Shown here: one piece after another, positions 1 through 64,000 of the stretch | Layout: each line of letters starts with the position of its first letter | How positions within the stretch are numbered: position 1 is the first letter of the stretch | Assembly: GCF_003226535.1 (NCBI RefSeq) | Contig: NZ_QKOB01000003.1 | Coordinates: 124,001 to 188,000, forward strand | DNA: 64,000 nucleotides | Direction of reading: 5' to 3' | DNA from: Meiothermus sp. Pnk-1 | Lineage (GTDB): Bacteria > Deinococcota > Deinococci > Deinococcales > Thermaceae | Notes under the pieces: generated by a model | What the model saw: only the letters and a program-made list of their open reading frames with translations | Database searches by the model: none | What the model was told of the DNA's origin: nothing | Translations under genes and position numbers: made by a program

Positions 1-1
1 C

Positions 2-88
2 ACCCCGCTGGAGTACGCCCGCACCCCGCTGGGGGCGGAGGAGGTGGAGCGGGTGCTCGAGCGCATCCTCGACGGGGGACCCGCCTAG
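2..88 (+). CDS. Xre/MbcA/ParS-type antitoxin, C-terminal end (partial)
   Basis: Only the last 28 codons lie in the window; the gene enters from the left edge. The visible tail (TPLEYARTPLGAEEVERVLE, then a short end) has the pattern of the toxin-binding C-terminal domain of Xre/MbcA/ParS antitoxins. The TAG stop at 86-88 directly abuts the ATG of the RES-domain gene at 89, the usual gene order of a RES-Xre toxin-antitoxin operon. The known role of the family is to bind and neutralise the RES toxin and to repress the operon. The DNA-binding half is outside the window, so the call rests on the tail and on context. Confidence 0.75.
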   Translation, partial: TPLEYARTPLGAEEVERVLERILDGGPA

Positions 89-553
89 ATGCCGCGGCTG
101 CAGGCCTGGCGCCTGGTGGCCCGCCACCGGGCCGAGACCGCCTTCGACGGCGAGGGCAGCTTCCGCTACGGCAACCGCTGGAACCACCCCGGCACCCGCG
201 TGGTGTACCTGGCCTCCACCGCCAGCCTGGCCGCGCTGGAGGTGCTGGTCCACGCCGAGAGCTACGCCGAGCTACCGGAGTACCTGGCCTTCCCGGTCAG
301 CTTCGACGCCGAGCTGGTCCTCGACCCGCCGCGCCTGCCCCCCGACTGGAGGGCCGATCCCGCCCCCCCGAGCACCAAGGAGCTGGGCAGCCGCTGGGCG
401 GCCGAGGGCGCCAGCGTGCTGCTGAGGGTCCCCAGCGCGGTGGTGCCCTGGGAGCACCACTACGTGCTCAACGTCTCCCACCCGCAGTACCGCCGGGTGC
501 ACGTCGGCGAGCCCCGGCCCTTCGCCTTCGACCCGCGCCTACTCAAGGGCTGA
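89..553 (+). CDS. RES-domain toxin (NAD-degrading)
   Basis: A 154-residue protein with the whole RES fold. Arg30 in the GNRWNHPG segment, Glu51 in AALEVLVHAE and Ser130 in LNVSHPQYRR match the three conserved residues that name the family, and RVPSAVVPWEHHYVLN is the typical core before the serine. Characterised RES toxins consume NAD by phosphorolysis or hydrolysis and cause stasis. It starts one base after the antitoxin stop, so the two are almost certainly one operon. Length and residues look intact. Activity is inferred from the family. Confidence 0.85.
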   Translation: MPRLQAWRLVARHRAETAFDGEGSFRYGNRWNHPGTRVVYLASTASLAALEVLVHAESYAELPEYLAFPVSFDAELVLDPPRLPPDWRADPAPPSTKELGSRWAAEGASVLLRVPSAVVPWEHHYVLNVSHPQYRRVHVGEPRPFAFDPRLLKG

Positions 554-620
554 CCGGCGCGCAAAGGGGCGGAGCCTCAGAGGTCCTCCCGCCCCGCCAT
601 GACGCAGACGGAAAGCCCGT

Positions 621-716
621 CTAGCCTGCGAACTTCTCCAAGAGCGATCCCATCACCAGCAGGTTGTCGCCCCAGATCAGCTTGTCGGGCCAGACCAACT
701 CAGTCTGGTCTCGCGA
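621..716 (-). pseudogene. Fragment of a type III-like DNA methyltransferase gene
   Basis: Reading leftward, about 31 codons encode TELVWPDKLIWGDNLLVMGS followed by LLEKFAG and a TAG stop at 621-623. The pattern (K/R)LIWGDNLLVM(G/A)SLL is the start of the conserved region of type III and related N6-adenine methyltransferases, where it precedes the catalytic DPPF/Y motif. Here it ends at a stop before any such motif, and upstream there is no start or further homology. I read this as a decayed remnant. The rest of the 554-771 spacer holds nothing I recognise. Confidence 0.6.
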
Positions 717-771
717 TGATGCCGTCGGGGCCGAAGCGCGGGCCCTGGGTGGGGACGCTCCCGGGGGCGGC

Positions 772-3009
772 CTAGTCCCGCTCCACCGCCCCGATGTCGC
801 ACTTGCCGTTCTGCGGCTGCGGGCGGCTGACCCCGCGGGCGTCGGTGGCGACCGAGTTGCCGTCCAGGTCGGTGCAGGCCGAGGGCGGCACCTGGTCCAG
901 CACCGGGCTGCCCGACTGCGGCAGGTGGGTCTGCACCGGGCCGCCGTTGTCGGCCAGGGGGTTCAGTTGGGGGTCTTTTGGGCTGGAACCCGTGCCCACC
1001 AGGTCGGTGCCCTGAGCGCTGAAGTTGCAGTCTGCGTTGTTCCCGACGAGGTTGTACCCGCTGCTGGTGATGGTGTAGGAGCCGCCGCCGCTGCAATCCG
1101 GCCCACTGGAGGTGGCGGTGTTGCCCGCCAGGATGACCCCTTTGAGGGGGACGCTGCCGCTATAGTAGGCGAAGAAGTACAGCCCTCCGCCGCTGGAAGC
1201 GGTGTTGTTGGTGAGGGTGGAGAAGGCGACCTTCAGGGTGCTGCCGCCGTAAATCCCCCCGCCGTTGCCCGTGGCGCTGTTCCCGCTCACCGTCACGTTG
1301 GTCAGGGTGCCGCCGCCGTAAATCCCCCCGCCGTTCGTGGCGCTGTTCCCGCTCACCGTCACGTTGGTCAGGGTGCCGCCGCCGGCAATCCCCCCGCCGT
1401 TCGTGGCGCTGTTCCCGCTCACCGTCGTGTCCTTCAGGGTGAGGGTACCGGTGTTGTAAATCCCCCCGCCGTTACGGGCGCGGTTCCCGCTCACCGTCAC
1501 GCCCTCCAGGGTGAGGGTGCCGCTGTTGGCAATCCCCCCGCCGTCAACCGTGGTGCTGTTCCCGCTCACCGTCACGTTGGTCAGGGTGAGGGTGCCGCTG
1601 TATTCGTTGGCAATCCCCCCGCCGTCGCCCGTGGTGCTGTTCCCGCTCACCGTCACATTGGTCAGGGTGAGGGTGCCGGTGTTGAGAATCCCCCCGCCCC
1701 CGTTCCCGCTCACCGTCACATTGGTCAGGGTGGCGGTGCCGTAGTTGCGAAGCCCCGTCCCCGGGTTATCGCTCAGGGTGCTGTCGGTGAGGGTGAGGCT
1801 GCCCCCGTTGACGAAGATCCCGTTCTTCCCGTTTCCGCTCACCGTCACATTGCTCAGGGTGGCGGTGCCGCCGTTGATGTAGGCCCCGGCGTCGAGGTTG
1901 TCCTTGAGCGCCACCCCGTCCAGGGTCAGGTTGCCGTCGCTGAACACCCCGAAGGCATTGTTGGGCGCCTTCCGGAGGGTGAGCCCCTCGATGCGCACCG
2001 TCTTGCCGCTGTACACCTTGATCAGCCCCGTGGTGCCGTTGCCGTCCAGGATGGTGCTGGCCTGGCCGGCCCCGCGCAGGGTGATGTTGCCGTTCAGGTC
2101 CAGGTCGCCGCCCCCCTCGTCGTTGCCGGTGAGGGTGAGGGTGTAGATGCCCGCCGGGATCTGGACGACCACCGGGTCGGAGAGGTGGTTGGCCTCCATC
2201 ACCGCCGCCCGCAGCGAGCAGTTCTGGCTCGAGTCGGCGCAGGCTTGGTCGCCGGGGGTGGCGTCAACGGTGTCGGCGGGGGTGTTGACGGTGAAGAGGA
2301 GGGCCGGGTCCACCGTCAGGCTCAGGGGGACGGTGCGCTCCAGGCCCCCCGAGGTGGCCTTGAGGGTCAGGGTGTAGCTCCCCGCCGGGGTGCCGGCGCT
2401 GGTGGCGAGGGTCAGGGGCTGCTGCACGCTCCCCGGGCCGCTCACGGTCAGGCTGTTGGGGGAGAGCGTCACCCCCGCCGGGGGGTTGACCAGGGAGAGG
2501 CTCACCGTGCCGGTGAAGCCGTTCTGGGGGGTGAGGGTGAGCTGGGTGGTCTTGCTCTCGTTGCGCAAGGCGCTGAGGCTGCTGGGCGAGAGGGCGAGGG
2601 TGAAGCCGGGGGCGCCCTGCACGGTGAGGGTCAGGCCGGCCTCCCGGGTCTGGCTGCCGCCGGTGGCCCGCAGCTTGAGGTTGTAGGTGTTCACCGCCAC
2701 GCCCGAAGCCACGCTAATCGTCAAGGCCTGGTTCACCGGGCTGCCGCCGGTGACGCTCAGGCTGGCGGGGGAAACGGTGATCCCCGGGACAGCGTTCCCG
2801 CTGCCGTCCACCAGGGCCAGGTTCACCGTCCCGGCGAAGCCGTTCTGGGGGGTGAGGGTGAGCTGGGTGGTGCCGCTATTCCCCTGGGTCACCGTGAGGC
2901 TGGCGGGGTTGAGGGCGAGGGTGAAGCCGGGCGGGGGGGTGCTGGGGCATCCGGTCAGAAGGAGCAGCAGGCCCGCCGCGGCGAGCATCCTGGTGAAAGG
3001 GTGTCCCAT
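772..3009 (-). CDS. CSLREA-domain beta-helix lipoprotein
   Basis: A 745-residue secreted lipoprotein. The N-terminus has a signal peptide with the lipobox LLTGC. Next come three similar domains of about 90 residues with the motif TLTPQNGF(A/T)GTV, which look like all-beta Ig-like modules. Near residue 250 the segment NTPADTVDATPGDQACADSS followed by CSLRAAVMEAN is a CSLREA domain. A long right-handed beta-helix of repeats of the type TLTNVTVSGNSATNGGGI follows. The C-terminus resembles the choice-of-anchor Q domain (NPLADNGGP...DIGAVERD). It lies 20 bases downstream of another lipoprotein gene on the same strand and is probably co-transcribed. Known relatives are surface or adhesin-like; the function is not established. 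Confidence 0.8.
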   Translation of the reverse strand: MGHPFTRMLAAAGLLLLLTGCPSTPPPGFTLALNPASLTVTQGNSGTTQLTLTPQNGFAGTVNLALVDGSGNAVPGITVSPASLSVTGGSPVNQALTISVASGVAVNTYNLKLRATGGSQTREAGLTLTVQGAPGFTLALSPSSLSALRNESKTTQLTLTPQNGFTGTVSLSLVNPPAGVTLSPNSLTVSGPGSVQQPLTLATSAGTPAGSYTLTLKATSGGLERTVPLSLTVDPALLFTVNTPADTVDATPGDQACADSSQNCSLRAAVMEANHLSDPVVVQIPAGIYTLTLTGNDEGGGDLDLNGNITLRGAGQASTILDGNGTTGLIKVYSGKTVRIEGLTLRKAPNNAFGVFSDGNLTLDGVALKDNLDAGAYINGGTATLSNVTVSGNGKNGIFVNGGSLTLTDSTLSDNPGTGLRNYGTATLTNVTVSGNGGGGILNTGTLTLTNVTVSGNSTTGDGGGIANEYSGTLTLTNVTVSGNSTTVDGGGIANSGTLTLEGVTVSGNRARNGGGIYNTGTLTLKDTTVSGNSATNGGGIAGGGTLTNVTVSGNSATNGGGIYGGGTLTNVTVSGNSATGNGGGIYGGSTLKVAFSTLTNNTASSGGGLYFFAYYSGSVPLKGVILAGNTATSSGPDCSGGGSYTITSSGYNLVGNNADCNFSAQGTDLVGTGSSPKDPQLNPLADNGGPVQTHLPQSGSPVLDQVPPSACTDLDGNSVATDARGVSRPQPQNGKCDIGAVERD
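1250..1862 (-). repeat. Tandem DNA repeat coding for the beta-helix
   Basis: Within the lipoprotein gene the element TTCCCGCTCACCGTCACGTT (plus strand), or a close variant, recurs about nine times at roughly 65-80 base spacing, for example near 1285, 1353, 1420, 1488, 1558, 1638, 1702 and 1830. The nucleotide identity between copies is higher than protein constraint alone requires, which suggests recent unit duplication or gene conversion. The copies stay in frame. Confidence 0.8.
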
Positions 3010-3029
3010 GGTCTCTCCTCCGGGCGGGC

Positions 3030-3623
3030 TCAGAACTTGATCGTCCCGGTCCCCCCGCCCCAGGTGACGGTGAGGGTGCAGCCCTCCAGGTCCGGGATGC
3101 TCTGGGTGGTGAGGGTGGCCTCGAGCGTGGCGGTGTTGGAGCTGCCGTTCTTCAGGATGTTGAGGAGCGTGTTCAGGTCGGAGAACGTCATCGAGCCGTT
3201 GTAGATGCTCCCCACGCTCACCGCGCCCCCGCTCACGCTGACCGTGAACGAAGCCCCCCGCACGCTGGCGGTGGCGCTGCGGGGGTTGTTCTGGGCGTCG
3301 GTGTCGGAGACCGTCGCGGTGGCGTCCAGGGTGACCTGGATGGAGCTGGGGAGGGGTTTCGGGCAGTCGTCGCCGAAGTCGATCTTGGCGATGCTGGGGT
3401 TGAAGGTGAAGCCGGTCGGGGTGGCGGGCAGGTTCAGGTTCTGCAGGTTGTCGAAGGTCGCCCCCACGGTGGTCCTGCCTTCCACCTGGGCGCTGGGGCC
3501 CAGGGTGAAGGTGCTCTGCTTTCCCTCCAGGCCGAAGGGGTTGTTGATGGGCGGGGAGCTGATGAGGCCGCAGCCGGCCAGCAGCAGGGCGGTGAGGGGG
3601 CCTAGGATGGCGATGCGTTCCAT
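3030..3623 (-). CDS. Small secreted lipoprotein, function unknown
   Basis: A 197-residue protein from ATG at 3623, chosen because GGAGGAAACCT sits just upstream. A signal peptide ends in the lipobox LLAGC. The mature part is rich in Thr, Ser and Val and looks all-beta. Two Cys (DDCPKPL and LEGCTL) could pair. It is the first gene of a probable two-gene operon with the beta-helix lipoprotein. I do not recognise a named family. Confidence 0.7.
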   Translation of the reverse strand: MERIAILGPLTALLLAGCGLISSPPINNPFGLEGKQSTFTLGPSAQVEGRTTVGATFDNLQNLNLPATPTGFTFNPSIAKIDFGDDCPKPLPSSIQVTLDATATVSDTDAQNNPRSATASVRGASFTVSVSGGAVSVGSIYNGSMTFSDLNTLLNILKNGSSNTATLEATLTTQSIPDLEGCTLTVTWGGGTGTIKF

Positions 3624-3711
3624 AGGTTTCCTCCTGGGGTGTGTACGGTCGATCACAGTATACCCCGCGGTTTGGGCTCCCGGGGGTTATCCGTGCCCGG
3701 CCAGCCGGGCG

Positions 3712-4599
3712 CTAGGCGGGGGGGCGGGGCCAGCGGTGGTAGGCGAAAAGGAGCAAAAATATGAGCCCCAGCGCGGGTTCCGGATGGAAAAGGCAAGAGA
3801 GGGCGAAGGCGTGGAAGAAAAGGGGCTCGAGCGCCCGGGTGGGTCGCCGCCGGAACACCCGGAAGAGGGTTCGCCCTTGCCGTAGCGCGAGCAACAGGAG
3901 ATAAAACCCGTACGCCACAAATCCAGCCAGCGGGGGAACCGGGGTGTTGAGCAGGTTCAGCCCCACGCTTCCTAGCGCCAGGAGGCGGGCCGTCGAGAGG
4001 AGGAGGTCGGTGGTCCCTTCCTCCAGGGTAGCTTCCAGCTCGAGCGCTTCCCAGCTTTCATGGGGTTGCCCCAGGTGGATGCGCCGCCCCTCGTGCCCAC
4101 CCAGGTAGATTTGCGGGTCGGTGACCCCCAGCGCGATCAGCGCACCGGGGTCGCGCTTTAGGGTTAAAAAGGCCCAGGGGTCTAGGGGCAGCCAGGCTCC
4201 CTCGTGCCAGACCTCCAGCCAGTGATGGAGTTTTCCGTCCAGCAGTACCCCCACGGCCCGGCGCACCAGATATCCTTCAAGCTCGAGCCGGGTTTTGGCC
4301 CACTCGCTGACCATACGGGCGGAATCCTCGGGGGCTTCTTCTAACAACTCGGCCAGATGGGCCAGCCCTGGCTTTCCCACCGGCTCGAGGCGGGCCTCTC
4401 CCCATATCGAGACCTCCTGCTTAGGCCCTAGGGTGTAGCCGCTGAAGAGGTCCTCCCCCACCAACTGGCTCTGCACGGGACGGAAAGAGAGCGAAACCCC
4501 CCGCACCTGTTGACCAGGCCGGTCGGTGGGAATGGGCAGCAGCACCGGGAGGGGCTCGCTACGAATATTCTTGAAGCTAAAGCTGAATCGAACGCGCAT
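3712..4599 (-). CDS. Transglutaminase-like membrane protein lacking the catalytic Cys
   Basis: A 295-residue protein. The stretch HHWLEVWHEGAWLPLDPWAF around residue 150 is the His...Asp part of the transglutaminase/arylamidase core, but the segment before it (LVRRAVGVLLDGK) has no Cys where the catalytic one belongs. The C-terminal third holds two or three hydrophobic helices (PPLAGFVAYGFYLLLLAL; FFHAFALSCLF; LGLIFLLLFAYH). The start codon overlaps the TetR stop (TAATG), so translation is probably coupled and the regulator probably controls it. It may bind rather than cut or cross-link substrates, or be inactive. Confidence 0.6.
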   Translation of the reverse strand: MRVRFSFSFKNIRSEPLPVLLPIPTDRPGQQVRGVSLSFRPVQSQLVGEDLFSGYTLGPKQEVSIWGEARLEPVGKPGLAHLAELLEEAPEDSARMVSEWAKTRLELEGYLVRRAVGVLLDGKLHHWLEVWHEGAWLPLDPWAFLTLKRDPGALIALGVTDPQIYLGGHEGRRIHLGQPHESWEALELEATLEEGTTDLLLSTARLLALGSVGLNLLNTPVPPLAGFVAYGFYLLLLALRQGRTLFRVFRRRPTRALEPLFFHAFALSCLFHPEPALGLIFLLLFAYHRWPRPPA

Positions 4600-5165
4600 T
4601 ATCGCTTGAAGCCCTCGAGCAGCATCTCCACGAAGGCGTCGGCAACCTGCCGAGCGCTTAGGCGCCCTTGGGGGTTGAACCATTGGTACGCCCAGTTGGC
4701 GCCGGAGAGCGCCAACACCGCGGCCAGCTTGGGATCCAGGTCTTTGCGGAACTGGCCGTTTTTGATTCCTTCGGCGAAGATCTCGCGGTAGACGTTTTCG
4801 ACCCGGTTGCGCCGCTGGGCGATGGCGTGGTAGCGCTCGGGGGAGAGGTGTTTCCACTCGTTGAAAAACACCGTGGCCAAGTCCTTATTGCGGGCCACCA
4901 CCTCGAGGTGACCTTCCAGGGCTAGCCGCAATTTTTCCGCTGGGGGGGCGCTCGAGGCCAGCACCGGGGCCAGCGCCGCGTCGAACTCGTCCGCTGCTCG
5001 GTTGACGATTTCCCACAACAGCTCTTCTTTGCCCGCGATGTGGGCGTAAAGGCTGCCGCCCTGGAGGCCCAGTTCACGAGCCAGATCGCGCATCGAGGTG
5101 GCGTGATAGCCCCGGCTGCTGAATAAAGCCCCGGCTCGAGCTAGGATTTCTTCTCGGCGGCCCAT
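4599..5165 (-). CDS. TetR-family transcriptional regulator
   Basis: A protein of about 188 residues. The N-terminal helix-turn-helix is clear: ILARAGALFSSRGYHATSMR, then DLARELGLQGGSLYAHIAGK. The remaining residues form the helical ligand-binding and dimer domain (FFNEWKHLSPERYHAIAQRR is typical of FadR/PaaR-like members). I use ATG at 5165; a TTG lies three codons upstream. A probable operator sits just upstream. It overlaps the next gene by one base. The ligand is unknown; acyl-CoA-type ligands are common for close Thermus relatives. Confidence 0.85.
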   Translation of the reverse strand: MGRREEILARAGALFSSRGYHATSMRDLARELGLQGGSLYAHIAGKEELLWEIVNRAADEFDAALAPVLASSAPPAEKLRLALEGHLEVVARNKDLATVFFNEWKHLSPERYHAIAQRRNRVENVYREIFAEGIKNGQFRKDLDPKLAAVLALSGANWAYQWFNPQGRLSARQVADAFVEMLLEGFKR

Positions 5166-5167
5166 AA

Positions 5168-5185
5168 CAAACAATCGTTAGTTTA
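5168..5185 (-). promoter_or_regulatory. Putative TetR autoregulatory operator over a -10 box
   Basis: CAAACAATCGTTAG (5168-5181) is an imperfect palindrome overlapping a -10-like TAAACT (5180-5185, minus strand) just before the TetR start. From memory, the Thermus PaaR repressor site is CNAACGNNCGTTNG; this copy differs at one position. That would make the gene self-repressing. The match is by eye. Confidence 0.5.
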
Positions 5186-5222
5186 CCGCATCCTCCTAAC
5201 GCCCCTACCCGCGCAGCCATCC

Positions 5223-5251
5223 TTGACGCGCCCGGCGCTTGCGCCTACAAT
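5223..5251 (+). promoter_or_regulatory. Promoter of the tRNA-His/tRNA-Leu unit
   Basis: TTGACG at 5223-5228, a 17-base spacer, and TACAAT at 5246-5251 give a near-consensus housekeeping promoter about 38 bases before tRNA-His. Confidence 0.85.
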
Positions 5252-5288
5252 AGCGTTTGCTGTAGAGCGGGTTGCGGCCCGCCTTCGT

Positions 5289-5366
5289 GGTGAGTGTAGC
5301 TCAGCTGGTTAGAGCACTGGTCTGTGGAACCAGGGGTCGTGGGTTCAAGTCCCATCACTCACCCCA
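5289..5366 (+). tRNA. tRNA-His (anticodon GTG)
   Basis: The cloverleaf is complete: acceptor GTGAGTG pairs with CACTCAC, the anticodon loop is CTGTGGA with anticodon GTG, and the T arm contains GGTTCAAGT. The extra 5' G at 5289, which pairs with the discriminator C at 5363, is the identity mark of tRNA-His. CCA is encoded at 5364-5366. Confidence 0.95.
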
Positions 5367-5426
5367 AACAGGTTGCAGCGCACGGGGGTCAGGGTTCAGT
5401 GGCCCCTGTGTCCTCATCCTGAGCGC

Positions 5427-5511
5427 GCGAGGATGGTGGAATTGGTAGACACGCCAGACTTAGGATCTGGTGCCGCAAGGCGTGGGGGTTCAAGTCCCCC
5501 TCCTCGCACCA
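5427..5511 (+). tRNA. tRNA-Leu (anticodon TAG)
   Basis: Acceptor GCGAGGA pairs with TCCTCGC, the anticodon stem CCAGA/TCTGG encloses anticodon TAG, and the long variable arm TGCCGCAAGGCGT marks a class II tRNA. CCA is encoded at 5509-5511. It lies 60 bases after tRNA-His and before a strong terminator. Confidence 0.95.
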
Positions 5512-5516
5512 CACCC

Positions 5517-5540
5517 CCGGCCCCAGTGGGCCGGTTTTTT
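5517..5540 (+). terminator. Terminator of the tRNA unit
   Basis: CCGGCCC and GGGCCGG form a 7-bp stem with loop CAGT, followed by TTTTTT. Confidence 0.9.
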
Positions 5541-5683
5541 GATACGGGTTGAGGCCGGGCAAAGCTAACCTCGAGGTTTGCCCCTTGTGGCCGGGGTAGC
5601 TAAAACCTCGCATAGCGAGTACACTGTAACGCTGGTAACTCCGGACTGCTGGTCTGGACTGGAACTCTAGATGAGGTGTCAAG

Positions 5684-6895
5684 GTGGCAGAGATTCTCGA
5701 GCGTGAAGGCTATCGCGTGAAGCTGAAAGTTGAGGTTCCGGCCGCGGAGGTCAACAAGGCCTACGACGCCGTGTTGCGGGAGTATGCGAGCAAGGTGCGG
5801 GTTCCGGGGTTTCGCCCTGGTAAAGCCCCGACCAAGGTGATCGAAGCCCGGCTGGGCCGCGAGAGCCTGCTGGAGGAGGTCAAAGAGCGGCTCCTCGACG
5901 CCAGCTACCCCGAGGCGGTGAAGGAACTCGAGCTGTTCCCGGTGGGGGTCAAGCTGCTCGAGGCCCATCTGGAGCAAGGCCAGCCCTTCACTTATGTGGC
6001 CGAGGTGGAGAACTACCCCGAGGTCAAGCTGCCCAACTGGCGGGAGTTCAAGCTCGAGGTTCCCCCGGTCGAAATAACCGACGAGATGGTGGAGCAAGCC
6101 CTTCAAGAGCTACGCCAGCGGTACGGAGAGCTGGTGCCGGTGGAGCGGCCCATCGAAGCCAAGGACCAGGTTTTTATCGAGACCGAAGACGGGGCCCGCT
6201 TCCCCGTAGATATGGAGAAGGCCCTCGAACACGTTCGAGAGGCCTTATTGGGTAAGGCTGCGGGCGACGAGGTGATGGTCCCGGTCAAGGATGGGGACGC
6301 CGTGGTCAAGGAGCTCAAGACCAAGATCCTCGAGGTCAAAGCCCTACAGCTTCCCGAGCTCGACGACGAGTTCGCCAAAACCGTGGGCGAGGAGAGCCTG
6401 GAGGGGTTGCGTGGCAAGGTGCGCCTGAGCCTGGAGGCTCAGGCGGCCCGTACCGTGCAGGAGGCCAAGGCCGAGCAACTTTTGGAGAAGCTCGCGGAGG
6501 GGCTCGAGGCGGAGATTCCCCCCACTATGCTGAACCGCGAACAGCAGCACCTCCTGGAGCACATGGCCGAGGACCTGCAAAAAGAGAAGACCACCCTGCA
6601 GGATTACCTCAAGAAGCTCGAGGACGAAGGCAAGCTGGAAGAGTTCCGGGCCGACCTGAAGGCCTCCGCGGAAAAACGTATCCGCCGGGCGCTGGCGAAG
6701 GAGAGGCTACAAGAGGAGCTTGGCACCGAGCTCACCGAGGAGGAGTGGAACGCCTACCTTTCGGACATGGCGAGGGCTTACCGCACCAATGTGGCAAGCT
6801 TGAAGAAGGAGCTGGGTGAGGAAACCCTCGAGCGCCTGCGGGTGCAGCGCACCCAGGATAAGGCTTTGGCCGAAGCCCTGCAAAAGCTCGAGTAA
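5684..6895 (+). CDS. tig: Trigger factor, ribosome-associated chaperone and PPIase
   Basis: A 403-residue protein starting at GTG 5684 with GAGGTG a few bases upstream. The N-terminal ribosome-binding domain carries the signature VPGFRPGKAP (near residue 45). A central FKBP-like prolyl isomerase region spans about 150-240, and a long helical C-terminal arm follows. The family binds at the ribosome exit tunnel and holds nascent chains. It precedes clpP and clpX, the classic tig-clpP-clpX order. Somewhat shorter than the E. coli protein (432). Confidence 0.95.
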   Translation: MAEILEREGYRVKLKVEVPAAEVNKAYDAVLREYASKVRVPGFRPGKAPTKVIEARLGRESLLEEVKERLLDASYPEAVKELELFPVGVKLLEAHLEQGQPFTYVAEVENYPEVKLPNWREFKLEVPPVEITDEMVEQALQELRQRYGELVPVERPIEAKDQVFIETEDGARFPVDMEKALEHVREALLGKAAGDEVMVPVKDGDAVVKELKTKILEVKALQLPELDDEFAKTVGEESLEGLRGKVRLSLEAQAARTVQEAKAEQLLEKLAEGLEAEIPPTMLNREQQHLLEHMAEDLQKEKTTLQDYLKKLEDEGKLEEFRADLKASAEKRIRRALAKERLQEELGTELTEEEWNAYLSDMARAYRTNVASLKKELGEETLERLRVQRTQDKALAEALQKLE

Positions 6896-7041
6896 GGTCG
6901 TTCGGGCTCCGTTGAATGTGCCCCGGTAGATTGAACCGGATTTCGGCTGACACCAGAATAAAGCCGTAAACGACTACCGGGGTTTTCAACGTAAGCGATG
7001 GCCCTTTGTCTCAAAGGTTGGCGCTTAGAATGGGAGGCAGT

Positions 7042-7632
7042 ATGGTAGTTCCCTACGTCATCGAACAAACCACTCGGGGAGAACGGGTTTACGACATCTA
7101 CTCCCGCCTGCTGAAGGATCGCATCATCTTTTTGGGTACGCCCATTGACGCCGCCGTTGCCAACACCATCGTGGCCCAGATGCTCTTTCTCGATGCGCAA
7201 AACTCCCAGCAGGACATCCGGCTTTACATCAACTGCCCAGGTGGAGAGGTGACGGCAGGACTAGCCATCTACGACACCATGCAGTTTGTGCGTTCCCCCG
7301 TCTCCACAATTTGCGTGGGGATGGCGGCCAGCTTCGGGGCGGTGCTGCTGGCAGCGGGAGCGCCGGGTAAGCGTTATGCCCTGCCACACGCCAACATCAT
7401 GATCCACCAGCCCTGGGTTTCGGGAGGCTTGGGCGGGCAGGTCTCGGACATCATGATCCGGGTGGAGGAACTGGCCAAGAATAAGCGGCTGCTGAACGAG
7501 ATTCTGGCCAAACATACCGGCCAGCGGGTGGAAAAGGTCGAACGCGACACCGACCGCGATTACTTCATGAGCGCTCCCCAGGCCAAGGAGTACGGGCTGA
7601 TCGACCAAGTGGTGACCCATGAAACGGAGTAA
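7042..7632 (+). CDS. clpP: ATP-dependent Clp protease proteolytic subunit
   Basis: A 196-residue serine protease. I start at ATG 7042 (GGGAGG upstream; [20 protein letters not shown] matches the Thermus start). The triad is visible: Ser97 in VGMAAS, His122 in MIHQPW and Asp171 in RDTDRDY. The residues after the serine are FGAV instead of the usual MAAV, a mild variation. It forms barrel tetradecamers fed by ClpX, whose gene overlaps its end by 14 bases. Confidence 0.95.
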
Positions 7633-8818
7633 GCCCGCCTGTAGCTTCTGTGGCCGCCAACACCCTGAGGTGGCCCACCTTATCGAGTCACCCTTGGGCG
7701 AGGTGTACATTTGTGACGAATGCGTGGGGCGGGCGGTGCAGATCCTGGAGGATGAATCCCCCAAACCCCGCTTTCAAGGTCCCCAGCGGCTTCCCAAGCC
7801 CGTCGAGATCAAAAGCTTCCTCGACCAGTACGTTATCGGACAGGAAGGTCCCAAACGGGCGCTTTCGGTGGCGGTCTACAACCACTACAAGCGCCTGATG
7901 CACCCTGAGGCCGAGATTCAAAAGTCGAACATCCTGCTTATCGGCCCCACCGGGACCGGCAAGACCCTCATGGCCGAGACCTTGGCGCGGATGCTGGATG
8001 TACCCTTCGCCATCGCCGACGCCACTACCCTCACCGAGGCCGGGTATGTAGGCGAGGACGTGGAGAACGTGTTGCTGCGGCTTTTACAAGCGGCCGACTT
8101 CGATGTCGAGGCTGCCGAGCGGGGTATCGTCTACATCGACGAGATCGATAAGATCGCTCGCAAGTCGGAAAACCCTAGCCTGACCCGGGATGTCTCGGGC
8201 GAGGGAGTGCAGCAGGCTTTGCTCAAGATCATCGAAGGAACCATAGCCAACGTGCCACCACAAGGTGGGCGCAAACACCCTCACCAGGAGTTCGTGCAGG
8301 TCAACACCAAGAACATCCTGTTTATCCTAGGCGGGGCGTTTGATGGGTTAGACCGCATCGTCAAGGCCCGGGTAGACCAGCACCCCATCGGTTTTACCAA
8401 GGCCAAGTTTAATCCGGAAAAGCTCGAGATCATCCCCGAGGACCTCGTGCGCTTTGGCCTGATCCCCGAGTTTGTGGGGCGAGTCCCGGTGGTGGTAGGG
8501 CTCGACGCGCTCGACGAGGAATCATTGGTGCGCATCCTTACCGAGCCCAAGAATGCGCTGGTGCGTCAGTATCAAGAGCTCATGCGGATGGAAGGGATCG
8601 AACTCAAATTTACCCCTGCCGTCTTGCGGGAGGTAGCGCGACGGGCGCTCAAGCGCGGTACTGGGGCTCGAGGCCTACGCGCGGTGATCGAGAAGGCTAT
8701 GGTGGACCTGATGTACGAGGCTCCCGGGTCGGGGGTTTGGGAGATCGTCGTAGACCTTCCGCACCTGGATAAACCCCTAGCGGCTTTAGAAGAAGCTCGG
8801 TTGCGGCAGGCTTCCTAA
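7619..8818 (+). CDS. clpX: ClpX, AAA+ unfoldase of the Clp protease
   Basis: A 399-residue protein. An N-terminal zinc-binding domain has Cys8, Cys11, Cys32 and Cys35. Walker A GPTGTGKT is near residue 113 and Walker B IVYIDEID near 175; [10 protein letters not shown] and the [16 protein letters not shown] sensor-2 region follow. It unfolds tagged substrates and threads them into ClpP. It overlaps clpP by 14 bases, so translation is probably coupled. Confidence 0.95.
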
Positions 8819-8863
8819 GAGGTGGGATAGGAGAGACCCCCCGTTTGTAGCGCGCGGGTAGAA

Positions 8864-8887
8864 GGGACACCCAAACCCGGGTGTCCC
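8864..8887. repeat. 9-bp stem hairpin after clpX
   Basis: GGGACACCC (8864-8872) and GGGTGTCCC (8879-8887) form a perfect stem with a 6-base loop. There is no T-run, so it may be a processed 3' end, a weak bidirectional terminator or an intergenic palindrome. Confidence 0.6.
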
Positions 8888-8995
8888 TAGCGCACTGGTA
8901 TGGGGCCTCGTGCGGCTTCACGCCTTGTGTTGTACGCAATACGCAAAACGCAAGACGTGACTTAGGTCATACGCCATACGCAAAACGCGGGGGTA

Positions 8996-9238
8996 GATTC
9001 CCTATTGGGACGGGCTACGCCCGTACACCCGAGGGACGATCCCCTATCGGGACCGGCAGAGCCGGTACACCCGGGGTAGATTCCCTACCCCGCCTACCGG
9101 CGGCGAAGGAGACGCTTCTTTCGCCGAGCGAAGCGAGACGCTTGTTTCGGCGTAAGCCGTGGGGTGGCGTCTCGGGACGAGCAAAGCTCGTACACCTAGG
9201 AGACGATTCCCTATCGGGACCGGCGGGGCCGGTACACC
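8996..9238. repeat. Family of intergenic palindromic repeats
   Basis: The spacer between clpX and the next gene (8819-9258) holds about five units of roughly 34 bases at about 41-base spacing. Each has GATTCCCTATCGGGA or a variant, then a short perfect hairpin, then TACACC. The hairpins differ but compensate: ACGGGC/GCCCGT, ACCGGC/GCCGGT, ACGAGC/GCTCGT and ACCGGC/GCCGGT. Units begin near 8996, 9038, 9079 (imperfect), 9163 and 9205. Upstream, 8930-8990 carries a separate repeat of the form TACGCAAAACGC/CATACGC. No gene is evident. Confidence 0.75.
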
Positions 9239-9258
9239 TGTCGGGCCTGGGTGCTGCG

Positions 9259-10542
9259 TCAACAAGGAGGCACCGGCTCACTCGCCGCCTTCTCGGTGAG
9301 GGTCGCGGCGTCGGAACTCTGGCCCACCACCACGCAGAGGGTGTAGTCCACGGCGGGGGCGAACTGGGCCCCCTGGGCCTTTTGGCCATAGCCGAAAGGC
9401 TGAGCCAGCCCATCGCCTGCGTAGACCGTGCCGAGCGAGGTTCCGTAGAACGACGACGAACCCCAAGCGATCTTCTTACCGGTGGTGGGGTCATTGCCCT
9501 GCAGGCTATAGTTGAGCGACTGGTAAGGCCACTGCCAGTCCGGGGGCAGGGTGTTGCCGGTTTTCCCCCTCGAGTCCGCCCACCCGTCGGTGAAGAGGCT
9601 CTGGCCGGAAGGCAGGGGCTCGAACAGGCCCATCTCGTACTTGCCGCCGAAGATCAGGACGTGAAACCGGGCCTTCTTCCAGGGGGTATTCCAGGTGAAG
9701 GGGGTCTGCCAGGTCAGGCCACCGGCTTTGGCGGCGCTGAACTTGTAGAACCCGTCGGCCCAGGCGATGGAGGTAGCTACCGTGCCGGCCCCGGCATCGA
9801 AGTCTAAAACCCCGTAGGGCCCGCGCAGGTCGAAGCGCAGTGCGTCGGGCGGAACCTGAGCGGCCTCGAGGTCATACCTGTAGCGAATCCGGGGGTAGTC
9901 CTTGCCCGCCGTGAAGGTCCAGGTGATCTCGAGCGGGATCAAGTACTTCCGGTGCCCATCGAGCGGGGTGCGGTCTTTGGGACTGCCGTCTTGGTTGAAC
10001 TCGACCGGCACGGGTTGGAGGGTACCCCAGCGGTAGTAGATCTGCTTGAAGGTGTGGCTGGCCGTCGGCGCGGTGGCCCCCACCGCCAAGCTCACCGGCC
10101 CCTCCGTCACCGGGAACTCTTTTCCCAGCGGCGAGTCGTCCTCACCGTGTTTGGAGGCCACACTGCCCTGGCTGCCGTCGGTGAAAACGCGCCACTGCTC
10201 GTGCGAAACGAAGTAGCCGAAGCCGCCGTCCGGGTCACCCGGAGCGTTCACCAACACCCGAACCCCATCCTGGATGTAGCTGAACTGTACGGCGTAGCCT
10301 CCGTGCCCCGAGTTGCCACCCCCCTCCCGTTTGAGCGACACGCTGCGCTCCAAGCCCTTGGAGTCGGTCCACACATAGCGGTCCACGGCGACGTTCTGCC
10401 CGCCGATGCGGAGGGTGGCGCTGTCCCGGCGGACCTGGCCGGGCGTGGGCGGGCCGGGCTCCGGGTCGGAAGCGCCGCCGGGGCAGGCGGTGAGGGTCAG
10501 GGTCAACGCGAAGCCGAAGGTCAAGAAGCCCAGTTTGGTCAT
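9259..10542 (-). CDS. Secreted lipoprotein, function unknown
   Basis: A protein of about 427 residues starting at ATG 10542 (MTKLGFLTFG). The signal peptide ends in the lipobox LTACPGG. The mature part is Gly/Trp/Tyr-rich and looks all-beta; segments such as YPRIRYRYDLEAAQVPPDAL and GLTWQTPFTWNTPWKKARFH recall carbohydrate-active or sandwich-fold proteins, but I cannot name a family. One Cys is next to the C-terminus. The next upstream gene on the same strand ends 19 bases away, so the two are probably co-transcribed. Confidence 0.65.
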   Translation of the reverse strand: MTKLGFLTFGFALTLTLTACPGGASDPEPGPPTPGQVRRDSATLRIGGQNVAVDRYVWTDSKGLERSVSLKREGGGNSGHGGYAVQFSYIQDGVRVLVNAPGDPDGGFGYFVSHEQWRVFTDGSQGSVASKHGEDDSPLGKEFPVTEGPVSLAVGATAPTASHTFKQIYYRWGTLQPVPVEFNQDGSPKDRTPLDGHRKYLIPLEITWTFTAGKDYPRIRYRYDLEAAQVPPDALRFDLRGPYGVLDFDAGAGTVATSIAWADGFYKFSAAKAGGLTWQTPFTWNTPWKKARFHVLIFGGKYEMGLFEPLPSGQSLFTDGWADSRGKTGNTLPPDWQWPYQSLNYSLQGNDPTTGKKIAWGSSSFYGTSLGTVYAGDGLAQPFGYGQKAQGAQFAPAVDYTLCVVVGQSSDAATLTEKAASEPVPPC

Positions 10543-10561
10543 AAGCTTGCCCTTTGGTGGT

Positions 10562-11857
10562 CTAGCGCAAGGGTAGGTTAGCCGGAGCCATGTTGAAAGC
10601 CAGGCCATAGGGGGGGTGGTTCAAGTCAGGGCCGCTGAAGCTGCGGTCTGGCTTGACCTGCTGCCCCAGCCCGCTTGTTTGGCTGGACGGAGCGTACATC
10701 AACAAGAGGTTTTGGCTGCCGTTGAAATCCGTGACCCAGAGGTTGCCCTCATTATCGAAGGCCATGGCCCCGAACAGGTAGGAGGGGGTGTCGGTTTGGA
10801 GCTGCACGTCCGGCTTGGCAGCGGTGCTGCTCAGCTCGCTTTTGGGGTAGCGGAACAACCAGTCGAGGGTGCTGACCCAGAGGTTGCCGCCCGCATCAAA
10901 AGCCAGCGCGTAGGGGGCGATAGGGGTGGTGTCGGTTCCGCCGGTGAGGGTGAAGTCTGGGGCCGGGCTGCCGCTGCTGGCGATCTTGGAGGGACGGAAG
11001 CCATACACCTTGTTGGCGCTGGTGGAGCCGTCGGCGACCCAGAGGTTGCCCGAAGAGTCAAAGGCCAGCCCGGCGGGGTTGTAAAAGATTTTTTGCAGGG
11101 TGCGGTCCGGGGTGAGGGTGGTGCTCGCCGAGGCCAGGGCATAGGCCGAAAAATGAACCACCTTGCCGCTCGTAAAGTTGGACACCCACAGCCCACCCTC
11201 CTCATCAAAGGCCAAGCCAAACGGCCCGTCAAAGTCGGCGCTGGTGAGGACTCGAGCGGGTTTGAGGTCGGGGTCATTGCTGTCCAGTTGGGAAACGGTG
11301 TATTGGATCAGTTGATTTTGCCGACGGCTGACGACCCACAAATTCCCGCCCGCGTCAAAGGCCAAATCTTGCGGATCGTCCACCGAGGCATCCTGACCGA
11401 GTCTGGTGGTGGCCCTCAGGGCGGGGTTACTCATGCCAAGGCCGCCGCCGTCGTAGCCCAGGATCAAAGGGGTCCCTGAGTTGATGAAATTCATACCCAC
11501 CCAGACCTTCCCGCTGCCCGGAGCTTGGACATAGGTCAGCTTGGCTTGGGCGCTGCCGCTGACCACTACCGTCTGGGGGTCGGCGCTATAGGCGGTGTCG
11601 ATGATCGCGCTGCCGCTCTTACGAACGCTCTGGGGCAGCAGATAGTAGTTGCCCGGAGCGAGCGAGGTGAGGGTGGTGCTGGCGGTTACGGTCTGCCGGT
11701 AGTTGTTGGGGCCGAGCACCACTACGCGGGGGTTCACCCCACTCGGGGCCACCAAAGTGATCTGTAAGCTGTTGAGGCCGTTGCTGTCCCCGTTGCCACT
11801 GCATGCCGAGAGCAGCGCTCCCAGCCCTAAAACGAACCACGCCATGCCCTTGTTCAT
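10562..11857 (-). CDS. Lipoprotein with NHL/SMP-30-type beta-propeller
   Basis: A 431-residue protein with signal peptide and lipobox LLSACSG. An N-terminal beta domain (residues about 30-110) precedes at least five repeats of the type LAFDxxGNLWV (for example DLAFDAGGNLWV, GLAFDEEGGLWV, GLAFDSSGNLWV, ALAFDAGGNLWV, AMAFDNEGNLWV), the hallmark of NHL or gluconolactonase-like propellers. It is outer-surface exposed by inference. The substrate is unknown. GAGGAAGATG precedes the start. Confidence 0.75.
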   Translation of the reverse strand: MNKGMAWFVLGLGALLSACSGNGDSNGLNSLQITLVAPSGVNPRVVVLGPNNYRQTVTASTTLTSLAPGNYYLLPQSVRKSGSAIIDTAYSADPQTVVVSGSAQAKLTYVQAPGSGKVWVGMNFINSGTPLILGYDGGGLGMSNPALRATTRLGQDASVDDPQDLAFDAGGNLWVVSRRQNQLIQYTVSQLDSNDPDLKPARVLTSADFDGPFGLAFDEEGGLWVSNFTSGKVVHFSAYALASASTTLTPDRTLQKIFYNPAGLAFDSSGNLWVADGSTSANKVYGFRPSKIASSGSPAPDFTLTGGTDTTPIAPYALAFDAGGNLWVSTLDWLFRYPKSELSSTAAKPDVQLQTDTPSYLFGAMAFDNEGNLWVTDFNGSQNLLLMYAPSSQTSGLGQQVKPDRSFSGPDLNHPPYGLAFNMAPANLPLR

Positions 11858-12138
11858 CTTCCTCCTCGAGGGGGGCGATCGGGGTCATCAAACTTGGTCG
11901 AACCCGGCCCTTTCGGCAGCCCGAAACCTGCAAGACAGCGCAGATCGAGGCAGCATTTCCCCCTTCTTACGCAGGGTGCAACAGCCCTGGTCAGATCTGG
12001 GTAAGAAAAAAGCCGGGTTCCGCCGATCCTCCCATCGCCCAAAGCCCCTGGGGCGGGGGAGGGCGAAGCGTCCTACCTGGGATGCAGCAAATCCGCCCCC
12101 CGGAAAAGATCGCCCAGGGCGCGGGGTCTTCTCTGGAG
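11858..12138. other. Intergenic region with no recognised feature
   Basis: 281 bases between a lipoprotein gene and the purH 3' end, both on the minus strand. It must hold the promoter of the propeller lipoprotein. I see no convincing -35/-10 pair, RNA or repeat. Confidence 0.5.
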
Positions 12139-13647
12139 TCAGTGCTTGAAATGCCTCGAGCCCGTAAACACCATCGCCACCCCTAGCTCATCGGCGGCGG
12201 CGATCACCTCCTCATCGCGCTTGGCCCCACCAGGCTGAACGATGGCAGTGACCCCAGCGGCGGCGGCGGCGCGCACCACATCGTCGAAGGGAAAGAACGC
12301 CTCGGAAGCGAGAGCTGCCCCCCGGGCCTTCGCGCCCGCATTCAGGATGGCTCGTTCCGCCGCCCAAATGCGGCTCACCGCGCCGGTGCCGATGCCCACG
12401 GTCACGCCGTCCTTGGCCAATACGATGTTGTTGCTGCGGGCGTGTTTGCCCACCTTCCAGGCGAACTCCAGGTCCCGCCACTCGGCCTCACTGGGCACGC
12501 GCCGGGTCACCACCCGAGGAGCGAGCTCGCCCCAGCTACGCAGATCCCGGTCTTGCACCAAAAACCCACCGACGAGGGGACGGTACTCGAGCCCTCCTAT
12601 CCGCGTAGGGTGGGCCACCAATACCCGCAGGTCGGGTTTCTTGGCCCGGTACCATTCCAGGGCTTCCTCGCCGACCGCCGGGGCGATCACCACCTCGAGA
12701 AAAGTTCCCCGCATAGCCTGGGCGGTCTCGAGGTCTAGCGGGCGATTCAGGGCCACCACCCCGCCGAAGACCGAGAGCGTGTCGGCGTCTCGAGCACGTT
12801 CCCAAGCCTCTTTTGGGGTCTCCCCCACCGCCACCCCACAGGGATTGGCGTGCTTGACCGCGACGCAGGCTGGCTGGGTGAACTCTTGCACCAGGAGCCA
12901 GGCCGCCTCGGCATCGGCGTAGTTGTTGAAGCCCATCGGCTTCCCTGCGAGCACCTGGGCATCGAGCACCGGGCCGGTCTGGCCCTCGAGCCGGTAGATG
13001 GCCGCATCCTGGTGGGGGTTCTCCCCGTAGCGCAGGGGGGTGTCCTCCTTCAGCTCAAGCCCCAACACCTTTATCGGCGGGAATTTCTCTCCCTCAAGCC
13101 AGCTCGCGATCGCCGCGTCGTAGGCTGCGGTGTGAGTGAAGGCTTTGTAAGCCAGGCGGCGGCGAAAATCGTTGGTGATCCCGTTGCGTAAGGCTTCCAA
13201 CACCGCTGCATAGTCCGCCGGGTCGCACACCGGCAACACCGCAGCGTGGTTTTTGGCCGCCGCTCGCAGCATGGCTGGGCCGCCAATATCTATGTGTTCC
13301 AGACATTCCTCAAAGGAGGCCCCCCGAGCCAGGGTCTCACGGAAGGGATACAGGTTCACGCAAAGCAAGCTGATCCGGGCGATGCCTTGCCGCTCGAGCT
13401 CCCTTTGGTGCTCGGGGGTAGGTTTGGCGAGCAACCCGGCATGGATCGCCGGGTGAAGGGTCTTGACTCGGCCTTCGAGGATCTCGGGAAATCCGGTGAC
13501 TCTAGAGATGTGAATCGCCGATAGCCCTGCCGCCTCGAGGGCTTGGTGGGTTCCCCCGGTGGAAATCAGCTCAAAGCCCAAGCCCGCCAATCCCTTGGCG
13601 AACTCGATTAGTCCAGTTTTGTCGGATACCGAGATCAGTGCCCGCAT
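12139..13647 (-). CDS. purH: Bifunctional AICAR transformylase / IMP cyclohydrolase
   Basis: A 502-residue protein starting at ATG 13647 (MRALISVSDKTGLIEFAKGL). The N-terminal MGS-like cyclohydrolase domain runs to about 190 (GFPEILEGRVKTLHPAIHAG). The AICAR transformylase domain contains the catalytic VKHANPCG motif and ends in VQPGGAKRDEEVIAAADE. It catalyses the last two steps of IMP synthesis. It is divergent from the yqeY-like gene, sharing a 43-base intergenic region. Intact. Confidence 0.95.
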   Translation of the reverse strand: MRALISVSDKTGLIEFAKGLAGLGFELISTGGTHQALEAAGLSAIHISRVTGFPEILEGRVKTLHPAIHAGLLAKPTPEHQRELERQGIARISLLCVNLYPFRETLARGASFEECLEHIDIGGPAMLRAAAKNHAAVLPVCDPADYAAVLEALRNGITNDFRRRLAYKAFTHTAAYDAAIASWLEGEKFPPIKVLGLELKEDTPLRYGENPHQDAAIYRLEGQTGPVLDAQVLAGKPMGFNNYADAEAAWLLVQEFTQPACVAVKHANPCGVAVGETPKEAWERARDADTLSVFGGVVALNRPLDLETAQAMRGTFLEVVIAPAVGEEALEWYRAKKPDLRVLVAHPTRIGGLEYRPLVGGFLVQDRDLRSWGELAPRVVTRRVPSEAEWRDLEFAWKVGKHARSNNIVLAKDGVTVGIGTGAVSRIWAAERAILNAGAKARGAALASEAFFPFDDVVRAAAAAGVTAIVQPGGAKRDEEVIAAADELGVAMVFTGSRHFKH

Positions 13648-13653
13648 AGGGCA

Positions 13654-13683
13654 ATCATACCTGGGCCGGCTTTCGTGTACCCT
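13654..13683. promoter_or_regulatory. Divergent -10 boxes for leaderless purH and yqeY-like genes
   Basis: On the minus strand TATGAT (13654-13659) ends 6 bases before the purH ATG. On the plus strand TACCCT (13678-13683) ends 7 bases before the ATG at 13691. Neither gene has room for a Shine-Dalgarno sequence. This TANNNT-at-minus-7 arrangement is the known signature of leaderless transcripts in Deinococcus-Thermus. Confidence 0.6.
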
Positions 13684-13690
13684 GATACTC

Positions 13691-14095
13691 ATGGGCACGA
13701 GCATCTACGACCAAGTCAAGAAAGACATCATCGAGGCCATGAAACGGGGCGACACCGCGACGCGGGACTATGCCCGGGTGGTGAAGGCCGAGTTCGACCG
13801 CAAGGGGGACGGCAGACCCCTCGAGGACACCGACGCGGTAAAGATTCTCAAAGCCCTCAGGCTTACCGCCGAGGAGAACAAAAACGCCTTTGAAATCGAG
13901 TATCTGGACCGCTACCTGCCCAAGGAGATGAGCGAGGAGGAGCTCGAGGCTTGGATTCGCACCCACATCGACTTCTCCAAGTTCAAAGTGCCCCTGGCAG
14001 CAGTGGGAGCGGTGACTAAAGCCTTAGGGCCTGTGGCCCCTGGGGAAAAGGTGCGCAAGGTCATCGAGAAGATCAGCGCCGGACGAAGCCAATAG
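13691..14095 (+). CDS. GatB/YqeY-domain protein
   Basis: A 134-residue protein (MGTSIYDQVKKDIIEAMKRG), the usual length of stand-alone YqeY proteins. DIIEAMKRGDTATRDYARVV, the middle YLPKEMSEEELEAWI and the C-terminal AAVGAVTKALGP are characteristic of the family, which shares a helical tail domain with the GatB amidotransferase subunit and is thought to bind tRNA. The exact role is unknown. Probably leaderless. Confidence 0.85.
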   Translation: MGTSIYDQVKKDIIEAMKRGDTATRDYARVVKAEFDRKGDGRPLEDTDAVKILKALRLTAEENKNAFEIEYLDRYLPKEMSEEELEAWIRTHIDFSKFKVPLAAVGAVTKALGPVAPGEKVRKVIEKISAGRSQ

Positions 14096-14107
14096 CCCCG
14101 GCTGAGC

Positions 14108-14137
14108 GTGACAAGTAAGGTCTTTCTGCGCTACAAT
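14108..14137 (+). promoter_or_regulatory. rnpB promoter
   Basis: GTGACA at 14108-14113, an 18-base spacer, and TACAAT at 14132-14137, about 6 bases before the RNase P RNA 5' end. Confidence 0.75.
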
Positions 14138-14142
14138 AGAGT

Positions 14143-14536
14143 GCCTTGGGAAAGGGGCACGGTCGCGGATGGGCAACCATCTGAGGAAAGTCCGGGCTCC
14201 ATAGGGCAGGGTGCCAGCTAACGGCTGGGCGGGGTAACCCGACGGAAAGTGCAACAGAGAGCAGACCGCCTAAGCTCGCCCGAGACCGGGGCCTACAACC
14301 CCTCGCTCGCGAGCCGGCAAGGGTGAAACGGTGGGGTAAGAGCCCACCAGTGCTGGTGGAAACATCGGCAGCTAGGCAAACCCCACCCGGTGCAAGGCTA
14401 GCCCGCGTAAGCGGGTAAGGTAGGGAGGGCTTGCCCGGCCCGTACCTGCGAGAAACAGCCGCTCGAGGTCGCTGGCGACAGCGATCCTAGATAGATGACC
14501 GTGGAAACAGAACCCGGCTTACACCCTTTCCCGGGC
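14143..14536 (+). ncRNA. rnpB: RNase P RNA (bacterial type A)
   Basis: Conserved segments are present in order: GAGGAAAGTCCGGGCTCC (14191 onward), the GTGCAACAGAGAGCAGACCG region, GGTAAGAGCCCACCAG, and near the 3' end GAAACAGAACCCGGCTTA. The ends pair (GGGAAAGGG with CCCTTTCCC, P1). About 394 nucleotides, a normal length. It is the catalytic part of the tRNA 5'-maturation enzyme. A promoter and a hairpin flank it. Confidence 0.97.
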
Positions 14537-14538
14537 TA

Positions 14539-14558
14539 CCCCCTCCACGAGGAGGGGG
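14539..14558 (+). terminator. Hairpin after rnpB
   Basis: CCCCCTCC (14539-14546) and GGAGGGGG (14551-14558) form an 8-bp stem with loop ACGA, followed only by a weak T-rich tract (TTCACTCTATTT). Confidence 0.65.
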
Positions 14559-14609
14559 TTCACTCTATTTCAGCCTGGCTGAAGCGGGCCACAAGTATCC
14601 CCTCTGCCT

Positions 14610-15080
14610 TCACCTTCTCGCGCTGAGGTCGTTCACCATAAAGCGTATGGACTGGGTTTTGTTTTGCCAGCTCACCAAGACACCCACGATCCGCTGATCC
14701 GGGGGAGGGGGTGGCTGACTGGGCTTGTTCTTGATCATAAGCGACACCCTCTGGCCTAGCTGCACTTGCTGTGGATAGAGGCTAATCTCATACCCCGAGG
14801 ATTCTGCGGTGAGAAAAAACCACTGGTTGTCCAGCGCAGAATCGGCAGCCTGGGTCTTGCGCAGGATGAAATCGATGAAATCGCTGTCGAAATGTTTGGT
14901 GACAGTGACGCGGCTGTCTATGGTGTAGCAAGAGAGAGAGCCGATTTGCCAATAAGCCTGGGAAGAGCTGCGAGAATCCTCAGGCACAAATGCCTCAACC
15001 TCAGCAGGGCCCGGACACGGGCGGATCAAGGTGCATGCACTGAGGCTAAAGGTGAGTGATATCAAGATCACCGCTCTCAT
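14610..15080 (-). CDS. Small lipoprotein cut from its promoter by the prophage
   Basis: A 156-residue protein from ATG 15080 (MRAVILISLTFSLSACTLIR): signal peptide with lipobox LSAC, then about 135 residues of no recognised family. The ATG lies inside the left copy of the prophage target duplication (CATAC, 15078-15082). The sequence next to the right copy, read on the minus strand, ends AAGGCG directly before GTATG, so the native ribosome site and promoter now lie 31.6 kb away. The gene is now downstream of the leftward phage tail operon and could be read from it. Confidence 0.7.
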   Translation of the reverse strand: MRAVILISLTFSLSACTLIRPCPGPAEVEAFVPEDSRSSSQAYWQIGSLSCYTIDSRVTVTKHFDSDFIDFILRKTQAADSALDNQWFFLTAESSGYEISLYPQQVQLGQRVSLMIKNKPSQPPPPPDQRIVGVLVSWQNKTQSIRFMVNDLSARR

Positions 15081-15082
15081 AC
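15078..15082. repeat. Left target-site duplication CATAC
   Basis: CATAC directly abuts the left prophage end at 15083 and is repeated at 46736-46740 directly after the right end. Five bases is the duplication length of Mu-type transposition. Confidence 0.8.
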
Positions 15083-15152
15083 TGTCATGTGCCACGCTAT
15101 TTGTCAGAAGTGAACCACGCTATTTGTCAGAAGTGAACCACGCTATTTGTCA
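15083..15152 (-). repeat. Left end: three tandem transposase-type sites
   Basis: CCACGCTATTTGTCA occurs at 15092-15106, 15115-15129 and 15138-15152, an exact 23-base period. Mu also has three transposase sites of about 22 bp at each end. The outermost copy is part of the terminal inverted repeat. There is no terminator between the last phage gene and this end. Confidence 0.85.
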
Positions 15153-15172
15153 GTAGCACCCCCAGCGTGAGG

Positions 15173-15808
15173 CTATTTCAATCCGTATAGCTCTAGCCGA
15201 ATCACTGGCGCAAGGGTGTATAGGTCGCTGCGAGAATAGTCGAATGTAAGCACGTCTCCTGCTTGAAGGGCCAAAATATCCTCATGTAAAACTCCGTAGC
15301 TTCTTCCGTCCGGGGAGTAGCTGGTGGCCTCACGTCCCGAGAACGCCCACCCCGATGGCGTGTACAGCATATTCACAGTCGTTGTGTCATAACTTCCGTG
15401 CTCCGCCCAAAACATTTCAACGTTGTTACGCTTTATGCGGCAACGTACCTGGCTTACGAACAAGCGCAACAAATATAGCTCGCTGCGCGGAACGGACAGT
15501 TGTCCAGAGTTGTACATGTTGAACGGATCGTCGATTTCGTTGAAGCTAAACGCGTAGTACACAGGGTTCAAGTCCGGAGAACTTTGGCTCAACGCCGCGT
15601 CCTGCTGGTACAGCTTGACGTAGTAACTCGTGGATTCTAATGTGTCGAGCCGTCCGTTTATATCAAGGATTTCAGATTTCAGGTACTGGCTGCGGTTAGC
15701 CAAAGCCTGAAATGCGGGGCGCAGCGATGCGGCGGTACGCCGGTCTACCCCGTCCACCGGAACGCTGACGTTTGGATCAAACGTACTGGATTCGGTCAGG
15801 TTTTCCAT
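15173..15808 (-). CDS. Tail tip/fibre protein with C1q-like C-terminal fold (putative)
   Basis: A 211-residue protein, last gene of the leftward late operon. Residues 25-60 look like a short coiled coil (LANRSQYLKSEILDINGRLD). The C-terminal part, ending GDVLTFDYSRSDLYTLAPVI then RLELYGLK, resembles the jelly-roll head of C1q-like trimeric proteins. It starts one base from the end of the upstream tail gene. A receptor-binding role is inferred from position and fold resemblance. Confidence 0.55.
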   Translation of the reverse strand: MENLTESSTFDPNVSVPVDGVDRRTAASLRPAFQALANRSQYLKSEILDINGRLDTLESTSYYVKLYQQDAALSQSSPDLNPVYYAFSFNEIDDPFNMYNSGQLSVPRSELYLLRLFVSQVRCRIKRNNVEMFWAEHGSYDTTTVNMLYTPSGWAFSGREATSYSPDGRSYGVLHEDILALQAGDVLTFDYSRSDLYTLAPVIRLELYGLK

Positions 15809-17404
15809 TTAAGTCCTCCTGTAGATCTCGACAATTTCCCCTTCGTCCCACACGCCGTCGTCTTGCCACAGCTCATCTGTCTCTCCCCAAATGGCACCTC
15901 CGGTTATGTAGAAACAATATGCAAGGACGCTGTGGGCCGCCTTTAGGGAGTTAACCACTCCCAAAATGCGCGCTCGCTCGTCGGCGCTGAGCTGTACTCC
16001 CCACAGCATTCCGTCGTCCTCCCAAATTCCATCATCCGCCCAATTCGGCACGCTCTGAGGGTTAGTGGGCCTTAATGTCAAACTGAACTCGGCCCAGCGC
16101 GCCGGGATTGAGCGAAACAGTTCATAGATTTTGGCCGTATATCCCAGGATGGCCATTGCATTTTCCAAACCGCGCACCGTCCCCGAACGGTACCACCAGT
16201 CCCAGGCCCGCAGCAGCCGAGCTCGGTAGGCATCGGCCCCCTCGGATGGGTAGCGCGGCATGCGCCGGTCCTGACCGATGAGGGCTAGGGCGTCGTCGGG
16301 AGCCGCGGTGATATAGCGCGCGCGCACCGCCAGCACCAGCCAGTCCACCAGCCGGTCCTTGGCCCCTCCCAGCTCCTCCTGCCACTGCCGCCCCCAGTCC
16401 TGTTGCAGCCAGGGGGGTGAGAGATCGCGCTGGTAGGCCCGGTAGAGGCCAAACTTCTTTTCATCAGATTCAACAATAGAGATATTGACGGTTACCCTCT
16501 CCCCAGCCTCTCCGACATCAATCGTTACATATTCATAACTCCCTGGCAATGCGTCAGGATTGATGAATATTGTTAGGGTGGCTGTATTGCCCGTAACTGC
16601 CGGGGGAGAAATCATTGCACGTACGTTTGGCGAGGATATAAGAGTAAATTCGATGACTCCTTGATATTCGTTGTTTGCCCCCCGAAAAATATCTACGTAG
16701 ATGTTCACGCTGTCGCCTGGGCGAGCTTCTATGTTGGATTGGGAAAAATCAATCGAGAAAGTGTTTTGTTGCAAATTATAAATCCAAATCGTATCGGCGT
16801 CGCCGTAAAACGTTCCTACTGGCAATAGCTGATTTGGAGCCGCCCAGGGATTATAGTCCCTGCGGAATACTTGTAATATTTTAGCATTGCCCACCTCGGC
16901 AATTTGGGACCACCCGGTGGGGGCGGCCACGCTTTCTGCAGCAAACGCGGCAATCCACTCTCCGCCGAAGTATGGGGGATTGGTTGGGGGATTGGGCGGA
17001 TGAAACTCCGGCGCAAACGATTGTCCTAACGCGATTTGTTGGTAAAAGCTATTCCACCCATCGTTTTGCTCGTCTAAAATGACAAGCAAATCCGCGGTTG
17101 TGCCCGGGGGGAGGAAGATTTCAGCGGCGACATCGCCGCCGTAGTATAAACGAGGATGCCAAACGAATTCTCCAATGAATACCAGTGAATTGTTTGAATC
17201 AACAAAAACGTTTGCGTCGCTAACGGCCCAGGCGTCCTGGTCGGGGTTTGGGTACAACCGCAACCCGAACCGATCCAAATCGCCTTGTACGTTGGTCGCT
17301 ACCACTACTGCGTGATGTAATTGCGCGGCGTTTATCGGGTAGGGGTACACCAGCATTAAACTGTTTACACCGGATGCCTGCGCGGATAGAGTAAAGTTGG
17401 TCAT
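15809..17404 (-). CDS. Baseplate/tail protein: gp48-like domain fused to a long N-terminal region
   Basis: A 531-residue protein starting at ATG 17404, overlapping the baseplate J stop by one base (TAATG). Residues about 350-500 (LVDWLVLAVRARYITAAPDD...SGTVRGLENAMAILGY...) resemble the tail protein I/Mu gp48 baseplate family. The first 330 residues are beta-rich, with Ig-like character around 250-320. This region is AT-richer than its neighbours, for example 16480-17400, which suggests a horizontally acquired host-recognition domain. Baseplate attachment is inferred from position. Confidence 0.65.
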   Translation of the reverse strand: MTNFTLSAQASGVNSLMLVYPYPINAAQLHHAVVVATNVQGDLDRFGLRLYPNPDQDAWAVSDANVFVDSNNSLVFIGEFVWHPRLYYGGDVAAEIFLPPGTTADLLVILDEQNDGWNSFYQQIALGQSFAPEFHPPNPPTNPPYFGGEWIAAFAAESVAAPTGWSQIAEVGNAKILQVFRRDYNPWAAPNQLLPVGTFYGDADTIWIYNLQQNTFSIDFSQSNIEARPGDSVNIYVDIFRGANNEYQGVIEFTLISSPNVRAMISPPAVTGNTATLTIFINPDALPGSYEYVTIDVGEAGERVTVNISIVESDEKKFGLYRAYQRDLSPPWLQQDWGRQWQEELGGAKDRLVDWLVLAVRARYITAAPDDALALIGQDRRMPRYPSEGADAYRARLLRAWDWWYRSGTVRGLENAMAILGYTAKIYELFRSIPARWAEFSLTLRPTNPQSVPNWADDGIWEDDGMLWGVQLSADERARILGVVNSLKAAHSVLAYCFYITGGAIWGETDELWQDDGVWDEGEIVEIYRRT

Positions 17405-18504
17405 TACACCTCCATCCACTGCAAATCCAGATTGAGCACCGCCACCTGGCTTGGCTCCAGCGCGGTGTCGCTCGAGCCGCTCAGGGGCACCACGTTGCGC
17501 ACGTGCTCCACCATCAGCGCCTCGATGATCGCGGCGTGGTAGAGCGTTCCACCGATCTCCAGGCCACGCTCTAGTGCGGCCAGGGCTGAGGTGACGGCGG
17601 CCTGAGCCTGGGCTTTGTAGCCCGAGTACACCTCGACCCGGTACGAGCGAGCGATGGTGATCGGCGTGGCCGCATAAACCGCCACGTTGGCAGTAATGCT
17701 TCGATACTCCTGGATCAGGGCGTTGGCCCTGGCCACGGCCTCGGAGCTCAGCCCACCCTCGCCCCACAGGATCACGTCCACCGTCCCCATCCCGCGGGGG
17801 TGCTGGTCGAGGATTTTCACTTTGGTGATGGAAGGGTCGGCGTCGCGGGCGTAGGCCTCGTAGAAGTCGCGCACCCGGCCCCGGCTCAGTTTGGCCCACT
17901 GCAACCGGGCGCGGCGCAGCAGGGACGCGTCGGTCTCGGCGTCGGCCCCGAGCGTGAGGATGGCGTCAGGTGGATTGGTCACGCTCACGCCGGGCAAGGG
18001 GGTGACCAGGAAGCGGATAGTCCCGCCTGGGACGTTGTATTGCGCTCCAGGGCCTTCGGCCTCGAAGGTGAGCAGTAGGGTGCCGCCGGGGGGAAGCGTA
18101 CCCCCCTCGGTGTTGTTCCACAGCAGGCCGCCCTGCTGTGCGGAGGAGGCCCAGAGTTGGCGCTCGGCGATGGTGTAGGGGCCGGCCCAGCCCTCGGCCC
18201 GCAGCTCCAGCTTGCGCACGTTGCGCACCGCGGGGTAGCGCTCGAGGCCGAAGAGGTCAAAGGCCCAGGCGTCCAGCCAGCCCCCTTTGGCCAGGCTGCC
18301 GTAGCCTCCCTTGGCGATTTCGATGGCCATCAGGTACAGGTCGGCCAGCGCCGCCGCGTCCACCTCCAGCAGGGTGCGCTCCCAGCCGCCGGAGTACCAG
18401 TCGTTGGTGACGAAGCCACGCCCGGCCAGGGCCGTCAGCAGCTCGCCGAGCACTTGGTCGGCGGATTTGGGGGAAAGGAGTTGTTGCAGGCTAATTTCAG
18501 GCAC
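17404..18504 (-). CDS. Baseplate J-like protein (Mu gp47)
   Basis: A protein of about 366 residues. I choose GTG 18504 because GGAGGTGCTAC lies just upstream; it overlaps the gp46-like stop by 8 bases. Typical baseplate J sequence is seen: GGYGSLAKGGWLDAWAFDLF near the start, then ETDASLLRRARLQWAKLSRG and the C-terminal half ITIARSYRVEVYSGYKAQAQ. It forms part of the baseplate wedge. Order gp46, gp47, gp48 is as in Mu. Confidence 0.85.
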   Translation of the reverse strand: MPEISLQQLLSPKSADQVLGELLTALAGRGFVTNDWYSGGWERTLLEVDAAALADLYLMAIEIAKGGYGSLAKGGWLDAWAFDLFGLERYPAVRNVRKLELRAEGWAGPYTIAERQLWASSAQQGGLLWNNTEGGTLPPGGTLLLTFEAEGPGAQYNVPGGTIRFLVTPLPGVSVTNPPDAILTLGADAETDASLLRRARLQWAKLSRGRVRDFYEAYARDADPSITKVKILDQHPRGMGTVDVILWGEGGLSSEAVARANALIQEYRSITANVAVYAATPITIARSYRVEVYSGYKAQAQAAVTSALAALERGLEIGGTLYHAAIIEALMVEHVRNVVPLSGSSDTALEPSQVAVLNLDLQWMEV

Positions 18505-18880
18505 GTAGCACCTCCACACGCACCTGATCCACGGCGAGGATCAAGGCGAAGGGGCCGCCGTCGGTCTCCACCTCGAGCCGCAGGTTCAGGCTGCGCTGCG
18601 CCAGCAGGTCGGGGTTGAGTACCGTGGCCGTGGCACTCAGGACTCGAGGGTCCTTCTCGCACTCCGCCGCGGCGAGCTGCTCGATTTCGTAGACCTCCTG
18701 TGGCCCTACGGCGGCGCCCACGTACTCCCGCAGGTCAAACCCGTAGGTAGGGTCGTAGAACAGGCCCCCTCGAGGGGTGATCAGCCGACGTAGCAGTGCG
18801 GCGGCGAGGTTGTCTGCCCCGCTGAGGATGGTAAACCCCTGTTGGGTGATGGCCCCGATGTCCGTGCCGAAGTCTGCCAT
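18497..18880 (-). CDS. Baseplate wedge protein, gp25/gpW-like (Mu gp46)
   Basis: A 127-residue protein (MADFGTDIGAITQQGFTILS). The segment LLRRLITPRGGLFYDPTYGF followed by DLREYVG is diagnostic of the gp46/gp25-like lysozyme-related wedge family, and CEKDPRVLSATATVL fits its C-terminal half. It lies between the spike and gp47 genes as in Mu. Confidence 0.85.
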   Translation of the reverse strand: MADFGTDIGAITQQGFTILSGADNLAAALLRRLITPRGGLFYDPTYGFDLREYVGAAVGPQEVYEIEQLAAAECEKDPRVLSATATVLNPDLLAQRSLNLRLEVETDGGPFALILAVDQVRVEVLRA

Positions 18881-18882
18881 AG

Positions 18883-19404
18883 CTAGACCCCCTTGACCGC
18901 AGTAGATGGCTGTAGACCCCCAGGGCCGTACACCGCTACCGGAAATACCGCAGCATCGCCGCCGAGCTGGATGCTGGCCGCGTTGACGGATACCGCTAGA
19001 CCCGCCACCTCCACTTCACTCCCCCGGACCACCACCGAGGCCAGCGGGGAGAGCAGGCTGATGGACCCGGCCTCCGCGTCCAGGCGCACTCTATAGCCCT
19101 CGGGGGTGGCCACCTCGAGCACGGCCAGGCTGCCCGTCTGCTATAGGTGGGCGGCGGGTTGTGCGGGATCGCCATTCTCGAAACTTAGCAGCGTCCGCGC
19201 ACCCGGCCGCACCTTGACGTATGCGCCGGGCAAAAACACCCGGAGGGGCACCCGCACCAGCAACGGCAGCTTGGCGTCGTCGGGCTCGAGGTCCAGCGTC
19301 ATGTCGCCGTGGTCAACCAGAACCCTAGCCGGGTAGAGCGCCTGGTAGTCGATACGCCCGTCACGGGTGATCTCACGCAGAGCCTGCTTCAACCGCTCAC
19401 GCAC
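18883..19404 (-). CDS. Baseplate spike protein (Mu gp45-like) interrupted by an in-frame TAG
   Basis: One reading frame of 174 codons from ATG 19404, interrupted by TAG at 19141-19143 (codon 88). Before the stop: an OB-like domain ending VKVRPGARTLLSFENGDPAQ. After it, in the same frame: QTGSLAVLEVATPEGYRVRL and a repetitive beta stretch ending GGDAAVFPVAVYGPGG, as expected of a spike tip. The only start after the stop is a GTG at 19122 without a ribosome site. Readthrough of TAG-CAG, a recent nonsense mutation, or a sequence error are all possible. Confidence 0.65.
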
Positions 19405-20068
19405 AGAGCACCTCCGTGCGCAACTCCGGACCGATCAGGTGGAGTACCCGCTCCACCCGGCCCAGCTCGGTGAGCTTGCCCGCCACATACCCCTGAAGGC
19501 GCACGCCGGGCAGGAGGGAGGGCTCGAGCTGGAGCTGATACTGCCGCAGCAACGGCATTGCCTCGACCACGTCTACCGACCTGTCGTACCCCGGCCAATT
19601 CTCCTTGCCCACCCACACCTCGCCGCTAGGCAACACACGCCAGGCACGCCCGGGGAACTGCTCCAGCACCTGACTGAGCGCCAACCGCGCCGGCCCCCCC
19701 ATGCGGCTCCAGGTGGGTAGTAAGGTTGGCAGGTCGATTTCTCCCGCCTTCTCGCGGCATTCCGCCAGCGTATCGCGCACAACGACGTCGGCCCGAACAC
19801 CCCGATAGAACTTGGGCCGCACGTCCATGTCGAGCTTCCCGGCTCCGCCTACGACCAGCACCGACCACCACCCCCCGGCTGCGCCCACCCTCAGACAGGT
19901 GGTAGCAAACGCCATATCGGCCAGGATTAGGGATACCGAGTCTCCTACCCTGATCGGGGCTCTGCTGGCCTCGACGGCCAGCAGGAGCCTGGCAGTGAGC
20001 CTGCCTACGCGGGGAATGCTGAGGTTGGCGCGGGCGATCGGATGCCGATTTGCCATCAACAGCGCCAT
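19397..20068 (-). CDS. Baseplate hub protein, Mu gp44/P-like position
   Basis: A 223-residue protein starting at ATG 20068 (or GTG 20071); either way the start overlaps the upstream stop (GTGATG). Its end overlaps the spike gene by 8 bases. Sequence such as LPTLLPTWSRMGGPARLALS and GEVWVGKENWPGYDRSVDVV fits a phage late control/hub fold by general character, but the call rests mostly on its place between the gpN position and the gp45-like spike. Confidence 0.55.
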   Translation of the reverse strand: MALLMANRHPIARANLSIPRVGRLTARLLLAVEASRAPIRVGDSVSLILADMAFATTCLRVGAAGGWWSVLVVGGAGKLDMDVRPKFYRGVRADVVVRDTLAECREKAGEIDLPTLLPTWSRMGGPARLALSQVLEQFPGRAWRVLPSGEVWVGKENWPGYDRSVDVVEAMPLLRQYQLQLEPSLLPGVRLQGYVAGKLTELGRVERVLHLIGPELRTEVLCA

Positions 20069-20685
20069 CACCGACCCCCCGTGATCTGTTGCGCGAAATT
20101 GAACCCTGCCTGGAACTGCTTCTCGAAGTAGGAGCTGGGCGGGTTTTTCTGGGCTTGCTTAGCAGTGGGCTGGGCTCCGGGCTTGCGCGGGTCCGTACCA
20201 TCCCCGCTCGAGCTGGGCGACGACTCCGTGCCAATTTGACCGACGTTGACCCGAGCTTGGGCGTACTCGGGGAAATACTCCCGGAGTTCGATCTCCAGCG
20301 AGTACCCCTCCCGGCTGTAGTCCGGGGCCCGGATGGACGCGATGTAGACGTCTTTTAGCCCATGTAGGCTGAGGTTCGGGTGCAGGGCATTGAGAGGCTG
20401 GATCGGGTCGCCCTTGCGCCGCCGGTACAGGTCCAGCACGGCCCGGAGCTTTGAAAACTCTTCAGCGTCGATCACCTCCACGCGGACGGTCGCTTTTCCG
20501 GCCCTCCAACCCAGCTCGAGCGCTCTCACCCCCTCCTGACCGGGCACGCTCACCTCATCGACCTCGGGCGCGCCGGGCTCCACGTCAACATTGACAACGC
20601 CGGGCACCGTTACGCGCCCCTTGGGGCCGACCAGGATTAGGGTTTCCCACAGTTCGGGGTTGATGAAGGGGTTAGGACTAGCCAT
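20068..20685 (-). CDS. Tail/baseplate protein in the Mu gpN position
   Basis: A 205-residue protein. PKGRVTVPGVVNVDVEPGAP near the start and RKGDPIQPLNALHPNLSLHG, GLKDVYIASIRAPDYSREGY in the middle resemble tail-tube-to-baseplate adaptor proteins. The C-terminal 50 residues are low complexity (SSPSSSGDGTDPRKPG). It overlaps the tape measure stop by 8 bases. The exact family was not identified. Confidence 0.55.
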   Translation of the reverse strand: MASPNPFINPELWETLILVGPKGRVTVPGVVNVDVEPGAPEVDEVSVPGQEGVRALELGWRAGKATVRVEVIDAEEFSKLRAVLDLYRRRKGDPIQPLNALHPNLSLHGLKDVYIASIRAPDYSREGYSLEIELREYFPEYAQARVNVGQIGTESSPSSSGDGTDPRKPGAQPTAKQAQKNPPSSYFEKQFQAGFNFAQQITGGR

Positions 20686-23092
20686 TCAGGCCCTCCTCGA
20701 TGGCAAGCTCTTCGATGGCCAGGAGCACCCTTTCGGCGGACAGCTCCGCCACGCGCTCCGCAAATTCCCGGGCCTCAGCTCCCTTGGGAACAGACAGGTA
20801 GAACTGGTTGGTGATGTGGTAGGTACTCCTGCGGTTGGAGCGGACGGCTACTGGCAAAAGGCCCAGCCCTTCCCGGGCCTCCAGCGCCAGCGGCATCTGG
20901 AGGGTGGGGATGGTCGCCAGGTTTGCCACCGCCGCCGAAACCTCGGGGAGACCGGCGCTGATGCCCTGAGCCATGCCCACCGGGAGCATGAGCCCCAGAC
21001 TGGCGAAGACCCTCGAGGGCGACCGAATCCCCAGAAGCCGCTTGAAACGGTCAATGACGTTGCTGGCGATGCCACTCACCGCCTCGACCGCGCCCTTTAC
21101 CCCGCTGCGGATGCCGTCGGCAAATCCGATTAGGAGGTTCTTCCCATACTCGACAAACTTCGGCCCCAGCAGTTGCAGTGGGGCGGTGAGGGTCTGGCTC
21201 AGGCCCTGCATGACCCTGGCCGCACCCGCGCGAATCCGGTCGAAGTCTCCCGTGAAGAGGCCCACCGCGATGTCGATGAAGCCGCTGATGATGTTGGTGA
21301 TGCCCGCGAGGCCCTGGGTGAACACGGCAGCGATGCGGGTCAGGCCGATCGTCACAATGCCCACGATGAAGCCCAGGACCCAAGCGAACAGCCCCCCTAG
21401 CCAGCGCAGCCCCCCACCTGCCCGCTGCAGGCCCGCCTCGAGCACTGCCCCGATGGGCCCGATCGAGGTCAGGACGTTGGCCCAGGCCTGGTGCAGCTGC
21501 CCGAAGGTGCTGACCAGTGGGGCCAGCGCGGAGGCCACCTGCCTGCGGAAACCGTCCACGTGGTTCCAGGCCCACACAAAGGCAGTGCCCAGGCCCACCA
21601 CGGCGGCGATCATCAGGCCGATTGGGTTGGTAAGCAGGGCCGCGGCCAGCCCGCGCGCCGCGCCCGTGAGGGCGATGATGCCCAGGCGCAGGGCCGGGAT
21701 AGGGCCCCCCAGGCTCTGGAGCTGGAAGCGCAACAGGGCCAAGCCCAACGAGAGCAGGCGCCCGGTGCGCTGGACGTCGAGCATGGTCTGGCGGAGGAAG
21801 GCCATGCCGATCCGCGCCTGGGCCGAGGCGTAGCCGATCCCCGCGAGCGCGGCGACCGCCAGTCCGCCGCCGAGGGCGAGCGCCGACAGGCCGATCACCA
21901 CCCCGACGAGGACGTTGCGCAGCAGGGGGAAGCGCTCGAGCAAATCCGTGACCCAGTTCAACATTCCCGCTCCCGCCTCGAGCACCCGCTGGACCGGCGG
22001 CAGCAAGGTGTTCCCGACGGTGACGCCCAGGCTCTTCAGCGCGTTCACGAACAGCTGGAGCTTCGACTCGGTGGTCGCGACCCGGCTGGCGAACTCCCGG
22101 GCGACGCTCCCGGCATACCCCTGGCGGTTCGCCATCTGCCCCAGGTTCTTCTCGATGTCGGGCAGGACGTTCACCAGCGCGGCGATGTCGTCGCTGTACT
22201 CCGCCCCGAAGAGCAGTCCCAGCGTGGTGGGCATGTCCTTGGCGCCCCGGACAGCGCGCATGAACCGCAAGAGTGCTCCGGTAGCGTCCTGCTGCATGGC
22301 CGTCTGGATCTCGGCGGCGCTCAGGCCGATGGTCGCCAGCCCCCGCTGGAAGTCCTTGCTCTGGATCGACGCCGAGCCAAGGCGGTTGATCAGGGTGGAA
22401 AGCCCCGTGGAGACGACCTCGGGGGAGCGGCCGGTGGATAATATCGCCGAGGAGAACGCGGCGACGTCTTGCCCGGCCATGCGGAACTGGTTCCCCACCG
22501 GTCCCACCCGGCGCAGGGTCTCGAGGATGTCCGGGGCCTTGGCCGCCGTCGTGTTGGAGAGGTGGTTGACCGCATCCGCCAAGCCCATGACGTCGGGCTG
22601 GGTCAGCTTGAAGATGTTACGGAGCTGGGCCAGGGTGTCCCCCGCCTCGCCCGCGCCGATGTCGAAAGCCACCGCCGTCTTAGCCACGTCGCGCACGAAG
22701 CCGCTCAGCTCGGCCAGGGGAATGCCGGCCTGACCCCCGGCGGCGGCGATCTGGGTGAGCTGGTCGATCGAGAGCGGAATCTCGCGCGAGAGGCGGCGGA
22801 GGTCGTCGAGCAGCGCCTTGGGGCCATACTGGGGCGTAAAATCAACCACTTTGCGCACGTCGGCGAAGGCGGATTCCAGCCTCATCGCCTCGCTGGTGGC
22901 GCCCGCCAACGGCGCCGCCAGCAACGCCCCCACGGCGGCGATGCCCGCACCGGCCTGCATGCGCTGCATGGCCTCGTCAGCCAGCGCCACGTGGTGCTGC
23001 AGCGCCTGGATCCGCCCCAGCGTCCGGGTGATCGGCCCGCTGAGCCGGTCGGCCAGGTCCACCAGGACTTGCAGCCGGTAGAGGCCGTTCAC
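20678..23092 (-). CDS. Tail tape measure protein
   Basis: An 804-residue protein from GTG 23092; GGGAGGGC precedes it and the start overlaps the upstream stop (GTGA). The TP901-type core is clear: MRLESAFADVRKVVDFTPQY..., then DTLAQLRNIFKLTQPDVMGL and DILETLRRVGPVGNQFRMAG. Three long hydrophobic segments lie between about 430 and 640. It sets tail length. At 804 residues it implies a contractile tail of roughly 120 nm (about 1.5 angstrom per residue). In Mu it follows the tail chaperones; here those are 22 kb away on the other strand. Confidence 0.9.
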   Translation of the reverse strand: MNGLYRLQVLVDLADRLSGPITRTLGRIQALQHHVALADEAMQRMQAGAGIAAVGALLAAPLAGATSEAMRLESAFADVRKVVDFTPQYGPKALLDDLRRLSREIPLSIDQLTQIAAAGGQAGIPLAELSGFVRDVAKTAVAFDIGAGEAGDTLAQLRNIFKLTQPDVMGLADAVNHLSNTTAAKAPDILETLRRVGPVGNQFRMAGQDVAAFSSAILSTGRSPEVVSTGLSTLINRLGSASIQSKDFQRGLATIGLSAAEIQTAMQQDATGALLRFMRAVRGAKDMPTTLGLLFGAEYSDDIAALVNVLPDIEKNLGQMANRQGYAGSVAREFASRVATTESKLQLFVNALKSLGVTVGNTLLPPVQRVLEAGAGMLNWVTDLLERFPLLRNVLVGVVIGLSALALGGGLAVAALAGIGYASAQARIGMAFLRQTMLDVQRTGRLLSLGLALLRFQLQSLGGPIPALRLGIIALTGAARGLAAALLTNPIGLMIAAVVGLGTAFVWAWNHVDGFRRQVASALAPLVSTFGQLHQAWANVLTSIGPIGAVLEAGLQRAGGGLRWLGGLFAWVLGFIVGIVTIGLTRIAAVFTQGLAGITNIISGFIDIAVGLFTGDFDRIRAGAARVMQGLSQTLTAPLQLLGPKFVEYGKNLLIGFADGIRSGVKGAVEAVSGIASNVIDRFKRLLGIRSPSRVFASLGLMLPVGMAQGISAGLPEVSAAVANLATIPTLQMPLALEAREGLGLLPVAVRSNRRSTYHITNQFYLSVPKGAEAREFAERVAELSAERVLLAIEELAIEEGLNG

Positions 23093-23586
23093 GCGATTCT
23101 TGCCCTCCCAAGGCTTCCAAAGTCCTCCGGCAGCCGGACCACTGTGGTGATGCGGTCCCACGCCTGCAGGGGAGTAACCGCCAGGGCCCCTCCACCCTGT
23201 CCGTATTTGCGCTGGCGGCTCTTGGAGGCGGTGTTTTCCACCACATACAGCCGGCCATCGCGCTCGACCACCACCCCCACATGGCCATAGGGAGCGGAAG
23301 CGTCGCTAAAGACGATGTCGCCAGGCTTCAGGGGATTCTTGCGGTCGATAACAACGCTATAGCCCAGCTTCCTGCAGGCCATCTCGGCATCCACGGCCCA
23401 GCGGCGACGGTACTCCTGCGCTGTCATGCCCTTGGCTAGGAGGGCGTAGAGTTGATATGCGGGCAGATCCAGTGCCTCTTCGATTACATCCCGCACGAAG
23501 GCCAGGCAGAAGAAGGGTCGTCGCTCGGTATCGGGCTCGCCGAGCGCGGCCAGGGCCTTGTTGGCGATCTTCTCTCCGACAGTCAC
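23089..23586 (-). CDS. NlpC/P60- or CHAP-type peptidoglycan hydrolase
   Basis: A 165-residue protein from GTG 23586, five bases after GGAGG. Catalytic pattern: Cys in RRPFFCLAFVRDVIEE, His in SAPYGHVGVVVE, and Asn/Glu in YVVENTAS. LKPGDIVFSD before the histidine is typical of the superfamily. It opens the tail block under the third late-leader cassette and overlaps the tape measure gene, so a virion-associated cell-wall-degrading role is more likely than holin-dependent lysis. Confidence 0.75.
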   Translation of the reverse strand: MTVGEKIANKALAALGEPDTERRPFFCLAFVRDVIEEALDLPAYQLYALLAKGMTAQEYRRRWAVDAEMACRKLGYSVVIDRKNPLKPGDIVFSDASAPYGHVGVVVERDGRLYVVENTASKSRQRKYGQGGGALAVTPLQAWDRITTVVRLPEDFGSLGRARIA

Positions 23587-23601
23587 ACGAGCCTCCAGCA
23601 A

Positions 23602-23660
23602 AGAAAAACAGCCCCCGAAGGGGCCGCTAGGGTATCCACAGTGTACCTTAATCGGCTGGG
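23602..23660 (-). promoter_or_regulatory. Late leader cassette 3 (before the tail block)
   Basis: Reading leftward: CCCAGCC (23660-23654), 8 bases, TACACT (23645-23640), GTGGATA, CCCTAGC, then a hairpin (GGCCCC-TTCG-GGGGCT) and TTTTTCTTT. It ends at the ribosome site of the hydrolase gene; TACACT to start codon is 53 bases. The upstream box lies in the end of the preceding gene. Same design as the cassettes at 26.7, 30.2 and 39.2 kb. Confidence 0.7.
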
Positions 23661-23878
23661 CTCTGGTCTATGGAGGCTAGCAGCTTCTCCACCCACTCTC
23701 GCTTGGCCATGACGATGAGGGGCTCGAGCTGATCCAGGTCATACTGGGCCGCGACCAGGGAACTATGCCATAGCTCCTTGAACTCCGCAAATCCCAGCCT
23801 GCCCGCTTCCTTGAGGCGGCGCGCCTCGGCGGCCAGTACGTTGAGCCGCTCGAGGTTGGGTTGGGGAGGGGCGATCAT
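23648..23878 (-). CDS. Small phage protein, function unknown
   Basis: A 76-residue, mostly helical, charged protein (LNVLAAEARRLKEAGRLGFA). Its ATG overlaps the stop of the MuF gene (ATGA). It sits at the end of the portal-MuF block and its last codons hold the upstream box of late cassette 3. No family recognised. Confidence 0.5.
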   Translation of the reverse strand: MIAPPQPNLERLNVLAAEARRLKEAGRLGFAEFKELWHSSLVAAQYDLDQLEPLIVMAKREWVEKLLASIDQSPAD

Positions 23879-25116
23879 GGCAAACCAAGCTCCTTCCGAG
23901 CCTTCTCAATCATAGCATGCCCGGTCGGGTCGAAGGCAAACAGCGTACGAGCGGCAAAAGTGTGCGCTGCGAAGCACTCACAGAAGTATTCTTCCCAGTC
24001 ACGCCGTGCCCGCAGGCTGATCGCTGATCCACTCCGATACGCCTCCTGGACCAGGGCGATGAAGCCCTCCCGACCCTTGAGGTCCACGAGCAGGTGGTGG
24101 CCGATCTCGTGAATCAGGGTACGGCGCAGGGCCTCCACCAAAGTTTCTCCGGTCGCTGAGAAGGTCTTGAGGCGGGCCGGACGGAAGTCCTGATTGATCG
24201 TTTGTGCGGGGCGTGCGCTATTGAGCACCAGGTGCTGCTCGTCCTCCAGGTAATACCCCAGAAGCACGTTTTCCCCCTGGCCGGGTAGAGGTTGAATGTC
24301 AAGGACTGCCAGGGGTCGCTTGCGCAGATACTCGCTGAGTCCAGCTTGGGCCAGAGCCCGGTAAACTGCGTTGGTGTCCGCGCTTGAGAGAACGCTTCTG
24401 CCGGCCAAAAACTGTTCCCCTAAGCGAATTTGCTCGGCCCGCATGGAGCCCATCCTATCCTGCTCATACTGAAAGGCCGCCCATAGCTCAGGATCGTAGT
24501 CCGATGCTCTGGGTCGCCATCCTTCCACATCCGGAGGCCTGCCGAAGCCCTCGAGCGGGGGCTGGTCGGGCACGGTCTGGCTGACGCGTCCTCGTGCTTG
24601 CTCCGCCGAGTAGGTCACCAACGCCGTGCGGCAGCGGAAGTGCAGGGGCGGAATATGGTTAGTCCAGAATGGATCATCCGCCGGGCGCACCACCCCGGCG
24701 AGGTTGCGGCAGATGCTGGAGGTGCGGCCATCGAGAACCACCTCGAGGCCCCAGTATGGCCGGGAGTCCCGCAGCTCGTTGGCCGCCCGCCAGCGCCCGG
24801 CCCCGTAGGCCATCTGCAGGTTGGTATCGAAGATGGTCCGCAGGCGGTGGGGGCTCTGCCCTCCCCAGGCCCGGGCTACCTGCTGACTCAGCCTCTCCCG
24901 GAACCTCTCGAAGGTTTCCCCCTCCGCCAGAGCGGCGTCCAGCGCGTTCATGACCTCCTGCACCAGGTCGAGCCGGGCCAAGCCGGCTACGAAGAACGCC
25001 CGCCGGCGGGCGGCGTCGCTCAGGGCACGGAACTCGGGGTCGGTGACGGGGAGCCTCGAGCGGAAGAACTCGAGGGCCGCCTCCGGGTCAACCGCGATGC
25101 TCTCAACCATCCACAT
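23875..25116 (-). CDS. MuF head morphogenesis protein fused to a metallopeptidase-like domain
   Basis: A 413-residue protein. Residues about 1-175 are a Mu gpF/SPP1 gp7-like minor head domain (RLRTIFDTNLQMAYGAGRWR; WGLEVVLDGRTSSICRNLAG; IPPLHFRCRTALVTY). The C-terminal part, beyond about 260, contains HEIGHHLL followed by DWEEYFCECFAAHTF, an HExxH zinc-protease pattern with a downstream Glu. Mu gpF has no such domain. MuF proteins with variable C-terminal effector domains are known as injected toxins; that role here is inference. Confidence 0.8.
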   Translation of the reverse strand: MWMVESIAVDPEAALEFFRSRLPVTDPEFRALSDAARRRAFFVAGLARLDLVQEVMNALDAALAEGETFERFRERLSQQVARAWGGQSPHRLRTIFDTNLQMAYGAGRWRAANELRDSRPYWGLEVVLDGRTSSICRNLAGVVRPADDPFWTNHIPPLHFRCRTALVTYSAEQARGRVSQTVPDQPPLEGFGRPPDVEGWRPRASDYDPELWAAFQYEQDRMGSMRAEQIRLGEQFLAGRSVLSSADTNAVYRALAQAGLSEYLRKRPLAVLDIQPLPGQGENVLLGYYLEDEQHLVLNSARPAQTINQDFRPARLKTFSATGETLVEALRRTLIHEIGHHLLVDLKGREGFIALVQEAYRSGSAISLRARRDWEEYFCECFAAHTFAARTLFAFDPTGHAMIEKARKELGLP

Positions 25117-26671
25117 CGGCGTCTTCTCGCTGGGCTAGCATCCCCGCCAGTTCGGCCAGGGTCACGCCCACCTCCAGCAGACGGCTGAGCTGGGAGACGT
25201 CGAGCTGGGGGAACAGCCGGATGAGGCGCCGCCTGAGGTCGTCGTATCCGTCGGCCTGGCGCACCTGTTCGAGCAGGAGGTCCAGCGGGTCCTTCATGGC
25301 CTCGCTGCCAAGGTTGAGCGCCTGACCTAGGAGCTCGAAGACGTACTGCTGTCCGTTGAGCACTCCACGGCTAGGTCGTGCGGATTCCAGGCTCACGCGG
25401 GTAGCCTCGAGGGGGGTCGGGCGCTGGGCGCCGGGCCGGATCAGGATACGCTCGTTGGCCTGCGGTGCGGGCAGGCCGAACTCCCGCTGCACATAGCTCT
25501 CGGGGATGGGTACGCCCATCTGCTGAAGGAGGTCTAGTGTCTCCGCGCGCTGCTTCTGGTCTTTCTCCTCCTCGAGGATGCCCTGAATCACCGGGGCCAG
25601 CTTTATTCTCTCGATGCCAAAATTGAAGGCGATAAAGGGTTTGGCGAGCTGTTCCCGCAGGGTTTCGCCGAGGGCCAGCGTATCGGCTTCCAGCAGGTCC
25701 ATGCGGGTCTTGAGATGCACCTGTCCGAGGGCCTGGGTGCCGTGCTGGCCTTCGCTCGAGGTGAGGGTCTGTCCCAACACGGCCAGGGTCATCTCGCGGT
25801 TGGCCAGCTCGATCAGCTTTTCATAGACCTCTGGGCCACCCCTTTGCGCAGTCTCGATGATCTCAATCTCGGTATCCTTGCTGATCACTCCGGCAGCGTC
25901 GGTGCCGAGGTTGCGCACGGCGGCCTCCAGGGCATCCCGCTCGTCCTTCCCGGTCGCCGGGTCATACTTGCCCAGTCGATAGGGCTGTCCGTACAGCTCG
26001 CCGTAGGTCAACCAGTCTTTGAGCTCGTAGTGCTTGAAGAGGTACCACCAGGCGGTGGTACGCATCAATCCGGCCCGCGTGGGGGAGCCCGCCCGGGCCC
26101 GGTAGCGGTGCTCGATCACCTGACCGTACTGCGGCAGCATGCCCGTGGGCTCTTCCTGAGTGCGGATCTTAAAGCGCCTGAGGTTGAAGTCGTAGATGAG
26201 ATGCTTAGCCCCAATGTGCTGGAACTGCGTGGGCTGCCACAGCCCGTCTACGCGCTCCCAGACCAACCCCACCATGCTCACGCCCTGCCCCAGGGCATCC
26301 AGCAGGTCCAGCATTAGCCCGCGCCAGGGCATGTCGGTCCACACCTCGCGGAAGGCGTCCGCGTAGCGCCTGGCCTCGCTGCTACTGTCCTTGGGCTCGA
26401 CGCGCCACTCGAGGCCGATGCTGGCCAGCCGGCGATCCTGCATGAGTTTGAGCAGGGTGCCGTCGCGTTCCTCCATCTCCTCAAAAAGTTCAGCTTGGGT
26501 CTCGAGGTAGCCGTCGTCGGCCTCGCGTAGGATCTGGGCCAGGCGCTGCGGGGTCAGGCCCCGCAGCGGGTAGCTGCGCCACCTCGAGTCCAGTCCCAAG
26601 ACCGGCGAGGGGGTCTTGTTGGTAGGGGGGCTGGAACTGATGGGGTTGCCGTACTGGTCGAGGATTGGCAT
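25103..26671 (-). CDS. Portal protein, Mu gp29 family (DUF935)
   Basis: A 522-residue protein with the family features: RGLTPQRLAQILREADDGYL, RDGTLLKLMQDRRLASIGLE, the central LMRTTAWWYLFKHYELKDWL and LTSSEGQHGTQALGQVHLKT. It forms the dodecameric DNA gate of the head. It is the first gene after late cassette 2, and its end overlaps the MuF start by 14 bases. Confidence 0.9.
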   Translation of the reverse strand: MPILDQYGNPISSSPPTNKTPSPVLGLDSRWRSYPLRGLTPQRLAQILREADDGYLETQAELFEEMEERDGTLLKLMQDRRLASIGLEWRVEPKDSSSEARRYADAFREVWTDMPWRGLMLDLLDALGQGVSMVGLVWERVDGLWQPTQFQHIGAKHLIYDFNLRRFKIRTQEEPTGMLPQYGQVIEHRYRARAGSPTRAGLMRTTAWWYLFKHYELKDWLTYGELYGQPYRLGKYDPATGKDERDALEAAVRNLGTDAAGVISKDTEIEIIETAQRGGPEVYEKLIELANREMTLAVLGQTLTSSEGQHGTQALGQVHLKTRMDLLEADTLALGETLREQLAKPFIAFNFGIERIKLAPVIQGILEEEKDQKQRAETLDLLQQMGVPIPESYVQREFGLPAPQANERILIRPGAQRPTPLEATRVSLESARPSRGVLNGQQYVFELLGQALNLGSEAMKDPLDLLLEQVRQADGYDDLRRRLIRLFPQLDVSQLSRLLEVGVTLAELAGMLAQREDADVDG

Positions 26672-26680
26672 AGTCCGCGC

Positions 26681-26744
26681 TCCAAAAAGAAGCAGCCCCC
26701 GAAGGGGCTGCTAGGTTACCGACAGTCTACTTCACTCGTGTGGG
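26681..26744 (-). promoter_or_regulatory. Late leader cassette 2 (before portal)
   Basis: Reading leftward: CCCACAC (26744-26738), 8 bases, TAGACT (26729-26724), GTCGGTA, ACCTAGC, a 9-bp hairpin AGCAGCCCC-TTCG-GGGGCTGCT (26712-26691), then TCTTTTT. TAGACT to the portal start is 53 bases. The -10-like box and hairpin lie between the stop of the upstream gene (26727) and portal. Confidence 0.7.
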
Positions 26745-27185
26745 TTTAGTTGCAGTTCGCCCAGCCTTTTCCAGTTTCGCCCTGAGCCGTTCAATGCGCT
26801 CAGTCCAATCACCATGCCATCGTTGTCGGCGTGCCTCAATGCTGAAACTTAGGGCCTCCTCGAGCTGTCCCTGCTTTTCCAAAACGATCACCAAGCGCTC
26901 AAACCCCGGGTGACGGACGCCCGTCGCGCCACCCCTGCCGTATTTCCTGCGCATCGCCTCACGAACTTGGGGGGCAATTGCTACCATTGAACGCGCGGTC
27001 CCCAGGGCAGCTTCCAGCATCCCTGGCCGGTCACGGTGCTTGTACTGGAGCTCCATAAGGTCCATCAAGGCAAAGTGTCGTTCCAGGACGCCCGAGGCTG
27101 TTTGCGCAGCCCGCTTCGCCAGCTCGAGTTGGCGATCAAGGTCAATGGGATCCACGTTGGTCAGTATATGTCCAACCTGGCTCAC
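26727..27185 (-). CDS. Phage protein of unknown function, helical
   Basis: A 152-residue, Arg- and Glu-rich, largely helical protein (QLELAKRAAQTASGVLERHF; HPGFERLVIVLEKQGQLEEA). The pattern of paired helices recalls TPR-like phage proteins. It lies between terminase and portal, at the end of the block driven by late cassette 1. No function assigned. Confidence 0.5.
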   Translation of the reverse strand: MSQVGHILTNVDPIDLDRQLELAKRAAQTASGVLERHFALMDLMELQYKHRDRPGMLEAALGTARSMVAIAPQVREAMRRKYGRGGATGVRHPGFERLVIVLEKQGQLEEALSFSIEARRQRWHGDWTERIERLRAKLEKAGRTATKPTRVK

Positions 27186-27310
27186 GCTTTCTGTCAGAAC
27201 TCCCCAGGCATTAGGAGCCTTTTTACGGGGCTCCGTGGGCAGGCCGGTCCAACCACCGGCCCCCCGCGTGCCGGGGCATTTGCCGCCCCATCGGCGGGCC
27301 AGCGGGCCGC

Positions 27311-28591
27311 TCAGTACAGCCCCTCGTGGCCACCAAACCGGCCCTTCAAGACCGTGCGATATTCCACCGGCCCCCTCGGGCGGGTCGCCGCGTGCATGGC
27401 CAGCGCCTTAGCCCAGAAGTGGTCGGCGTGGCCCTGCTCGTTGCGCTCGGCATCATAGCGCACGTTGCCCGCACTGGTGACGATGCGCTTTACCGAGTGA
27501 ATGGATTCTCGCAACGATTGGTTGTTGGCCGGAATGCGCACCTTGCGGTCCTCGAAGGCCAGCCGCAGGCTTTGAGCGAGGTCGGCCTTGACCTCGAGGT
27601 TGAACTCCACCGGCTCGACCCTCCAGCCGAACTTGCGCCGGGCCTCCTCCGCCAGCATCATGCCCAGGCCGGTGGCGTCGATCGCGGCGCGGCGGACACG
27701 TGGCAAGTAGCTCAGCAGCACCTCGAGCTGGGTGGCGAAGGGGGTGCTCCGCAGCTCGATGATCTTGCGGCAGTAGGCCACGTCACCCACGATCTCATCA
27801 ATCCAGATCACCGTGAGGTCGCGCCGACGCCCAATGTCCATGCCCAGGTAGGCGCGGTCAGGGTCCCATTCCTCGGCCAGGCAGCCCGCGGATTCAGCGG
27901 CCAGGATCAGGTCGTAGGGGATGAAGGCCGTGCTCTCCTCCACGAACTCCAGGAGATACTCCTGCTGCCAGGCGATGGGATCGGCGATAGCCTCCCGCAG
28001 TTCCTCCGGGTCAATTTGCAGCCCCTGAGCAACCGCGTCGTAGATGGTGACCCGATGGCGGCTCCAGATCTCTCCCCCGCGCTCCCAGAGCTGGAAGAAC
28101 ATGTTTCCCTTGCCGTTGGGCGTGCTCACGATGCGGATTCGGTAGCTGGGATTGCGGGTGATGGTGGGGAACAACGCCGTCCAGATCGCCTTGGAGTCCT
28201 TATGGAAGGCGAACTCGTCCAGGAAGACGTTACCCGAGTAGCCGCGAGCGGTGTCGGGGTTGGCCGGGAGGAAGATGTGCCGCGAGCCGTTGGGGAGGCG
28301 AAGCTGGAGCTGAGTGTACTTCTCCCCGCTATCGGCCAGGAAGTAGTCCTCCATCGCCTCGGCAGCGATGCGGTAGGCTTCGAGGTGGAGCTTGGCCTTC
28401 TCGGCGAGCTCGAGGCTCTGCCGTTCTCCACGGCTGAGATAGATCCACAACGCCCTGCGCTCGAGGGAGTCATCCACCGTCTCGAGCGTCCCCGCGAAGC
28501 TTTTCCCGCTCTGGCGCGACCACATGCCGATCTTGAATCGAGATTTGTCCTCGATCCAGAGCTTCTGGTAGGGCAGAAGAATCCCACTCAT
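27311..28591 (-). CDS. Terminase large subunit (Mu gp28-like)
   Basis: A 426-residue protein. ATPase: Walker A-like SRQSGKS near residue 30 and Walker B NVFLDEFAFH near 125. RNase H-like nuclease: LGMDIGRRRDLTVIW near 250, AAIDATGLGMML near 305 and a terminal DHFWAKALAMH. These are the expected acidic residues. It packages phage DNA from host-integrated copies in headful mode by analogy with Mu. The 125 bases downstream hold two small hairpins but no gene. Confidence 0.9.
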   Translation of the reverse strand: MSGILLPYQKLWIEDKSRFKIGMWSRQSGKSFAGTLETVDDSLERRALWIYLSRGERQSLELAEKAKLHLEAYRIAAEAMEDYFLADSGEKYTQLQLRLPNGSRHIFLPANPDTARGYSGNVFLDEFAFHKDSKAIWTALFPTITRNPSYRIRIVSTPNGKGNMFFQLWERGGEIWSRHRVTIYDAVAQGLQIDPEELREAIADPIAWQQEYLLEFVEESTAFIPYDLILAAESAGCLAEEWDPDRAYLGMDIGRRRDLTVIWIDEIVGDVAYCRKIIELRSTPFATQLEVLLSYLPRVRRAAIDATGLGMMLAEEARRKFGWRVEPVEFNLEVKADLAQSLRLAFEDRKVRIPANNQSLRESIHSVKRIVTSAGNVRYDAERNEQGHADHFWAKALAMHAATRPRGPVEYRTVLKGRFGGHEGLY

Positions 28592-28818
28592 GGCCGCACC
28601 GGGGTGTGGCCTCCTCCCCCCACTTTAGTGGGGGGCAATATAGCCTCCACACTCCCTTTTCTGTAATCAGCCGAGAAGCGTACGTAATCGATGATGAATA
28701 GATCGGCTGGTATGCCCCCACGCGACAGCCACACATACCAGAAGGCGCGACGGAAGGCACGGCCCCTATAGACCTTCAGCTCGATATTGCCGTTAGTGGC
28801 GGTATTGGGGTCCGACAT
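28588..28818 (-). CDS. Small phage protein, possibly beta-sandwich
   Basis: A 76-residue protein whose stop overlaps the terminase start (ATGA). IELKVYRGRAFRRAFWYVWL and DYVRFSADYRKGSVEAILPP loosely resemble the short beta domain of baseplate upper proteins. Function unknown. Confidence 0.45.
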   Translation of the reverse strand: MSDPNTATNGNIELKVYRGRAFRRAFWYVWLSRGGIPADLFIIDYVRFSADYRKGSVEAILPPTKVGGGGHTPVRP

Positions 28819-28823
28819 AGCAC

Positions 28824-29366
28824 TTAGGGGGTGATGCCGTAGAGCTCCTCGCGGATGACCCGAAGCACCTCGGGCGTAATGCCCGACTGCTTAGAGAGCT
28901 TTTCCTCGACTTTCTTGGCCACGTCCTCGGTAAGCAGGCGTTCGGTCTTCTCCAGGCGCAGTGCGACTTCGGCCGAACGCACCGCGAGGTTGAGCGCCTT
29001 GATGGGGTCGAGGTCCTCGAGCTCGGTATCCTCGAGCAGCCGGAGCGCCTTGTGGGCGATGACGTTAACCACGGCGCTGTGCAGGGAGAGCTGCTTGCCG
29101 GTGGCCCTGGAAATGGCGTCCATGACCTGCTGGGTCTCGAGCGCCTGACCCAGGGCAGGCAGCAGGTGGTTGTTCCGATGGCGCGAGAGCCCGCCTACGC
29201 TGATGTCCAGGCCCTCCGTAGCCGCCCACTGCACGATCTCCTCGTATTTGTAGGACATACCGCCCGGCTTGCGCTCCTCGCCCAGCAGCCGGGCGTCGAT
29301 CCGCTCCCGCAGACTGGATTGGCAGATCTTGCAGCGGGTAGAAGTGACATAAATCATCGCAGCCAT
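28824..29366 (-). CDS. Terminase small subunit-like (Mu gp27, DUF3486)
   Basis: About 180 residues. A CKIC pair near the start is followed by YEEIVQWAATEGLDISVGGL and SRHRNNH, the helix-turn-helix of the Mu small terminase family, then a helical C-terminal half. A GGGGG sits before ATG 29366; a second ATG at 29357 overlaps the upstream stop. It lies two genes before the large subunit, as expected. Confidence 0.75.
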   Translation of the reverse strand: MAAMIYVTSTRCKICQSSLRERIDARLLGEERKPGGMSYKYEEIVQWAATEGLDISVGGLSRHRNNHLLPALGQALETQQVMDAISRATGKQLSLHSAVVNVIAHKALRLLEDTELEDLDPIKALNLAVRSAEVALRLEKTERLLTEDVAKKVEEKLSKQSGITPEVLRVIREELYGITP

Positions 29367-29545
29367 CCCCCGATCGCCACCAGCAGGGTTGTGGCTCGTA
29401 CAACCCAGGCCAGCCAACGACGTCGCGTATGGTCGGCCTCGAGCAGTTTCACCAGGCGGCCCATATCGGCCTCGATAGCCGACAGCCGCACATCCGTCGC
29501 AGTACGTAGCGCTCGGAGTTCTTGCTCAAGGCGCTCCGCGTTCAC
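29354..29545 (-). CDS. Small membrane protein, lysis or spanin candidate
   Basis: A 63-residue protein: a coiled-coil stretch (LEQELRALRTATDVRLSAIE) and one membrane helix at the C-terminus (WLAWVVRATTLLVAIGGW). Its start overlaps the upstream stop (ATGA). The late-operon position suggests lysis, but there is no specific motif. Confidence 0.5.
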   Translation of the reverse strand: MNAERLEQELRALRTATDVRLSAIEADMGRLVKLLEADHTRRRWLAWVVRATTLLVAIGGWLR

Positions 29546-29886
29546 CGTCGCACCCGCACCAAGACGCCGGGATCCGTCGTGGTCCCGTCATTAACATCGA
29601 TTCCCGCTGGCAGGAGCCGCACCCACTCGAACGACCCCGAGCCATCCATTTTCCAGCCCACCTGGACATACTGCTTGCCCTCGAGGTAGCGCAGGGCATT
29701 GTGGAGTTCAGCATCAGCGGGCAGGCTCCGTAGCTCCTCGAGCGTGCGGGTCAGCTCGTAATGCCCAATGCAGTAGGGATCGTCGGGATTGAGGGCATCG
29801 CCCTCAGCGGCGACGTGGATCACATAGAGGATCAACCCTCGCAGCATCCGGGCACGTTTGGGGTCACGCTTTTGAAACACGCTCAT
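29542..29886 (-). CDS. Winged-helix-like phage protein (Mu-type late region)
   Basis: A 114-residue protein. ARMLRGLILYVIHVAAEGDA, then LRYLEGKQYVQVGWKMDGSG and RLLPAGIDVNDGTTTDPGV fit a winged-helix fold frequently found just upstream of terminase genes in Mu-like phages. Whether it regulates or is structural is unknown. Confidence 0.6.
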   Translation of the reverse strand: MSVFQKRDPKRARMLRGLILYVIHVAAEGDALNPDDPYCIGHYELTRTLEELRSLPADAELHNALRYLEGKQYVQVGWKMDGSGSFEWVRLLPAGIDVNDGTTTDPGVLVRVRR

Positions 29887-29904
29887 CGTCGTTTTCCCTC
29901 CGTA

Positions 29905-30162
29905 TTACTTGATCCACCCAGCAACCGTGCTCCTGATGTCGATAATGCCTATCAGCAGGGCCAGCACGAGCACCAGTAGCCTGAAAAACCACTCCGTTTG
30001 CCACCAGCGCAGTGTGGGCTTTTCCTTGGCTTCAATCTTGCGGATGAGCTTGATCGTGAGCAGTTTTTCCCGCAATCGGTCGAGGTGATCCGGGTTAGTA
30101 CCGGGCGACTTTTCCAATTCTGCGAGCATACCCTCAACCAACTCGAGTTCCAGATCATCCAC
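29905..30162 (-). CDS. Small membrane protein, holin candidate
   Basis: An 85-residue protein from GTG 30162 with GGGAGG five bases upstream. An acidic helical N-terminal half precedes one strong membrane helix (FFRLLVLVLALLIGIIDI). First gene after late cassette 1. Holin is a guess from size, position and topology. Confidence 0.5.
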   Translation of the reverse strand: MDDLELELVEGMLAELEKSPGTNPDHLDRLREKLLTIKLIRKIEAKEKPTLRWWQTEWFFRLLVLVLALLIGIIDIRSTVAGWIK

Positions 30163-30177
30163 CGCGCCTCCCGGGCC

Positions 30178-30238
30178 AAAGAAAAGCAGCCCCCGAGGGG
30201 GCTACCAGGTTAAGGCTAGTGTAACAGGTCAGGCTGGG
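30178..30238 (-). promoter_or_regulatory. Late leader cassette 1 (before the lysis/terminase block)
   Basis: Reading leftward: CCCAGCC (30238-30232), 8 bases, TACACT (30223-30218), AGCCTTA, ACCTGGT, hairpin AGCCCC-CTCG-GGGGCT (30203-30188), then CTTTTCTTT. TACACT to the GTG of the next gene is 56 bases. It lies 15 bases from an internal transposase-type site (30253-30271). Confidence 0.7.
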
Positions 30239-30252
30239 AAAGCGGGAGGTTT

Positions 30253-30281
30253 TGACAAATAGCGTGGATCAGGTTGGACAT
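30253..30281 (+). repeat. Internal copy of the prophage-end site
   Basis: TGACAAATAGCGTGGATCA (30253-30271) has the orientation of the right-end sites, and TCAGGTTGGACAT of the second motif overlaps its end at the usual 22-base offset. It lies at the boundary between early and late genes, overlapping the 3' end of the gene at 30269 by a few bases. Confidence 0.75.
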
Positions 30282-30661
30282 GGCCGCAACAACCGCCCCA
30301 GCTTGAGCGCCAGCTCAGCCAGCGACTCGGATACGTTAGCCCGCTCGACGCGACCCCGGTCACGCCGCGCCCGGAACACCGCCCGGTAGCGGGTGGTCGC
30401 CAGGTGCTCCTCCAACTCCTCTCGCTCCCAGGGCTCGAGGTTATCCAGAAAGCGCTCCATGTCCCACCGCCACAGCCGCAGGGTCTCGGCCTGGATCAGG
30501 CCGGGCACCGGGCGCACGTGCACCTCAAGGTAGCTGGCACGGTGAGGATTGTGCCCCCCCAGCACCTTGACCCAGGTCTTGCGCTCGTGCGCCACCATCC
30601 ACAAGGCGTGCATGGCCCACTCGGCCCGCCACATCGCCACCGGGTTCGAGCTCCCCCTCAC
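30269..30661 (-). CDS. Early phage protein, function unknown
   Basis: A 130-residue protein from GTG 30661, overlapping the upstream stop (GTGA). Basic and aromatic N-terminal half (MHALWMVAHERKTWVKVLGG, PHRASYLEVHVRPV) and a helical C-terminal half. Last gene of the early operon. A late-gene activator or antiterminator would be expected near this position, but nothing in the sequence proves it. Confidence 0.5.
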   Translation of the reverse strand: MRGSSNPVAMWRAEWAMHALWMVAHERKTWVKVLGGHNPHRASYLEVHVRPVPGLIQAETLRLWRWDMERFLDNLEPWEREELEEHLATTRYRAVFRARRDRGRVERANVSESLAELALKLGRLLRPCPT

Positions 30662-31446
30662 CGGCGCACCTCCTGCCAGACACGCCCGGTCCACTCCACG
30701 AGGCCCAGGTCGCGCAGCTTGGCCAGCCGCCGATCGGCTGTCTCCTTCGAGCGCCCGATGGCCTCCGCCAGCTCCTTGGCCTCAATGCTGCCCCCTCTGG
30801 CCCGGATCACCTCGAGGGCCTGGGTCAGGTTAGGCGCCAGGGTCAGGCGGGTGGTGGTCTCCTCCACCCGGTGGTGGTGCTCGAGTTGGCTCATGAATCC
30901 GGGGGCAGGATTGACCGGGGTCATGACCTGGGGCGTCACCTCGGTCACTGCTTGGGTCATGGGCATGACCGGGGTAGGTCGTCGGGGTTTCGGTTTTGTA
31001 ACCGGGGTCATGACCTGGGGTGTCGCCTCGGTCACCGCTTGGGACATATGGAGTAGCCCCCCGATGACCTTGCCGATGACCAGCCCGGCCAGGGGAAACG
31101 CGCTCGCGGCCAGTAGGGTCAACCACCACTCGAGCCCCCACAACTCTGAGGGGGCTGCCAGCCACATCGAACGCCAGTTGCCGACGAACACGATCAGTAA
31201 AAACGCGATGTTGCCCCAGAAGGCGTAGCAGGCGACCTCCTGCTTTTGGTAGATGCGGGAAACCATGCCAGTGGACAACACGAAGAGCTCCAATGCCACG
31301 GCAATACTCCAGGCAATGCCGGGCGGCAGGCTGCCGTTGTACTGGGCATAGAACGCGGCGAGGTGCGGGGTGGAAACCACGGCAGCCAGCACGTAGATGC
31401 CCAGCAGGGCGACGATGATCAAGCGGGTATGGTCAAGCCGGGGCAT
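30658..31446 (-). CDS. Membrane-anchored winged-helix regulator (putative)
   Basis: A 262-residue protein. Residues 1-150 hold four membrane helices (LIIVALLGIYVLAAVVS; GIAWSIAVALELFVLSTGMV; AFWGNIAFLLIVFVGNW; LLAASAFPLAGLVIGKVIGG). A Pro/Thr-rich linker carries the repeat QAVTE(A/V)TPQVMTPV twice. The C-terminal 70 residues are a winged-helix domain (IEAKELAEAIGRSKETADRR). The layout resembles DUF2637-type plasmid proteins and ToxR-like factors with inverted order. Unusual for a phage early gene. Confidence 0.65.
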   Translation of the reverse strand: MPRLDHTRLIIVALLGIYVLAAVVSTPHLAAFYAQYNGSLPPGIAWSIAVALELFVLSTGMVSRIYQKQEVACYAFWGNIAFLLIVFVGNWRSMWLAAPSELWGLEWWLTLLAASAFPLAGLVIGKVIGGLLHMSQAVTEATPQVMTPVTKPKPRRPTPVMPMTQAVTEVTPQVMTPVNPAPGFMSQLEHHHRVEETTTRLTLAPNLTQALEVIRARGGSIEAKELAEAIGRSKETADRRLAKLRDLGLVEWTGRVWQEVRR

Positions 31447-31705
31447 CCCATTCCTCCATTGGTGGCACGGGCCTGAGTTCTGGGAAGGCGGCGTTGATGG
31501 CCTGGCGAGCCTCCTCCGCCGTGGGGAAGACGTATTGGGGCACGTGGTAAACGGTGTAGTAGGGCTGCACGTCGTCGCCAAGGCGGGTCATGCAGATGCA
31601 CCACACCAGCCCCACCCAACCACTCTGGCGAGGGTCGTAGGCGACGGATAGGTAGTACTGCTGATCGTTGAGGTAGGGGATGTTATTCCGCTTGATCCTG
31701 ATCAC
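31433..31705 (-). CDS. Early phage protein, function unknown
   Basis: A 90-residue protein from GTG 31705 with AAGGAGAT upstream. Tyr- and Trp-rich (DQQYYLSVAYDPRQSGWVGL), probably a small beta fold. Overlaps both neighbours (by 23 and 14 bases). No family recognised. Confidence 0.5.
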   Translation of the reverse strand: MIRIKRNNIPYLNDQQYYLSVAYDPRQSGWVGLVWCICMTRLGDDVQPYYTVYHVPQYVFPTAEEARQAINAAFPELRPVPPMEEWDAPA

Positions 31706-31946
31706 GTCGCATCTCCTTTTCGAGGCGCTCCAGACGGACTTTCATCGCCTCGGCGGTGGCGATAGCCCGCTCGAGGTCTCCCTGCTGGGCAATGATCTGA
31801 CGCACCCGGTCGAAGGCGGGGGTGGGGTCGATGACCCCACCCTCCTGCATGACCTGGCGCAGTTCGGTCCGGTAGCAGTCGATGATCTCGGCGATCTCCA
31901 ACAGGGCGCTACGGCGTCCGATGGGGTCAGGGGTTATGGTGATCAT
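31683..31946 (-). CDS. Early phage protein, helical
   Basis: An 87-residue charged helical protein (ALLEIAEIIDCYRTELRQVM; ATAEAMKVRLERLEKEMRRD), probably coiled coil at the end. ATGA overlap with the upstream gene. Function unknown. Confidence 0.5.
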   Translation of the reverse strand: MITITPDPIGRRSALLEIAEIIDCYRTELRQVMQEGGVIDPTPAFDRVRQIIAQQGDLERAIATAEAMKVRLERLEKEMRRDQDQAE

Positions 31947-32452
31947 GGCGTTCCCACCTCTAATCCCAGGTATTCGGCAGCCTGCGCCACTGCCCGCTCG
32001 AGCTCCCTGCTAGCCCGGCGCTGGGGCAGGGCGGCCAGGGTCAGCACCCGCAGCAGTTGCTCGGGCGAGGTACTGGCCTCCAGCAGGGTGGGCTGCTTCA
32101 CCGGGTCCAACCCCTCTCCCGTACCCCGCACGAAGGCCTCGGCCAAGGCCGAGTAGCGCTGGTAGGTGGTCTCGAAGTAGGCAGCCAGGAACAGGATGAT
32201 GCGACGGGCCCGGGCCACCTCCGCGGGTCCGGCTCCCACCAGGTCCACCAGGTGGTAGCGCTGGTCCTCGGGGTCGAAGCCGATCACCTTGAGGTGGGGT
32301 GCGGCCTTCTCACTGGCCAGGGCCACGGCGTCGCGGGCCTTGCGCTCGTCGGTGCCTAGCCGCTGATGGAGCTGCTCGCGGCTGAGCCCTGCATGAGCCT
32401 CGGCCAGGACGCGGTAGACTTGGCGGGCGAGCTCGAGGTCGGTCGCGTTCAT
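31943..32452 (-). CDS. Early phage protein with N-terminal winged helix
   Basis: A 169-residue protein from ATG 32452, overlapping the upstream stop (ATGA). LSREQLHQRLGTDERKARDA looks like a helix-turn-helix; the rest is helical, Ala/Arg-rich. It might regulate transcription or act in replication; no family recognised. Confidence 0.5.
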   Translation of the reverse strand: MNATDLELARQVYRVLAEAHAGLSREQLHQRLGTDERKARDAVALASEKAAPHLKVIGFDPEDQRYHLVDLVGAGPAEVARARRIILFLAAYFETTYQRYSALAEAFVRGTGEGLDPVKQPTLLEASTSPEQLLRVLTLAALPQRRASRELERAVAQAAEYLGLEVGTP

Positions 32453-32748
32453 GCGCCCACCGGCTCCACTTCCACCCGCACGATTACGCGGCGGGACAGA
32501 GCTTGCAGCATGGTCTTCTGGGTGACCTCGAGCCAGCACTTCGCGCTGGGGCTCCAGGTCGCGAACAGCGGGAAGACCTCGCTGTGGTTGTAGCCCGGAA
32601 TAGCCGAAGCCCCCGAGGCCAGGCTCGGGGTTTCGACCAGTCCCAGGTAGCGCACCCGCCAGCCTTCACCATCGGCGAAGTGCACCAGGCATTCCTGGCC
32701 ATCCTGGTTGGCAATGATTTCCAGCGCCTCATCGGGGCTAATCCTCAT
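32449..32748 (-). CDS. Early phage protein, function unknown
   Basis: A 99-residue protein (MRISPDEALEIIANQDGQEC). Compact, mixed alpha/beta; EGWRVRYLGLVETPSLASGA and TMLQALSRRVIVRVEVEPVG. Overlaps the upstream gene by 11 bases. No function seen. Confidence 0.45.
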   Translation of the reverse strand: MRISPDEALEIIANQDGQECLVHFADGEGWRVRYLGLVETPSLASGASAIPGYNHSEVFPLFATWSPSAKCWLEVTQKTMLQALSRRVIVRVEVEPVGA

Positions 32749-32998
32749 GGACGCACCTCCAGCAGGGAATGTCCCACGCTACCCGGCCGGTGCCGCCGCA
32801 GGTCCCGCACGGGGCGGAGCGGGCCAGCCGGGCCAGAAGCTCCCGGACCTCCGCCTCGTCCCGGTAGAGCTCGGCCATGAAGGTGTGGCCGAGTTTTTCG
32901 CAGATAGTAGCCCGGTGGCGCAATTCCTCGGGTCCATGACCCCGCACCTGGGCATGGTGGCGAATACGGTCAAGTGGGCTAATGAACGGGGCGTTCAT
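32738..32998 (-). CDS. Early phage protein with zinc ribbon
   Basis: An 86-residue protein. The C-terminal CGTCGGTGRVAWDIPCWRC is a DnaJ-like zinc-binding pair of CxxC motifs (CxxCxGxG...CxxC). The N-terminal half is helical with several His. Such small zinc proteins in early operons often bind host polymerase or nucleases, but that is not shown here. The 96 bases upstream (32999-33094) hold an open frame without a start codon. Confidence 0.55.
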   Translation of the reverse strand: MNAPFISPLDRIRHHAQVRGHGPEELRHRATICEKLGHTFMAELYRDEAEVRELLARLARSAPCGTCGGTGRVAWDIPCWRCVHED

Positions 32999-33094
32999 AG
33001 CTCCTCCCGCTGGGCCGGCGGCTGAAGGGCCTGCAGGGCCGCGCCGAGTTCCTTGGCGGCCGATTCACGGGCATCCCGCGGGCGGGCGGGGTAG

Positions 33095-33403
33095 TCATCG
33101 GATCTCCACCCCCTTCATGCGGTGCGGGTGACGCAAGACCTCCTTGGCGGTCTCGTCGGAGCCTTTGCCCACCAGCGGAAATAGCTCAAGACTGGCAGCG
33201 TAGGCTGCGGCATGGCGGCGCAGGGTGTATTGGAGTTGCATAGGCTCGATCTGCCGGGTCTCGCCCAGTTCGTCAGCCACCCGCCACAGCTCACGGGCCA
33301 GATCGCGCAGGTTGAACTCCAGGACCTTGTAGCCAGGAACCGTGATGCTGTCGGCAATCTGATCCACGGTCTCCGGGTTATTCAGTTTTTCCATCTCGGC
33401 CAT
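33095..33403 (-). CDS. Early phage protein, function unknown
   Basis: A 102-residue protein; ATG 33403 is chosen because GGAGGTTTCAC precedes it. A longer start at 33481 would overlap the upstream gene and lacks a ribosome site. Helical (VLEFNLRDLARELWRVADEL). Many Mu-like phages have a comparable protein between B and the late region; no function is known to me. Confidence 0.5.
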   Translation of the reverse strand: MAEMEKLNNPETVDQIADSITVPGYKVLEFNLRDLARELWRVADELGETRQIEPMQLQYTLRRHAAAYAASLELFPLVGKGSDETAKEVLRHPHRMKGVEIR

Positions 33404-33470
33404 GTGAAACCTCCGGCCAAACATCAATCTGATGAGCTGAGCCGTGCGGCTCTTGTCGGTACGAAAGCGC

Positions 33471-33899
33471 TTATGCGACATGGGAGCCATGCTTCGCGAC
33501 AAATTCGGCGAGCTGGCGGTCGGAGAAGATCTGTTCCAGTAGCCTGGCGTAGTGGCCCTCGAGGGCCGCCCGTAGGCTCTGGTGCTCACGGCGCAAGGCC
33601 TCGATGTCGGCCTCGGTCTTGTCGATTGCCACCTGCAACTGGCGCAGCCGCTTCTGGTATTCCACGTAGTCGGTGTCCTCGCAGACGGCCAGGAGGAGGT
33701 AATCCTCCTGGGCCGCCGCGCCCTTGATCTGCTGGAACTCCACGCGGGCCCGGGCCCGCACCCGCACCTCAGCCGCGCGGCGCTTGAGGTTGTCCTCGGT
33801 CTCGCGCTTCTCCGCGCGGTGGCGGGTCAGGGTGCGCTCGAGCCTGTAGATCTCCTCCGGGATCGCCAGTACCCGGGCGATCTGTTCGTTGAGCGTCAC
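33471..33899 (-). CDS. Early coiled-coil phage protein (Gam-like position)
   Basis: A 142-residue protein, almost entirely coiled coil (EEIYRLERTLTRHRAEKRET; LRQLQVAIDKTEADIEALRR). GTGA overlap with the upstream gene. Place and coil content are reminiscent of Mu Gam, the DNA-end-binding host-nuclease inhibitor, but the sequence similarity is not clear enough to assign it. Confidence 0.5.
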   Translation of the reverse strand: MTLNEQIARVLAIPEEIYRLERTLTRHRAEKRETEDNLKRRAAEVRVRARARVEFQQIKGAAAQEDYLLLAVCEDTDYVEYQKRLRQLQVAIDKTEADIEALRREHQSLRAALEGHYARLLEQIFSDRQLAEFVAKHGSHVA

Positions 33900-34267
33900 G
33901 GCGTACCTCCCCTGCGGAGGCGCAGCTCCGCGGCCGTCATCCGGTCGAGCGCCTCGCCTGATTCGACGGGCTGCAAAAGCACCCGCCGGATCACCTGTCC
34001 GTACTTGCCCCGATGGGTCTGGATGCGGGTCTCGACCCGGATGACCGCCACGGTGACAATCCGTCCCATGTCGCCGCTGCCGGGGTCGAGGTTCTCGAGC
34101 TCGAACACCTCCCCCTCACGGATCCAGTCCAGGTCCGCCCGCAGGTAGTTGAGCGGCTCTCGGGGCCAATCCCCGTTCTCGTCGGTCAGGTACAGGACGG
34201 TCGCGGCATCCTCATGCAGCGGGATGCGCTCCGAACCCACCTGGGCAAATCGGCGTTTTTTTCCCAT
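33896..34267 (-). CDS. Early phage protein, function unknown
   Basis: A 123-residue protein from ATG 34267 (MGKKRRFAQVGSERIPLHED). Mixed alpha/beta with a long strand run (GRIVTVAVIRVETRIQTHRG). Its start overlaps the stop of a 23-codon membrane peptide (TGATG). No family recognised. Confidence 0.45.
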   Translation of the reverse strand: MGKKRRFAQVGSERIPLHEDAATVLYLTDENGDWPREPLNYLRADLDWIREGEVFELENLDPGSGDMGRIVTVAVIRVETRIQTHRGKYGQVIRRVLLQPVESGEALDRMTAAELRLRRGGTP

Positions 34268-34338
34268 CACAACCCCAGCACCAAAACCAGCACGGCATAG
34301 AAGCCGATGATGAAGGCCAAGCCACGCGCCCTATCCAT
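34267..34338 (-). CDS. 23-residue membrane microprotein
   Basis: ATG 34338 to TGA 34267-34269 encodes MDRARGLAFIIGFYAVLVLV and LGL: two positive charges, then one membrane helix. GGGGGGAGAG lies 4 bases before the ATG. The start falls 8 bases inside the upstream gene and the stop overlaps the next start (TGATG), so it fits the coupled operon exactly. Confidence 0.55.
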   Translation of the reverse strand: MDRARGLAFIIGFYAVLVLVLGL

Positions 34339-34561
34339 CGCTCTCCCCCCTTGCGAACCCCTCCCATGCCCCCAGCGCCCGGCGGACCGGGTCCCACGCC
34401 GCTACGACCAGCTCGGGGTCGTGGTAGTAGGCGCGGGCCCCGGTGAGGGCGGCCAGGCGCCGGGCCTGGCCCTGGTCGCCCACCGCCGGCCAGTTGACGT
34501 AGAGCGTGCCGGAGGGGGCCAGCACTGCGGCCCTCCCTCCGGGTAGCAGCAGGGCTGTCAC
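34331..34561 (-). CDS. Early phage protein after the MuB-like gene
   Basis: A 76-residue protein from GTG 34561, overlapping the ATPase stop (GTGA). Short alpha/beta protein (AAVLAPSGTLYVNWPAVGDQ; ALTGARAYYHDPELVVAAWD). Function unknown. Confidence 0.45.
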   Translation of the reverse strand: MTALLLPGGRAAVLAPSGTLYVNWPAVGDQGQARRLAALTGARAYYHDPELVVAAWDPVRRALGAWEGFARGESDG

Positions 34562-35409
34562 GTGCGGCCCCCGCTGAGGTTGATGCGTTGGGCCGCTGTG
34601 AGCACGTGGCGCGGAGCGAAATTCTCCCGGCTCAGGCCCCTCTCGCGGTTTTTCGAGATGGCCCGGTCGATCTGGCGCACCAGCCGCAGCACGTCACGCA
34701 TGACACCGCCGGTAAGCTCGTGCATCTTTCTGATGACCTCGGGCTTAAACCCGGCCATTTGCGGCATGCTCAGCAGCTCCTCGAGCTCCACCGGTTTGGC
34801 CTCCGCCACTACGCCGATGCGGCTCTCGATGTCGCGCCAGCGGCGCAGTAGCCGGGCGTAGTCCTCGGTGCAGACCAGGATGAAGGTGCTCCCCGACTCG
34901 TCGGCGAGGTATTTGAGCACCTCTAGGCTCTCCCGCGGCATCCGCTGGGCCTCGTCAATCACGGCCACGATGGGTCGCTTCATGAGCTGCTGGTGGATGA
35001 TCCCGATCAGCGTCCGGAAGTTAGCCACCTTAGTGATGAAGAGGTTGGTGGCCAGCTCATCCAACAGGGCCTGGGGACCGAAGTCGGGCGGCGCGTGAAT
35101 GTAGGCGGTATTGAGGTCGGGTTTGTCCTCCCTCAGTTTCTGGATGAAGCGGCGGCTCGTGATGGTTTTGGAGCAGCCTGCGGGCCCGGTCACCAGCGCA
35201 AAGGGAAACTGGTCCTCTACGGCGTCACGCAAGCGCCCGGCAATGATCGCCGTGGCCTTGGTCTGCACGTAGCCCTGGGTGGGGTCCTCGAGGGAGAAGC
35301 CGAGCTCCTCGCTGAGCGCCTCATCGATGAACCGGGAGAGCTCCTCAGGGTCCTTGAACAACAGCTGCACCGGAGTCTCGGTCTGTCGTGTATCCTTGTC
35401 CTGATCCAT
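34558..35409 (-). CDS. Transposition AAA+ ATPase, MuB/TnsC-like
   Basis: A 283-residue protein from ATG 35409 with AAGGAGACTGT upstream. Walker A VTGPAGCSKT near residue 75, Walker B IVAVIDEAQRMPRE near 145, sensor region FILVCTEDYARLLRRW, and a helical lid ending LRLVRQIDRAISKNRERGLS. In Mu the partner ATPase coats target DNA and activates the transposase. It directly follows the transposase gene, as in Mu and Tn7-like elements. Confidence 0.9.
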   Translation of the reverse strand: MDQDKDTRQTETPVQLLFKDPEELSRFIDEALSEELGFSLEDPTQGYVQTKATAIIAGRLRDAVEDQFPFALVTGPAGCSKTITSRRFIQKLREDKPDLNTAYIHAPPDFGPQALLDELATNLFITKVANFRTLIGIIHQQLMKRPIVAVIDEAQRMPRESLEVLKYLADESGSTFILVCTEDYARLLRRWRDIESRIGVVAEAKPVELEELLSMPQMAGFKPEVIRKMHELTGGVMRDVLRLVRQIDRAISKNRERGLSRENFAPRHVLTAAQRINLSGGRT

Positions 35410-35456
35410 ACAGTCTCCTTGACGTGGATTGCCTCTCGGTCTGCCTCCGGCAAGAG

Positions 35457-37502
35457 CTACAGACCGTTGGGGCTTAACGGGTCGTTGCCGAGGTCGTACT
35501 CCTCGTCGAGCACGAATCCCTCGGCCAGGAAATCCTCGAGTGCGCTCTGCATCTCGGCGCGGCTCTGCGCCTCGGGGTCGGCCTCGAGCCGGGCCTCCGG
35601 GGCGGCGAGATGGAAGGTCTGGGGTTCGGGTTTGGCGGCCAGGCGCTCGAGCACCCGGTCGTGCCGGTAGGTCGGGTCGGTGAACTGCCGCCGCACCTCC
35701 TCGGCGGCCTCGAGGATGCTCTTGACCTGGGCTCGGATCCGGCGCCGCATCTCCCGCGCCTCGTCGCTGCCCGCGGCGAAGTCCATCGGAACCAGGGGGC
35801 CCAACACCTGCAGCCGGTCGCCCACCGGCAGCGCGACCACCAGATTCTGGGCGGGCATCAGGTCGTTGACCAACAGCACCACCTCGTCCCCCTGGTGGGC
35901 GATGAGGCTGCCGTCGGCCAGGCCCCAGGTGCGGCCCTCGTAAACCACGGTGCCGTTGCCGCGCACCTTGCGGCGCTCCTGGCGGGAGAACACCAGGCTC
36001 AGGTCGCCGAAGTTGAAGCGGGCCCGGCTCGCAGGCGGCGCGGTCTCGAGGAACAGCTCCTGGTATGATTTGCCGCCCTTGCGGATCTCGCGGTGGTAAT
36101 CCATCGTGAGCCATAGCAGGGCGGCGTTCTTGAACTCCTCTTCGGTGAGGAGTCGATCATTGGTATCGCGGGGATCTGGCCCCCCTTCGGCAATCCAGCG
36201 GCGGGTGTTGTGCAGCAGCCGGGCGATCTGCTGGTGGTCGCGCTCGGTGGTGTCCGGGCCGGCGTAGCCCGGAAGACCGCGCTCAAACGTGTTGTGGAAG
36301 ACCCCGAAAAACCGCTCGATATTGCCGCGGCTGTGGCTGACGCGGGGCAGGGAGTGCTCGAGGCGAATGCCCAGGGTGCGGGCGATCTGCGCCGACTTCT
36401 CCGAGCGGTAAACCTTGCTGTTATCCCAATAGATGACTTCGGGCCGGCCCCAGATGGGCCAGAGCTGGGCCCAGCGGTCGGGCTTCTCCAGCAGGCCGAG
36501 CATCAGCATCCGGTCAGTGGGAGCCTGCCCCTCCTCCCGGCTGAAGACGAAGGCCGGGACCGCGCCGCTGAACACGTCGATCGCGGCGTGGATGCGTAGC
36601 CTCAAAATCTTGTCGCTGTAGGGGTCGTACACGAAGGTGTCGCAGCGGGTCATGTCGACCATCCATAGCTCGTTGGCTCGCTCGGCCAGCACCTCCCCCA
36701 CCCACACCCGGCCAAACTCCTTTTTGCCCCGGTCGTCCATCAGCGCCACCCGGAACGCCGGGATGCGCTCCATCTGCCGCCGGACGCGCTGGATGGTGCC
36801 GGGGCTGAGGGTGTTGGTGGCGCGGGCCCGGGGATAGGGCTTGTATCGCAGGAGGGCCGGGTCGTTGAGTTCGATGATGCGGCGTATCCGCCGGGCGCTG
36901 TAGCGCGGGTGCATGATCCAGAGGGTCATCACCAGCCGCAGCAGTTCCTCCGGCAGGCGGGGAACCCCGCTATCGGTGCGGCGCTTGCGGGCCAGGCCGC
37001 TCTCCGGGTCACGGGCCTGGGCCAGCTTGCCCAGCAGGCGCCAGATGTGACGCTCGGATACCCCCCTACGGGCAGCCTCCTCGCGCACGCGCTGGGCGCG
37101 GGCCCCGTAGCCGAGTTGCTGCAGTTCGGCGTGCAGGGGCTGGAGCCACTCGAGCATCTGCTGAGCCCGCTGGCGCTGGTGTGTGGGGATGGCCTCGGGG
37201 TTGCGGAGGCTAAGCACGGTCGGCGCGAGGCCCGGGGTGACTTGGGCACCCCGCGAAGAGCCCCCCTCCTCGTCTGTCGGGTTGAATAAATGTCCCCACC
37301 GGTGCTCAGCTTGAACATCCTTGTCCAGGGCTCGAGCCAGGCTATCCAGGTCCACCACCCAGTACTTCGCCGCTCTCCCCTGGGGACGCACTTTCCGACG
37401 CTCCTCCCAAATCACACCGGGAACGCCCCTATAGCGCCGAATGGTTTTATCGGAAACCCCAAGCAGCCTCGCTGCTTCCACGACCGTAACGAATTGGGTC
37501 AT
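35457..37502 (-). CDS. DDE transposase, MuA-like
   Basis: A 681-residue protein. N-terminus: helix-turn-helix (VVEAARLLGVSDKTIRRYRG), then two more DNA-binding segments (about 120-250). Catalytic rve domain: Asp283 in LWMVDMTRCD, Asp360 in EVIYWDNSKV and Glu396 in SRGNIERFFG, a DD35E spacing. A beta-barrel and basic tail follow (about 500-640), as in MuA. It should cut and join the prophage ends with 5-bp duplication, which matches CATAC. Its start overlaps the Cro-like stop (ATGA). Confidence 0.95.
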   Translation of the reverse strand: MTQFVTVVEAARLLGVSDKTIRRYRGVPGVIWEERRKVRPQGRAAKYWVVDLDSLARALDKDVQAEHRWGHLFNPTDEEGGSSRGAQVTPGLAPTVLSLRNPEAIPTHQRQRAQQMLEWLQPLHAELQQLGYGARAQRVREEAARRGVSERHIWRLLGKLAQARDPESGLARKRRTDSGVPRLPEELLRLVMTLWIMHPRYSARRIRRIIELNDPALLRYKPYPRARATNTLSPGTIQRVRRQMERIPAFRVALMDDRGKKEFGRVWVGEVLAERANELWMVDMTRCDTFVYDPYSDKILRLRIHAAIDVFSGAVPAFVFSREEGQAPTDRMLMLGLLEKPDRWAQLWPIWGRPEVIYWDNSKVYRSEKSAQIARTLGIRLEHSLPRVSHSRGNIERFFGVFHNTFERGLPGYAGPDTTERDHQQIARLLHNTRRWIAEGGPDPRDTNDRLLTEEEFKNAALLWLTMDYHREIRKGGKSYQELFLETAPPASRARFNFGDLSLVFSRQERRKVRGNGTVVYEGRTWGLADGSLIAHQGDEVVLLVNDLMPAQNLVVALPVGDRLQVLGPLVPMDFAAGSDEAREMRRRIRAQVKSILEAAEEVRRQFTDPTYRHDRVLERLAAKPEPQTFHLAAPEARLEADPEAQSRAEMQSALEDFLAEGFVLDEEYDLGNDPLSPNGL

Positions 37503-37744
37503 TCCTCACCTCGCGATGTAGGCTGCATATGTTGAGGTTCGGAGGAAAAAAAACGGAGATCGAGGCCGTAGATGTCGGCCAACTTTTGGATTGTCATCAG
37601 CGTTGGGCGCTTCCCCCGCGAGCCGCTGAGGATGGCGTATACCGTCGAGCGGGCCAGCCCCGTCCTCCTCGCCACATCGCTGGGCGTGTCCCCATGCTCG
37701 AGCATTGCCTGCCGCAATTTCTGCCCCAGTGCCATGAACGTCAT
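37499..37744 (-). CDS. Cro/Ner-like Xre-family repressor
   Basis: An 81-residue protein: LGQKLRQAMLEHGDTPSDVA and RRTGLARSTVYAILSGSRGK form a standard Xre helix-turn-helix. It is the first gene of the leftward early operon and divergent from the LexA-like repressor. GTGAGG precedes the ATG. Its likely job is to turn down the lysogeny repressor and its own operon. Confidence 0.85.
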   Translation of the reverse strand: MTFMALGQKLRQAMLEHGDTPSDVARRTGLARSTVYAILSGSRGKRPTLMTIQKLADIYGLDLRFFSSEPQHMQPTSRGEE

Positions 37745-37753
37745 GCCTCACTT

Positions 37754-37808
37754 GTCCACATATGTAGACGCTGTTACCATGCTAGTCGTGTAGTCCACAT
37801 GTGTCAAC
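37754..37808. promoter_or_regulatory. Lysis-lysogeny switch: two operators and early promoter
   Basis: Two related palindromes lie in the divergent region: GTCCACATATGTAGAC (37754-37769) and GTCCACATGTGTCAAC (37793-37808), centres 39 bases apart, consensus GTNNACATNTGTNNAC. The leftward early promoter is TTGACA (37802-37807, minus) - 17 - TAGCAT (37779-37784); its -35 lies inside the second operator. A weaker rightward pair (TTGTCC, 16, TACCAT ending 37780) may serve the repressor. Confidence 0.75.
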
Positions 37809-37828
37809 ACTCTGCGGAGCAAAATCCT

Positions 37829-38509
37829 ATGAGTCGAAAGTTGCCGTTGGAGGGCCCGTTTAATGATTGGATTGCGGAGCGGATGGATGAGCTAGGCATT
37901 CAATCCGTTGAGGAGTTCGCTCGGTACGCGAAAATTGGCCGAGCCACCATGCACAACGTTATCCGGGGCCGGGTTTCGCCCAAGGGTACCTGGGTCAAAC
38001 CCTCCATCGAGACCCTCGAGCTGCTGGCGATCGCCCTGAACCGGCCGATCCAGGATCTCATATTTCGGCTCATGCCCAACGCTCCCGGCAGCGAGCTGAT
38101 GACCACGCGCGCGCAAGTCCGGGTGCCGGTCGTGGGAGTAGTCGGAGCGGGTCCTGGTCAGGACATCGAGGTTGACGACGGGTATATCTTCGTCGAGTCC
38201 GCATTTGCGCGGGGGAAACGGCTGGCGGCCTACCGGGTCTACGGGGATAGCATGTGCGCCGGCCGCCGGCCGATCTGCGACGGAGACATCATCGTCGCCA
38301 ACCTGAACGACAAGGGTGACTCCGGCTCAGTGGTGGTGGCCCGCCTGGTCGACGGCACCACGGTGTGCAAAGCGCTGAAGGTCGACAGGTTCGGGGCCCA
38401 CCTGATGAGCCTCAACCCGATGTACACCAACAGCACCCCGCCGATGATCCCCGCCAGCGAGGTTGCCGAGATCGTCGGAAAAGTCATCATGGTCCAGGGA
38501 CAGCTCTGA
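37829..38509 (+). CDS. LexA/CI-type phage repressor with S24 peptidase domain
   Basis: A 226-residue protein from ATG 37829 (GGAG ten bases upstream). Residues 1-80 hold an Xre helix-turn-helix (SVEEFARYAKIGRATMHNVI). The C-terminal S24 domain has the catalytic Ser in VYGDSM and Lys in TVCKALKVD. VVGVVGAGPG is a plausible self-cleavage region. Such repressors cut themselves on RecA activation, so the prophage should be SOS-inducible. Confidence 0.9.
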   Translation: MSRKLPLEGPFNDWIAERMDELGIQSVEEFARYAKIGRATMHNVIRGRVSPKGTWVKPSIETLELLAIALNRPIQDLIFRLMPNAPGSELMTTRAQVRVPVVGVVGAGPGQDIEVDDGYIFVESAFARGKRLAAYRVYGDSMCAGRRPICDGDIIVANLNDKGDSGSVVVARLVDGTTVCKALKVDRFGAHLMSLNPMYTNSTPPMIPASEVAEIVGKVIMVQGQL

Positions 38510-38538
38510 CGCCCTGGTCCCCCTGAGGAGGCTGGAGG

Positions 38539-38562
38539 TTCCTCGAGTCCCTGCTCGAGGAA
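38539..38562 (+). repeat. Hairpin after the repressor gene
   Basis: TTCCTCGAG and CTCGAGGAA form a perfect 9-bp stem with loop TCCCTG, 30 bases after the repressor stop. No T-run; possible transcript end. Confidence 0.5.
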
Positions 38563-38618
38563 ATGCCTGCGTAGCCCATCAGCACGAAATCTGAACCAGA
38601 GGCAGATGCGAACTGTTC

Positions 38619-38624
38619 TATAGT
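38619..38624 (+). promoter_or_regulatory. -10 box of a leaderless prophage gene
   Basis: TATAGT ends 6 bases before ATG 38631, the same leaderless geometry as purH in this window. No good -35 is visible. It would give the next gene its own promoter in the lysogen. Confidence 0.5.
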
Positions 38625-38630
38625 GGGTAC

Positions 38631-39200
38631 ATGCGAAACGTGGTCTTGCTGGGGTTCCTGGTGCTCGGGGGCCTGGTCCTCGGAAAGCCTATTAGCGACA
38701 AGCAGCTCGTCACAAGGTTGGTGCAGGCGGGGCGGGTCGTCCGCTTCGAGCACGTGCGCCTCGGTGCGCCGCTGGCCGGGCACAGCCTCGAGCGCAAGTA
38801 CCGCCTGCAGGTCAGAGACCCCAACGACCAGGTGGTTATGGTCGAATGGTTCTTGGCAGTGGCGAAGGGCACCACGCATGTCTTCAAGTCCGGAGTCACA
38901 CTTCCCCAGGGCTCGGACATCGGGAACAGCGGATTCGCCCTGGGCCTGGTGGTCGGCATCGTTCTGCAGAGCTGTCTCGGGGCGTCACCCGCTGTGGCAT
39001 CCGAGATCGAGGGCTGGTTCGTCAGCCGAATGGAGGTGCTGCTGGAGCGCGGCCGGGGGCAGTACGAAAAAGCCTTCGGCCCGATTTACATGGCCTTCAT
39101 TGGCAACGCGTCGTTCGGCATCGGCGAGCTCACCATCGCGATCAGCCGGGCGGGAAAGCCGGGCACCGGGTGGAACTCGTACTGCACCATCGCCCCTTGA
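38631..39200 (+). CDS. Secreted prophage protein, moron candidate
   Basis: A 189-residue protein with a signal peptide (VVLLGFLVLGGLVLGKP). The middle contains LERKYRLQVRDPNDQVVMVE and a hydrophobic Gly-rich stretch (SGFALGLVVGIVLQSCLG). No family recognised. It sits between the repressor and the late operon, has its own -10 box, and is not a position for structural genes, so a lysogenic conversion or superinfection role is possible. Confidence 0.6.
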   Translation: MRNVVLLGFLVLGGLVLGKPISDKQLVTRLVQAGRVVRFEHVRLGAPLAGHSLERKYRLQVRDPNDQVVMVEWFLAVAKGTTHVFKSGVTLPQGSDIGNSGFALGLVVGIVLQSCLGASPAVASEIEGWFVSRMEVLLERGRGQYEKAFGPIYMAFIGNASFGIGELTIAISRAGKPGTGWNSYCTIAP

Positions 39201-39232
39201 GGGACGTCGCCACGCTGAGGGTGTACACTCAG

Positions 39233-39306
39233 CCCAGCGTTGCGTGGTAAACTCTCCATAACCTAGCCAGAGGACCCCCGGGGAACCCCCCTGGGGGTCC
39301 GGCTTT
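39233..39306 (+). promoter_or_regulatory. Late leader cassette 4 (right arm)
   Basis: CCCAGCG (39233-39239), 8 bases, TAAACT (39248-39253), CTCCATA, ACCTAGC (39261-39267), then an 8-bp hairpin GGACCCCC/GGGGGTCC (39272-39300) and GGCTTTT. TAAACT to the GTG at 39324 is 71 bases. Same order and spacing as the three left-arm cassettes, but with a different hairpin sequence. Confidence 0.7.
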
Positions 39307-39323
39307 TGGTCAGAGGAGGGCGT

Positions 39324-39659
39324 GTGAAGCGAACCGCAACGATCATCCTGGCGCTGGCGTGTGCGTTGGTGCTGGCCCAGGGCCAAAACCACACCGGCCC
39401 TGCGTCGGCAGACCCCTGCCTGGTGTGGGGGCCGTTGATCTCGTTCTTCGTCCAGCTCGTCAAGGGTTGGATCTCCTGGGTCAGGGAGAGGCCGCAGGTG
39501 GTGGCGGGTATTTTCAGCGCGATCGCCACCGTGGTGAGCTCGCTGGGCGGCAGCGCCGACATCGTGGCGGTGTTGATCTGCTTTGCCACCACTCTTGGGC
39601 TCAGCGTCGGCACCTACGAGGTGCTCATCAAGCGCTTCGCCAGGCGGCCCGCTGCTTGA
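39324..39659 (+). CDS. Small membrane protein, holin candidate
   Basis: A 111-residue protein from GTG 39324, with GAGGAGGG just upstream. A signal-like helix (ATIILALACALVLAQ) and one or two more hydrophobic helices (PLISFFVQLVKGWISWV; VAVLICFATTLGLSVG). First gene of the right late arm. Holin is inferred from topology and place. Confidence 0.5.
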   Translation: MKRTATIILALACALVLAQGQNHTGPASADPCLVWGPLISFFVQLVKGWISWVRERPQVVAGIFSAIATVVSSLGGSADIVAVLICFATTLGLSVGTYEVLIKRFARRPAA

Positions 39660-39664
39660 AGAGC

Positions 39665-40654
39665 ATGGAGAACCGCTTCGCCCAGCTCCTCACCCGTATC
39701 TCCCTCTCGGAGGGGGCCCTGCCCGCGCGCGTGCCGCTTCACCCCTTCGGGGAGTTCACCGCCAACGGCGGGAGCATGCGCTTCCGCTTCGATGCGGACA
39801 GCCTCGAGCGGGTCAAGGCCCAACTGCGGGAGAAAGGCGTGCCGTTCGTGATCGACCTCCACCACGCCACCCTCAAGGTCGAGGAGGGCAAGGCCGCCGA
39901 AGCCCCTGCGATGGGCTTCATCCATGACGTGGAAGTCGAGGGGGACACGGTTTACGGGATCGTGGAGTGGACCCCACTGGGCCAGGAGAAGGCGGCACAG
40001 GGCGGTTTTGCGTTCATTTCCCCGGTGCTGTACTACACCGAGGATGGGCATGTCGTGGGCTACCACAGTCACGCGCTAACGAATCGGCCCGGCACCGACC
40101 ATCAACGCCGGATCGGATTGGAGGAAAAGATGGATTGGCTCAAGCAAATGTTGGGCCTTCCCCAGGACGCTACCGACGAGCAGGTCAAGGCCGCGCTCGA
40201 GGCCGTCCAGGGAAAGGCCAGGCTGGGCGATCTGCTTATGCAGACGCTCGAGATCAGCTCACCCGAGCTGACGCCCGAGCTGCGCGGGCGCATCATCCGT
40301 ATGGCGGCCAACGAGGGCCTGGTCGAACAGGTTAACCAGCTCCGCCAGGCGCTGGAGGCCCAGGCCTCCGAACGTAAGAAGGAGCAGATCGAGACCCTCA
40401 TCCGGCAGGCGCTTGAGGACGGCCGCATCCCGGCTCAGGACGATGCCCGCATCAAGTTCTGGCGCGACCAGGCCGCCAAAGACCTCGAGGGCACCAGGGC
40501 CGCCCTCGAGATGATGCCCAGGCTGGTGCCCACCGCCCCGATCACCACCCCCGCCAAGCCCACCGACGGGGTCGCCGTACTCGAGGCCGACCTCCACGTC
40601 GCCTCGCTGCTGGGCCTCTCCGAAGACGAGCTCAAGAAATACGGAGGTAAGTGA
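39665..40654 (+). CDS. Head maturation protease/scaffold, Mu gpI-like
   Basis: A 329-residue protein from ATG 39665. The N-terminal 150 residues resemble the Mu I protease (VPFVIDLHHATLKVEEGKAA; GFAFISPVLYYTEDGHVVGY; HSHALTNRPG). The C-terminal half is a helical scaffold (QALEAQASERKKEQIETLIR...). It processes and shapes the prohead. Its stop overlaps the next start (TGATG). Confidence 0.85.
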   Translation: MENRFAQLLTRISLSEGALPARVPLHPFGEFTANGGSMRFRFDADSLERVKAQLREKGVPFVIDLHHATLKVEEGKAAEAPAMGFIHDVEVEGDTVYGIVEWTPLGQEKAAQGGFAFISPVLYYTEDGHVVGYHSHALTNRPGTDHQRRIGLEEKMDWLKQMLGLPQDATDEQVKAALEAVQGKARLGDLLMQTLEISSPELTPELRGRIIRMAANEGLVEQVNQLRQALEAQASERKKEQIETLIRQALEDGRIPAQDDARIKFWRDQAAKDLEGTRAALEMMPRLVPTAPITTPAKPTDGVAVLEADLHVASLLGLSEDELKKYGGK

Positions 40655-41064
40655 TGGCCGCTGCCACCGAAGCCCGCGACACCCCCCGCCGCAAGGGGGA
40701 AATTCTCAACCTGCCGGTCAAGGCCAACGTAAAGATTTACCAGGGCACCCTAGTGGTCCGCAACGGCGGCTATGCCGCCCCCGGCAGCACTGCGCTCAAC
40801 CTGGTGGCCCTGGGCCTGGCCACCGAGACGGTGGACAACACCGGCGGCGCGGATGGCGCCAAGCGCGTAAACGTCGAGCCCGGCATCTACCGCTTCGACA
40901 ACTCGGCCGCTGGCGATGCCATCGCCGAGACCGACATCGGCTCGGACTGTTACATCGTGGACGACTCCACCGTAGCCAAGACCAACGGCGGCGGCACCCG
41001 CTCCGTAGCCGGGAAGGTCTGGGCGGTGGACGCCGATGGGGTTTGGGTCAAGGTCGGGTTTTGA
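40654..41064 (+). CDS. Head decoration/cement protein
   Basis: A 136-residue protein (EILNLPVKANVKIYQGTLVV) rich in beta structure with IYRFDNSAAGDAIAETDIGS, AGKVWAVDADGVWVKVGF at the end. This fits small capsid cement proteins encoded between protease and major capsid genes. Name by position and composition. Confidence 0.65.
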   Translation: MAAATEARDTPRRKGEILNLPVKANVKIYQGTLVVRNGGYAAPGSTALNLVALGLATETVDNTGGADGAKRVNVEPGIYRFDNSAAGDAIAETDIGSDCYIVDDSTVAKTNGGGTRSVAGKVWAVDADGVWVKVGF

Positions 41065-41077
41065 CTGAGGTGATACC

Positions 41078-41992
41078 GTGATCATCAACTCCGCGAATCT
41101 GCAAGCATTGCGCAAAAACTTCCGCGCTCTGGCCGCACTCGGCATGAGCCAAGCCACCCCTCGCTGGAGCCAGCTCGCCATGCTGGCTCCCAGTACCACC
41201 GGTGAAAACACCTATGGGTGGCTGAAGGACATCCCCGGTATGCGCGAATGGGTCGGCGACCGGGTCATCCACAACATCTCCGAGGCCGAATACACCATCC
41301 GCAACAAGCAGTTCGAACTGACCGTGGGCGTCAAGCGCTCTCACATCGAGGACGATAACCTCGGGGTATATCGACCCATGTTCGAGGCCCTGGGAGCTCA
41401 GGTGGCCTACAGCCCCGACGAGCTGGTCTTCGGCCTGCTGCCCGCTGGCTTCAGCGAGAAGTGCTGGGACGGGAAAACCTTCTTCGCCACCGATCACCCG
41501 GTCAAGAAGGGCGTCACTTTCTCCAACAAGGGCACCAAGAAGCTCAGCGCCGCCAACTTCGAGGCCGCCCTGGCCCAAATGCAGAGCCTCAAGAACGCCG
41601 CCGGGCAGCCCCTGCGGGTGTTCATGGGGGAAGGAGATATGGCCCCTTTGCTGGTGGTGGGACCCACCAACCGGGCCACAGCGCTGGGCATCGTCGGCGT
41701 ACAGCAGCTCGCCAATGGGGCCGATAACCCCAACTACCGGGCCGCGCGGGTGTTGGTGCTACCCGAGCTGACCGGGCCCTACGCCGATATGTGGTTCCTC
41801 GCCGACACCACCAAACCGGTCAAGCCCCTGATCTTCCAGCGCCGCAAGGAGCCCGAGTTCGTAGCCCTGGACAACCCGGAGGATCCCAACGTCTTCCACA
41901 AGGACGAGTACCTCTACGGCTACGACGACCGGAAGGCCGCGGGCTATGGGTTCCCCCAGCTCATGTACGGCTCGACCGGCGAGGAGGCCTAG
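41078..41992 (+). CDS. Major capsid protein, Mu gpT-like
   Basis: A 304-residue protein from GTG 41078. Diagnostic Mu gpT segments: TYGWLKDIPGMREWVGDRVI, VGVKRSHIEDDNLGVYRPMF, RKEPEFVALDNPEDPNVFHK and YGYDDRKAAGYGFPQLMYGS. HK97-fold shell protein. Intact length. Confidence 0.95.
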   Translation: MIINSANLQALRKNFRALAALGMSQATPRWSQLAMLAPSTTGENTYGWLKDIPGMREWVGDRVIHNISEAEYTIRNKQFELTVGVKRSHIEDDNLGVYRPMFEALGAQVAYSPDELVFGLLPAGFSEKCWDGKTFFATDHPVKKGVTFSNKGTKKLSAANFEAALAQMQSLKNAAGQPLRVFMGEGDMAPLLVVGPTNRATALGIVGVQQLANGADNPNYRAARVLVLPELTGPYADMWFLADTTKPVKPLIFQRRKEPEFVALDNPEDPNVFHKDEYLYGYDDRKAAGYGFPQLMYGSTGEEA

Positions 41993-42021
41993 CAGCCAGC
42001 AGTCAGAGCTTCGGGGGCAGC

Positions 42022-42486
42022 GTGGGCGCGTACATTACCCGCAATGACATCGGCAACGCCATCGCCGAGGACGTGCTGAAGTACCTGGTGGACGACGAGC
42101 GCCAGGGGGCCATCACGCCCGCGGGCGAGGAGCGCATCGAGCAACGTATTCAGGATGCCGAATCCGAGGTGAACTCCTATCTCGCCCAGCGCTACACGCT
42201 GCCCCTACCCGAGGTGCCCCCGGTCCTGAAGGCCCGCACCCTGGACATCGCGGTCTACCGCCTGTTCTTGCGCCGCGGCATCCGGCCCGGCAGCGCCGAC
42301 GAGAGCGTGATCGATCAGTATCGGCTGGCGGTGTCCTGGCTCAAGGACGTGGCGACCGGCAAGGCCTCGCTCACCTTCGCCAACGGGCTCCAGGGCTCCG
42401 ACGGCGCCAAGGTGGACGGAGGGTCCAAGCCCCGCATCACGGCGCAACCCCGGCGCTTCAGCCGGGACAGCCTGGAGGACTTCTGA
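42022..42486 (+). CDS. Head-tail connector, Mu gp36-like (DUF1320)
   Basis: A 154-residue protein from GTG 42022 after GGGGGCAGC. YITRNDIGNAIAEDVLKYLV and EVNSYLAQRYTLPLPEVPPV with AVYRLFLRRG are typical. It forms part of the head-tail neck. Its stop overlaps the next ATG by one base. Confidence 0.85.
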   Translation: MGAYITRNDIGNAIAEDVLKYLVDDERQGAITPAGEERIEQRIQDAESEVNSYLAQRYTLPLPEVPPVLKARTLDIAVYRLFLRRGIRPGSADESVIDQYRLAVSWLKDVATGKASLTFANGLQGSDGAKVDGGSKPRITAQPRRFSRDSLEDF

Positions 42487-42998
42487 TGGGCGTGCGCATC
42501 AGCGGTGACCTCGAGGGCCTCGAGCGCCGGCTGCGCAGCATGCGCGACCTCTCCCTACGCCCCGCAGCCCGCAAGATCGGCGAGGCGCTGGTCTCCAGTA
42601 GTATCCGTCGCTTCAACGAGCAGAAGGCCCCCGACGGCACCCCCTGGCAGCCCCTGGCCGCCTCCACCATCGCCCCACGCAAGCGGGACTTCACTCGCTC
42701 TGGACGGTTACGCAAGAGCGCCGAGCGTCGGCTAGTGAATCGCAAGATCTTGATCCAAACCGCACGGCTGCGCAATTCCATCGCATTCACGGTCAACGGC
42801 ACCACGGTCGCGGTAGGGACCAACGTGGTCTATGCCGCCACCCACCAGTTCGGGGCCAAAGCCGGGGCCTTCGGCCGGACCTCCAGAGGCCAGGCCATCC
42901 CCTTCGGCGACATCCCGGCGCGGCCCTTCCTGGGAATCTCCCGGGAGGACCAGGTTGAGATCGAGCGCATCCTCAAGGGGGGGCTGGACACGCTATGA
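42486..42998 (+). CDS. Virion morphogenesis protein, Mu gpG-like
   Basis: A 170-residue protein: APDGTPWQPLAASTIAPRKR, TARLRNSIAFTVNGTTVAVG, YAATHQFGAK and IPARPFLGIS are the family marks. Tail completion or neck role. Stop overlaps the next start (ATGA). Confidence 0.85.
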   Translation: MGVRISGDLEGLERRLRSMRDLSLRPAARKIGEALVSSSIRRFNEQKAPDGTPWQPLAASTIAPRKRDFTRSGRLRKSAERRLVNRKILIQTARLRNSIAFTVNGTTVAVGTNVVYAATHQFGAKAGAFGRTSRGQAIPFGDIPARPFLGISREDQVEIERILKGGLDTL

Positions 42999-43501
42999 CC
43001 TTCGAGATCGCCCGCCAGCACCTCATCAATGCCCTGCGGCACGCTGGCCTGCCCGAACGCTACATCCTGCAGACGCAGGTCCCTGACCAGGAGTACCCCA
43101 GCGGCGTGGCGGCCTACCTCTACCCCGTTTCGGGCCGGATGACCCGCGACGGCAGCCGCGTCCGCGCCGACCAGGATCCCACCATACGGCGGCTGTGGGA
43201 GGGGAGCGGAAATCTGCGCCTGACGCTCTTCGCCCGAGACCAGGCCGAGCTCGCTCAGCTTCTACAGGGCATCCTAGAGTTCCTATACGACAACACCCTG
43301 ACTCACCCGAACGGACAGCCGCTGGAGTTCCCAAGCGGCCCGGTTGGGATTTCGTACGTCGACAACGAGGGCATCCTGGTGTCCCAGAACGCGGTCATTT
43401 TGGACTTCCCGTTTGAGCTGGCGATTTTCCGTGAGCACGGCTGGGTCCCGATCGAGATCCAGATCGAAGCAGAGATCGAAGGAGGAGCAGATGGCGAGTG
43501 A
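42995..43501 (+). CDS. Tail terminator/neck protein, Mu gp37 position
   Basis: A 168-residue protein. RLTLFARDQAELAQLLQGIL and the ending QNAVILDFPFELAIFREHGW, VPIEIQIEAEIEGG resemble phage tail terminator folds. The gene order (gpG, gp37, gp38, sheath) supports it. Confidence 0.65.
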   Translation: MTFEIARQHLINALRHAGLPERYILQTQVPDQEYPSGVAAYLYPVSGRMTRDGSRVRADQDPTIRRLWEGSGNLRLTLFARDQAELAQLLQGILEFLYDNTLTHPNGQPLEFPSGPVGISYVDNEGILVSQNAVILDFPFELAIFREHGWVPIEIQIEAEIEGGADGE

Positions 43502-43694
43502 AGAGAAAGGCGGCGAGAAGCCCCTGAACCCCACCATCGAAGAGCACGCCAAAACGCTGGGCACCCCGGCCTGGGCGCTGGCGGGCGTGAAGGTGCGCGA
43601 ACGGTGGGCCGAGGGCCAGCGGGTCACCGAAGCGGCCTTCAGGGCCGCAGTCGAGCGCTTCCTCAAAGGCCCCACCGACGGGAGGGTTGAGTAA
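43491..43694 (+). CDS. Small tail protein, Mu gp38-like position
   Basis: A 67-residue protein from ATG 43491 after GGAGGAGCAG. TLGTPAWALAGVKVRERWAE and VERFLKGPTDGR fit the small protein found directly before the sheath gene in Mu-like phages. Overlaps both neighbours (10 bases; TAATG). Confidence 0.65.
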   Translation: MASEEKGGEKPLNPTIEEHAKTLGTPAWALAGVKVRERWAEGQRVTEAAFRAAVERFLKGPTDGRVE

Positions 43695-45112
43695 TGGCAC
43701 GTCTACCGGGCGTATATCCAGAAATCCAGGACGGCGGGCTTGGCATCGTCGCACCCGCAGGTGACGGGCAGCGGGTAATTGTGGGGGTATCCAGCGCGGG
43801 GCCCGTGAACCAGGTCGTCGCCGTGTCCGACCTCGGCGACGTGCCGAGCAAGCTGGGCACCGGCCCGCTGGCCCGCGCGGTGGCCGATCAGCTCGCCTTC
43901 GGCGGCGGTCAGGTCTACGCGGTGCGCGGCAGCGCGGACGTGGCGGGCGTGGTCACCCCCGACGCGGCGAACCCCACCACCCCGGCCGTCACCATCACCG
44001 GCAACCCGCTTGACGCCTACGAGCTGGTGGTGACCATCACCAAGGCCGGAGCTATCGGCACCAGCGCCTTCACCTACAGCCTGGACGGCGGAGACACGGT
44101 GTCGGCGCAGATCGCTACCGCCGCCACCTATACCATTCCGGGTACGGGCTTGACGCTCAACTGCGCCGTGGGCAACTATGTACTGGACTCGGTATACAAG
44201 TTCAACGCCACCGCCCCCAAGCTCTCGGTAAGTAGCGCCCAGGCCGCGATTCGGGCCGCCCTCAACACCAACCTGCTCTATGAGTACATCCAGCTCGCCC
44301 AGCCCTCCGACGCAGCCACGTGGGCCGCGCTGGACGCTCTGGCGGTCGAAGCGGCCAACAACTTCCGCTACATCTTCTTCCTGGCCGAAACCGTGCCTCC
44401 GGACGCGGCTACCGACGTGGACACCTGGGTCAACGCTCGCCTGGCCGAGATGGCTAGCTTCAGCTCCAAGCACGTGGCGGTCGTGGCCGCCTACGGCGAG
44501 GTGGTCGACACCCTCACCGGGCGCATCGAGGTACAGAGCCTGGCTGCACGTATCGGGGCCCGCCTAAGTGCTAGCCCGGTACACGTCAAGGCCTCCTGGG
44601 TACGGCCTGGGCCGCTGCCTGGTGTAGTGGAGATCGCCCCTTTCGTTATCAGCGGCACGGTTAAGTCCACCACGTTCACCAATGCTCACGCCCTGGCCCT
44701 AGAGCAGGCCGGCTTCACCACGGTCTACAAACTCGAGGGCCTTTCCGGGGTGTTCGTGGTGGAGGACCGGATGGCCGCCGCGCCCACCTCCGACTTCAAG
44801 GTCATCGCCAACCGGCGGGTGGTCAACAAGGCGGTCCAGCAGGTGCGGCAGGCCCTCCTGCCCTACGTACAGCAGGACCAGGACCCCACGGCGGCCAGCG
44901 CCACACTGAAGGCGATGGAGGCCGACGCCCAGCAGTCGCTGAACGCCATGATCGCGCGCGGCGAGGCGGTGAGGGCTACGGTGGTGATCCCGCCCGGCCA
45001 GGATATCCTCGCCACCTCGCAGATCACCATCCGCGTGCGCATCGTGCCCAAGGGCTACTCGAGGGAGATCATCCTCGATCTCGGGCTCGAGAATCCCTTC
45101 AAAACCGCTTGA
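43694..45112 (+). CDS. Contractile tail sheath protein, Mu gpL-like
   Basis: A 472-residue protein. N-terminal RLPGVYPEIQDGG and GQRVIVGVSSAGPVNQVVAV, middle HVKASWVRPGPLPGVVEIAP, and C-terminal ITIRVRIVPKGYSREIILDL, GLENPF are classic sheath features. It shows the phage is a myovirus. Confidence 0.95.
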   Translation: MARLPGVYPEIQDGGLGIVAPAGDGQRVIVGVSSAGPVNQVVAVSDLGDVPSKLGTGPLARAVADQLAFGGGQVYAVRGSADVAGVVTPDAANPTTPAVTITGNPLDAYELVVTITKAGAIGTSAFTYSLDGGDTVSAQIATAATYTIPGTGLTLNCAVGNYVLDSVYKFNATAPKLSVSSAQAAIRAALNTNLLYEYIQLAQPSDAATWAALDALAVEAANNFRYIFFLAETVPPDAATDVDTWVNARLAEMASFSSKHVAVVAAYGEVVDTLTGRIEVQSLAARIGARLSASPVHVKASWVRPGPLPGVVEIAPFVISGTVKSTTFTNAHALALEQAGFTTVYKLEGLSGVFVVEDRMAAAPTSDFKVIANRRVVNKAVQQVRQALLPYVQQDQDPTAASATLKAMEADAQQSLNAMIARGEAVRATVVIPPGQDILATSQITIRVRIVPKGYSREIILDLGLENPFKTA

Positions 45113-45120
45113 GGTAAGTC

Positions 45121-45552
45121 ATGGTTAACGGACGCTACTACGACTGGGAGCACATCACCATCAAGCTCAAGGGTGGGACCCTGGTAGACGTCGATTCTAT
45201 CGAGTACAGCGACGAGCAAAAGCTCAACCGCAAGTACGGGAAGGGCCGCAAGACTCGTGGCTATACCCTGGGTAACAAGCAGGGTTCGGGCAAGCTCTCG
45301 CTGATGCGTGAAGAGTACGAGCGCCTGATCCAGGATGCCGATGTCAAGGCCAAAGGCCTGTACGGTATCGACCCGGTGAACATCATCGTCTCGTTCGATA
45401 AGGGGGACGGCGTGGTCAGCACCGATACCCTTGAGGCCGTCAAGTTCACCAAGCGTAGCTTCTCCGGCATCGAACAGGACACCGAGGGCCCTACGGTAGA
45501 GTTGGAGTTCGAGATCCTCGGCGACATCATCACCGACGGCGTACCTGCCTAA
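45121..45552 (+). CDS. Tail tube protein, Mu gpM-like
   Basis: A 143-residue protein (YYDWEHITIKLKGGTLVDVD, SIEYSDEQKLNRKYGKGRKT, RGYTLGNKQGSGKLSLMREE). The family forms the inner tail tube. Directly follows the sheath gene. Confidence 0.9.
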   Translation: MVNGRYYDWEHITIKLKGGTLVDVDSIEYSDEQKLNRKYGKGRKTRGYTLGNKQGSGKLSLMREEYERLIQDADVKAKGLYGIDPVNIIVSFDKGDGVVSTDTLEAVKFTKRSFSGIEQDTEGPTVELEFEILGDIITDGVPA

Positions 45553-45565
45553 GCTAAGGAGCCAC

Positions 45566-45820
45566 ATGGAGAAAGCCTTCTACACCTTTGAGCACGAGGG
45601 CGTAAGCTATCGTTTCAGCCGCCCATCTGCCCAACAGATCGACGCAACCATCGCAAGGGCCCGCAAGAGCCCCACAGAGGCGGCTGCCAGCTTCACCCGG
45701 GCAATCATCGACCGCGACCAGCGGGAGGCATGGGATGCTCTGCTAGCCGAATATCCCGGGTTCGCCCAACGCGTCACCGAGGGCGTGCTCGAAAAGCTGG
45801 GTTTTCCGATCGGGGGCTAG
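45566..45820 (+). CDS. Tail assembly chaperone, short form (Mu gp41-like)
   Basis: An 84-residue protein that directly follows the tail tube gene, with AAGGAG before the ATG. VSYRFSRPSAQQIDATIARA fits the chaperone fold. Near the 3' end, GGGTTTT at 45799-45805 is in the X XXY YYZ register, allowing a -1 shift into the downstream frame. Confidence 0.8.
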   Translation: MEKAFYTFEHEGVSYRFSRPSAQQIDATIARARKSPTEAAASFTRAIIDRDQREAWDALLAEYPGFAQRVTEGVLEKLGFPIGG

Positions 45821-45996
45821 CGACGCGGCTGGCGGAACCCCTCAGCCCGTTGCAGCAGTATGCCGCCCTCATCCGCCACTGGCTCCACGAACCTCCTTCT
45901 CCTGACCTCGACGTTTTCATAGAGCAGACCCGCCAAGCGCTCTGGCTAGAACGCCGCTACTATCCCCCCACCAAGCCCCAGCCCGGCCCCACCTGA
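45799..45996 (+). CDS. Frameshift extension of the tail chaperone (Mu gp42-like)
   Basis: A -1 shift at GGGTTTT gives, after the slip, SDRGLATRLAEPLSPLQQYA and a further 40 residues to TGA at 45994-45996, a fusion of about 143 residues. The extension (LIRHWLHEPPSPDLDVFIEQ) has no start or ribosome site of its own. Short and long chaperone forms made by frameshift are a rule in long-tailed phages. Confidence 0.75.
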   Translation, partial: GFSDRGLATRLAEPLSPLQQYAALIRHWLHEPPSPDLDVFIEQTRQALWLERRYYPPTKPQPGPT

Positions 45997-46009
45997 GGGG
46001 CCGGTTCCT
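45983..46009 (+). terminator. Terminator of the right late arm
   Basis: CCGGCCCC (45983-45990) and GGGGCCGG (45997-46004) with a 6-base loop, then TTCCTATTT. It overlaps the stop of the frameshift product. Confidence 0.7.
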
Positions 46010-46110
46010 ATTTCGCAGTTACCCACAGCCAGCCACACTATGGTCTGGTCTAGGAAGAATAGCCCCACCCGAGAACGTTCAGGACAAAGATTAAGGTCGG
46101 GTTCTCATAA

Positions 46111-46400
46111 TCCAACTTGGAAACCAGGATGGACAACTTCTACTGAGTTTAGAAAGTGAGGTTTGTCGCGCAGCAGAAAAAGAAAACTCGATCAGGGCGG
46201 TAGAAATCCAGCTTGGACACCTCAGCGCCAGCTTGGACATCGTGTGTGTAAATTTGAAAAATGTTTTTCATTCAATCCTTCGGCAAGAAATTCGAAGCTT
46301 AAGGCAAAAATCCAACTTGGACATCCCAGTCAACCAGCTTGGACATTCGAGGGGATTTGGAGGCCCAGGCTGGATTATGAGAGCGCCCCAGCTTGGACAT
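46111..46400 (+). repeat. Array of CCAGCTTGGACAT motifs near the right prophage end
   Basis: CCA(G/A)CTTGGACA(T/C) occurs at 46208-46220, 46228-46240, 46312-46324, 46334-46346 and 46388-46400, with a degenerate copy at 46112-46124. Two pairs are spaced 20 and 22 bases. All face the right end. Next to end-type sites (30269, 46569) the same TGGACA core occurs 22 bases after TGACAAATAGC, so it may be a second class of transposase site. The stretch 46014-46528 is non-coding. Confidence 0.7.
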
Positions 46401-46528
46401 CCGGACTGGGGCCAGCGGCAGGCCCTACAGGCTCGCCACCACATGCCATACGCGCGATCAGGGCGGAGATAGACAGTTTTATCCGCAACGTCAGCCCCGT
46501 TCTCAGAATCCTCATACAAGCCCACTTC

Positions 46529-46735
46529 TGACAAATAGCGTGAATCAAATTGACAAATAGCGCGACCCAGAATGGACAATTCTGACAAATAGCATGACCC
46601 ACCCTCATCATCGAAAAGGCCGCGCTCAGTTCCACCCGAACACAGCCTTTTTACGCTTGCCGCCGCGCTTCACACCACTTGATTCCAGCTCGTTCTACTT
46701 AATACGGCTACTGACCAATACCGTAGAGCATTACA
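46529..46735 (+). repeat. Right prophage end: four transposase-type sites
   Basis: TGACAAATAGCGTGA at 46529, TGACAAATAGCGCGA at 46551 and TGACAAATAGCATGA at 46583, then the terminal site CTGACCAATACCGTAG (46711-46726) and the end ...TTACA at 46735. The copies are inverted relative to the left end. The gap of about 130 bases between the last internal site and the terminal one makes the two ends asymmetric. Confidence 0.8.
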
Positions 46736-46740
46736 CATAC
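46736..46740. repeat. Right target-site duplication CATAC
   Basis: Second copy of CATAC, directly after the right prophage end. See the left copy at 15078-15082. Confidence 0.8.
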
Positions 46741-46890
46741 CGCCTTGGACGGCGTTAGTCATATCGCATCTCGCCTGCGCCAATATTAAAACAGTATTAA
46801 GCCCCAAGTGTTAATCCGCAGAAATAGCGGACTCAGAAGCAAATCGGGCAGCGAGGTAGATCAAGGCTACCACTGACAAACAGCTTGACC
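46741..46890. other. Host intergenic DNA with two degenerate end-type sites
   Basis: This is the original upstream region of the lipoprotein now at 14,610-15,080. AAGGCG, its ribosome site, is next to the duplication (minus strand). It also holds TGACAAACAGCTTGACCC (46874-46891) and a weaker GAAATAGCGGACTCA (46822), both like the prophage-end sites although outside the prophage. No gene is visible. Confidence 0.5.
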
Positions 46891-46980
46891 CGCCCCTATC
46901 CCTAAGGCGGTCTTTTTGCCCTCACCACCTCATGCCCCCCAAATCCAGCCCCCTACCGCCGAGCGTTACGCTTTGGCCTG

Positions 46981-47037
46981 GTGGTAGGGTAGTGGGATAG
47001 AAGTGGGAGCAAGTGGTAAAACGTGGTACAACCGTGG
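46981..47037 (+). promoter_or_regulatory. Putative MraZ operator: six GTGG(G/T) repeats
   Basis: GTGG(G/T) starts at 46981, 46992, 47003, 47013, 47023 and 47034, a spacing of 10-11 bases, one helical turn. The known MraZ site is a set of direct TGGG-type repeats about 10 bases apart in front of mraZ. A further GTGGG lies at 47066. The remaining leader to 47131 has no clear promoter boxes. Confidence 0.7.
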
Positions 47038-47131
47038 TAACCTGAGGTACAGAACAACCCTTCGGGTGGGAAAGTGCTCAGATAAAGACACAACCTCCCT
47101 TCAGAACGCAGTTTTTAGGCCCGGGTGAGAG

Positions 47132-47566
47132 ATGCCGTTTGGTGAATACCAATACAGCCTTGACGACAAAGGAAGGGTTGTAATCCCTCAAGCCTTTCGT
47201 AACTTCGTGGAGGACGGTGTGGTGATCACCCGCGGGCTCGAGGGCTGCTTGTACATGTTCCCCCTCTTAACCTGGTCCAACATCGAGAAGCAACTCTTAA
47301 ACCTTCCCCTCACCGATATGGAAGCCCAAAAATTCGTGCGCTTTTTCTACTCGGGAGCTTACAAAACCCAGATGGACAGCGCCTCGCGGGTGATGATCCC
47401 TCCCCCTTTGCGCAAGTTCGCGGCGATGGAGGAATCCAACGATGTGGTAGTAGCCGGGGCGCCCACCCGGCTCGAGCTGTGGAGCGAGGCGAGGTGGTGG
47501 GAGAGCATCAATAAGGTCCTGGAAAATCCCCCGGCCCCCGAAGCCCTCAAAACGTTGGTTGGTTGA
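47132..47566 (+). CDS. mraZ: MraZ, repressor of the division and cell wall cluster
   Basis: A 144-residue protein with two AbrB-like half-domains: YSLDDKGRVVIPQAFR near the start and TQMDSASRVMIPPPLR near 80. It forms rings that bind direct repeats upstream of its own gene and downregulate the dcw cluster. Three bases separate it from rsmH. Confidence 0.95.
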   Translation: MPFGEYQYSLDDKGRVVIPQAFRNFVEDGVVITRGLEGCLYMFPLLTWSNIEKQLLNLPLTDMEAQKFVRFFYSGAYKTQMDSASRVMIPPPLRKFAAMEESNDVVVAGAPTRLELWSEARWWESINKVLENPPAPEALKTLVG

Positions 47567-48725
<1,159 letters not shown>

Positions 48726-48729
<4 letters not shown>

Positions 48730-50093
48730 GTCAAGCCAGTCTGAACCGCGTCTGGGTAGTGCTGTTTGGCAGCCTCCTCTATCTTGGCCTGATGGGCCTG
48801 GGGCTCTACCAGCTAGTGCAGCAATCCCCCCGGCTTACCTTCCGACCTCCGGCCCAGGAGGCCCAAGGCGGATTGCGGGGGCGCTTGTTAGCCTCGGATG
48901 GCACACCGCTGGCTATAACCCCCGAACAGGGCCAGCGTTTCTACCCTTTGGGGGTGTCGGCTGCCCAGGTGCTGGGCTACGGTGAGCGCGGCAGCCTGCG
49001 AGGCTTGGAGGGGCTCGAGCGCGACCTTGAACCCACCCTCTCGCAAGGTCTGGACGTGCAGCTCACCCTCGATCCGGTGATCCAATCTCTGGCCGAGCGA
49101 GCCCTGTGGCAGGGTCTCGAGGCCTCGGGGGCGGAGTGGGGCTCGGCCCTGGTGATGGAGACCAAAACCGGCAAACTCCTGGCGGTGGCCAACGGTCCGG
49201 CCTTCGACCCCTCGGCCCCCCGGCGCGACCCCAGCCAAGACCTCTCCTGGCGCAATCACGCTTTCCGGGTGGCGCTCGAGCCCGGCTCGACCATCAAGGC
49301 CCTCACCGCCGCCACCCTTCTGAACGAGGGTGCAGCTTCCCTCGATACCCAGGTCGAAGCCCCCATGAGCCGCCGGATCGGCGGTTGGACCATCAACGAT
49401 GTGGTACCGCACCCCAAGGTGCTGACCCTCCAGGAAGTGCTCAAATATTCCTCCAATGTGGGAATCAGCACCTTAGCCAAGCGGATCAACCCTGCGGTGC
49501 TCGAGCGTTACTTCACCGCTTTGCACTTCAACGACCCCGAGCCGATGGCCATCGCCAAGGTGGCAGCCCCTCGGATGCGCCCGGCGAGCGCTTGGAGCGA
49601 GGTCGAGTACGCCAATCACACCTTTGGGCAAGGCTTCCTCATCACCCCTCTTCACCTCACCGCTGCCTATAACGCGTTAGCCAACGACGGAGATTACGTC
49701 CCCCCCACCCTCTTCGAACCGACGAGCAAGCCGGTTCCCGAGCCGGTATTCCGGCCCGAGGTGGCCCGCCGCCTTCGCAGCGCGCTGGCCCAGGTGGTGG
49801 TCAAAGAAGCCCAGCTGCCGGGATACCAACTGGGCGGTAAGACCGGCACTGCCCAGGTGGTGGTCAATGGGCGCTACTCCAACGAGATCTTTACCGCCCT
49901 CTTCGCCGGATTCCTCCCTGCCCAAGAACCCAGGGCCACGGTGGTGGTAGTGGTCTACTACCCCAAGGGTGGACGCATCCACGGGGCTTGGGTCGCCGCC
50001 CCGATTTTCCGCCAAATCGCCGCAGGGCTCTTTGCCTACTGGGGAGTACCTCCGGCAGAGACCACCAAACCCGGTACACTGGATTCTCGGTGA
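48726..50093 (+). CDS. ftsI: FtsI/PBP3, septal peptidoglycan transpeptidase
   Basis: A 455-residue class B penicillin-binding protein. An N-terminal membrane helix, then a short pedestal. Catalytic motifs: Ser in EPGSTIKA (SxxK), YSSNVG (SxN) and GKTGTAQV (KTG). Shorter than E. coli FtsI (588). Cross-links septal wall together with FtsW. Confidence 0.9.
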
Positions 50094-50100
50094 GGGTTTT

Positions 50101-51393
50101 GTGCATGATGTGTATATGACGCCAGTTAGGGAAGTAACACCGGAATGGGTAGCGCAGGTCACCCAGGGAACCGTGCACCCACCGGTGAGGCCCGCCCTAG
50201 ACCTGACCTGGGATTCACGAACGGTCAGGCCGGGATCGGCCTTTATAGCCCTGCCGGGGGCCAGGGTCCACGGGCGGGAGTTCGCCCAAGCCGCCCTCCA
50301 GGCGGGAGCTGCCTTCGTGCTCACCGACCAGGCCCACCCCGGGGCGGTCCAGGTGGTAGACCCTGCGCGGGCTCTGCTCGAGCTGGGCCACGCCCTGCGC
50401 CAGGAGTTCAGCGGGGTGGTGGTAGGGGTAGGCGGCAGCTCAGGCAAGACCACCACCAAAGAAGCCATCGCCCAAGGGCTGGACTGGCCCAAGCCGGAGG
50501 GAAACCTCAACAACGCCCCGGGACTGGCGCAGTTTTTCTTCCGCCTCGACCCTCGCTCCGCGGGGGCGGTGGTCGAGCTGGGCATCGATCGTCTGGGCGA
50601 GATGGGCGAGCTATGCTACTTGGCCCAGCCCCAGCTGGGCGTGCTCACCGCCTTGGGAGCTGAACACCTGGAAGGGCTAGGAACGTTGGAAAACGTGCTT
50701 CGCGAAGAGTCCAGGCTTTTGGCCTCGAGCCACGTTCGCTTGGCCAGCACCCAGGCAGCCGAGTTGGTCAGCCTGCCCGGCCTCAAAACCTACGGGATCG
50801 AGGCCGGAGATTTCCAAGCCACGGACCTCGAGCTGAGCCTAGATTCCACCCGGTTCCGCTTCAACGGGCGGCGGGTGCATCTCCCCTATCCGGGCTTTGG
50901 CCCCTTGCTCGGCGCGCTGGCTGCGCTGGCGGTAGCGGAGTTGGTGGGGGTGGCGCTCGAGCCGGTGATCGAGCGCCTCTCCCGGTTGAAGCTTCCCCAT
51001 GGGCGCATGGAGCGCCAGGAGAAGCACGGCCTGACCTTCCTCAATGACGCCTACAACGCCAACCCTCTATCGCTACGGGCGGGGCTGGAGTTCCTGCGCC
51101 ACCTCCCGGGCCGGAAGTGGCTGGTGTTGGGGGAGATGCGTGAACTGGGGGAGGAGAGCCTGGCCTACCACCTCGAGGCCGCCCGCTTGGCCACCTCGGT
51201 AAGCCCAGACGTGGTGTTCGTGGGGAAATTCGCCGCAGCCCAAGCCGCAGAGGCCGGGGGCGTGGGGCTGGAAACCTTAGAGGAGGCTAAAGCCTACCTT
51301 AAAGCCTACGTTCAGGCCGGGGATCTGGTCTACCTGAAGGCCTCGCGTTCCATCGGGCTCGAGCGGCTCCTGGAGGGTTGGGATGCGCAGTGA
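50101..51393 (+). CDS. murF: UDP-MurNAc-tripeptide--D-Ala-D-Ala ligase
   Basis: About 430 residues. I prefer GTG 50101 because GGTGAGGG lies 4 bases upstream; ATG 50116 is an alternative. P-loop VGGSSGKTTTKEAI near 120, NLNNAPG and ELGIDRLGEMG, and C-terminal FLNDAYNANPLSLRAGL. Completes the cytoplasmic muropeptide. No ddl gene accompanies it in this cluster. Confidence 0.93.
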   Translation: MHDVYMTPVREVTPEWVAQVTQGTVHPPVRPALDLTWDSRTVRPGSAFIALPGARVHGREFAQAALQAGAAFVLTDQAHPGAVQVVDPARALLELGHALRQEFSGVVVGVGGSSGKTTTKEAIAQGLDWPKPEGNLNNAPGLAQFFFRLDPRSAGAVVELGIDRLGEMGELCYLAQPQLGVLTALGAEHLEGLGTLENVLREESRLLASSHVRLASTQAAELVSLPGLKTYGIEAGDFQATDLELSLDSTRFRFNGRRVHLPYPGFGPLLGALAALAVAELVGVALEPVIERLSRLKLPHGRMERQEKHGLTFLNDAYNANPLSLRAGLEFLRHLPGRKWLVLGEMRELGEESLAYHLEAARLATSVSPDVVFVGKFAAAQAAEAGGVGLETLEEAKAYLKAYVQAGDLVYLKASRSIGLERLLEGWDAQ

Positions 51394-52201
51394 CTCTCAG
51401 ACCCTCCAAACCGGGCTAGAGCAAACTCGGAACATGCATCCGCGCAAAGCCTTCTTGGCCATGGGGGTGGCCGCGACCCTAGCGGCCTGCGCCCCGCACT
51501 CCGGGGCCGCCTCTAAAGAGCCAACCCTGCTGATCGCGGGGGGGGTAGTTGAGGGCCGCTGGGTACGCCTGGGGAGCCAGCAGTTCGCCCTACCCGCAGC
51601 ACCCGTCTTGGCCGCAGCGGACGGCGAGACGGTCTATGCAGCCTATCCTTTCCAGCTTTTGGTCTACCAAAGCGGCCTCCTCAAAGAGAGCCTCCCTTTG
51701 CCCGGCGTGCCGAAGTTCATGCAGGTACGTCCTAAGGTGGTGCTGGGCGGGGACTTTGGCCTCTTTACTCCGGAAGGTGGCCGTTTTGCCCTTACCGCCA
51801 GCGATGCGATCCACACAAGCAGGGGCCTGTATTGGGTGGACGGGAAAGCGCTTTACGCCGGATATCGCAAGATCGCCGACGGAAGTTTCGACAAGATCGT
51901 AGGTGACGAAGATTATGTAGTCGCCCTGACCAAGCGCGAAGCCTACCGCTGGCCGGAGGGGGTGTGGTTCCCGCTCCCGGCGGAACCAAGCGCTGTCGCC
52001 CTGGCGGACGACTTGTATCTGCTGACCCCGGAGGGTATCTATCAGCTAAGCCGTAGCGGGCTCATCCTTCGCTTTTTGGCCGGAGCCTTTACCGACCTGG
52101 CCGCTGACGCCCAAGGGGTGTATGCCCTGCGAGATGGGCAACTCCTTCGGCTTTCCTTCGATCTTCAGCTCGCCTCATCAAACAGTAAAGGAGTTCGATG
52201 A
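51383..52201 (+). CDS. Lipoprotein embedded in the dcw cluster
   Basis: Up to 272 residues. GGAGGG precedes ATG 51383, but the lipoprotein signal (MHPRKAFLAMGVAATLAACA) begins at ATG 51434; either start is possible. The mature part shows repeated beta-strand pairs (for example LPAAPVLAAADGETVYAAYP; LFTPEGGRFALTASDAIHTS), suggesting a beta-propeller. It overlaps murF by 11 bases and mraY by 4. No known dcw gene matches. Confidence 0.7.
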   Translation: MRSDSQTLQTGLEQTRNMHPRKAFLAMGVAATLAACAPHSGAASKEPTLLIAGGVVEGRWVRLGSQQFALPAAPVLAAADGETVYAAYPFQLLVYQSGLLKESLPLPGVPKFMQVRPKVVLGGDFGLFTPEGGRFALTASDAIHTSRGLYWVDGKALYAGYRKIADGSFDKIVGDEDYVVALTKREAYRWPEGVWFPLPAEPSAVALADDLYLLTPEGIYQLSRSGLILRFLAGAFTDLAADAQGVYALRDGQLLRLSFDLQLASSNSKGVR

Positions 52202-53067
52202 GCATCGCCGCCGCCCTAGTTCTCTCTTGGTTCTTGGTAGGCCTGTGGATAGGCCTGATGCGCTCGTTGAAGTTGGGCAAATCGGTACGTCTGGATGGCC
52301 CGCAAGCTCACCTCAGCAAATCTGGCACCCCGAGCATGGGCGGGGTGGCGTTTTTGCTGGGGGCCGCCGTGGTGTATTTCCTGGCGGGCGGGGATCGCTA
52401 TGCCGGGCTTTGGCTGCTGGGATTGGGCTTCGCCCTGCTGGGTCTGGCCGACGACCTAGCCGGGATGCTGAAGCGCCCGCTCAGGGCCAGGGAAAAGCTA
52501 GGGTTGCAGTTTCTGATGGCGCTGGTCTTCGCGCTATGGGCCGAGCGCCAACTCGCCGCGCCCTACCTGGGGCAAGCCCTCGATATCGTCATCATCACCC
52601 TGACCATCGTAGCAGCGGCCAACGCCTTCAATTTCACCGATGGGGTGGACGGGCTTCTCAGCAGCGTTACCCTGGTGCTGCTTTTGCCTTTTGCCGGGCT
52701 AGCCCTGGCCCAAAGCCTCATCGGAGCGCTTTTGGGTTTCCTCTGGCACAACTCGCCCAGGGCTAAAGTCTTCATGGGCGACACCGGCAGCCAGGCCTTG
52801 GGGGTGCTGGTCGCGGGGCTTTTCATCCTGCAGGGGAAGCTGTGGTTTTTGCCGCTAGCGGCCCTTATCCCTGTGCTCGAGGTGCTTTCGGTGGTGATCC
52901 AAGTGACCTACTTCCGCCGCACCGGGCGGCGCCTTTTTCGGATGAGCCCGATCCATCACCATTTCGAGCTCGCCGGGTGGGAGGAGAGCAAGGTGGTCTT
53001 CCGCTTTACCGTGGTCACCGCACTCTGCACGGCGCTTGCGGTAGGGCTCTGGGGAGGGCTGAGATGA
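52198..53067 (+). CDS. mraY: Phospho-MurNAc-pentapeptide transferase, lipid I synthesis
   Basis: A 289-residue multi-pass membrane protein. Conserved segments: SGTPSMGGVAFLLGA, LLGLADDLAGML, ANAFNFTDGVDGLLS, KVFMGDTGSQALG and SPIHHHFELAGWEESKVV with the catalytic His cluster. Somewhat short for the family (320-360), mostly at the N-terminus. Transfers phospho-MurNAc-pentapeptide to undecaprenyl phosphate. Confidence 0.93.
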   Translation: MSIAAALVLSWFLVGLWIGLMRSLKLGKSVRLDGPQAHLSKSGTPSMGGVAFLLGAAVVYFLAGGDRYAGLWLLGLGFALLGLADDLAGMLKRPLRAREKLGLQFLMALVFALWAERQLAAPYLGQALDIVIITLTIVAAANAFNFTDGVDGLLSSVTLVLLLPFAGLALAQSLIGALLGFLWHNSPRAKVFMGDTGSQALGVLVAGLFILQGKLWFLPLAALIPVLEVLSVVIQVTYFRRTGRRLFRMSPIHHHFELAGWEESKVVFRFTVVTALCTALAVGLWGGLR

Positions 53068-54335
53068 GGAGGGCCGAACGCCTGGTCTTCGGGCTAGGCC
53101 GCAGCGGGATGGGGGTGCTGCGCTTCCTGGCCCGCCACCGGATGGAGGCCCACTGCTTTGACGAGAACCCCAAGGAAGCCGAATACCTGGCGGCGGCCGA
53201 ACTGGGGTTTGCTTTCAACGACGACCCCAAGCCCGGGGAGTACCAACAGGTCATCGCTGCCCCCGGGGTACCGCTGGATCACCCTCGGCTTTTGCGGTTG
53301 CGGCAAGGAGGGGCTGAGGTCATCGGGGAGGCCGAACTCGCATACCGCATGGTGAGCACCCCCATCGTAGGCATCACCGGAACGGCGGGCAAGGGCACTG
53401 CTACCGTCGCAACGGCCCACTTTCTGCGGGCGCTGGGGTTCAAAGCGCTCGAGGGGGGCAACCTGGACCCGCCCCTGCTGGACATCATCGAAGAGGCCGA
53501 GGTGGCGGTGGCCGAGCTCTCCAGCTTCCAGCTCGAGCGCGTCGTACACTTCCGCCCACGGGTGGCGGTGCTCTTGAACCTGGGGGTGGACCACCTGGAC
53601 CGGCACCACACCCTGGAGGCCTATCACGCCGCCAAGCTCAACCTAATTCGCAACCTCACCCCCCAGGATGCCCTGGTCTATAACGCCGAGGACCGCAAGA
53701 TCGCCCAAGCCGTCCAGGCTTCCCCGGCCCAAAAGTACCCCTTTCATCCGGGGGCGGATCCGCGGCAGACCAACCTGCGCGCCGCCCGGGAAGCGGCCCG
53801 GGCCTATGCCCGCATAGCCGGGAGAGCCGTGGATGAGCTGGTCTTGGACGAGGCCGAAACGACGGCCCCCAGGCTTCCGGGCCGCTTCGACGCCTTCGCC
53901 CGTAAAGGACAGGTGGTCTTTATCGACGATTCCATCGCCACCCGCTACGACGCGGTGAAGGCGGCTTTGCAAGCTGCGCCAGCCCCTATCGCTTGGATCC
54001 TGGGGGGGCGGGACAAGGGAGCCCCTACCACAGGGCTCGAGCGCATCGTAGCGGAGCGAGTTCGGGTGGTTTTGGCCATTGGCGAAGATGGCCCCCGGAT
54101 GGCCCAAGCCTTCCGGGAGTGCGCCGAGGTGGTGGAGATTCAAGCGCCCACCGGCGAGGCCACCTTGCGCAAAGCGGTAGAGGAAGGGCTCTCGAGGCTG
54201 TCAGAGGGCAGTATCCTCCTGGCCCCGATGGGCACTTCCTTCGACCAGTTCAAGGACTACAAGGAGCGCTCGCAGGTGTTTCGCCGGGTGGCCTTCGAGC
54301 TAGGGGCAACGGCGTGGGAAGGGGGTAGACCATAG
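53064..54335 (+). CDS. murD: UDP-MurNAc-L-alanine--D-glutamate ligase
   Basis: A 423-residue protein starting at ATG 53064 (ATGA overlap with mraY). N-terminal Rossmann part (VFGLGRSGMGVLRFLAR), P-loop ITGTAGKGTATVA, AVAELSSFQLERV and LLAPMGTSFDQFKDYKERSQ. The P-loop reads GTAGKGT in place of the usual GTNGKST, as I recall from other Deinococcus-Thermus MurD proteins. Adds D-Glu in wall precursor synthesis. Confidence 0.92.
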   Translation: MRRAERLVFGLGRSGMGVLRFLARHRMEAHCFDENPKEAEYLAAAELGFAFNDDPKPGEYQQVIAAPGVPLDHPRLLRLRQGGAEVIGEAELAYRMVSTPIVGITGTAGKGTATVATAHFLRALGFKALEGGNLDPPLLDIIEEAEVAVAELSSFQLERVVHFRPRVAVLLNLGVDHLDRHHTLEAYHAAKLNLIRNLTPQDALVYNAEDRKIAQAVQASPAQKYPFHPGADPRQTNLRAAREAARAYARIAGRAVDELVLDEAETTAPRLPGRFDAFARKGQVVFIDDSIATRYDAVKAALQAAPAPIAWILGGRDKGAPTTGLERIVAERVRVVLAIGEDGPRMAQAFRECAEVVEIQAPTGEATLRKAVEEGLSRLSEGSILLAPMGTSFDQFKDYKERSQVFRRVAFELGATAWEGGRP

Positions 54336-55396
54336 ACCCTATTTTGCTCACCGCCCAGCTCCTGCTGATGGGCTTCTCCCTCCTCGGGGTGGGGGTGGCC
54401 GAGCCAAGCCTGCAGGGTTCCCACCTCATCCGGCTGGGCGTGGCGCTGCTGGTGACGCTGGTGACCTGCTGGCTCTCCCCTGGCTTCCTGACCCGCCAGG
54501 CTCGAGTGCTCTATCTGGTGGCGCTGGGGCTCCTGGTCGCGGTGCTACTCATGGGCGAAGGGCCAGCCGGAGTGCGCCGGTGGTTCGACCTTCGCCTTTT
54601 CAACTTTCAACCCTCCGAGCTGATGAAAGTAGCGATGGTGATCTATCTGGCCGCTTTTTTCCACCAACGCGGCACCGATTACCCGATCTTGGGACCGGTG
54701 CTGGCGGTGGGCCTGGCGGCAGGTTTGATCATCATCGAACCGGATTTTGACACCGGGCTGTTCATCCTGGCCCTGGCGGCTTTTATGCTCATCGTGATCG
54801 GGGTTCCCTGGCGCAGGCTGCTGGCCATCGGGGCCTCGGCCAGCCTCATCGCCATGACCATGCTGGGCTTTTACCTAGATCGCTTCAGCTATGTGCGCGA
54901 ACGTTTCGAGGGCTGGGTGGCCACCCTCAGCGGAAAAGCCGACGTAACCGGTGCCGCCTACCAAATCACCCAAGCCCAGAAGGTGATCGTAGGGGCAGGA
55001 CCCTTAGGGCACGGGCCAGGGGCAGCACTCCCACACCTCCCCGAGGGGCATAACGATATGGTACTGGCCTCGGTGATCTGGGCCGGAGGTTGGTTCGCCG
55101 GGCTGATGGTGCTGTTGGCTTTTGGGTTGATCTTCGCCCGAGGGATGCAAATTGCTGCCCGCACCCAGGGGGCCAACAGCGTGATGGCTTTGGGGCTTAC
55201 CGCCTACCTCACCCTGCAAGCGGCCAACAACGTCGGGGTGGTGATGGGGTTTTTGCCGGTAAGCGGTAGCGCGCTGCCGCTGGTCAGCTACGGGGGTAGC
55301 TCGATGCTCGTGGCCGGGCTGGCCCTGGGGCTGTTGCATGCCCTTTCTAGGCAGGCCTTACACAACCATCCGCCCTCCAAGGAGGCAAGAGCATGA
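54332..55396 (+). CDS. ftsW: FtsW, septal peptidoglycan polymerase
   Basis: About 354 residues, ten membrane helices of the SEDS type. Conserved: RRWFDLRLFNFQPSELMKVA, IIEPDFDTGLFILALAAFML, AAYQITQAQKVIVGAGPLGH and LPLVSYGGSSML. The natural N-terminus (MDPILLTAQLLLMG by analogy) points to ATA 54332 as start: AAGGGGG lies 6 bases upstream and ATAG overlaps the murD stop. The nearest standard codon, TTG 54344, is too far from that site. Confidence 0.88.
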   Translation: MDPILLTAQLLLMGFSLLGVGVAEPSLQGSHLIRLGVALLVTLVTCWLSPGFLTRQARVLYLVALGLLVAVLLMGEGPAGVRRWFDLRLFNFQPSELMKVAMVIYLAAFFHQRGTDYPILGPVLAVGLAAGLIIIEPDFDTGLFILALAAFMLIVIGVPWRRLLAIGASASLIAMTMLGFYLDRFSYVRERFEGWVATLSGKADVTGAAYQITQAQKVIVGAGPLGHGPGAALPHLPEGHNDMVLASVIWAGGWFAGLMVLLAFGLIFARGMQIAARTQGANSVMALGLTAYLTLQAANNVGVVMGFLPVSGSALPLVSYGGSSMLVAGLALGLLHALSRQALHNHPPSKEARA

Positions 55397-56466
55397 TCTT
55401 AGTCACCGGCGGTGGCACCGGAGGTCACTTCTACCCCGGCTTGGCCGCTGCCCGCGCCCTAAAGGCGCTCGGCCAGGAGGTGACCTATGTGGGGGCGGTG
55501 GGCGGGCTCGAGGAGAGGGTGTTACCGAACTCTGGGTTCTCCTACCGGCTCATCCCGGCAGGAAAGCTCTCGCGGGAAGCCTTGCGGCCCAAAGAAGGCT
55601 TTAAGGTGCTCAGGGGCTTGTGGGAAGCGGGAAAGCTCCTGCGGGAACTGCAACCTCAGGCGGTCCTCTCGACGGTGGGTTACGCGGGCTTTCCCCTGGC
55701 TTTCGCCGCCCAGCGAATGGGAATACCCACCGTGATCCACGAGCAAAACGCCCGGCTGGGGCTTTCTGCGCGGTGGCTGGCGGCGGGCGCCCGGGCCATC
55801 GGGCTTGCGGTGCCGATGGAACTCCATCGCCCCTGGCAGGCCAAGGCCCAGGTGGTGGGCCTTCCCGTGCGGGAGGAGAGGCATGACCCCCGGGCAGCCA
55901 AAATCGCGCTGGGGCTCGAGCCAGAAAAACCCCTGATCCTCGTTTTAGGGGGCAGTCAAGGCAGCCTGGAGCTTAACCAGAATCTCCCCCAGCGCCTGAG
56001 GCCGCTTTTGGGCGAGTATCAGGTGCTTCACCAAAGCGGCCCTCGCTGGGAGTCGCTGATGCAAGAGCGCTGCGGGGACTGGCGCGGCTATACCGTGCGC
56101 GGCTACCTCGACACCGCTTTGGCCTTCTCCGCCGCCGAGCTGGCCATCACCCGGGCGGGAGCTGCCACCCTGGCCGAAGCCGCCTATCACCGTGTTCCTC
56201 TATTAGCCGTGCCCCTTCCTGCCGCGCTGGACGGAGGGGCTCAGCTGGCCAACGCCCGCTTTTACGCCAGGCGGGGGGCAGCGTATATGCTGGAGCAGGG
56301 TTGGGAGGGCTTCCAAGCCAGCCTGGCTCCCCTGCTCGAGCCCTCGGTGCGGCAAACGCTGCGTGATACAATCGCCCAGTTGTCGCCTGAGGGAGCCGCT
56401 TTTCGGCTAGCCCGGATGGTGCTGGAGGTCAGTTTGCACAAAAACGCTCGGGAGGTCACAGGGTGA
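55393..56466 (+). CDS. murG: MurG glycosyltransferase, lipid II synthesis
   Basis: A 357-residue protein. N-terminal VTGGGTGGHFYPGLAAARAL, middle IPTVIHEQNARLGLSARWLA, LILVLGGSQGSLELNQNLPQ and C-terminal AELAITRAGAATLAEAAYHR, VPLLAVPLP. Transfers GlcNAc to lipid I at the inner membrane face. ATGA and GTGA overlaps on either side. Confidence 0.95.
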   Translation: MILVTGGGTGGHFYPGLAAARALKALGQEVTYVGAVGGLEERVLPNSGFSYRLIPAGKLSREALRPKEGFKVLRGLWEAGKLLRELQPQAVLSTVGYAGFPLAFAAQRMGIPTVIHEQNARLGLSARWLAAGARAIGLAVPMELHRPWQAKAQVVGLPVREERHDPRAAKIALGLEPEKPLILVLGGSQGSLELNQNLPQRLRPLLGEYQVLHQSGPRWESLMQERCGDWRGYTVRGYLDTALAFSAAELAITRAGAATLAEAAYHRVPLLAVPLPAALDGGAQLANARFYARRGAAYMLEQGWEGFQASLAPLLEPSVRQTLRDTIAQLSPEGAAFRLARMVLEVSLHKNAREVTG

Positions 56467-57845
56467 AGCGAAGTTCGCCAAAAGCGCCCCACTACCATTT
56501 CATCGGCATCGGGGGCATCTCCATGAGCGGCCTGGCGGCCATCCTTTTGCAAGAAGGCTTCCAGGTCTCCGGTTGCGATACCCAGATGAGCGACCTGACC
56601 GACGGGCTCAAAAAACAGGGGGCTATCATCTACCAGGGTCACCATCCGACCCACCTAGAGGGGGTGGATCGGGTAGTCGCCACCACCGCCATCCCTGAGC
56701 ACGAGCCCGAGTTGATGGAGGCCCGGCGGCGCAACATCCCCACGCTGCGGCGGGTTCAGCTGCTGGGAGAAATCCTCTCCCAGGGCTATTCGCTGGGGGT
56801 GACCGGCAGCCACGGCAAGACCACCACCAGCGCGATGCTGGCCTCGATCTTCCTCGAGGCCGGGACCGACCCCACAGTGGTGCTGGGGGCTAAGCTGCCT
56901 TCGATGGGGGGAAGCGCTCGCCACGGTAAAGGCAGATACCGCATCGCCGAGGTGGACGAGTCCGACCCCTGGTTCTCCCACCTAGCCCTGGACGTAGCAG
57001 TGGTGCTGAATCTTGAACCCGACCACGTAGGTACCCCTACCGAACAGCGGCCCAACTACCACCCCGATTTCTCCTCGCTACAAGAAGCGGTGCGGCGTTT
57101 CGCCCGCAACGCCCGGCGGCTGGTATACAACGCCGAGTGGCCGGGGCTGGAAGGGCTACTCCTTCACCCGAACCGGGTGAGCTTCGGGCTCGAGCGGGGC
57201 CACTGCCATGCCCGCAACCTCGGCCTCTTCCCCATGGCCAGCCGTTTCGAAGTGGTGTGGAATAACGAGCCCCTGGGGGTGGTGGAGCTCAGGGTACCGG
57301 GTTTGCACAACGTGGTGGATGCCCTTGCGGCCACGGCGGTGGCCCTGGTCGAGGGACTCCCCTTCTCCGCCGTCCAAAAAGCCCTGGCCGCTTTCCGCGG
57401 AGCCCACCGCCGCTTTGAGCGGTTGGGAGAGGTTCGCGGGGCTTGGCTGGTGGATGACTATGCCCACAACCCTACCAAGGTACGCTCGGCGCTGGAGGCC
57501 GCCAAAGGCACTGGGCGGTGGGTGCGGGCGGTGTTCCAGCCCCACCGCTACCTGCGCACAGCCCAGCTTTGGGCCGAGCTCGCCGAGGCGTTAAGCCTGG
57601 CCGACGAGGCGTTGGTGCTGGAAGTTTACTCGGCGGGTGAGCCACCCATTCCCGGCGTCAGCGGGCGAATGATTGCCGAAAGGCTGATCGAAAAAGGACA
57701 CAACGCCAAGTTTATGGGTTGGAACGAGGCGCTGGATTATCTGCAAAACAACATCAAGGATGGCGACCTGGTACTGACCATCGGCGCAGGAGACGTGTGG
57801 AGGCTCGGGCATGAGCTGCTCGAGCGCGCCAAGGAGCGAGCATGA
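56463..57845 (+). CDS. murC: UDP-MurNAc--L-alanine ligase
   Basis: A 460-residue protein from GTG 56463. YHFIGIGGISMSGLAAILLQ, P-loop VTGSHGKTTTSAMLASI near 120, AEVDESDPWF, and WLVDDYAHNPTKVRSALEAA. First ligase of the pathway. About 30 bases precede murB. Confidence 0.95.
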   Translation: MKRSSPKAPHYHFIGIGGISMSGLAAILLQEGFQVSGCDTQMSDLTDGLKKQGAIIYQGHHPTHLEGVDRVVATTAIPEHEPELMEARRRNIPTLRRVQLLGEILSQGYSLGVTGSHGKTTTSAMLASIFLEAGTDPTVVLGAKLPSMGGSARHGKGRYRIAEVDESDPWFSHLALDVAVVLNLEPDHVGTPTEQRPNYHPDFSSLQEAVRRFARNARRLVYNAEWPGLEGLLLHPNRVSFGLERGHCHARNLGLFPMASRFEVVWNNEPLGVVELRVPGLHNVVDALAATAVALVEGLPFSAVQKALAAFRGAHRRFERLGEVRGAWLVDDYAHNPTKVRSALEAAKGTGRWVRAVFQPHRYLRTAQLWAELAEALSLADEALVLEVYSAGEPPIPGVSGRMIAERLIEKGHNAKFMGWNEALDYLQNNIKDGDLVLTIGAGDVWRLGHELLERAKERA

Positions 57846-57875
57846 CGGGGGGCCAAGCCCCGGGGAGGCCAGCCG

Positions 57876-58700
57876 ATGAAGGTTGAACGGGTGTTCCTCA
57901 AAAACCATACCACCTTGGGGGTGGGGGGACCCGCCGAGCTGTGGACGGTAGAGACCCTGGAGGACTTGCCCAAGGCCACCGAAGCCCCCTACCGCATCCT
58001 AGGAAACGGTTCCAATCTTTTGGTCGCGGACGCTGGGGTGCCCGAGCGGGTGATCCGGCTTGGGGGCATCTTCAAGGAGTGGAGCTTTGAGGGTTGGGTA
58101 GGGGCGGGGGTAATGGTCCCGACCCTTCTACTAAACAGCGCCCGGGCCGGGCTTTCCGGGCTCGAGGGGCTTTATGGTGTTCCTGCGCAGGTCGGAGGAG
58201 CGGTCAAGATGAACGCCGGAACCCGTTTCGGCGAGATGGCCGAGGCTTTGGACACCGTAGAGATTTTTCACGATGGTGCCTTCCACCGGTACCGCCCTGA
58301 GGAGTTGGGGTTTCGCTACCGTCACTCTGAGTTGCCACCAGGGGGGATCGTGACGCGGGTCAAACTCAAGCTCAAAGAGCTGGGCAAAGAGGCCGTACGG
58401 GCCAAGATCGCTCAGGTGGACGCCGCCCGCAAGGGTCAACCCAAGCGGAAAAGCGCCGGGTGCGCCTTTAAGAACCCCCCCGGCGACTCGGCAGGGCGCC
58501 TCATCGACCAGCGAGGGCTCAAAGGGATGAGCGTCGGTAAAGCAATGATCAGCCACGAGCACGGCAACTTCATCGTGAACCTGGGCGGGGCCACCGCCCA
58601 GGAGGTGTACGCATTGTTGCGGCGGGTGCAGGCGGTGCTCCCGCTGGAAGTCGAATGGGAGATCTGGGGTGAGCTGGAACCCCAGGAGGTCATCCGGTGA
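57876..58700 (+). CDS. murB: UDP-N-acetylenolpyruvoylglucosamine reductase
   Basis: A 274-residue FAD enzyme. LKNHTTLGVGGPAELWTVET, GNGSNLLVADAGVPERVIRL, GLYGVPAQVGGAVKMNAGTR, KRKSAGCAFKNPPGDSAGRL and HGNFIVNLGGAT. Makes UDP-MurNAc. A 14-codon frame (GTG 58697 to TAG 58741) overlaps its stop and bridges to ftsQ. Confidence 0.95.
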   Translation: MKVERVFLKNHTTLGVGGPAELWTVETLEDLPKATEAPYRILGNGSNLLVADAGVPERVIRLGGIFKEWSFEGWVGAGVMVPTLLLNSARAGLSGLEGLYGVPAQVGGAVKMNAGTRFGEMAEALDTVEIFHDGAFHRYRPEELGFRYRHSELPPGGIVTRVKLKLKELGKEAVRAKIAQVDAARKGQPKRKSAGCAFKNPPGDSAGRLIDQRGLKGMSVGKAMISHEHGNFIVNLGGATAQEVYALLRRVQAVLPLEVEWEIWGELEPQEVIR

Positions 58701-58744
58701 AGCTCGAGGCACGGCCTTCCCGATTAAGTGGGAGAGGATAGCCG

Positions 58745-59374
58745 ATGATCGTTCGCCTGTTGCTGATCGTCTTGGGCTTGGCTACGTTGGGGGTAGCCAG
58801 CCGGGTACTTCTACCCACCGAGGAGGTCGTGGTGGTCGGAAACCACCACCTCTCCGCCGCCGAGGTTCGCAAGCGTACTGGCCTCGAGCCCGGCACCCCT
58901 TGGCTGTGGGCCTGGCCTTACAAACTGAAAGGGCTGGAGGGGGACCCTTGGGTCAAGCAAGCGCGTTTGGAGCGCCCCAAAGCGGGCAAGCTGCGAATCG
59001 TGCTGGAAGAACGTCAGCCCATCGCCACCTTAGTGCGCGGAGAACAGCGTCAAGGGCTCGCCGCCGACGGCACTTTCTTGCCCAAAGCCGCGCTGATCAA
59101 GCCGGTGCTCGAAGGCGTAGGGGTGGTCCCAGTAAGGGATCTCCTGGTACTGATCAAAACCTTTCCCAAAGTGCAAAAGATAAGCTTCAATCCGGCCGGA
59201 TATAGCTTAGAGTGGGAAGGTGTGCGGGTCTGGGGGCCCAATATCATGGAGTTGCAAAGGTGGGCGCAAGGGGGCAAAATGGGCGCTAGCATCAAAACGG
59301 TGACGAGCGCTAAGACGGTAGCAAGTGCCATGACGGTCAACGTTTATTCGTGGGGGGTGAGCCAGCGCCGATGA
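58745..59374 (+). CDS. ftsQ: FtsQ/DivIB-like division protein
   Basis: A 209-residue bitopic protein: membrane helix (IVRLLLIVLGLATLGVASRV), then a POTRA domain (EEVVVVGNHHLSAAEVRKRT) and a beta domain (GYSLEWEGVRVWGP). GGGAGAGG is upstream. Links FtsL/FtsB to the divisome. Its stop overlaps ftsA (ATGA). Confidence 0.88.
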   Translation: MIVRLLLIVLGLATLGVASRVLLPTEEVVVVGNHHLSAAEVRKRTGLEPGTPWLWAWPYKLKGLEGDPWVKQARLERPKAGKLRIVLEERQPIATLVRGEQRQGLAADGTFLPKAALIKPVLEGVGVVPVRDLLVLIKTFPKVQKISFNPAGYSLEWEGVRVWGPNIMELQRWAQGGKMGASIKTVTSAKTVASAMTVNVYSWGVSQRR

Positions 59375-60615
59375 GCATTGTGGTAGGACTGGACGTTGGA
59401 ACCACCAAAGTCTGCACGGTGATTGGCGAACTCTCGTCCGATGGTATTCTCGACATCATTGGCGAAGGCACCGTTCCGTCGCAGGGGCTCAAGCGGGGCG
59501 TGGTGGTCAACCTCGAGCGCACCTCCGAAGCCATTCGACAGAGCCTTTTCCAAGCGGAGCGGGTGGCTGGGGTCAAGGCCGAACGGGTCTATGTGGGGGT
59601 AGCCGGGACCCACGTCAAGAGCGTGACCAGCCACGGTCTGGCCGCGATCCGGCGGGGCCAGAGCATCTCCGCTGCCGACGTGGAGCGGGCCATCGAGCAA
59701 GCCAAGGCCTACCCTTTCGAGGGGGATTACGAGCTAATCCACGCCCTGCCACTCGACTACCGGGTGGACGGGCAGGAAGGCATCAAAGACCCCATCGGGA
59801 TGGCTGGGGTGCGGCTCGAGGTGGATGTACACCTGGTGGCCAGCGGGCGCGGCCCGCTGGCCAACCTGCGCAAAGCGGTGGAGGACAGCGGGGTGGAACT
59901 GGCCGGGCTGGCCTTGCAGTCCTACGCCTCAGGCCTAGCCGTGCTGGCCCCCGAGGAGATGTCCATGACGGTGATGCTGGTGGACATCGGCGGGGGCACC
60001 ACCGACGTGGCGGTGTTCAAGGGGGGCCGCCTCTCGCACTCGGCCGTGATCCCTCTAGGCGGCGACCACGTCACCCACGACATCACCCAACTGCTCAAGA
60101 TTCCCTTCGAGGAAGCGGAGCGGGTCAAGAAAAAGTATGGCGCAGCCCTGCCCGAGCTGGCCGACCCCGAGCTGGTGCTGGAGATCAACCAAGAAGGCGG
60201 GGTAGTGCCGGTGCCCGAGCTGGCCCGCATCATCCGTCCAAGGCTGCGCGAGATTTTGCATATGGCCCGCTCGAGCGTGGACGAGGCTTTGGGCCCCCTC
60301 GAGATCAGCGTGGGTAAGGTGATCCTCACCGGAGGAACCGGACTTATGCGGGGAGTGGAGGAGTTAGCCCGCAAGCAGTTCAACCTGCCGGTGCGGCTAG
60401 GCCGCCCAATGGGGGTGAGCGGTTTGGTAGATGTGGTAGCTTCGCCCACCCACGCCACCGCGGTGGGGCTGGTGCGCTACGCAGCCTCGCGTGAAGTCAG
60501 CCATCCGCTGAGCAAAAGCAGCCCCCGCGCCCCCAAGCCCAGCCGCAGCGAGGAAGCTGGTAGTGGTAGTGGGCTGTGGGAGCGGATCAAAGGCATGTTC
60601 AAGGACTTCTTTTAA
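59371..60615 (+). CDS. ftsA: FtsA, membrane tether of FtsZ
   Basis: A 414-residue actin-like ATPase. Phosphate-1 VGLDVGTTKVCTVIGEL, VDIGGGTTDVAVFKGG, VILTGGTGLMRGVEELA, and a C-terminal amphipathic membrane anchor (SGLWERIKGMFKDFF). Start ATG 59371, chosen over an upstream start because of the ATGA overlap. Confidence 0.95.
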   Translation: MSIVVGLDVGTTKVCTVIGELSSDGILDIIGEGTVPSQGLKRGVVVNLERTSEAIRQSLFQAERVAGVKAERVYVGVAGTHVKSVTSHGLAAIRRGQSISAADVERAIEQAKAYPFEGDYELIHALPLDYRVDGQEGIKDPIGMAGVRLEVDVHLVASGRGPLANLRKAVEDSGVELAGLALQSYASGLAVLAPEEMSMTVMLVDIGGGTTDVAVFKGGRLSHSAVIPLGGDHVTHDITQLLKIPFEEAERVKKKYGAALPELADPELVLEINQEGGVVPVPELARIIRPRLREILHMARSSVDEALGPLEISVGKVILTGGTGLMRGVEELARKQFNLPVRLGRPMGVSGLVDVVASPTHATAVGLVRYAASREVSHPLSKSSPRAPKPSRSEEAGSGSGLWERIKGMFKDFF

Positions 60616-60633
60616 GGCAAAGGAGCTATTCGC

Positions 60634-61698
60634 ATGGACGGAGCCGTCATTAAGGTCATCGGGCTGGGTGGAGCCGGCAACAACGCCGTCAATCGCATGA
60701 TCGAGTCGGGGCTTTCCGGCGTGGAGTTCATCGCCGCCAACACCGACGCGCAGGTCTTGGCGAAGAGCCTGGCCGACATCCGGGTGCAGCTCGGCGACAA
60801 GCTCACCCGGGGCCTGGGGGCTGGGGCCAATCCGGAGATCGGGGAGAAGGCCGCGCTCGAGGCGCAAGACCTCATCGCCGAGCACTTGGACGGCGCCGAC
60901 CTGGTGTTCATCACCGCCGGGATGGGGGGTGGCACCGGGACCGGGAGCGCCCCTGTCGTGGCCGAGGTGGCCAAAAATCTGGGCGCCCTTACCGTGGGCG
61001 TGGTGACCCGGCCCTTCTCCTTCGAGGGCCCCAAGCGCTCGCGGGCCGCCGACGAAGGGATCAAGAAGCTGCGCGAACGGGTGGACGCGATGGTAGCGGT
61101 CTCTAACGACCGCCTCCTCAGCGCCGTCGACAAGAAGGTCGCGCTCAAGGATGCTTTTCTGATCGCCGACCGGGTACTCTACCACGGGGTCAAGGGCATC
61201 ACCGATGTGATCAATCTGCCCGGTCTGATCAACGTGGACTTTGCCGACGTGCGGACGTTGCTCGAGAACGCCGGACCGGTGCTGATGGGGATCGGCGCAG
61301 GGCGGGGCGAGAACAAAGTCGAAGAAGCCGCGCGCACCGCCACCCAAAGCCCCTTGTTAGATCGCTCCATCGAGGGGGCCCGCCGCCTGCTCCTGAACGT
61401 GGTAGGCTCGGAAGACCTCTCGCTGATGGAAGCGGCCGCGGTGGTCGAGCATATTCGTGAGGCTACCGGCAACGAGGACGTGGACATCCTCTATGGGGTG
61501 ACCTACGACGAGCGAGCCCAGGACGAGTTGCGCGTGATCCTGATCGCCGCTGGCTTTGGGGATAGCGGGGTGATCGCCAAGCCTGCTGGAACCCGTCTGG
61601 TAGATTTTCCTACCAGCGGCGTGGACCTCACCAACTTCGAGATTCCGGCCTTTATCCGCTATGGCGACGGGGATTACCCTCCCAAGCGGGGCAACTAA
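60634..61698 (+). CDS. ftsZ: FtsZ, tubulin-like division ring protein
   Basis: A 354-residue GTPase. IKVIGLGGAGNNAVNRMIES, the tubulin signature AGMGGGTGTGSAPVVAEVAK, NLPGLINVDFADVRTLL, and the C-terminal binding peptide NFEIPAFIRYGDG. AAAGGAGCTATTCGC precedes the ATG. Short linker before the C-terminal peptide. Confidence 0.97.
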   Translation: MDGAVIKVIGLGGAGNNAVNRMIESGLSGVEFIAANTDAQVLAKSLADIRVQLGDKLTRGLGAGANPEIGEKAALEAQDLIAEHLDGADLVFITAGMGGGTGTGSAPVVAEVAKNLGALTVGVVTRPFSFEGPKRSRAADEGIKKLRERVDAMVAVSNDRLLSAVDKKVALKDAFLIADRVLYHGVKGITDVINLPGLINVDFADVRTLLENAGPVLMGIGAGRGENKVEEAARTATQSPLLDRSIEGARRLLLNVVGSEDLSLMEAAAVVEHIREATGNEDVDILYGVTYDERAQDELRVILIAAGFGDSGVIAKPAGTRLVDFPTSGVDLTNFEIPAFIRYGDGDYPPKRGN

Positions 61699-61754
61699 GC
61701 CAAGCGGAACCGAGCCCCCCAAACACCGGAGCCCGGAAACCGGTGCTCGACTTT

Positions 61755-62246
61755 ATGACTGTCCTCGGCGTCGATCCCGGCATCACCAATATGGGGCTAG
61801 GCGTGGTGGAGCAGGTAGGGAAGACCCACAAGCTACTCCATACCCGGCTCATCAAAACCGACCGCAGTGACCCGGCGCCCGCGCGGGTAGGGGAAATTTT
61901 TCAGAACCTGCGCATCGTCATCGCGGAGTTCCGCCCGCAGGCCATCGCCGTAGAAGAACAGTTTTTCTACCGCCAAAACGAACTTTCCTACAAGGTGGGC
62001 TGGGCCATGGGAGCGGTCTTCGTGGCCGCCAACGAGTGGGGGCTCGAGGTCTACGGTTACGGGCCTATGAAGGTCAAACAGGCCCTGGTCGGTTACGGGC
62101 ACGCCGAGAAAGAGCAGGTGGCCTTCATGGTGCGGGCCATCTTGGGGCTCAAGGAGAACCCCAAACCCACCCACGTAGCCGACGCATTGGCCATTGCCCT
62201 GACCCATCTGTTTTACGTGGGCCGGGGCGGGGGAAACCGCATTTAG
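61755..62246 (+). CDS. ruvC: Holliday junction resolvase RuvC
   Basis: A 163-residue protein from ATG 61755 (a GTG at 61743 is in frame). TVLGVDPGITNMGLGVVEQV with the first catalytic Asp, AIAVEEQFFYRQNELSYKVG with Glu, YGPMKVKQALVGYGHAEKEQ and THVADALAIALTHLFY with the last acidic residues. Cuts four-way junctions in recombination. 56 bases after ftsZ. Confidence 0.95.
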   Translation: MTVLGVDPGITNMGLGVVEQVGKTHKLLHTRLIKTDRSDPAPARVGEIFQNLRIVIAEFRPQAIAVEEQFFYRQNELSYKVGWAMGAVFVAANEWGLEVYGYGPMKVKQALVGYGHAEKEQVAFMVRAILGLKENPKPTHVADALAIALTHLFYVGRGGGNRI

Positions 62247-62346
62247 TACAAGACCCCGCCCCAAGCCTCTCAAGCCGCGGCTGCGCGGGGCACCCGGCCG
62301 GCCCTTGAGGCTCGCGGGGTATACGACGTGACCCTAGGTGCCGTTG
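62247..62346. terminator. Convergent intergenic region with a palindrome
   Basis: Between ruvC (plus) and lpdA (minus). GCCTCTCAAG and CCTTGAGGC pair across a GC-rich loop near 62265-62313. A bidirectional terminator is likely from context, but there is no T-run. Confidence 0.45.
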
Positions 62347-63726
62347 TCAGATGTGTAGGGGTTTATCCCAAGCGGCCAGGGCCGCCTCCTTCACCGCTTC
62401 GGCCAGGGTGGGGTGGGCGTGGGAAGCCCGGCCAATGTCCTCGGCGGAAGCCTTGAAGGCCATCGCTACCGCGGCCTCGGCGATCAGGTCGCCGGCGTGC
62501 GGCCCAATGATGTGCACCCCTAACACCCGGTCGGTTTCGGCGTGGGCCAGCACCTTGACGAAGCCTTCGGTATCGTTGATGGCTCGAGCCCGCCCGTTGG
62601 CCGAGAAGGGGAAGCTGCCCTTTTTGAAGGGGATGCCCTCGGCGCTGAGCTCCTCTTCGCTCTTGCCCACCGAGGCGATCTCGGGGTGGGTATAGACCAC
62701 GTTGGGGATAGAGGTATAGTCTACGTGGCCATACCCGGTGGCGATATACTCGGCGACCGCCACCCCCTCCTCCTGGGCTTTGTGGGCCAGCATCGGCCCC
62801 ACCACCACATCCCCGATGGCGTAGATATTAGGGATTTGGGTTTGCCAGTGAGCGTTGATGGGAATACGGCCCCGCTCGAGGCTAATCCCCACGCTCTCGA
62901 GTCCTAGCCCGTCGGTGTTGGGAACCCGGCTCGCGGCAAGCAGCACTTTATCGGCCACAAAACTTTCCCCACCTTCCACCTCGACCACGCCCTGACCGTC
63001 CTTGACGTAAGCCCGGGTCACCTTCATGCCGGTGCGGATGTCGAGGCCCTGCTTCTTAAAGATGCGCTCGGCAGCTTTGGAAAGCTCCCCGTCCATCCCC
63101 CCCAGGATGCGCGGGAGGTACTCGAGCACCGTCACCTTAGCCCCCAACCGACTCCATACCGATCCCAGCTCGAGGCCGATCACCCCGCCCCCGATCACCA
63201 GCAAGCTTTGCGGGACCCGGTCAAAAGCTATGGCCTGGTCGGAGGTCACGATGGTTTGGTAGTCCACCTCCACTCCGGGCAGCAGGGCGGGCTTGGAGCC
63301 GGTAGCGAGGATGATGTAGGTGGCCTCGAGCTCCACCCTTCCTTCGGGCCCTTCCACCAGCACCCGGTTTGGCCCGACAATCCGCCCGTGGCCCAGGTAA
63401 CGGGTGACCTTGTTCTTCTTGAACAAGAAGCTCACCCCGTCGGTGTTGGCTTTTACTACCTTGTCCTTGTGGGCCATCATCGCCGCCAGGTCGAGCTGCA
63501 CTTCGCCCAGCTTGACCCCGACCAACTTGCCCTCCTTGGCGGCATAGAACTTCTCTGAAGCCTCCAAGAGCGCTTTGCTAGGGATGCAGCCTACCCGCAG
63601 ACAGGTTCCCCCCAAAGCCTGCTCCCGTTCCACACAGGCCACATCCAGCCCGAGTTGGGCCGCGCGGATGGCGGCGGCGTACCCTCCCGGTCCTGCCCCG
63701 ATCACGACGACTTGATGTGTTGGCAT
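62347..63726 (-). CDS. lpdA: Dihydrolipoamide dehydrogenase (E3)
   Basis: A 459-residue flavoprotein. FAD motif VVVIGAGPGGYAAAIRAAQL, redox disulfide GGTCLRVGCIPSKALL, NAD motif LLVIGGGVIGLELGSVWSRL, YAIGDVVVGPMLAHKAQEEG, and the active-site His/Glu in SHAHPTLAEAVKEAA. Reoxidises lipoyl groups of the 2-oxo acid dehydrogenase whose E2 gene lies 42 bases upstream. Confidence 0.95.
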   Translation of the reverse strand: MPTHQVVVIGAGPGGYAAAIRAAQLGLDVACVEREQALGGTCLRVGCIPSKALLEASEKFYAAKEGKLVGVKLGEVQLDLAAMMAHKDKVVKANTDGVSFLFKKNKVTRYLGHGRIVGPNRVLVEGPEGRVELEATYIILATGSKPALLPGVEVDYQTIVTSDQAIAFDRVPQSLLVIGGGVIGLELGSVWSRLGAKVTVLEYLPRILGGMDGELSKAAERIFKKQGLDIRTGMKVTRAYVKDGQGVVEVEGGESFVADKVLLAASRVPNTDGLGLESVGISLERGRIPINAHWQTQIPNIYAIGDVVVGPMLAHKAQEEGVAVAEYIATGYGHVDYTSIPNVVYTHPEIASVGKSEEELSAEGIPFKKGSFPFSANGRARAINDTEGFVKVLAHAETDRVLGVHIIGPHAGDLIAEAAVAMAFKASAEDIGRASHAHPTLAEAVKEAALAAWDKPLHI

Positions 63727-63768
63727 ATGTTTGCTCCGCGAACGTCACACCTCATCCGCTGCCTACGA

Positions 63769-64000
63769 CTACACTTCTAGCGCCAGGCGTACGGGATTCT
63801 CGATCAATTCCTTGATCCGCTTGAGGAAGGTGACCGCCTCCCGCCCGTCCACGATGCGGTGGTCGTAGCTCATGGCCAGGTTCATCATCGGGCGGATCAC
63901 GATCTGGCCGCCACGCACCACCGGGCGCTCATTGATGGCGTGCATCCCTAAAATGCCCACCTGGGGTGGGTTGAGAATGGGGGTGGAGTTCAAGGAGCCG
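63769..64000 (-). CDS. sucB: Dihydrolipoamide succinyltransferase (E2), C-terminal part
   Basis: Partial: 76 codons of the C-terminal catalytic domain, running off the right edge. [40 protein letters not shown] with the catalytic His-Asp of the DHRxxDG motif, and the end [15 protein letters not shown]. SucB is favoured over PdhC by the [10 protein letters not shown] segment; the distinction is not certain from a fragment. Confidence 0.85.

Follow-up and report, generated by a model that had tools for sequence, protein, structure and literature searches.

Exchange of predicted winged-helix heads on a constant four-helix membrane anchor in Mu-like phages of Thermaceae

Several described proteins share features with the product of the gene analysed here, which we predict to consist of four transmembrane helices, a linker and a winged helix. 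SpdB2 of the Streptomyces plasmid pSVH1 is, in the accessible part of its report, an integral membrane protein that binds DNA non-specifically and contacts TraB (PMC4170104). It parallels our protein in being a membrane protein with DNA binding, a likeness drawn from its description alone. To our knowledge, SpdB2 has no winged helix. The phi29 protein p16.7 is a phage membrane protein proposed, in the portion of the source available, to recruit phage DNA to the membrane (PMC4974454), and a reference given in that portion has it bind single-stranded DNA. This makes p16.7 akin to the tether proposed below, also a phage membrane protein that would bring DNA to the membrane. Fold and layout of p16.7 are other than an order of four helices, linker and winged helix. 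Regulators of the ToxR/CadC type share with our protein a membrane-fixed winged helix; they carry it as an N-terminal head, with one helix and a periplasmic sensor, whereas here the four helices come first and there is no periplasmic domain, so that the layout is not that of ToxR/CadC. Closest in layout are the DUF2637 proteins (PF10935), which occur on many actinobacterial plasmids and in phages and, like our protein, have a similar four-helix anchor, a long linker and carriage on plasmids or phages, as well as a C-terminal helix-turn-helix (HTH) in those that we scanned or read. They are barely named in the literature searched, which covered a minority of subscription papers and gave no function for them; with the same scope, nothing relevant was found on membrane-anchored winged helices of phages. 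We regard the layout as already known but unexplained, and the anchor family described here as a variant of it.

The window, that is, the whole stretch of DNA analysed, comprises 64,000 nt of the 3.5-Mb genome of Meiothermus sp. Pnk-1. In it, the gene runs from 31446 to 30658 on the minus strand and encodes 262 residues from an ATG with GGAGG directly upstream; the preceding gene, as called (31433-31705), overlaps it. We rejected a chance open reading frame on the strength of a codon-usage score of 91 log-odds units (from a gene caller trained on the collected loci), an alignment of 20 full-length rows (A1) in which the window protein is 25-31% identical to the 19 others, and matches to HTH_IclR among its members.

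AlphaFold2, given the 20 aligned rows, places helices at residues 4-36, 42-65, 72-97 and 107-139. Models, charges and conservation delimit a membrane anchor of residues 1-140 (31027..31446, minus), followed by a mostly disordered linker of about residues 141-203 (30838..31026, minus) and a winged-helix head of about residues 204-262, which with the stop codon spans 30658..30837 (minus). The whole-protein model has a pLDDT of 70.4 and a pTM of 0.33, with disorder in the linker up to about residue 200; the anchor modelled alone from 22 rows reaches 89.4 and 0.79, and the winged helix, at residues 204-260, a pLDDT of about 93. These predictions bear out, for both parts, the four-helix membrane protein with a winged-helix domain that had been proposed from the letters of the DNA (hereafter the original prediction), and the TPQVMTPV repeat that it saw in the linker corresponds to a direct repeat of 47 nt whose copies are 91% identical and lie 87 nt apart (30914-30960 and 31001-31047); within the linker Tandem Repeats Finder reported none, the copies being spaced. 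Five residues (S25, H28, E53, N90 and K126) are invariant across 22 anchors. The mean numbers of lysine plus arginine in 20 members (1.3 at the N-terminus, 0.7, 1.7 and 1.1 in loops 1 to 3, and 2.2 on the C-terminal side) favour a topology with both termini inside, which would make the head cytoplasmic.

As for the head, all Pfam HTH matches of the window protein itself lie below the curated cut-offs (the best at 23.6 against 27 bits); HTH_IclR is matched by 18 of the 20 members at E up to 1 (best 1.7e-12), and the cut-offs are passed in relatives, by L041 for HTH_5 (38.4 against 22) and by L050 for HTH_IclR (29 against 22). A Foldseek search of the PDB with the whole model returned nothing at E up to 0.001 (best 0.037); among the matches listed, the alignments fell on the head or nearly so, and VIA-align of these chains found winged helices (Z 11.2, rmsd 2.8, 66 residues aligned). 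By predicted fold, with Pfam support from relatives, the head is a winged-helix domain of the IclR/MarR/ArsR-like kind. The best PDB match of the anchor (Z 8.1, rmsd 4.7, 106 aligned) lies below the level given for helical bundles, and we therefore claim no solved relative for it.

The host element is a Mu-like transposable phage. Genes for MuA, MuB, Gp27, terminase and Portal_Mu are present in this order around the anchor gene and in the same direction: the MuA-like transposase (35457-37502, minus) and the MuB-like ATPase (34558-35409, minus) lie upstream, and Mu Gp27, terminase and the Mu portal (25103..29366, minus) downstream. Next downstream is c7 (30269..30661, minus), which as called shares 4 nt with the anchor gene and may in fact start further upstream; confined to Mu-like phages among the examined loci, c7 comes in several divergent types and has no convincing match in Pfam or PHROG. 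It is followed by a conserved neighbour, c6 (29905..30162, minus), a small protein with, by eye, one C-terminal membrane helix. The prophage (14600-47000) ends just before putative mraZ and mraW genes of a division cluster (47132 onward), named by eye from the called proteins.

The whole-protein A1 profile matches winged helices in 105 of the 111 genomes of the phylum, and we therefore counted with a profile of the anchor only. At E up to 0.01, permuted forms included, the anchor family is present in 30 of the 111 genomes, all of which fall among the 50 of the window's own family. A protein search matched 23 of 101 genomes, including a false match in G090; L021, a histidine kinase by sequence, was dropped as a false match. 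Relatives were recovered by alignment-based and whole-genome searches. Single-sequence tblastn against phages and plasmids gave short matches to the head and no full relatives, and none were found by single-sequence searches of IMG/VR and GTDB contigs or of phages with the relatives' proteins. A search of IMG/VR yielded 13 loci. Of 13 loci with relatives in named genomes, 10 belong to Thermus, Meiothermus and Calidithermus; the other three, from bins of hot springs or other origin that bear the names Bacterium HR39, Hydrogenophilus and Anaerolineae, may reflect true spread or wrong binning.

We collected 25 loci, 20 of which make up A1 (left out were L034, which has the same protein as L033, the permuted or cut L048-L050, and the split copy L051); the Pfam names of neighbouring genes rest on representatives. 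Fifteen loci are Mu-like prophages in which the anchor gene is followed by c7, c6, c5, Gp27, terminase and portal, in some of them with small open reading frames interspersed. Five are of a type IV secretion (T4SS) type, with genes for a VirD4-like protein and a lytic transglycosylase and, in four of the five, also a VirB4-like gene in the stretch examined. At two loci the anchor gene follows a ParB_N gene, and three are other (permuted or cut). Portal_Mu was found at 19 places in 16 of the 50 family genomes. At all 15 of the strongest places the anchor gene lies 3.7-4.6 kb away; no anchor gene was found near the four divergent Portal_Mu genes, one of which is close to a contig end. As all 15 close Portal_Mu genes are accompanied, the anchor gene is a core gene of one Mu-like Thermaceae phage lineage. 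This qualifies the view that such proteins are rare in phages, the gene being standard in this lineage and in P74-26/P23-45-type phages; of the ‘phage early operon’ assigned to it, the phage part holds and ‘early’ is read from position only. One prophage (G042:C10:49684-50501; L020, L026) has its anchor gene split across two reading frames. For the T4SS-type loci we also weighed the transjugation element ICETh1, and did not equate the two because its donor ATPase, TdtA, is grouped with FtsK-HerA homologues in the part of the source available (PMC5365140).

How close is the family to DUF2637? At E up to 1, PF10935 matches neither the window protein nor anything else in its genome, and it is absent among the 25 of 73 families listed for 20 members. 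The permuted relatives described below score 11.7-15.1 bits against a curated cut-off of 22.8, which the anchor family does not reach. By predicted fold the likeness is closer: in a Foldseek search with the anchor alone, two DUF2637 models stand at ranks 5 and 9 of 445 viral matches at E up to 10 (TM-scores 0.71, E 3.0e-3, and 0.69, E 9.7e-3), so that the four-helix N-terminal fold is shared, as are the linker and C-terminal HTH on a mobile element; the DUF2637-like layout foreseen in the original prediction is supported to this extent. An hhalign comparison with DUF2637 scored 25.05 (E 0.0016, 108 columns, probability 16%), against 22.0 for the best of 120 shuffled controls and 10.0 and 10.9 for two reversed ones; a first attempt had given E 0.0079 and a probability of 5%. 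As this comparison is suggestive and hmmsearch between the DUF2637 set and the anchor family was not significant in either direction, we call the family DUF2637-like and not DUF2637, a link proposed from fold and a weak profile match.

The two DUF2637 heads with a Pfam match are HTH_23, unlike the window head. Some DUF2637 genes adjoin partition or transfer genes, as anchor-family genes do. In 6 of 22 examples, which are mutually related and in several cases have flanks of only 0.9 kb, the two genes directly upstream encode a ParA/AAA ATPase and a small protein; no ParA-type pair lies directly upstream in the other 16. Two of the 22 have ESX genes as neighbours, and one of the two adjoins a T4SS coupling protein as well. 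A single DUF2637 protein matched 193 plasmid records. A DUF2637 match above the cut-off in the genome of a relative (G072) shares 64% identity with a protein from a plasmid of Microbacterium; it may stem from contamination or transfer and was not used as evidence for the family; its sequence served as query to the DUF2637 examples and is a row in alignments A2 and A4, and is outside the 20-sequence set used for hhalign and hmmsearch.

In the same anchor-only search of viral models, three proteins match at E up to 0.001, namely an ‘excisionase’ of a Rhodococcus phage (TM-score 0.74), A7XXH4 of phage P74-26 (0.71) and a protein of an uncultured phage (0.74). We take A7XXH4, from its length and layout, to be P74-26 gp12 (P74p12, 200 residues), which belongs to the anchor family (E 9.3e-14 by hmmsearch of a set of 1364). 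The gp12 proteins of P74-26/P23-45 resemble the window protein in anchor, linker and DNA-binding head; they differ in that the head is HTH_17 (MerR/excisionase-like) and that the gene lies beside that for DNA polymerase, in P74-26 between it and the ribonucleotide reductase gene, and the phage is lytic. P74p12 was matched by 11 Thermus phage records, some of them duplicates of one phage; in TSP4 and phiFa the match is good in the anchor part only, and the heads weakly match HTH_17. The accessible part of a paper on P23-45 does not mention gp12 (PMC10770324). The anchor family ties DUF2637 proteins to these Thermus phages, which can be grown in the laboratory.

An observation that goes beyond the original prediction is that, in two groups of phages, the anchor stays constant while linker and head are replaced together, like a cassette. 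L028 and L036 align collinearly at 96.3% identity over the 8.2 kb upstream of the gene (14.5 kb in an extended comparison) and its first 363 nt; they are unalike from there to nt 720 or 762, after which collinearity resumes at 87.6%. In this pair the anchors are 94% identical and the heads (last 62 residues) 48%. In L069 and L068 the anchors are 100% and the heads 31% identical, and over both groups phages with 90-100% identical anchors bear heads that are 31-48% identical. The 24 phage-context sequences form 276 pairs, which are not independent; in 40 the anchors reach at least 90% identity, and in 17 of these 40 the heads are below 50%.

The flanks were compared by counting sites that follow head type. 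In the second set (seven sequences, ungapped two-letter columns, with L071, of the second head type, excluded) 167 sites separate the head types exactly; of these, 162 lie at +200 to +1400, which covers the anchor end, the head and c7, and 5 elsewhere in 12.9 kb. In the first set (four sequences) head type is matched upstream by 27 sites, where the two other splits have 199 and 46, and downstream by 184 sites, where they have 0 and 13. The downstream excess is weak evidence of a head-linked flank, because G028 and G014 of this set are 98% identical over 22 kb downstream. No operator that co-varies with the head was found upstream in either set; one could possibly lie downstream (in the first set), within the exchanged segment itself or in an indel. 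Across head types c7 is 97% identical in the first set and differs in the second, and L072 has a third c7 type, yet a head as in L068. About 6.2 kb upstream, prophages that are otherwise near-identical also show exchange of the N-terminal HTH of the MuA-like transposase (some 30 codons) and of the repressor cassette next to it, as seen for L028, L029, L036 and L032 (G020, G047, G028 and G014); G020 and G028 have a common repressor and different MuA HTHs.

The original prediction spoke of a sensor or a tether; of the two, context favours the tether. We infer that the protein is located in the membrane and binds DNA, which is very probable, and that it acts as a tether, to which we give a probability of about 0.5. 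Judging from model and charges, the four helices would anchor it in the inner membrane, its N- and C-termini both cytoplasmic, and the flexible linker would let the winged-helix head reach DNA. The protein would then keep DNA at this membrane for a process that takes place there: in phages replication or packaging, in T4SS-type elements transfer and in plasmids segregation. The argument for such holding is that these contexts have in common the replication, packaging, transfer or segregation of element DNA while the anchor stays constant: it is common to elements that move or partition DNA, whereas the heads vary (IclR/ArsR/MarR-like, HTH_17, HTH_23). A tether of the element's own DNA, on the other hand, might need a site matched to the head, and none is seen upstream; moreover, transcription regulation is the usual role of such winged helices.

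The main rival is accordingly a one-component membrane regulator, whose helices would sense the state of membrane or envelope (infection stage, lysis timing) and whose head would switch phage or host promoters. The head resembles IclR, MarR and ArsR regulators, the five invariant anchor residues could bind a signal, and in the Mu-like phages the gene sits between those for transposition and those for packaging, a region that in phage Mu contains the middle regulator and the lysis genes. We nevertheless consider this reading rather unlikely, given that heads swap without matching change in much of the flanking sequence, both upstream in the first set and outside +200 to +1400 in the second, and that an anchor beside T4SS, ParB and polymerase genes fits it less directly; a linked operator among the 184 downstream sites of the first set is conceivable. 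The position between transposition and packaging genes, together with the four helices, would also suit a lysis or holin-type protein, which is very improbable in view of the conserved C-terminal winged helix and of homologues in T4SS-type loci and polymerase clusters. The exchange itself would suit a factor in competition or exclusion, with an anchored head that recognises the incoming DNA of rivals at the membrane and diversifies by exchange; heads replaced like cassettes on a constant anchor in two phage groups, and no co-varying own site in much of the flank examined, agree with it. Against this, the gene is also present in transfer-type loci, and the repressor and the N-terminal HTH of MuA are exchanged too, so that head exchange is not special; we judge such a role improbable.

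Returning to the tether, we tentatively suggest a wider possibility, namely a general device of mobile elements, in which plasmids, conjugative-type elements and phages, both transposable and other tailed ones, would share a constant four-helix anchor with exchangeable heads. The head would pick the DNA held at the membrane, with a target possibly outside its own operon, and the order of helices would be open to permutation, apparently once with flipped orientation and the head still inside. The natural head exchanges offer ready matched pairs for identifying the bound DNA and the reason for holding it at the membrane. Permuted anchors, in which the fourth-helix motif is placed first, occur at L048:9042-9860, L050:8843-9649 and L057:1390-2061; the charges of two sequences suggest that they may be flipped in the membrane with the head still inside. 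Among DUF2637 proteins of mycobacterial plasmids, two (L122:4752-5477 and L126:1713-2531) have, by eye, the helix order 3-4-1-2 and lie beside ESX genes.

Follow-up and report, generated by a model that had tools for sequence, protein, structure and literature searches.

A repeated-site array in the right end of a Mu-like Thermaceae prophage as a candidate transpositional enhancer

The right end of a Mu-like prophage from a Thermaceae genome carries two classes of repeated sites, and the second class (class 2) is probably a transpositional enhancer that has moved to the right end and lost its coupling to immunity. The prophage was analysed from its sequence within the window, a stretch of 64,000 nucleotides, and was compared with about 15 related phages. 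From the covariation of the array with the transposase we infer that the N-terminal domain of the transposase binds the array and that this binding promotes transposition. The right end would then be a two-part transposition control region. Its class-1 sites (TGACAAATAGCGTGnnnCA) would be the end-binding sites of the transposase, contacted by the paired DNA-binding domains located ahead of the catalytic core, and the class-2 array would be read by the separate Xis-like winged helix which the same transposase carries at its N-terminus on a flexible linker. Binding to the array would load the transposase on the right end and license synapsis of the phage's own two ends. The array sequence has been exchanged among related phages on a fixed layout, the proposed reading domain changing along with it.

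Prophage termini and the two classes of sites

The prophage has a length of 31,653 bp and is bracketed by copies of the 5 bp target duplication CATAC at 15078–15082 and 46736–46740. The duplication fixes the termini, so that the right terminus given by the first-pass annotation (46735) is exact, CATAC beginning directly after it. Besides the target duplication and TG...CA ends, the Mu-like hallmarks include a DDE transposase (rve, 274–386; D283/D360/E396) and an AAA ATPase B protein (AAA_22). The structural set is of the Mu type (portal, F, I, T, contractile tail), with Portal_Mu, Phage_Mu_F, Mu-like_Pro, Mu-like_gpT, DUF2586 and Baseplate_J present. The gene order is unusual for a Mu-like prophage: genes for tail, portal, terminase, B protein and transposase lie to the left on the minus strand, and those for repressor, protease, capsid and sheath to the right on the plus strand. 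The likely operator region (37752–37830, between the Cro-like and S24 repressor genes) contains palindromic GTCCACATATGTAGAC-type sites, unlike class 2. The membrane protein encoded at 30658–31446 is conserved across the phage group, and its winged helix is of two types in closely related Thermus phages. A long open reading frame in the left part of the window contains 63–72 bp tandem repeats (1252–1876). The coordinates of the features are collected in Table 1.

Table 1. Features of the window and array motifs of the related phages.
Feature	Position or phage	Strand
rnpB	14147–14537	
Prophage	15083–46735	
mraZ	47132	
Left end, three class-1 sites	15083–15152	-
Internal composite class-1 + class-2 site, between terminase and portal genes	27168–27196	-
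Small-terminase candidate	28824–29417	
Internal composite class-1 + class-2 site	30253–30281	+
Membrane protein with C-terminal winged helix, rejected candidate class-2 reader	30658–31446	-
MuB-like AAA ATPase (as listed ORF; true start probably nearer 35.4 kb)	34558–36114	-
DDE transposase, TnsB/MuA-like (D283, D360, E396)	35457–37502	-
Codons of the transposase N-terminal winged helix, proposed class-2 reader	37302–37502	-
Cro/Ner-like HTH protein	37499–37744	-
S24-type repressor (listed ORF from 37529)	37829–38509	+
Third repeated motif GTTCTCATAATCC	46101–46113, 46499–46511, ~46371–46383	+, +, inverted
Two weak class-2 units: 46112 CCAACTTGGAAAC, 46124 CCAGGATGGACAA	46112–46136	+
Class-2 array, five CCAGCTTGGACAT-type units	46208–46400	+
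Right-end class-1 site, 22 bp before the next one	46529–46552	+
Right-end class-1 site with TGGACA 22 bp further (composite)	46551–46578	+
Right-end class-1 site	46583–46606	+
Terminal right-end class-1 site, degenerate: TGACCAATACC / TGACCAATACCGTAGAGCATTACA	46712–46735	+
Array motif CCACTCCGCCA	G026/G028/G039	
Array motif CGCTGTCTCA	G050/G067/G068	
Array motif CGCTGTGCCA	G054/G066	
Array motif CGCTGTCTAC	L077/L089	
Array motif CTGTGAAC	L075	
Array motif TGCGGTTTG	G038	
Array motif TGTCCGCA	G043/G030	
Array motif ATTGCCGATACCC (region interrupted by an insertion element)	G023	

The two ends are strongly asymmetric, as the first-pass annotation had described them, with a compact left end of 70 bp and a right end of about 620 bp that holds both classes of sites. 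The right end is non-coding: the last phage gene stops at 45996, and the open reading frames within 46111–46735 are short and overlap across both strands. Exact copies of the class-1 sequence TGACAAATAGC occur in the left end at 15096, 15119 and 15142 (minus strand), none of them more than 70 bp from the terminus (15083), and in the right end at 46529, 46551 and 46583 (plus strand). With the degenerate terminal copy, the right end has the four class-1 sites attributed to it, and the left end has its three. A near-copy of the class-1 site lies in the flanking DNA at 46874–46884, 138 bp beyond the right terminus, and the terminal sequences of two relatives (G054 and L077) are duplicated; these suggest remnants of earlier insertions.

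Five units of the class-2 sequence CCAGCTTGGACAT with at most one mismatch start at 46208, 46228, 46312, 46334 and 46388, and weaker matches at 46112, 46124 and 46567 extend the number of at least five proposed earlier. The spacings between the five units are 20, 84, 22 and 54 bp; steps of 20–22 bases, which had been thought to be frequent, therefore hold for two class-2 steps and one class-1 step and not for the remainder. The array exceeds chance, its top 8-mer occurring five times against a maximum of three in 200 dinucleotide shuffles. Nor is the array motif scattered over many unrelated loci: in the whole genome (3.5 Mb) the pattern CCARCTTGGACAY has seven matches, five of them inside the array, and a reversed control pattern has none. 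The 750 bp next to the left terminus contained no class-2 unit. A structured RNA as the role of the array was rejected, as the RNA structure of the right end is not unusual (z = -0.85). A search of the region for sigma-70 promoters gave two weak matches and no strong one.

The TGGACA core had been noted at a 22-base offset from two class-1 sites. The composite TGACARAWAGC-N11-TGGACA is present at both (30253 and 46551) with zero mismatches, and a third such copy was found on the minus strand at 27169–27196; at up to two mismatches, 0.02 matches would be expected by chance. The earlier argument from this offset to one protein is compatible with a further transposase domain as the reader of class 2, but does not prove it. 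The two internal composites point outward around the terminase region, and in one relative (G026) the position corresponding to the one at 27168–27196 is occupied by a class-1 site. A third motif, TTCTCATAATCC, flanks the array; relatives have similar CTCTCAT motifs and also TGTTTCAC or ACTTAGTAC repeats.

Related phages and their chromosomal address

Relatives of the transposase were found in Thermaceae genomes and viral contigs, several of them from named Thermus and Meiothermus species. The window transposase as a single query was unsuccessful in the genome and viral collections and an alignment query succeeded. Searches of phage records returned only distant transposase matches and no DNA match. 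A search for the exact window motif gave no match among the relatives, because the array motif changes between phages (Table 1, in which the relatives carry our own labels). A search of the literature available to us found no description of these right-end arrays.

The relatives, which are few in number and partly related to each other, have a common right-end layout in which the end sites are outermost and the array lies about 280–650 bp inward. Those that reach the terminus show a long non-coding stretch with class-1-like sites outside and a different repeated motif inboard. In the three phages with a located left end, class 2 is not present in the left 750 bp. The commonest repeated 8-mer varies by phage type over 16 right-end regions; its count was unreached by any of 200 shuffles in 13 of these, P was 0.005 for L075 and 0.015 for L079, and G055 was not significant. 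The array consensus, partly picked by eye ahead of this objective check, is weak for the same three phages. Among close relatives the position and orientation of the units are held and the sequence is altered in all units together. The units of G038 (GCGGTTTG) lie 410, 398, 386, 319 and 287 bp from the terminus and those of G043 (GTCCGCA) 401, 389, 377, 308 and 277 bp from it, with one extra. The Thermus phages have an inverted pair near 565/550, tandem units near 490–425 and frequently a single unit near 198, irrespective of the sequence. Array steps of 10 or 12 bp occur in several of the phages.

Thermaceae genomes without a phage have rnpB (RNase P RNA) just upstream of mraZ, and nearly all phage copies with readable flanks lie between or within these two genes; the exception is G023, with no mraZ found nearby. 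The insertions are thus concentrated at one address and do not show the low target specificity of a Mu-like phage. An intact rnpB and mraZ flank the window phage and several of the Meiothermus phages. In Thermus the phage is inserted inside rnpB. For the G050 phage (contig C1, 1907513–1942360), joining the host flanks minus one copy of the duplication gives a continuous rnpB which matches the phage rnpB at 343 of 367 positions; in G068 rnpB is split at a different place. The target duplications also differ (CATAC in the window phage, CCCAC in G050 and CCAGA in G068), which indicates separate insertions. Six Thermus genomes have a split or truncated host rnpB and a full-length rnpB on the phage, the latter scoring about 255–273 bits, near the scores of intact host genes. 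In these genomes the essential host RNA gene therefore seems to have been replaced by the phage copy.

Four Meiothermus phages, L028, L030, L032 and L027 (G028, G039, G026 and G041), encode a MraZ paralogue 41–46% identical to host MraZ (for example G026, contig C18, 16379–16765). Three of the four were seen adjoining host mraZ, and the window phage is without the paralogue, which is possibly a target selector or a cell-division regulator. Prophages adjoining mraZ have been reported in T. aquaticus Y51MC23 and Thermus sp. 2.9 (PMC4605624); they belong to the same phage group and occupy the same chromosomal place, Thermus sp. 2.9 being our G068. In the part of that report available to us, no discussion of ends, site arrays or rnpB was found for these prophages.

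Candidate readers of the array

The transposase was modelled with a winged helix (residues 1–60), a disordered linker (64–100) and a TnsB/MuA-like body, and so has the separate N-terminal DNA-binding domain expected of an enhancer-type system. This domain is hypervariable and is placed on its flexible linker like the enhancer-binding domain of MuA. Modelled alone, it gave a confident winged helix (pLDDT 87.5) whose nearest folds, weak matches with a best E of about 0.01, are Xis/excisionase and BldC; the N-terminal domain of MuA itself was not in the top 50 fold matches. HTH_17 was detected in 10 of the 15 member transposases and the Mu N-terminal Pfam family in none of them. Xis/excisionase and BldC proteins bind short direct (tandem) repeats, a mode of binding which fits the 10 and 12 bp steps of the arrays. 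The N-terminal subdomain of MuA likewise forms a winged helix of its own, which binds the Mu enhancer (PMC3362531), and it is this precedent, together with the winged-helix architecture, that leads to the proposal of class 2 as a transpositional enhancer.

Of the candidates compared, the N-terminal winged helix is the best supported as the module that the array type appears to track. The Mantel correlation of array similarity with this domain was 0.75–0.77, and 0.63–0.64 as a partial correlation given the transposase core, which by itself gave 0.53. The values for the other modules were 0.32–0.36 (repressor), 0.46 (membrane-winged-helix protein), 0.63 (MuB) and 0.61 (small-terminase candidate), with partial correlations of at most 0.49. 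As modules are co-inherited, these correlations partly reflect shared ancestry. In a scan of 77 modules three equalled or exceeded the N-terminal domain, each present in just 10–12 phages, and the best other broadly present module had a partial correlation of 0.60.

Discordant pairs of phages gave a similar picture, in that none of the other modules tested surpassed the N-terminal domain at separating array-same from array-different pairs. Array and N-terminus are both in common in G043/G030 and L077/L089, and both differ in G038/G043 and L075/L089, in which several other candidate modules are nearly identical. N-terminal identity is 67–97% in array-sharing pairs and 38–83% in array-different pairs. 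The overlap at 67–83% is a real weakness of the N-terminal-domain reading, as does the exceptional pair G066/G068, with different arrays and N-terminal domains 83% identical; the pairs G050/G068 and G054/G066 have the same arrays with domains 67% identical. Binding of the second class by another transposase domain, in the manner of the Mu enhancer, had been one suggestion of the first-pass annotation; covariation and architecture make it the best-supported option tested.

It is unlikely, though worth some weight, that the array serves transcription control (as late-activator sites, a further suggestion of the first-pass annotation, or as host-factor sites) or is read by another variable phage protein. 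The two internal composites adjoin gene starts and terminators, other right-end motifs are unexplained, and the family encoded at 33095–33589 scores close to the N-terminal domain in the Mantel tests. Against this, the region of the 33095–33589 homologue is ~98% identical in G050 and G054 with different arrays, a fixed host factor hardly accounts for different arrays inside one genus, and the region is without a strong promoter. On the discordant pairs this family was rejected as array reader, and likewise the repressor, Cro, the small terminase and MuB.

Class 2 might instead be bound by the membrane-anchored winged-helix protein, as a membrane tether of the right end or as the site of a membrane-bound regulator, an explanation we consider improbable. 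A residue-level partition of five close Thermus phages at first favoured it: the winged helix of this protein switches type exactly with the array, which the N-terminus of the transposase matches at one residue only. The inclusion of more phages overturned this result. The winged-helix domain is identical in L075/L089 and G038/G043 despite different arrays, its recognition helix hardly differs among G026, G050 and G055, which have unrelated arrays, and its Mantel correlation is low.

That the array is a packaging (pac) site for the small terminase is very improbable. Packaging in Mu-like phages starts from one end and small terminases recognize repeated sites, but the array lies 340–620 bp inside the terminus, far from the expected Mu-type first cut, and its sequence does not follow the small-terminase candidate, which is 98–100% identical in three of four array-different pairs. 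Distant repressor or Cro operators (stoperators) forming part of immunity, suggested by the general likeness to arrays of asymmetric sites outside genes and by the fact that operators differ between immunity groups, are scarcely credible: the array does not follow the repressor DNA-binding domain, which is 93% (G050/G054) and 99% (G066/G068) identical in phages with different arrays and 45% identical in G026/G028 with a common array, and the operator region of the window phage has a different motif, so that the earlier suggestion of repressor sites is contradicted.

If the transpositional-enhancer reading is taken further, the array might act as a phage identity tag, enhancer and reader diversifying together so that a transposase would mobilize only its own genome. 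We put this forward tentatively, as less probable than the enhancer role itself. Competition for one chromosomal site would drive such diversification, on a fixed scaffold and independently of repressor immunity.

Comparison with known systems

The transposase from residue ~105 has its best sequence and fold match in TnsB (ShCAST type V-K, Tn7). Multiple short end sites and asymmetric ends are likewise shared with TnsB systems. For the extra Xis-like domain at the N-terminus, however, no match was obtained in TnsB, and the present element, with its tail and capsid genes, is a phage. To our knowledge, no second class of sites occurs in TnsB systems.

With Mu the phage shares the DDE core, the MuB-like ATPase and the 5 bp target duplication and, with respect to the Mu enhancer (IAS) and MuA I-alpha, a winged helix set apart at the transposase N-terminus and an accessory DNA site that is not one of the end sites. 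Unlike the Mu enhancer, which overlaps repressor operators near the left end, the array is located within the right end; its sequence differs among close relatives, and the repressor does not share it. The matches of the N-terminal domain are to HTH_17/MerR/Xis models and not to the Mu N-terminal family. Since both this homology to MuA I-alpha and the operator overlap are lacking, we do not assign the array to the Mu enhancer family in the strict sense.

Mu and D108 have similar ends and different N-terminal transposase domains and enhancers. In that pair, which provides two array types, the change coincides with immunity, whereas in the present group there are many types and array and immunity reassort independently. 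Transpositional enhancers are, as far as we know, known in detail essentially only from Mu, in which enhancer and operator are the same DNA and their roles are therefore hard to separate genetically. Here the two look uncoupled. Many related phages have the layout in common, and close ones the transposase core as well, and they differ in arrays and N-terminal domains, which makes enhancer–reader specificity directly testable by domain swaps. If the proposal is true, these would be self-recognizing transposases with interchangeable address tags. The group also supplies an example of a Mu-like phage whose chromosomal address is fixed.
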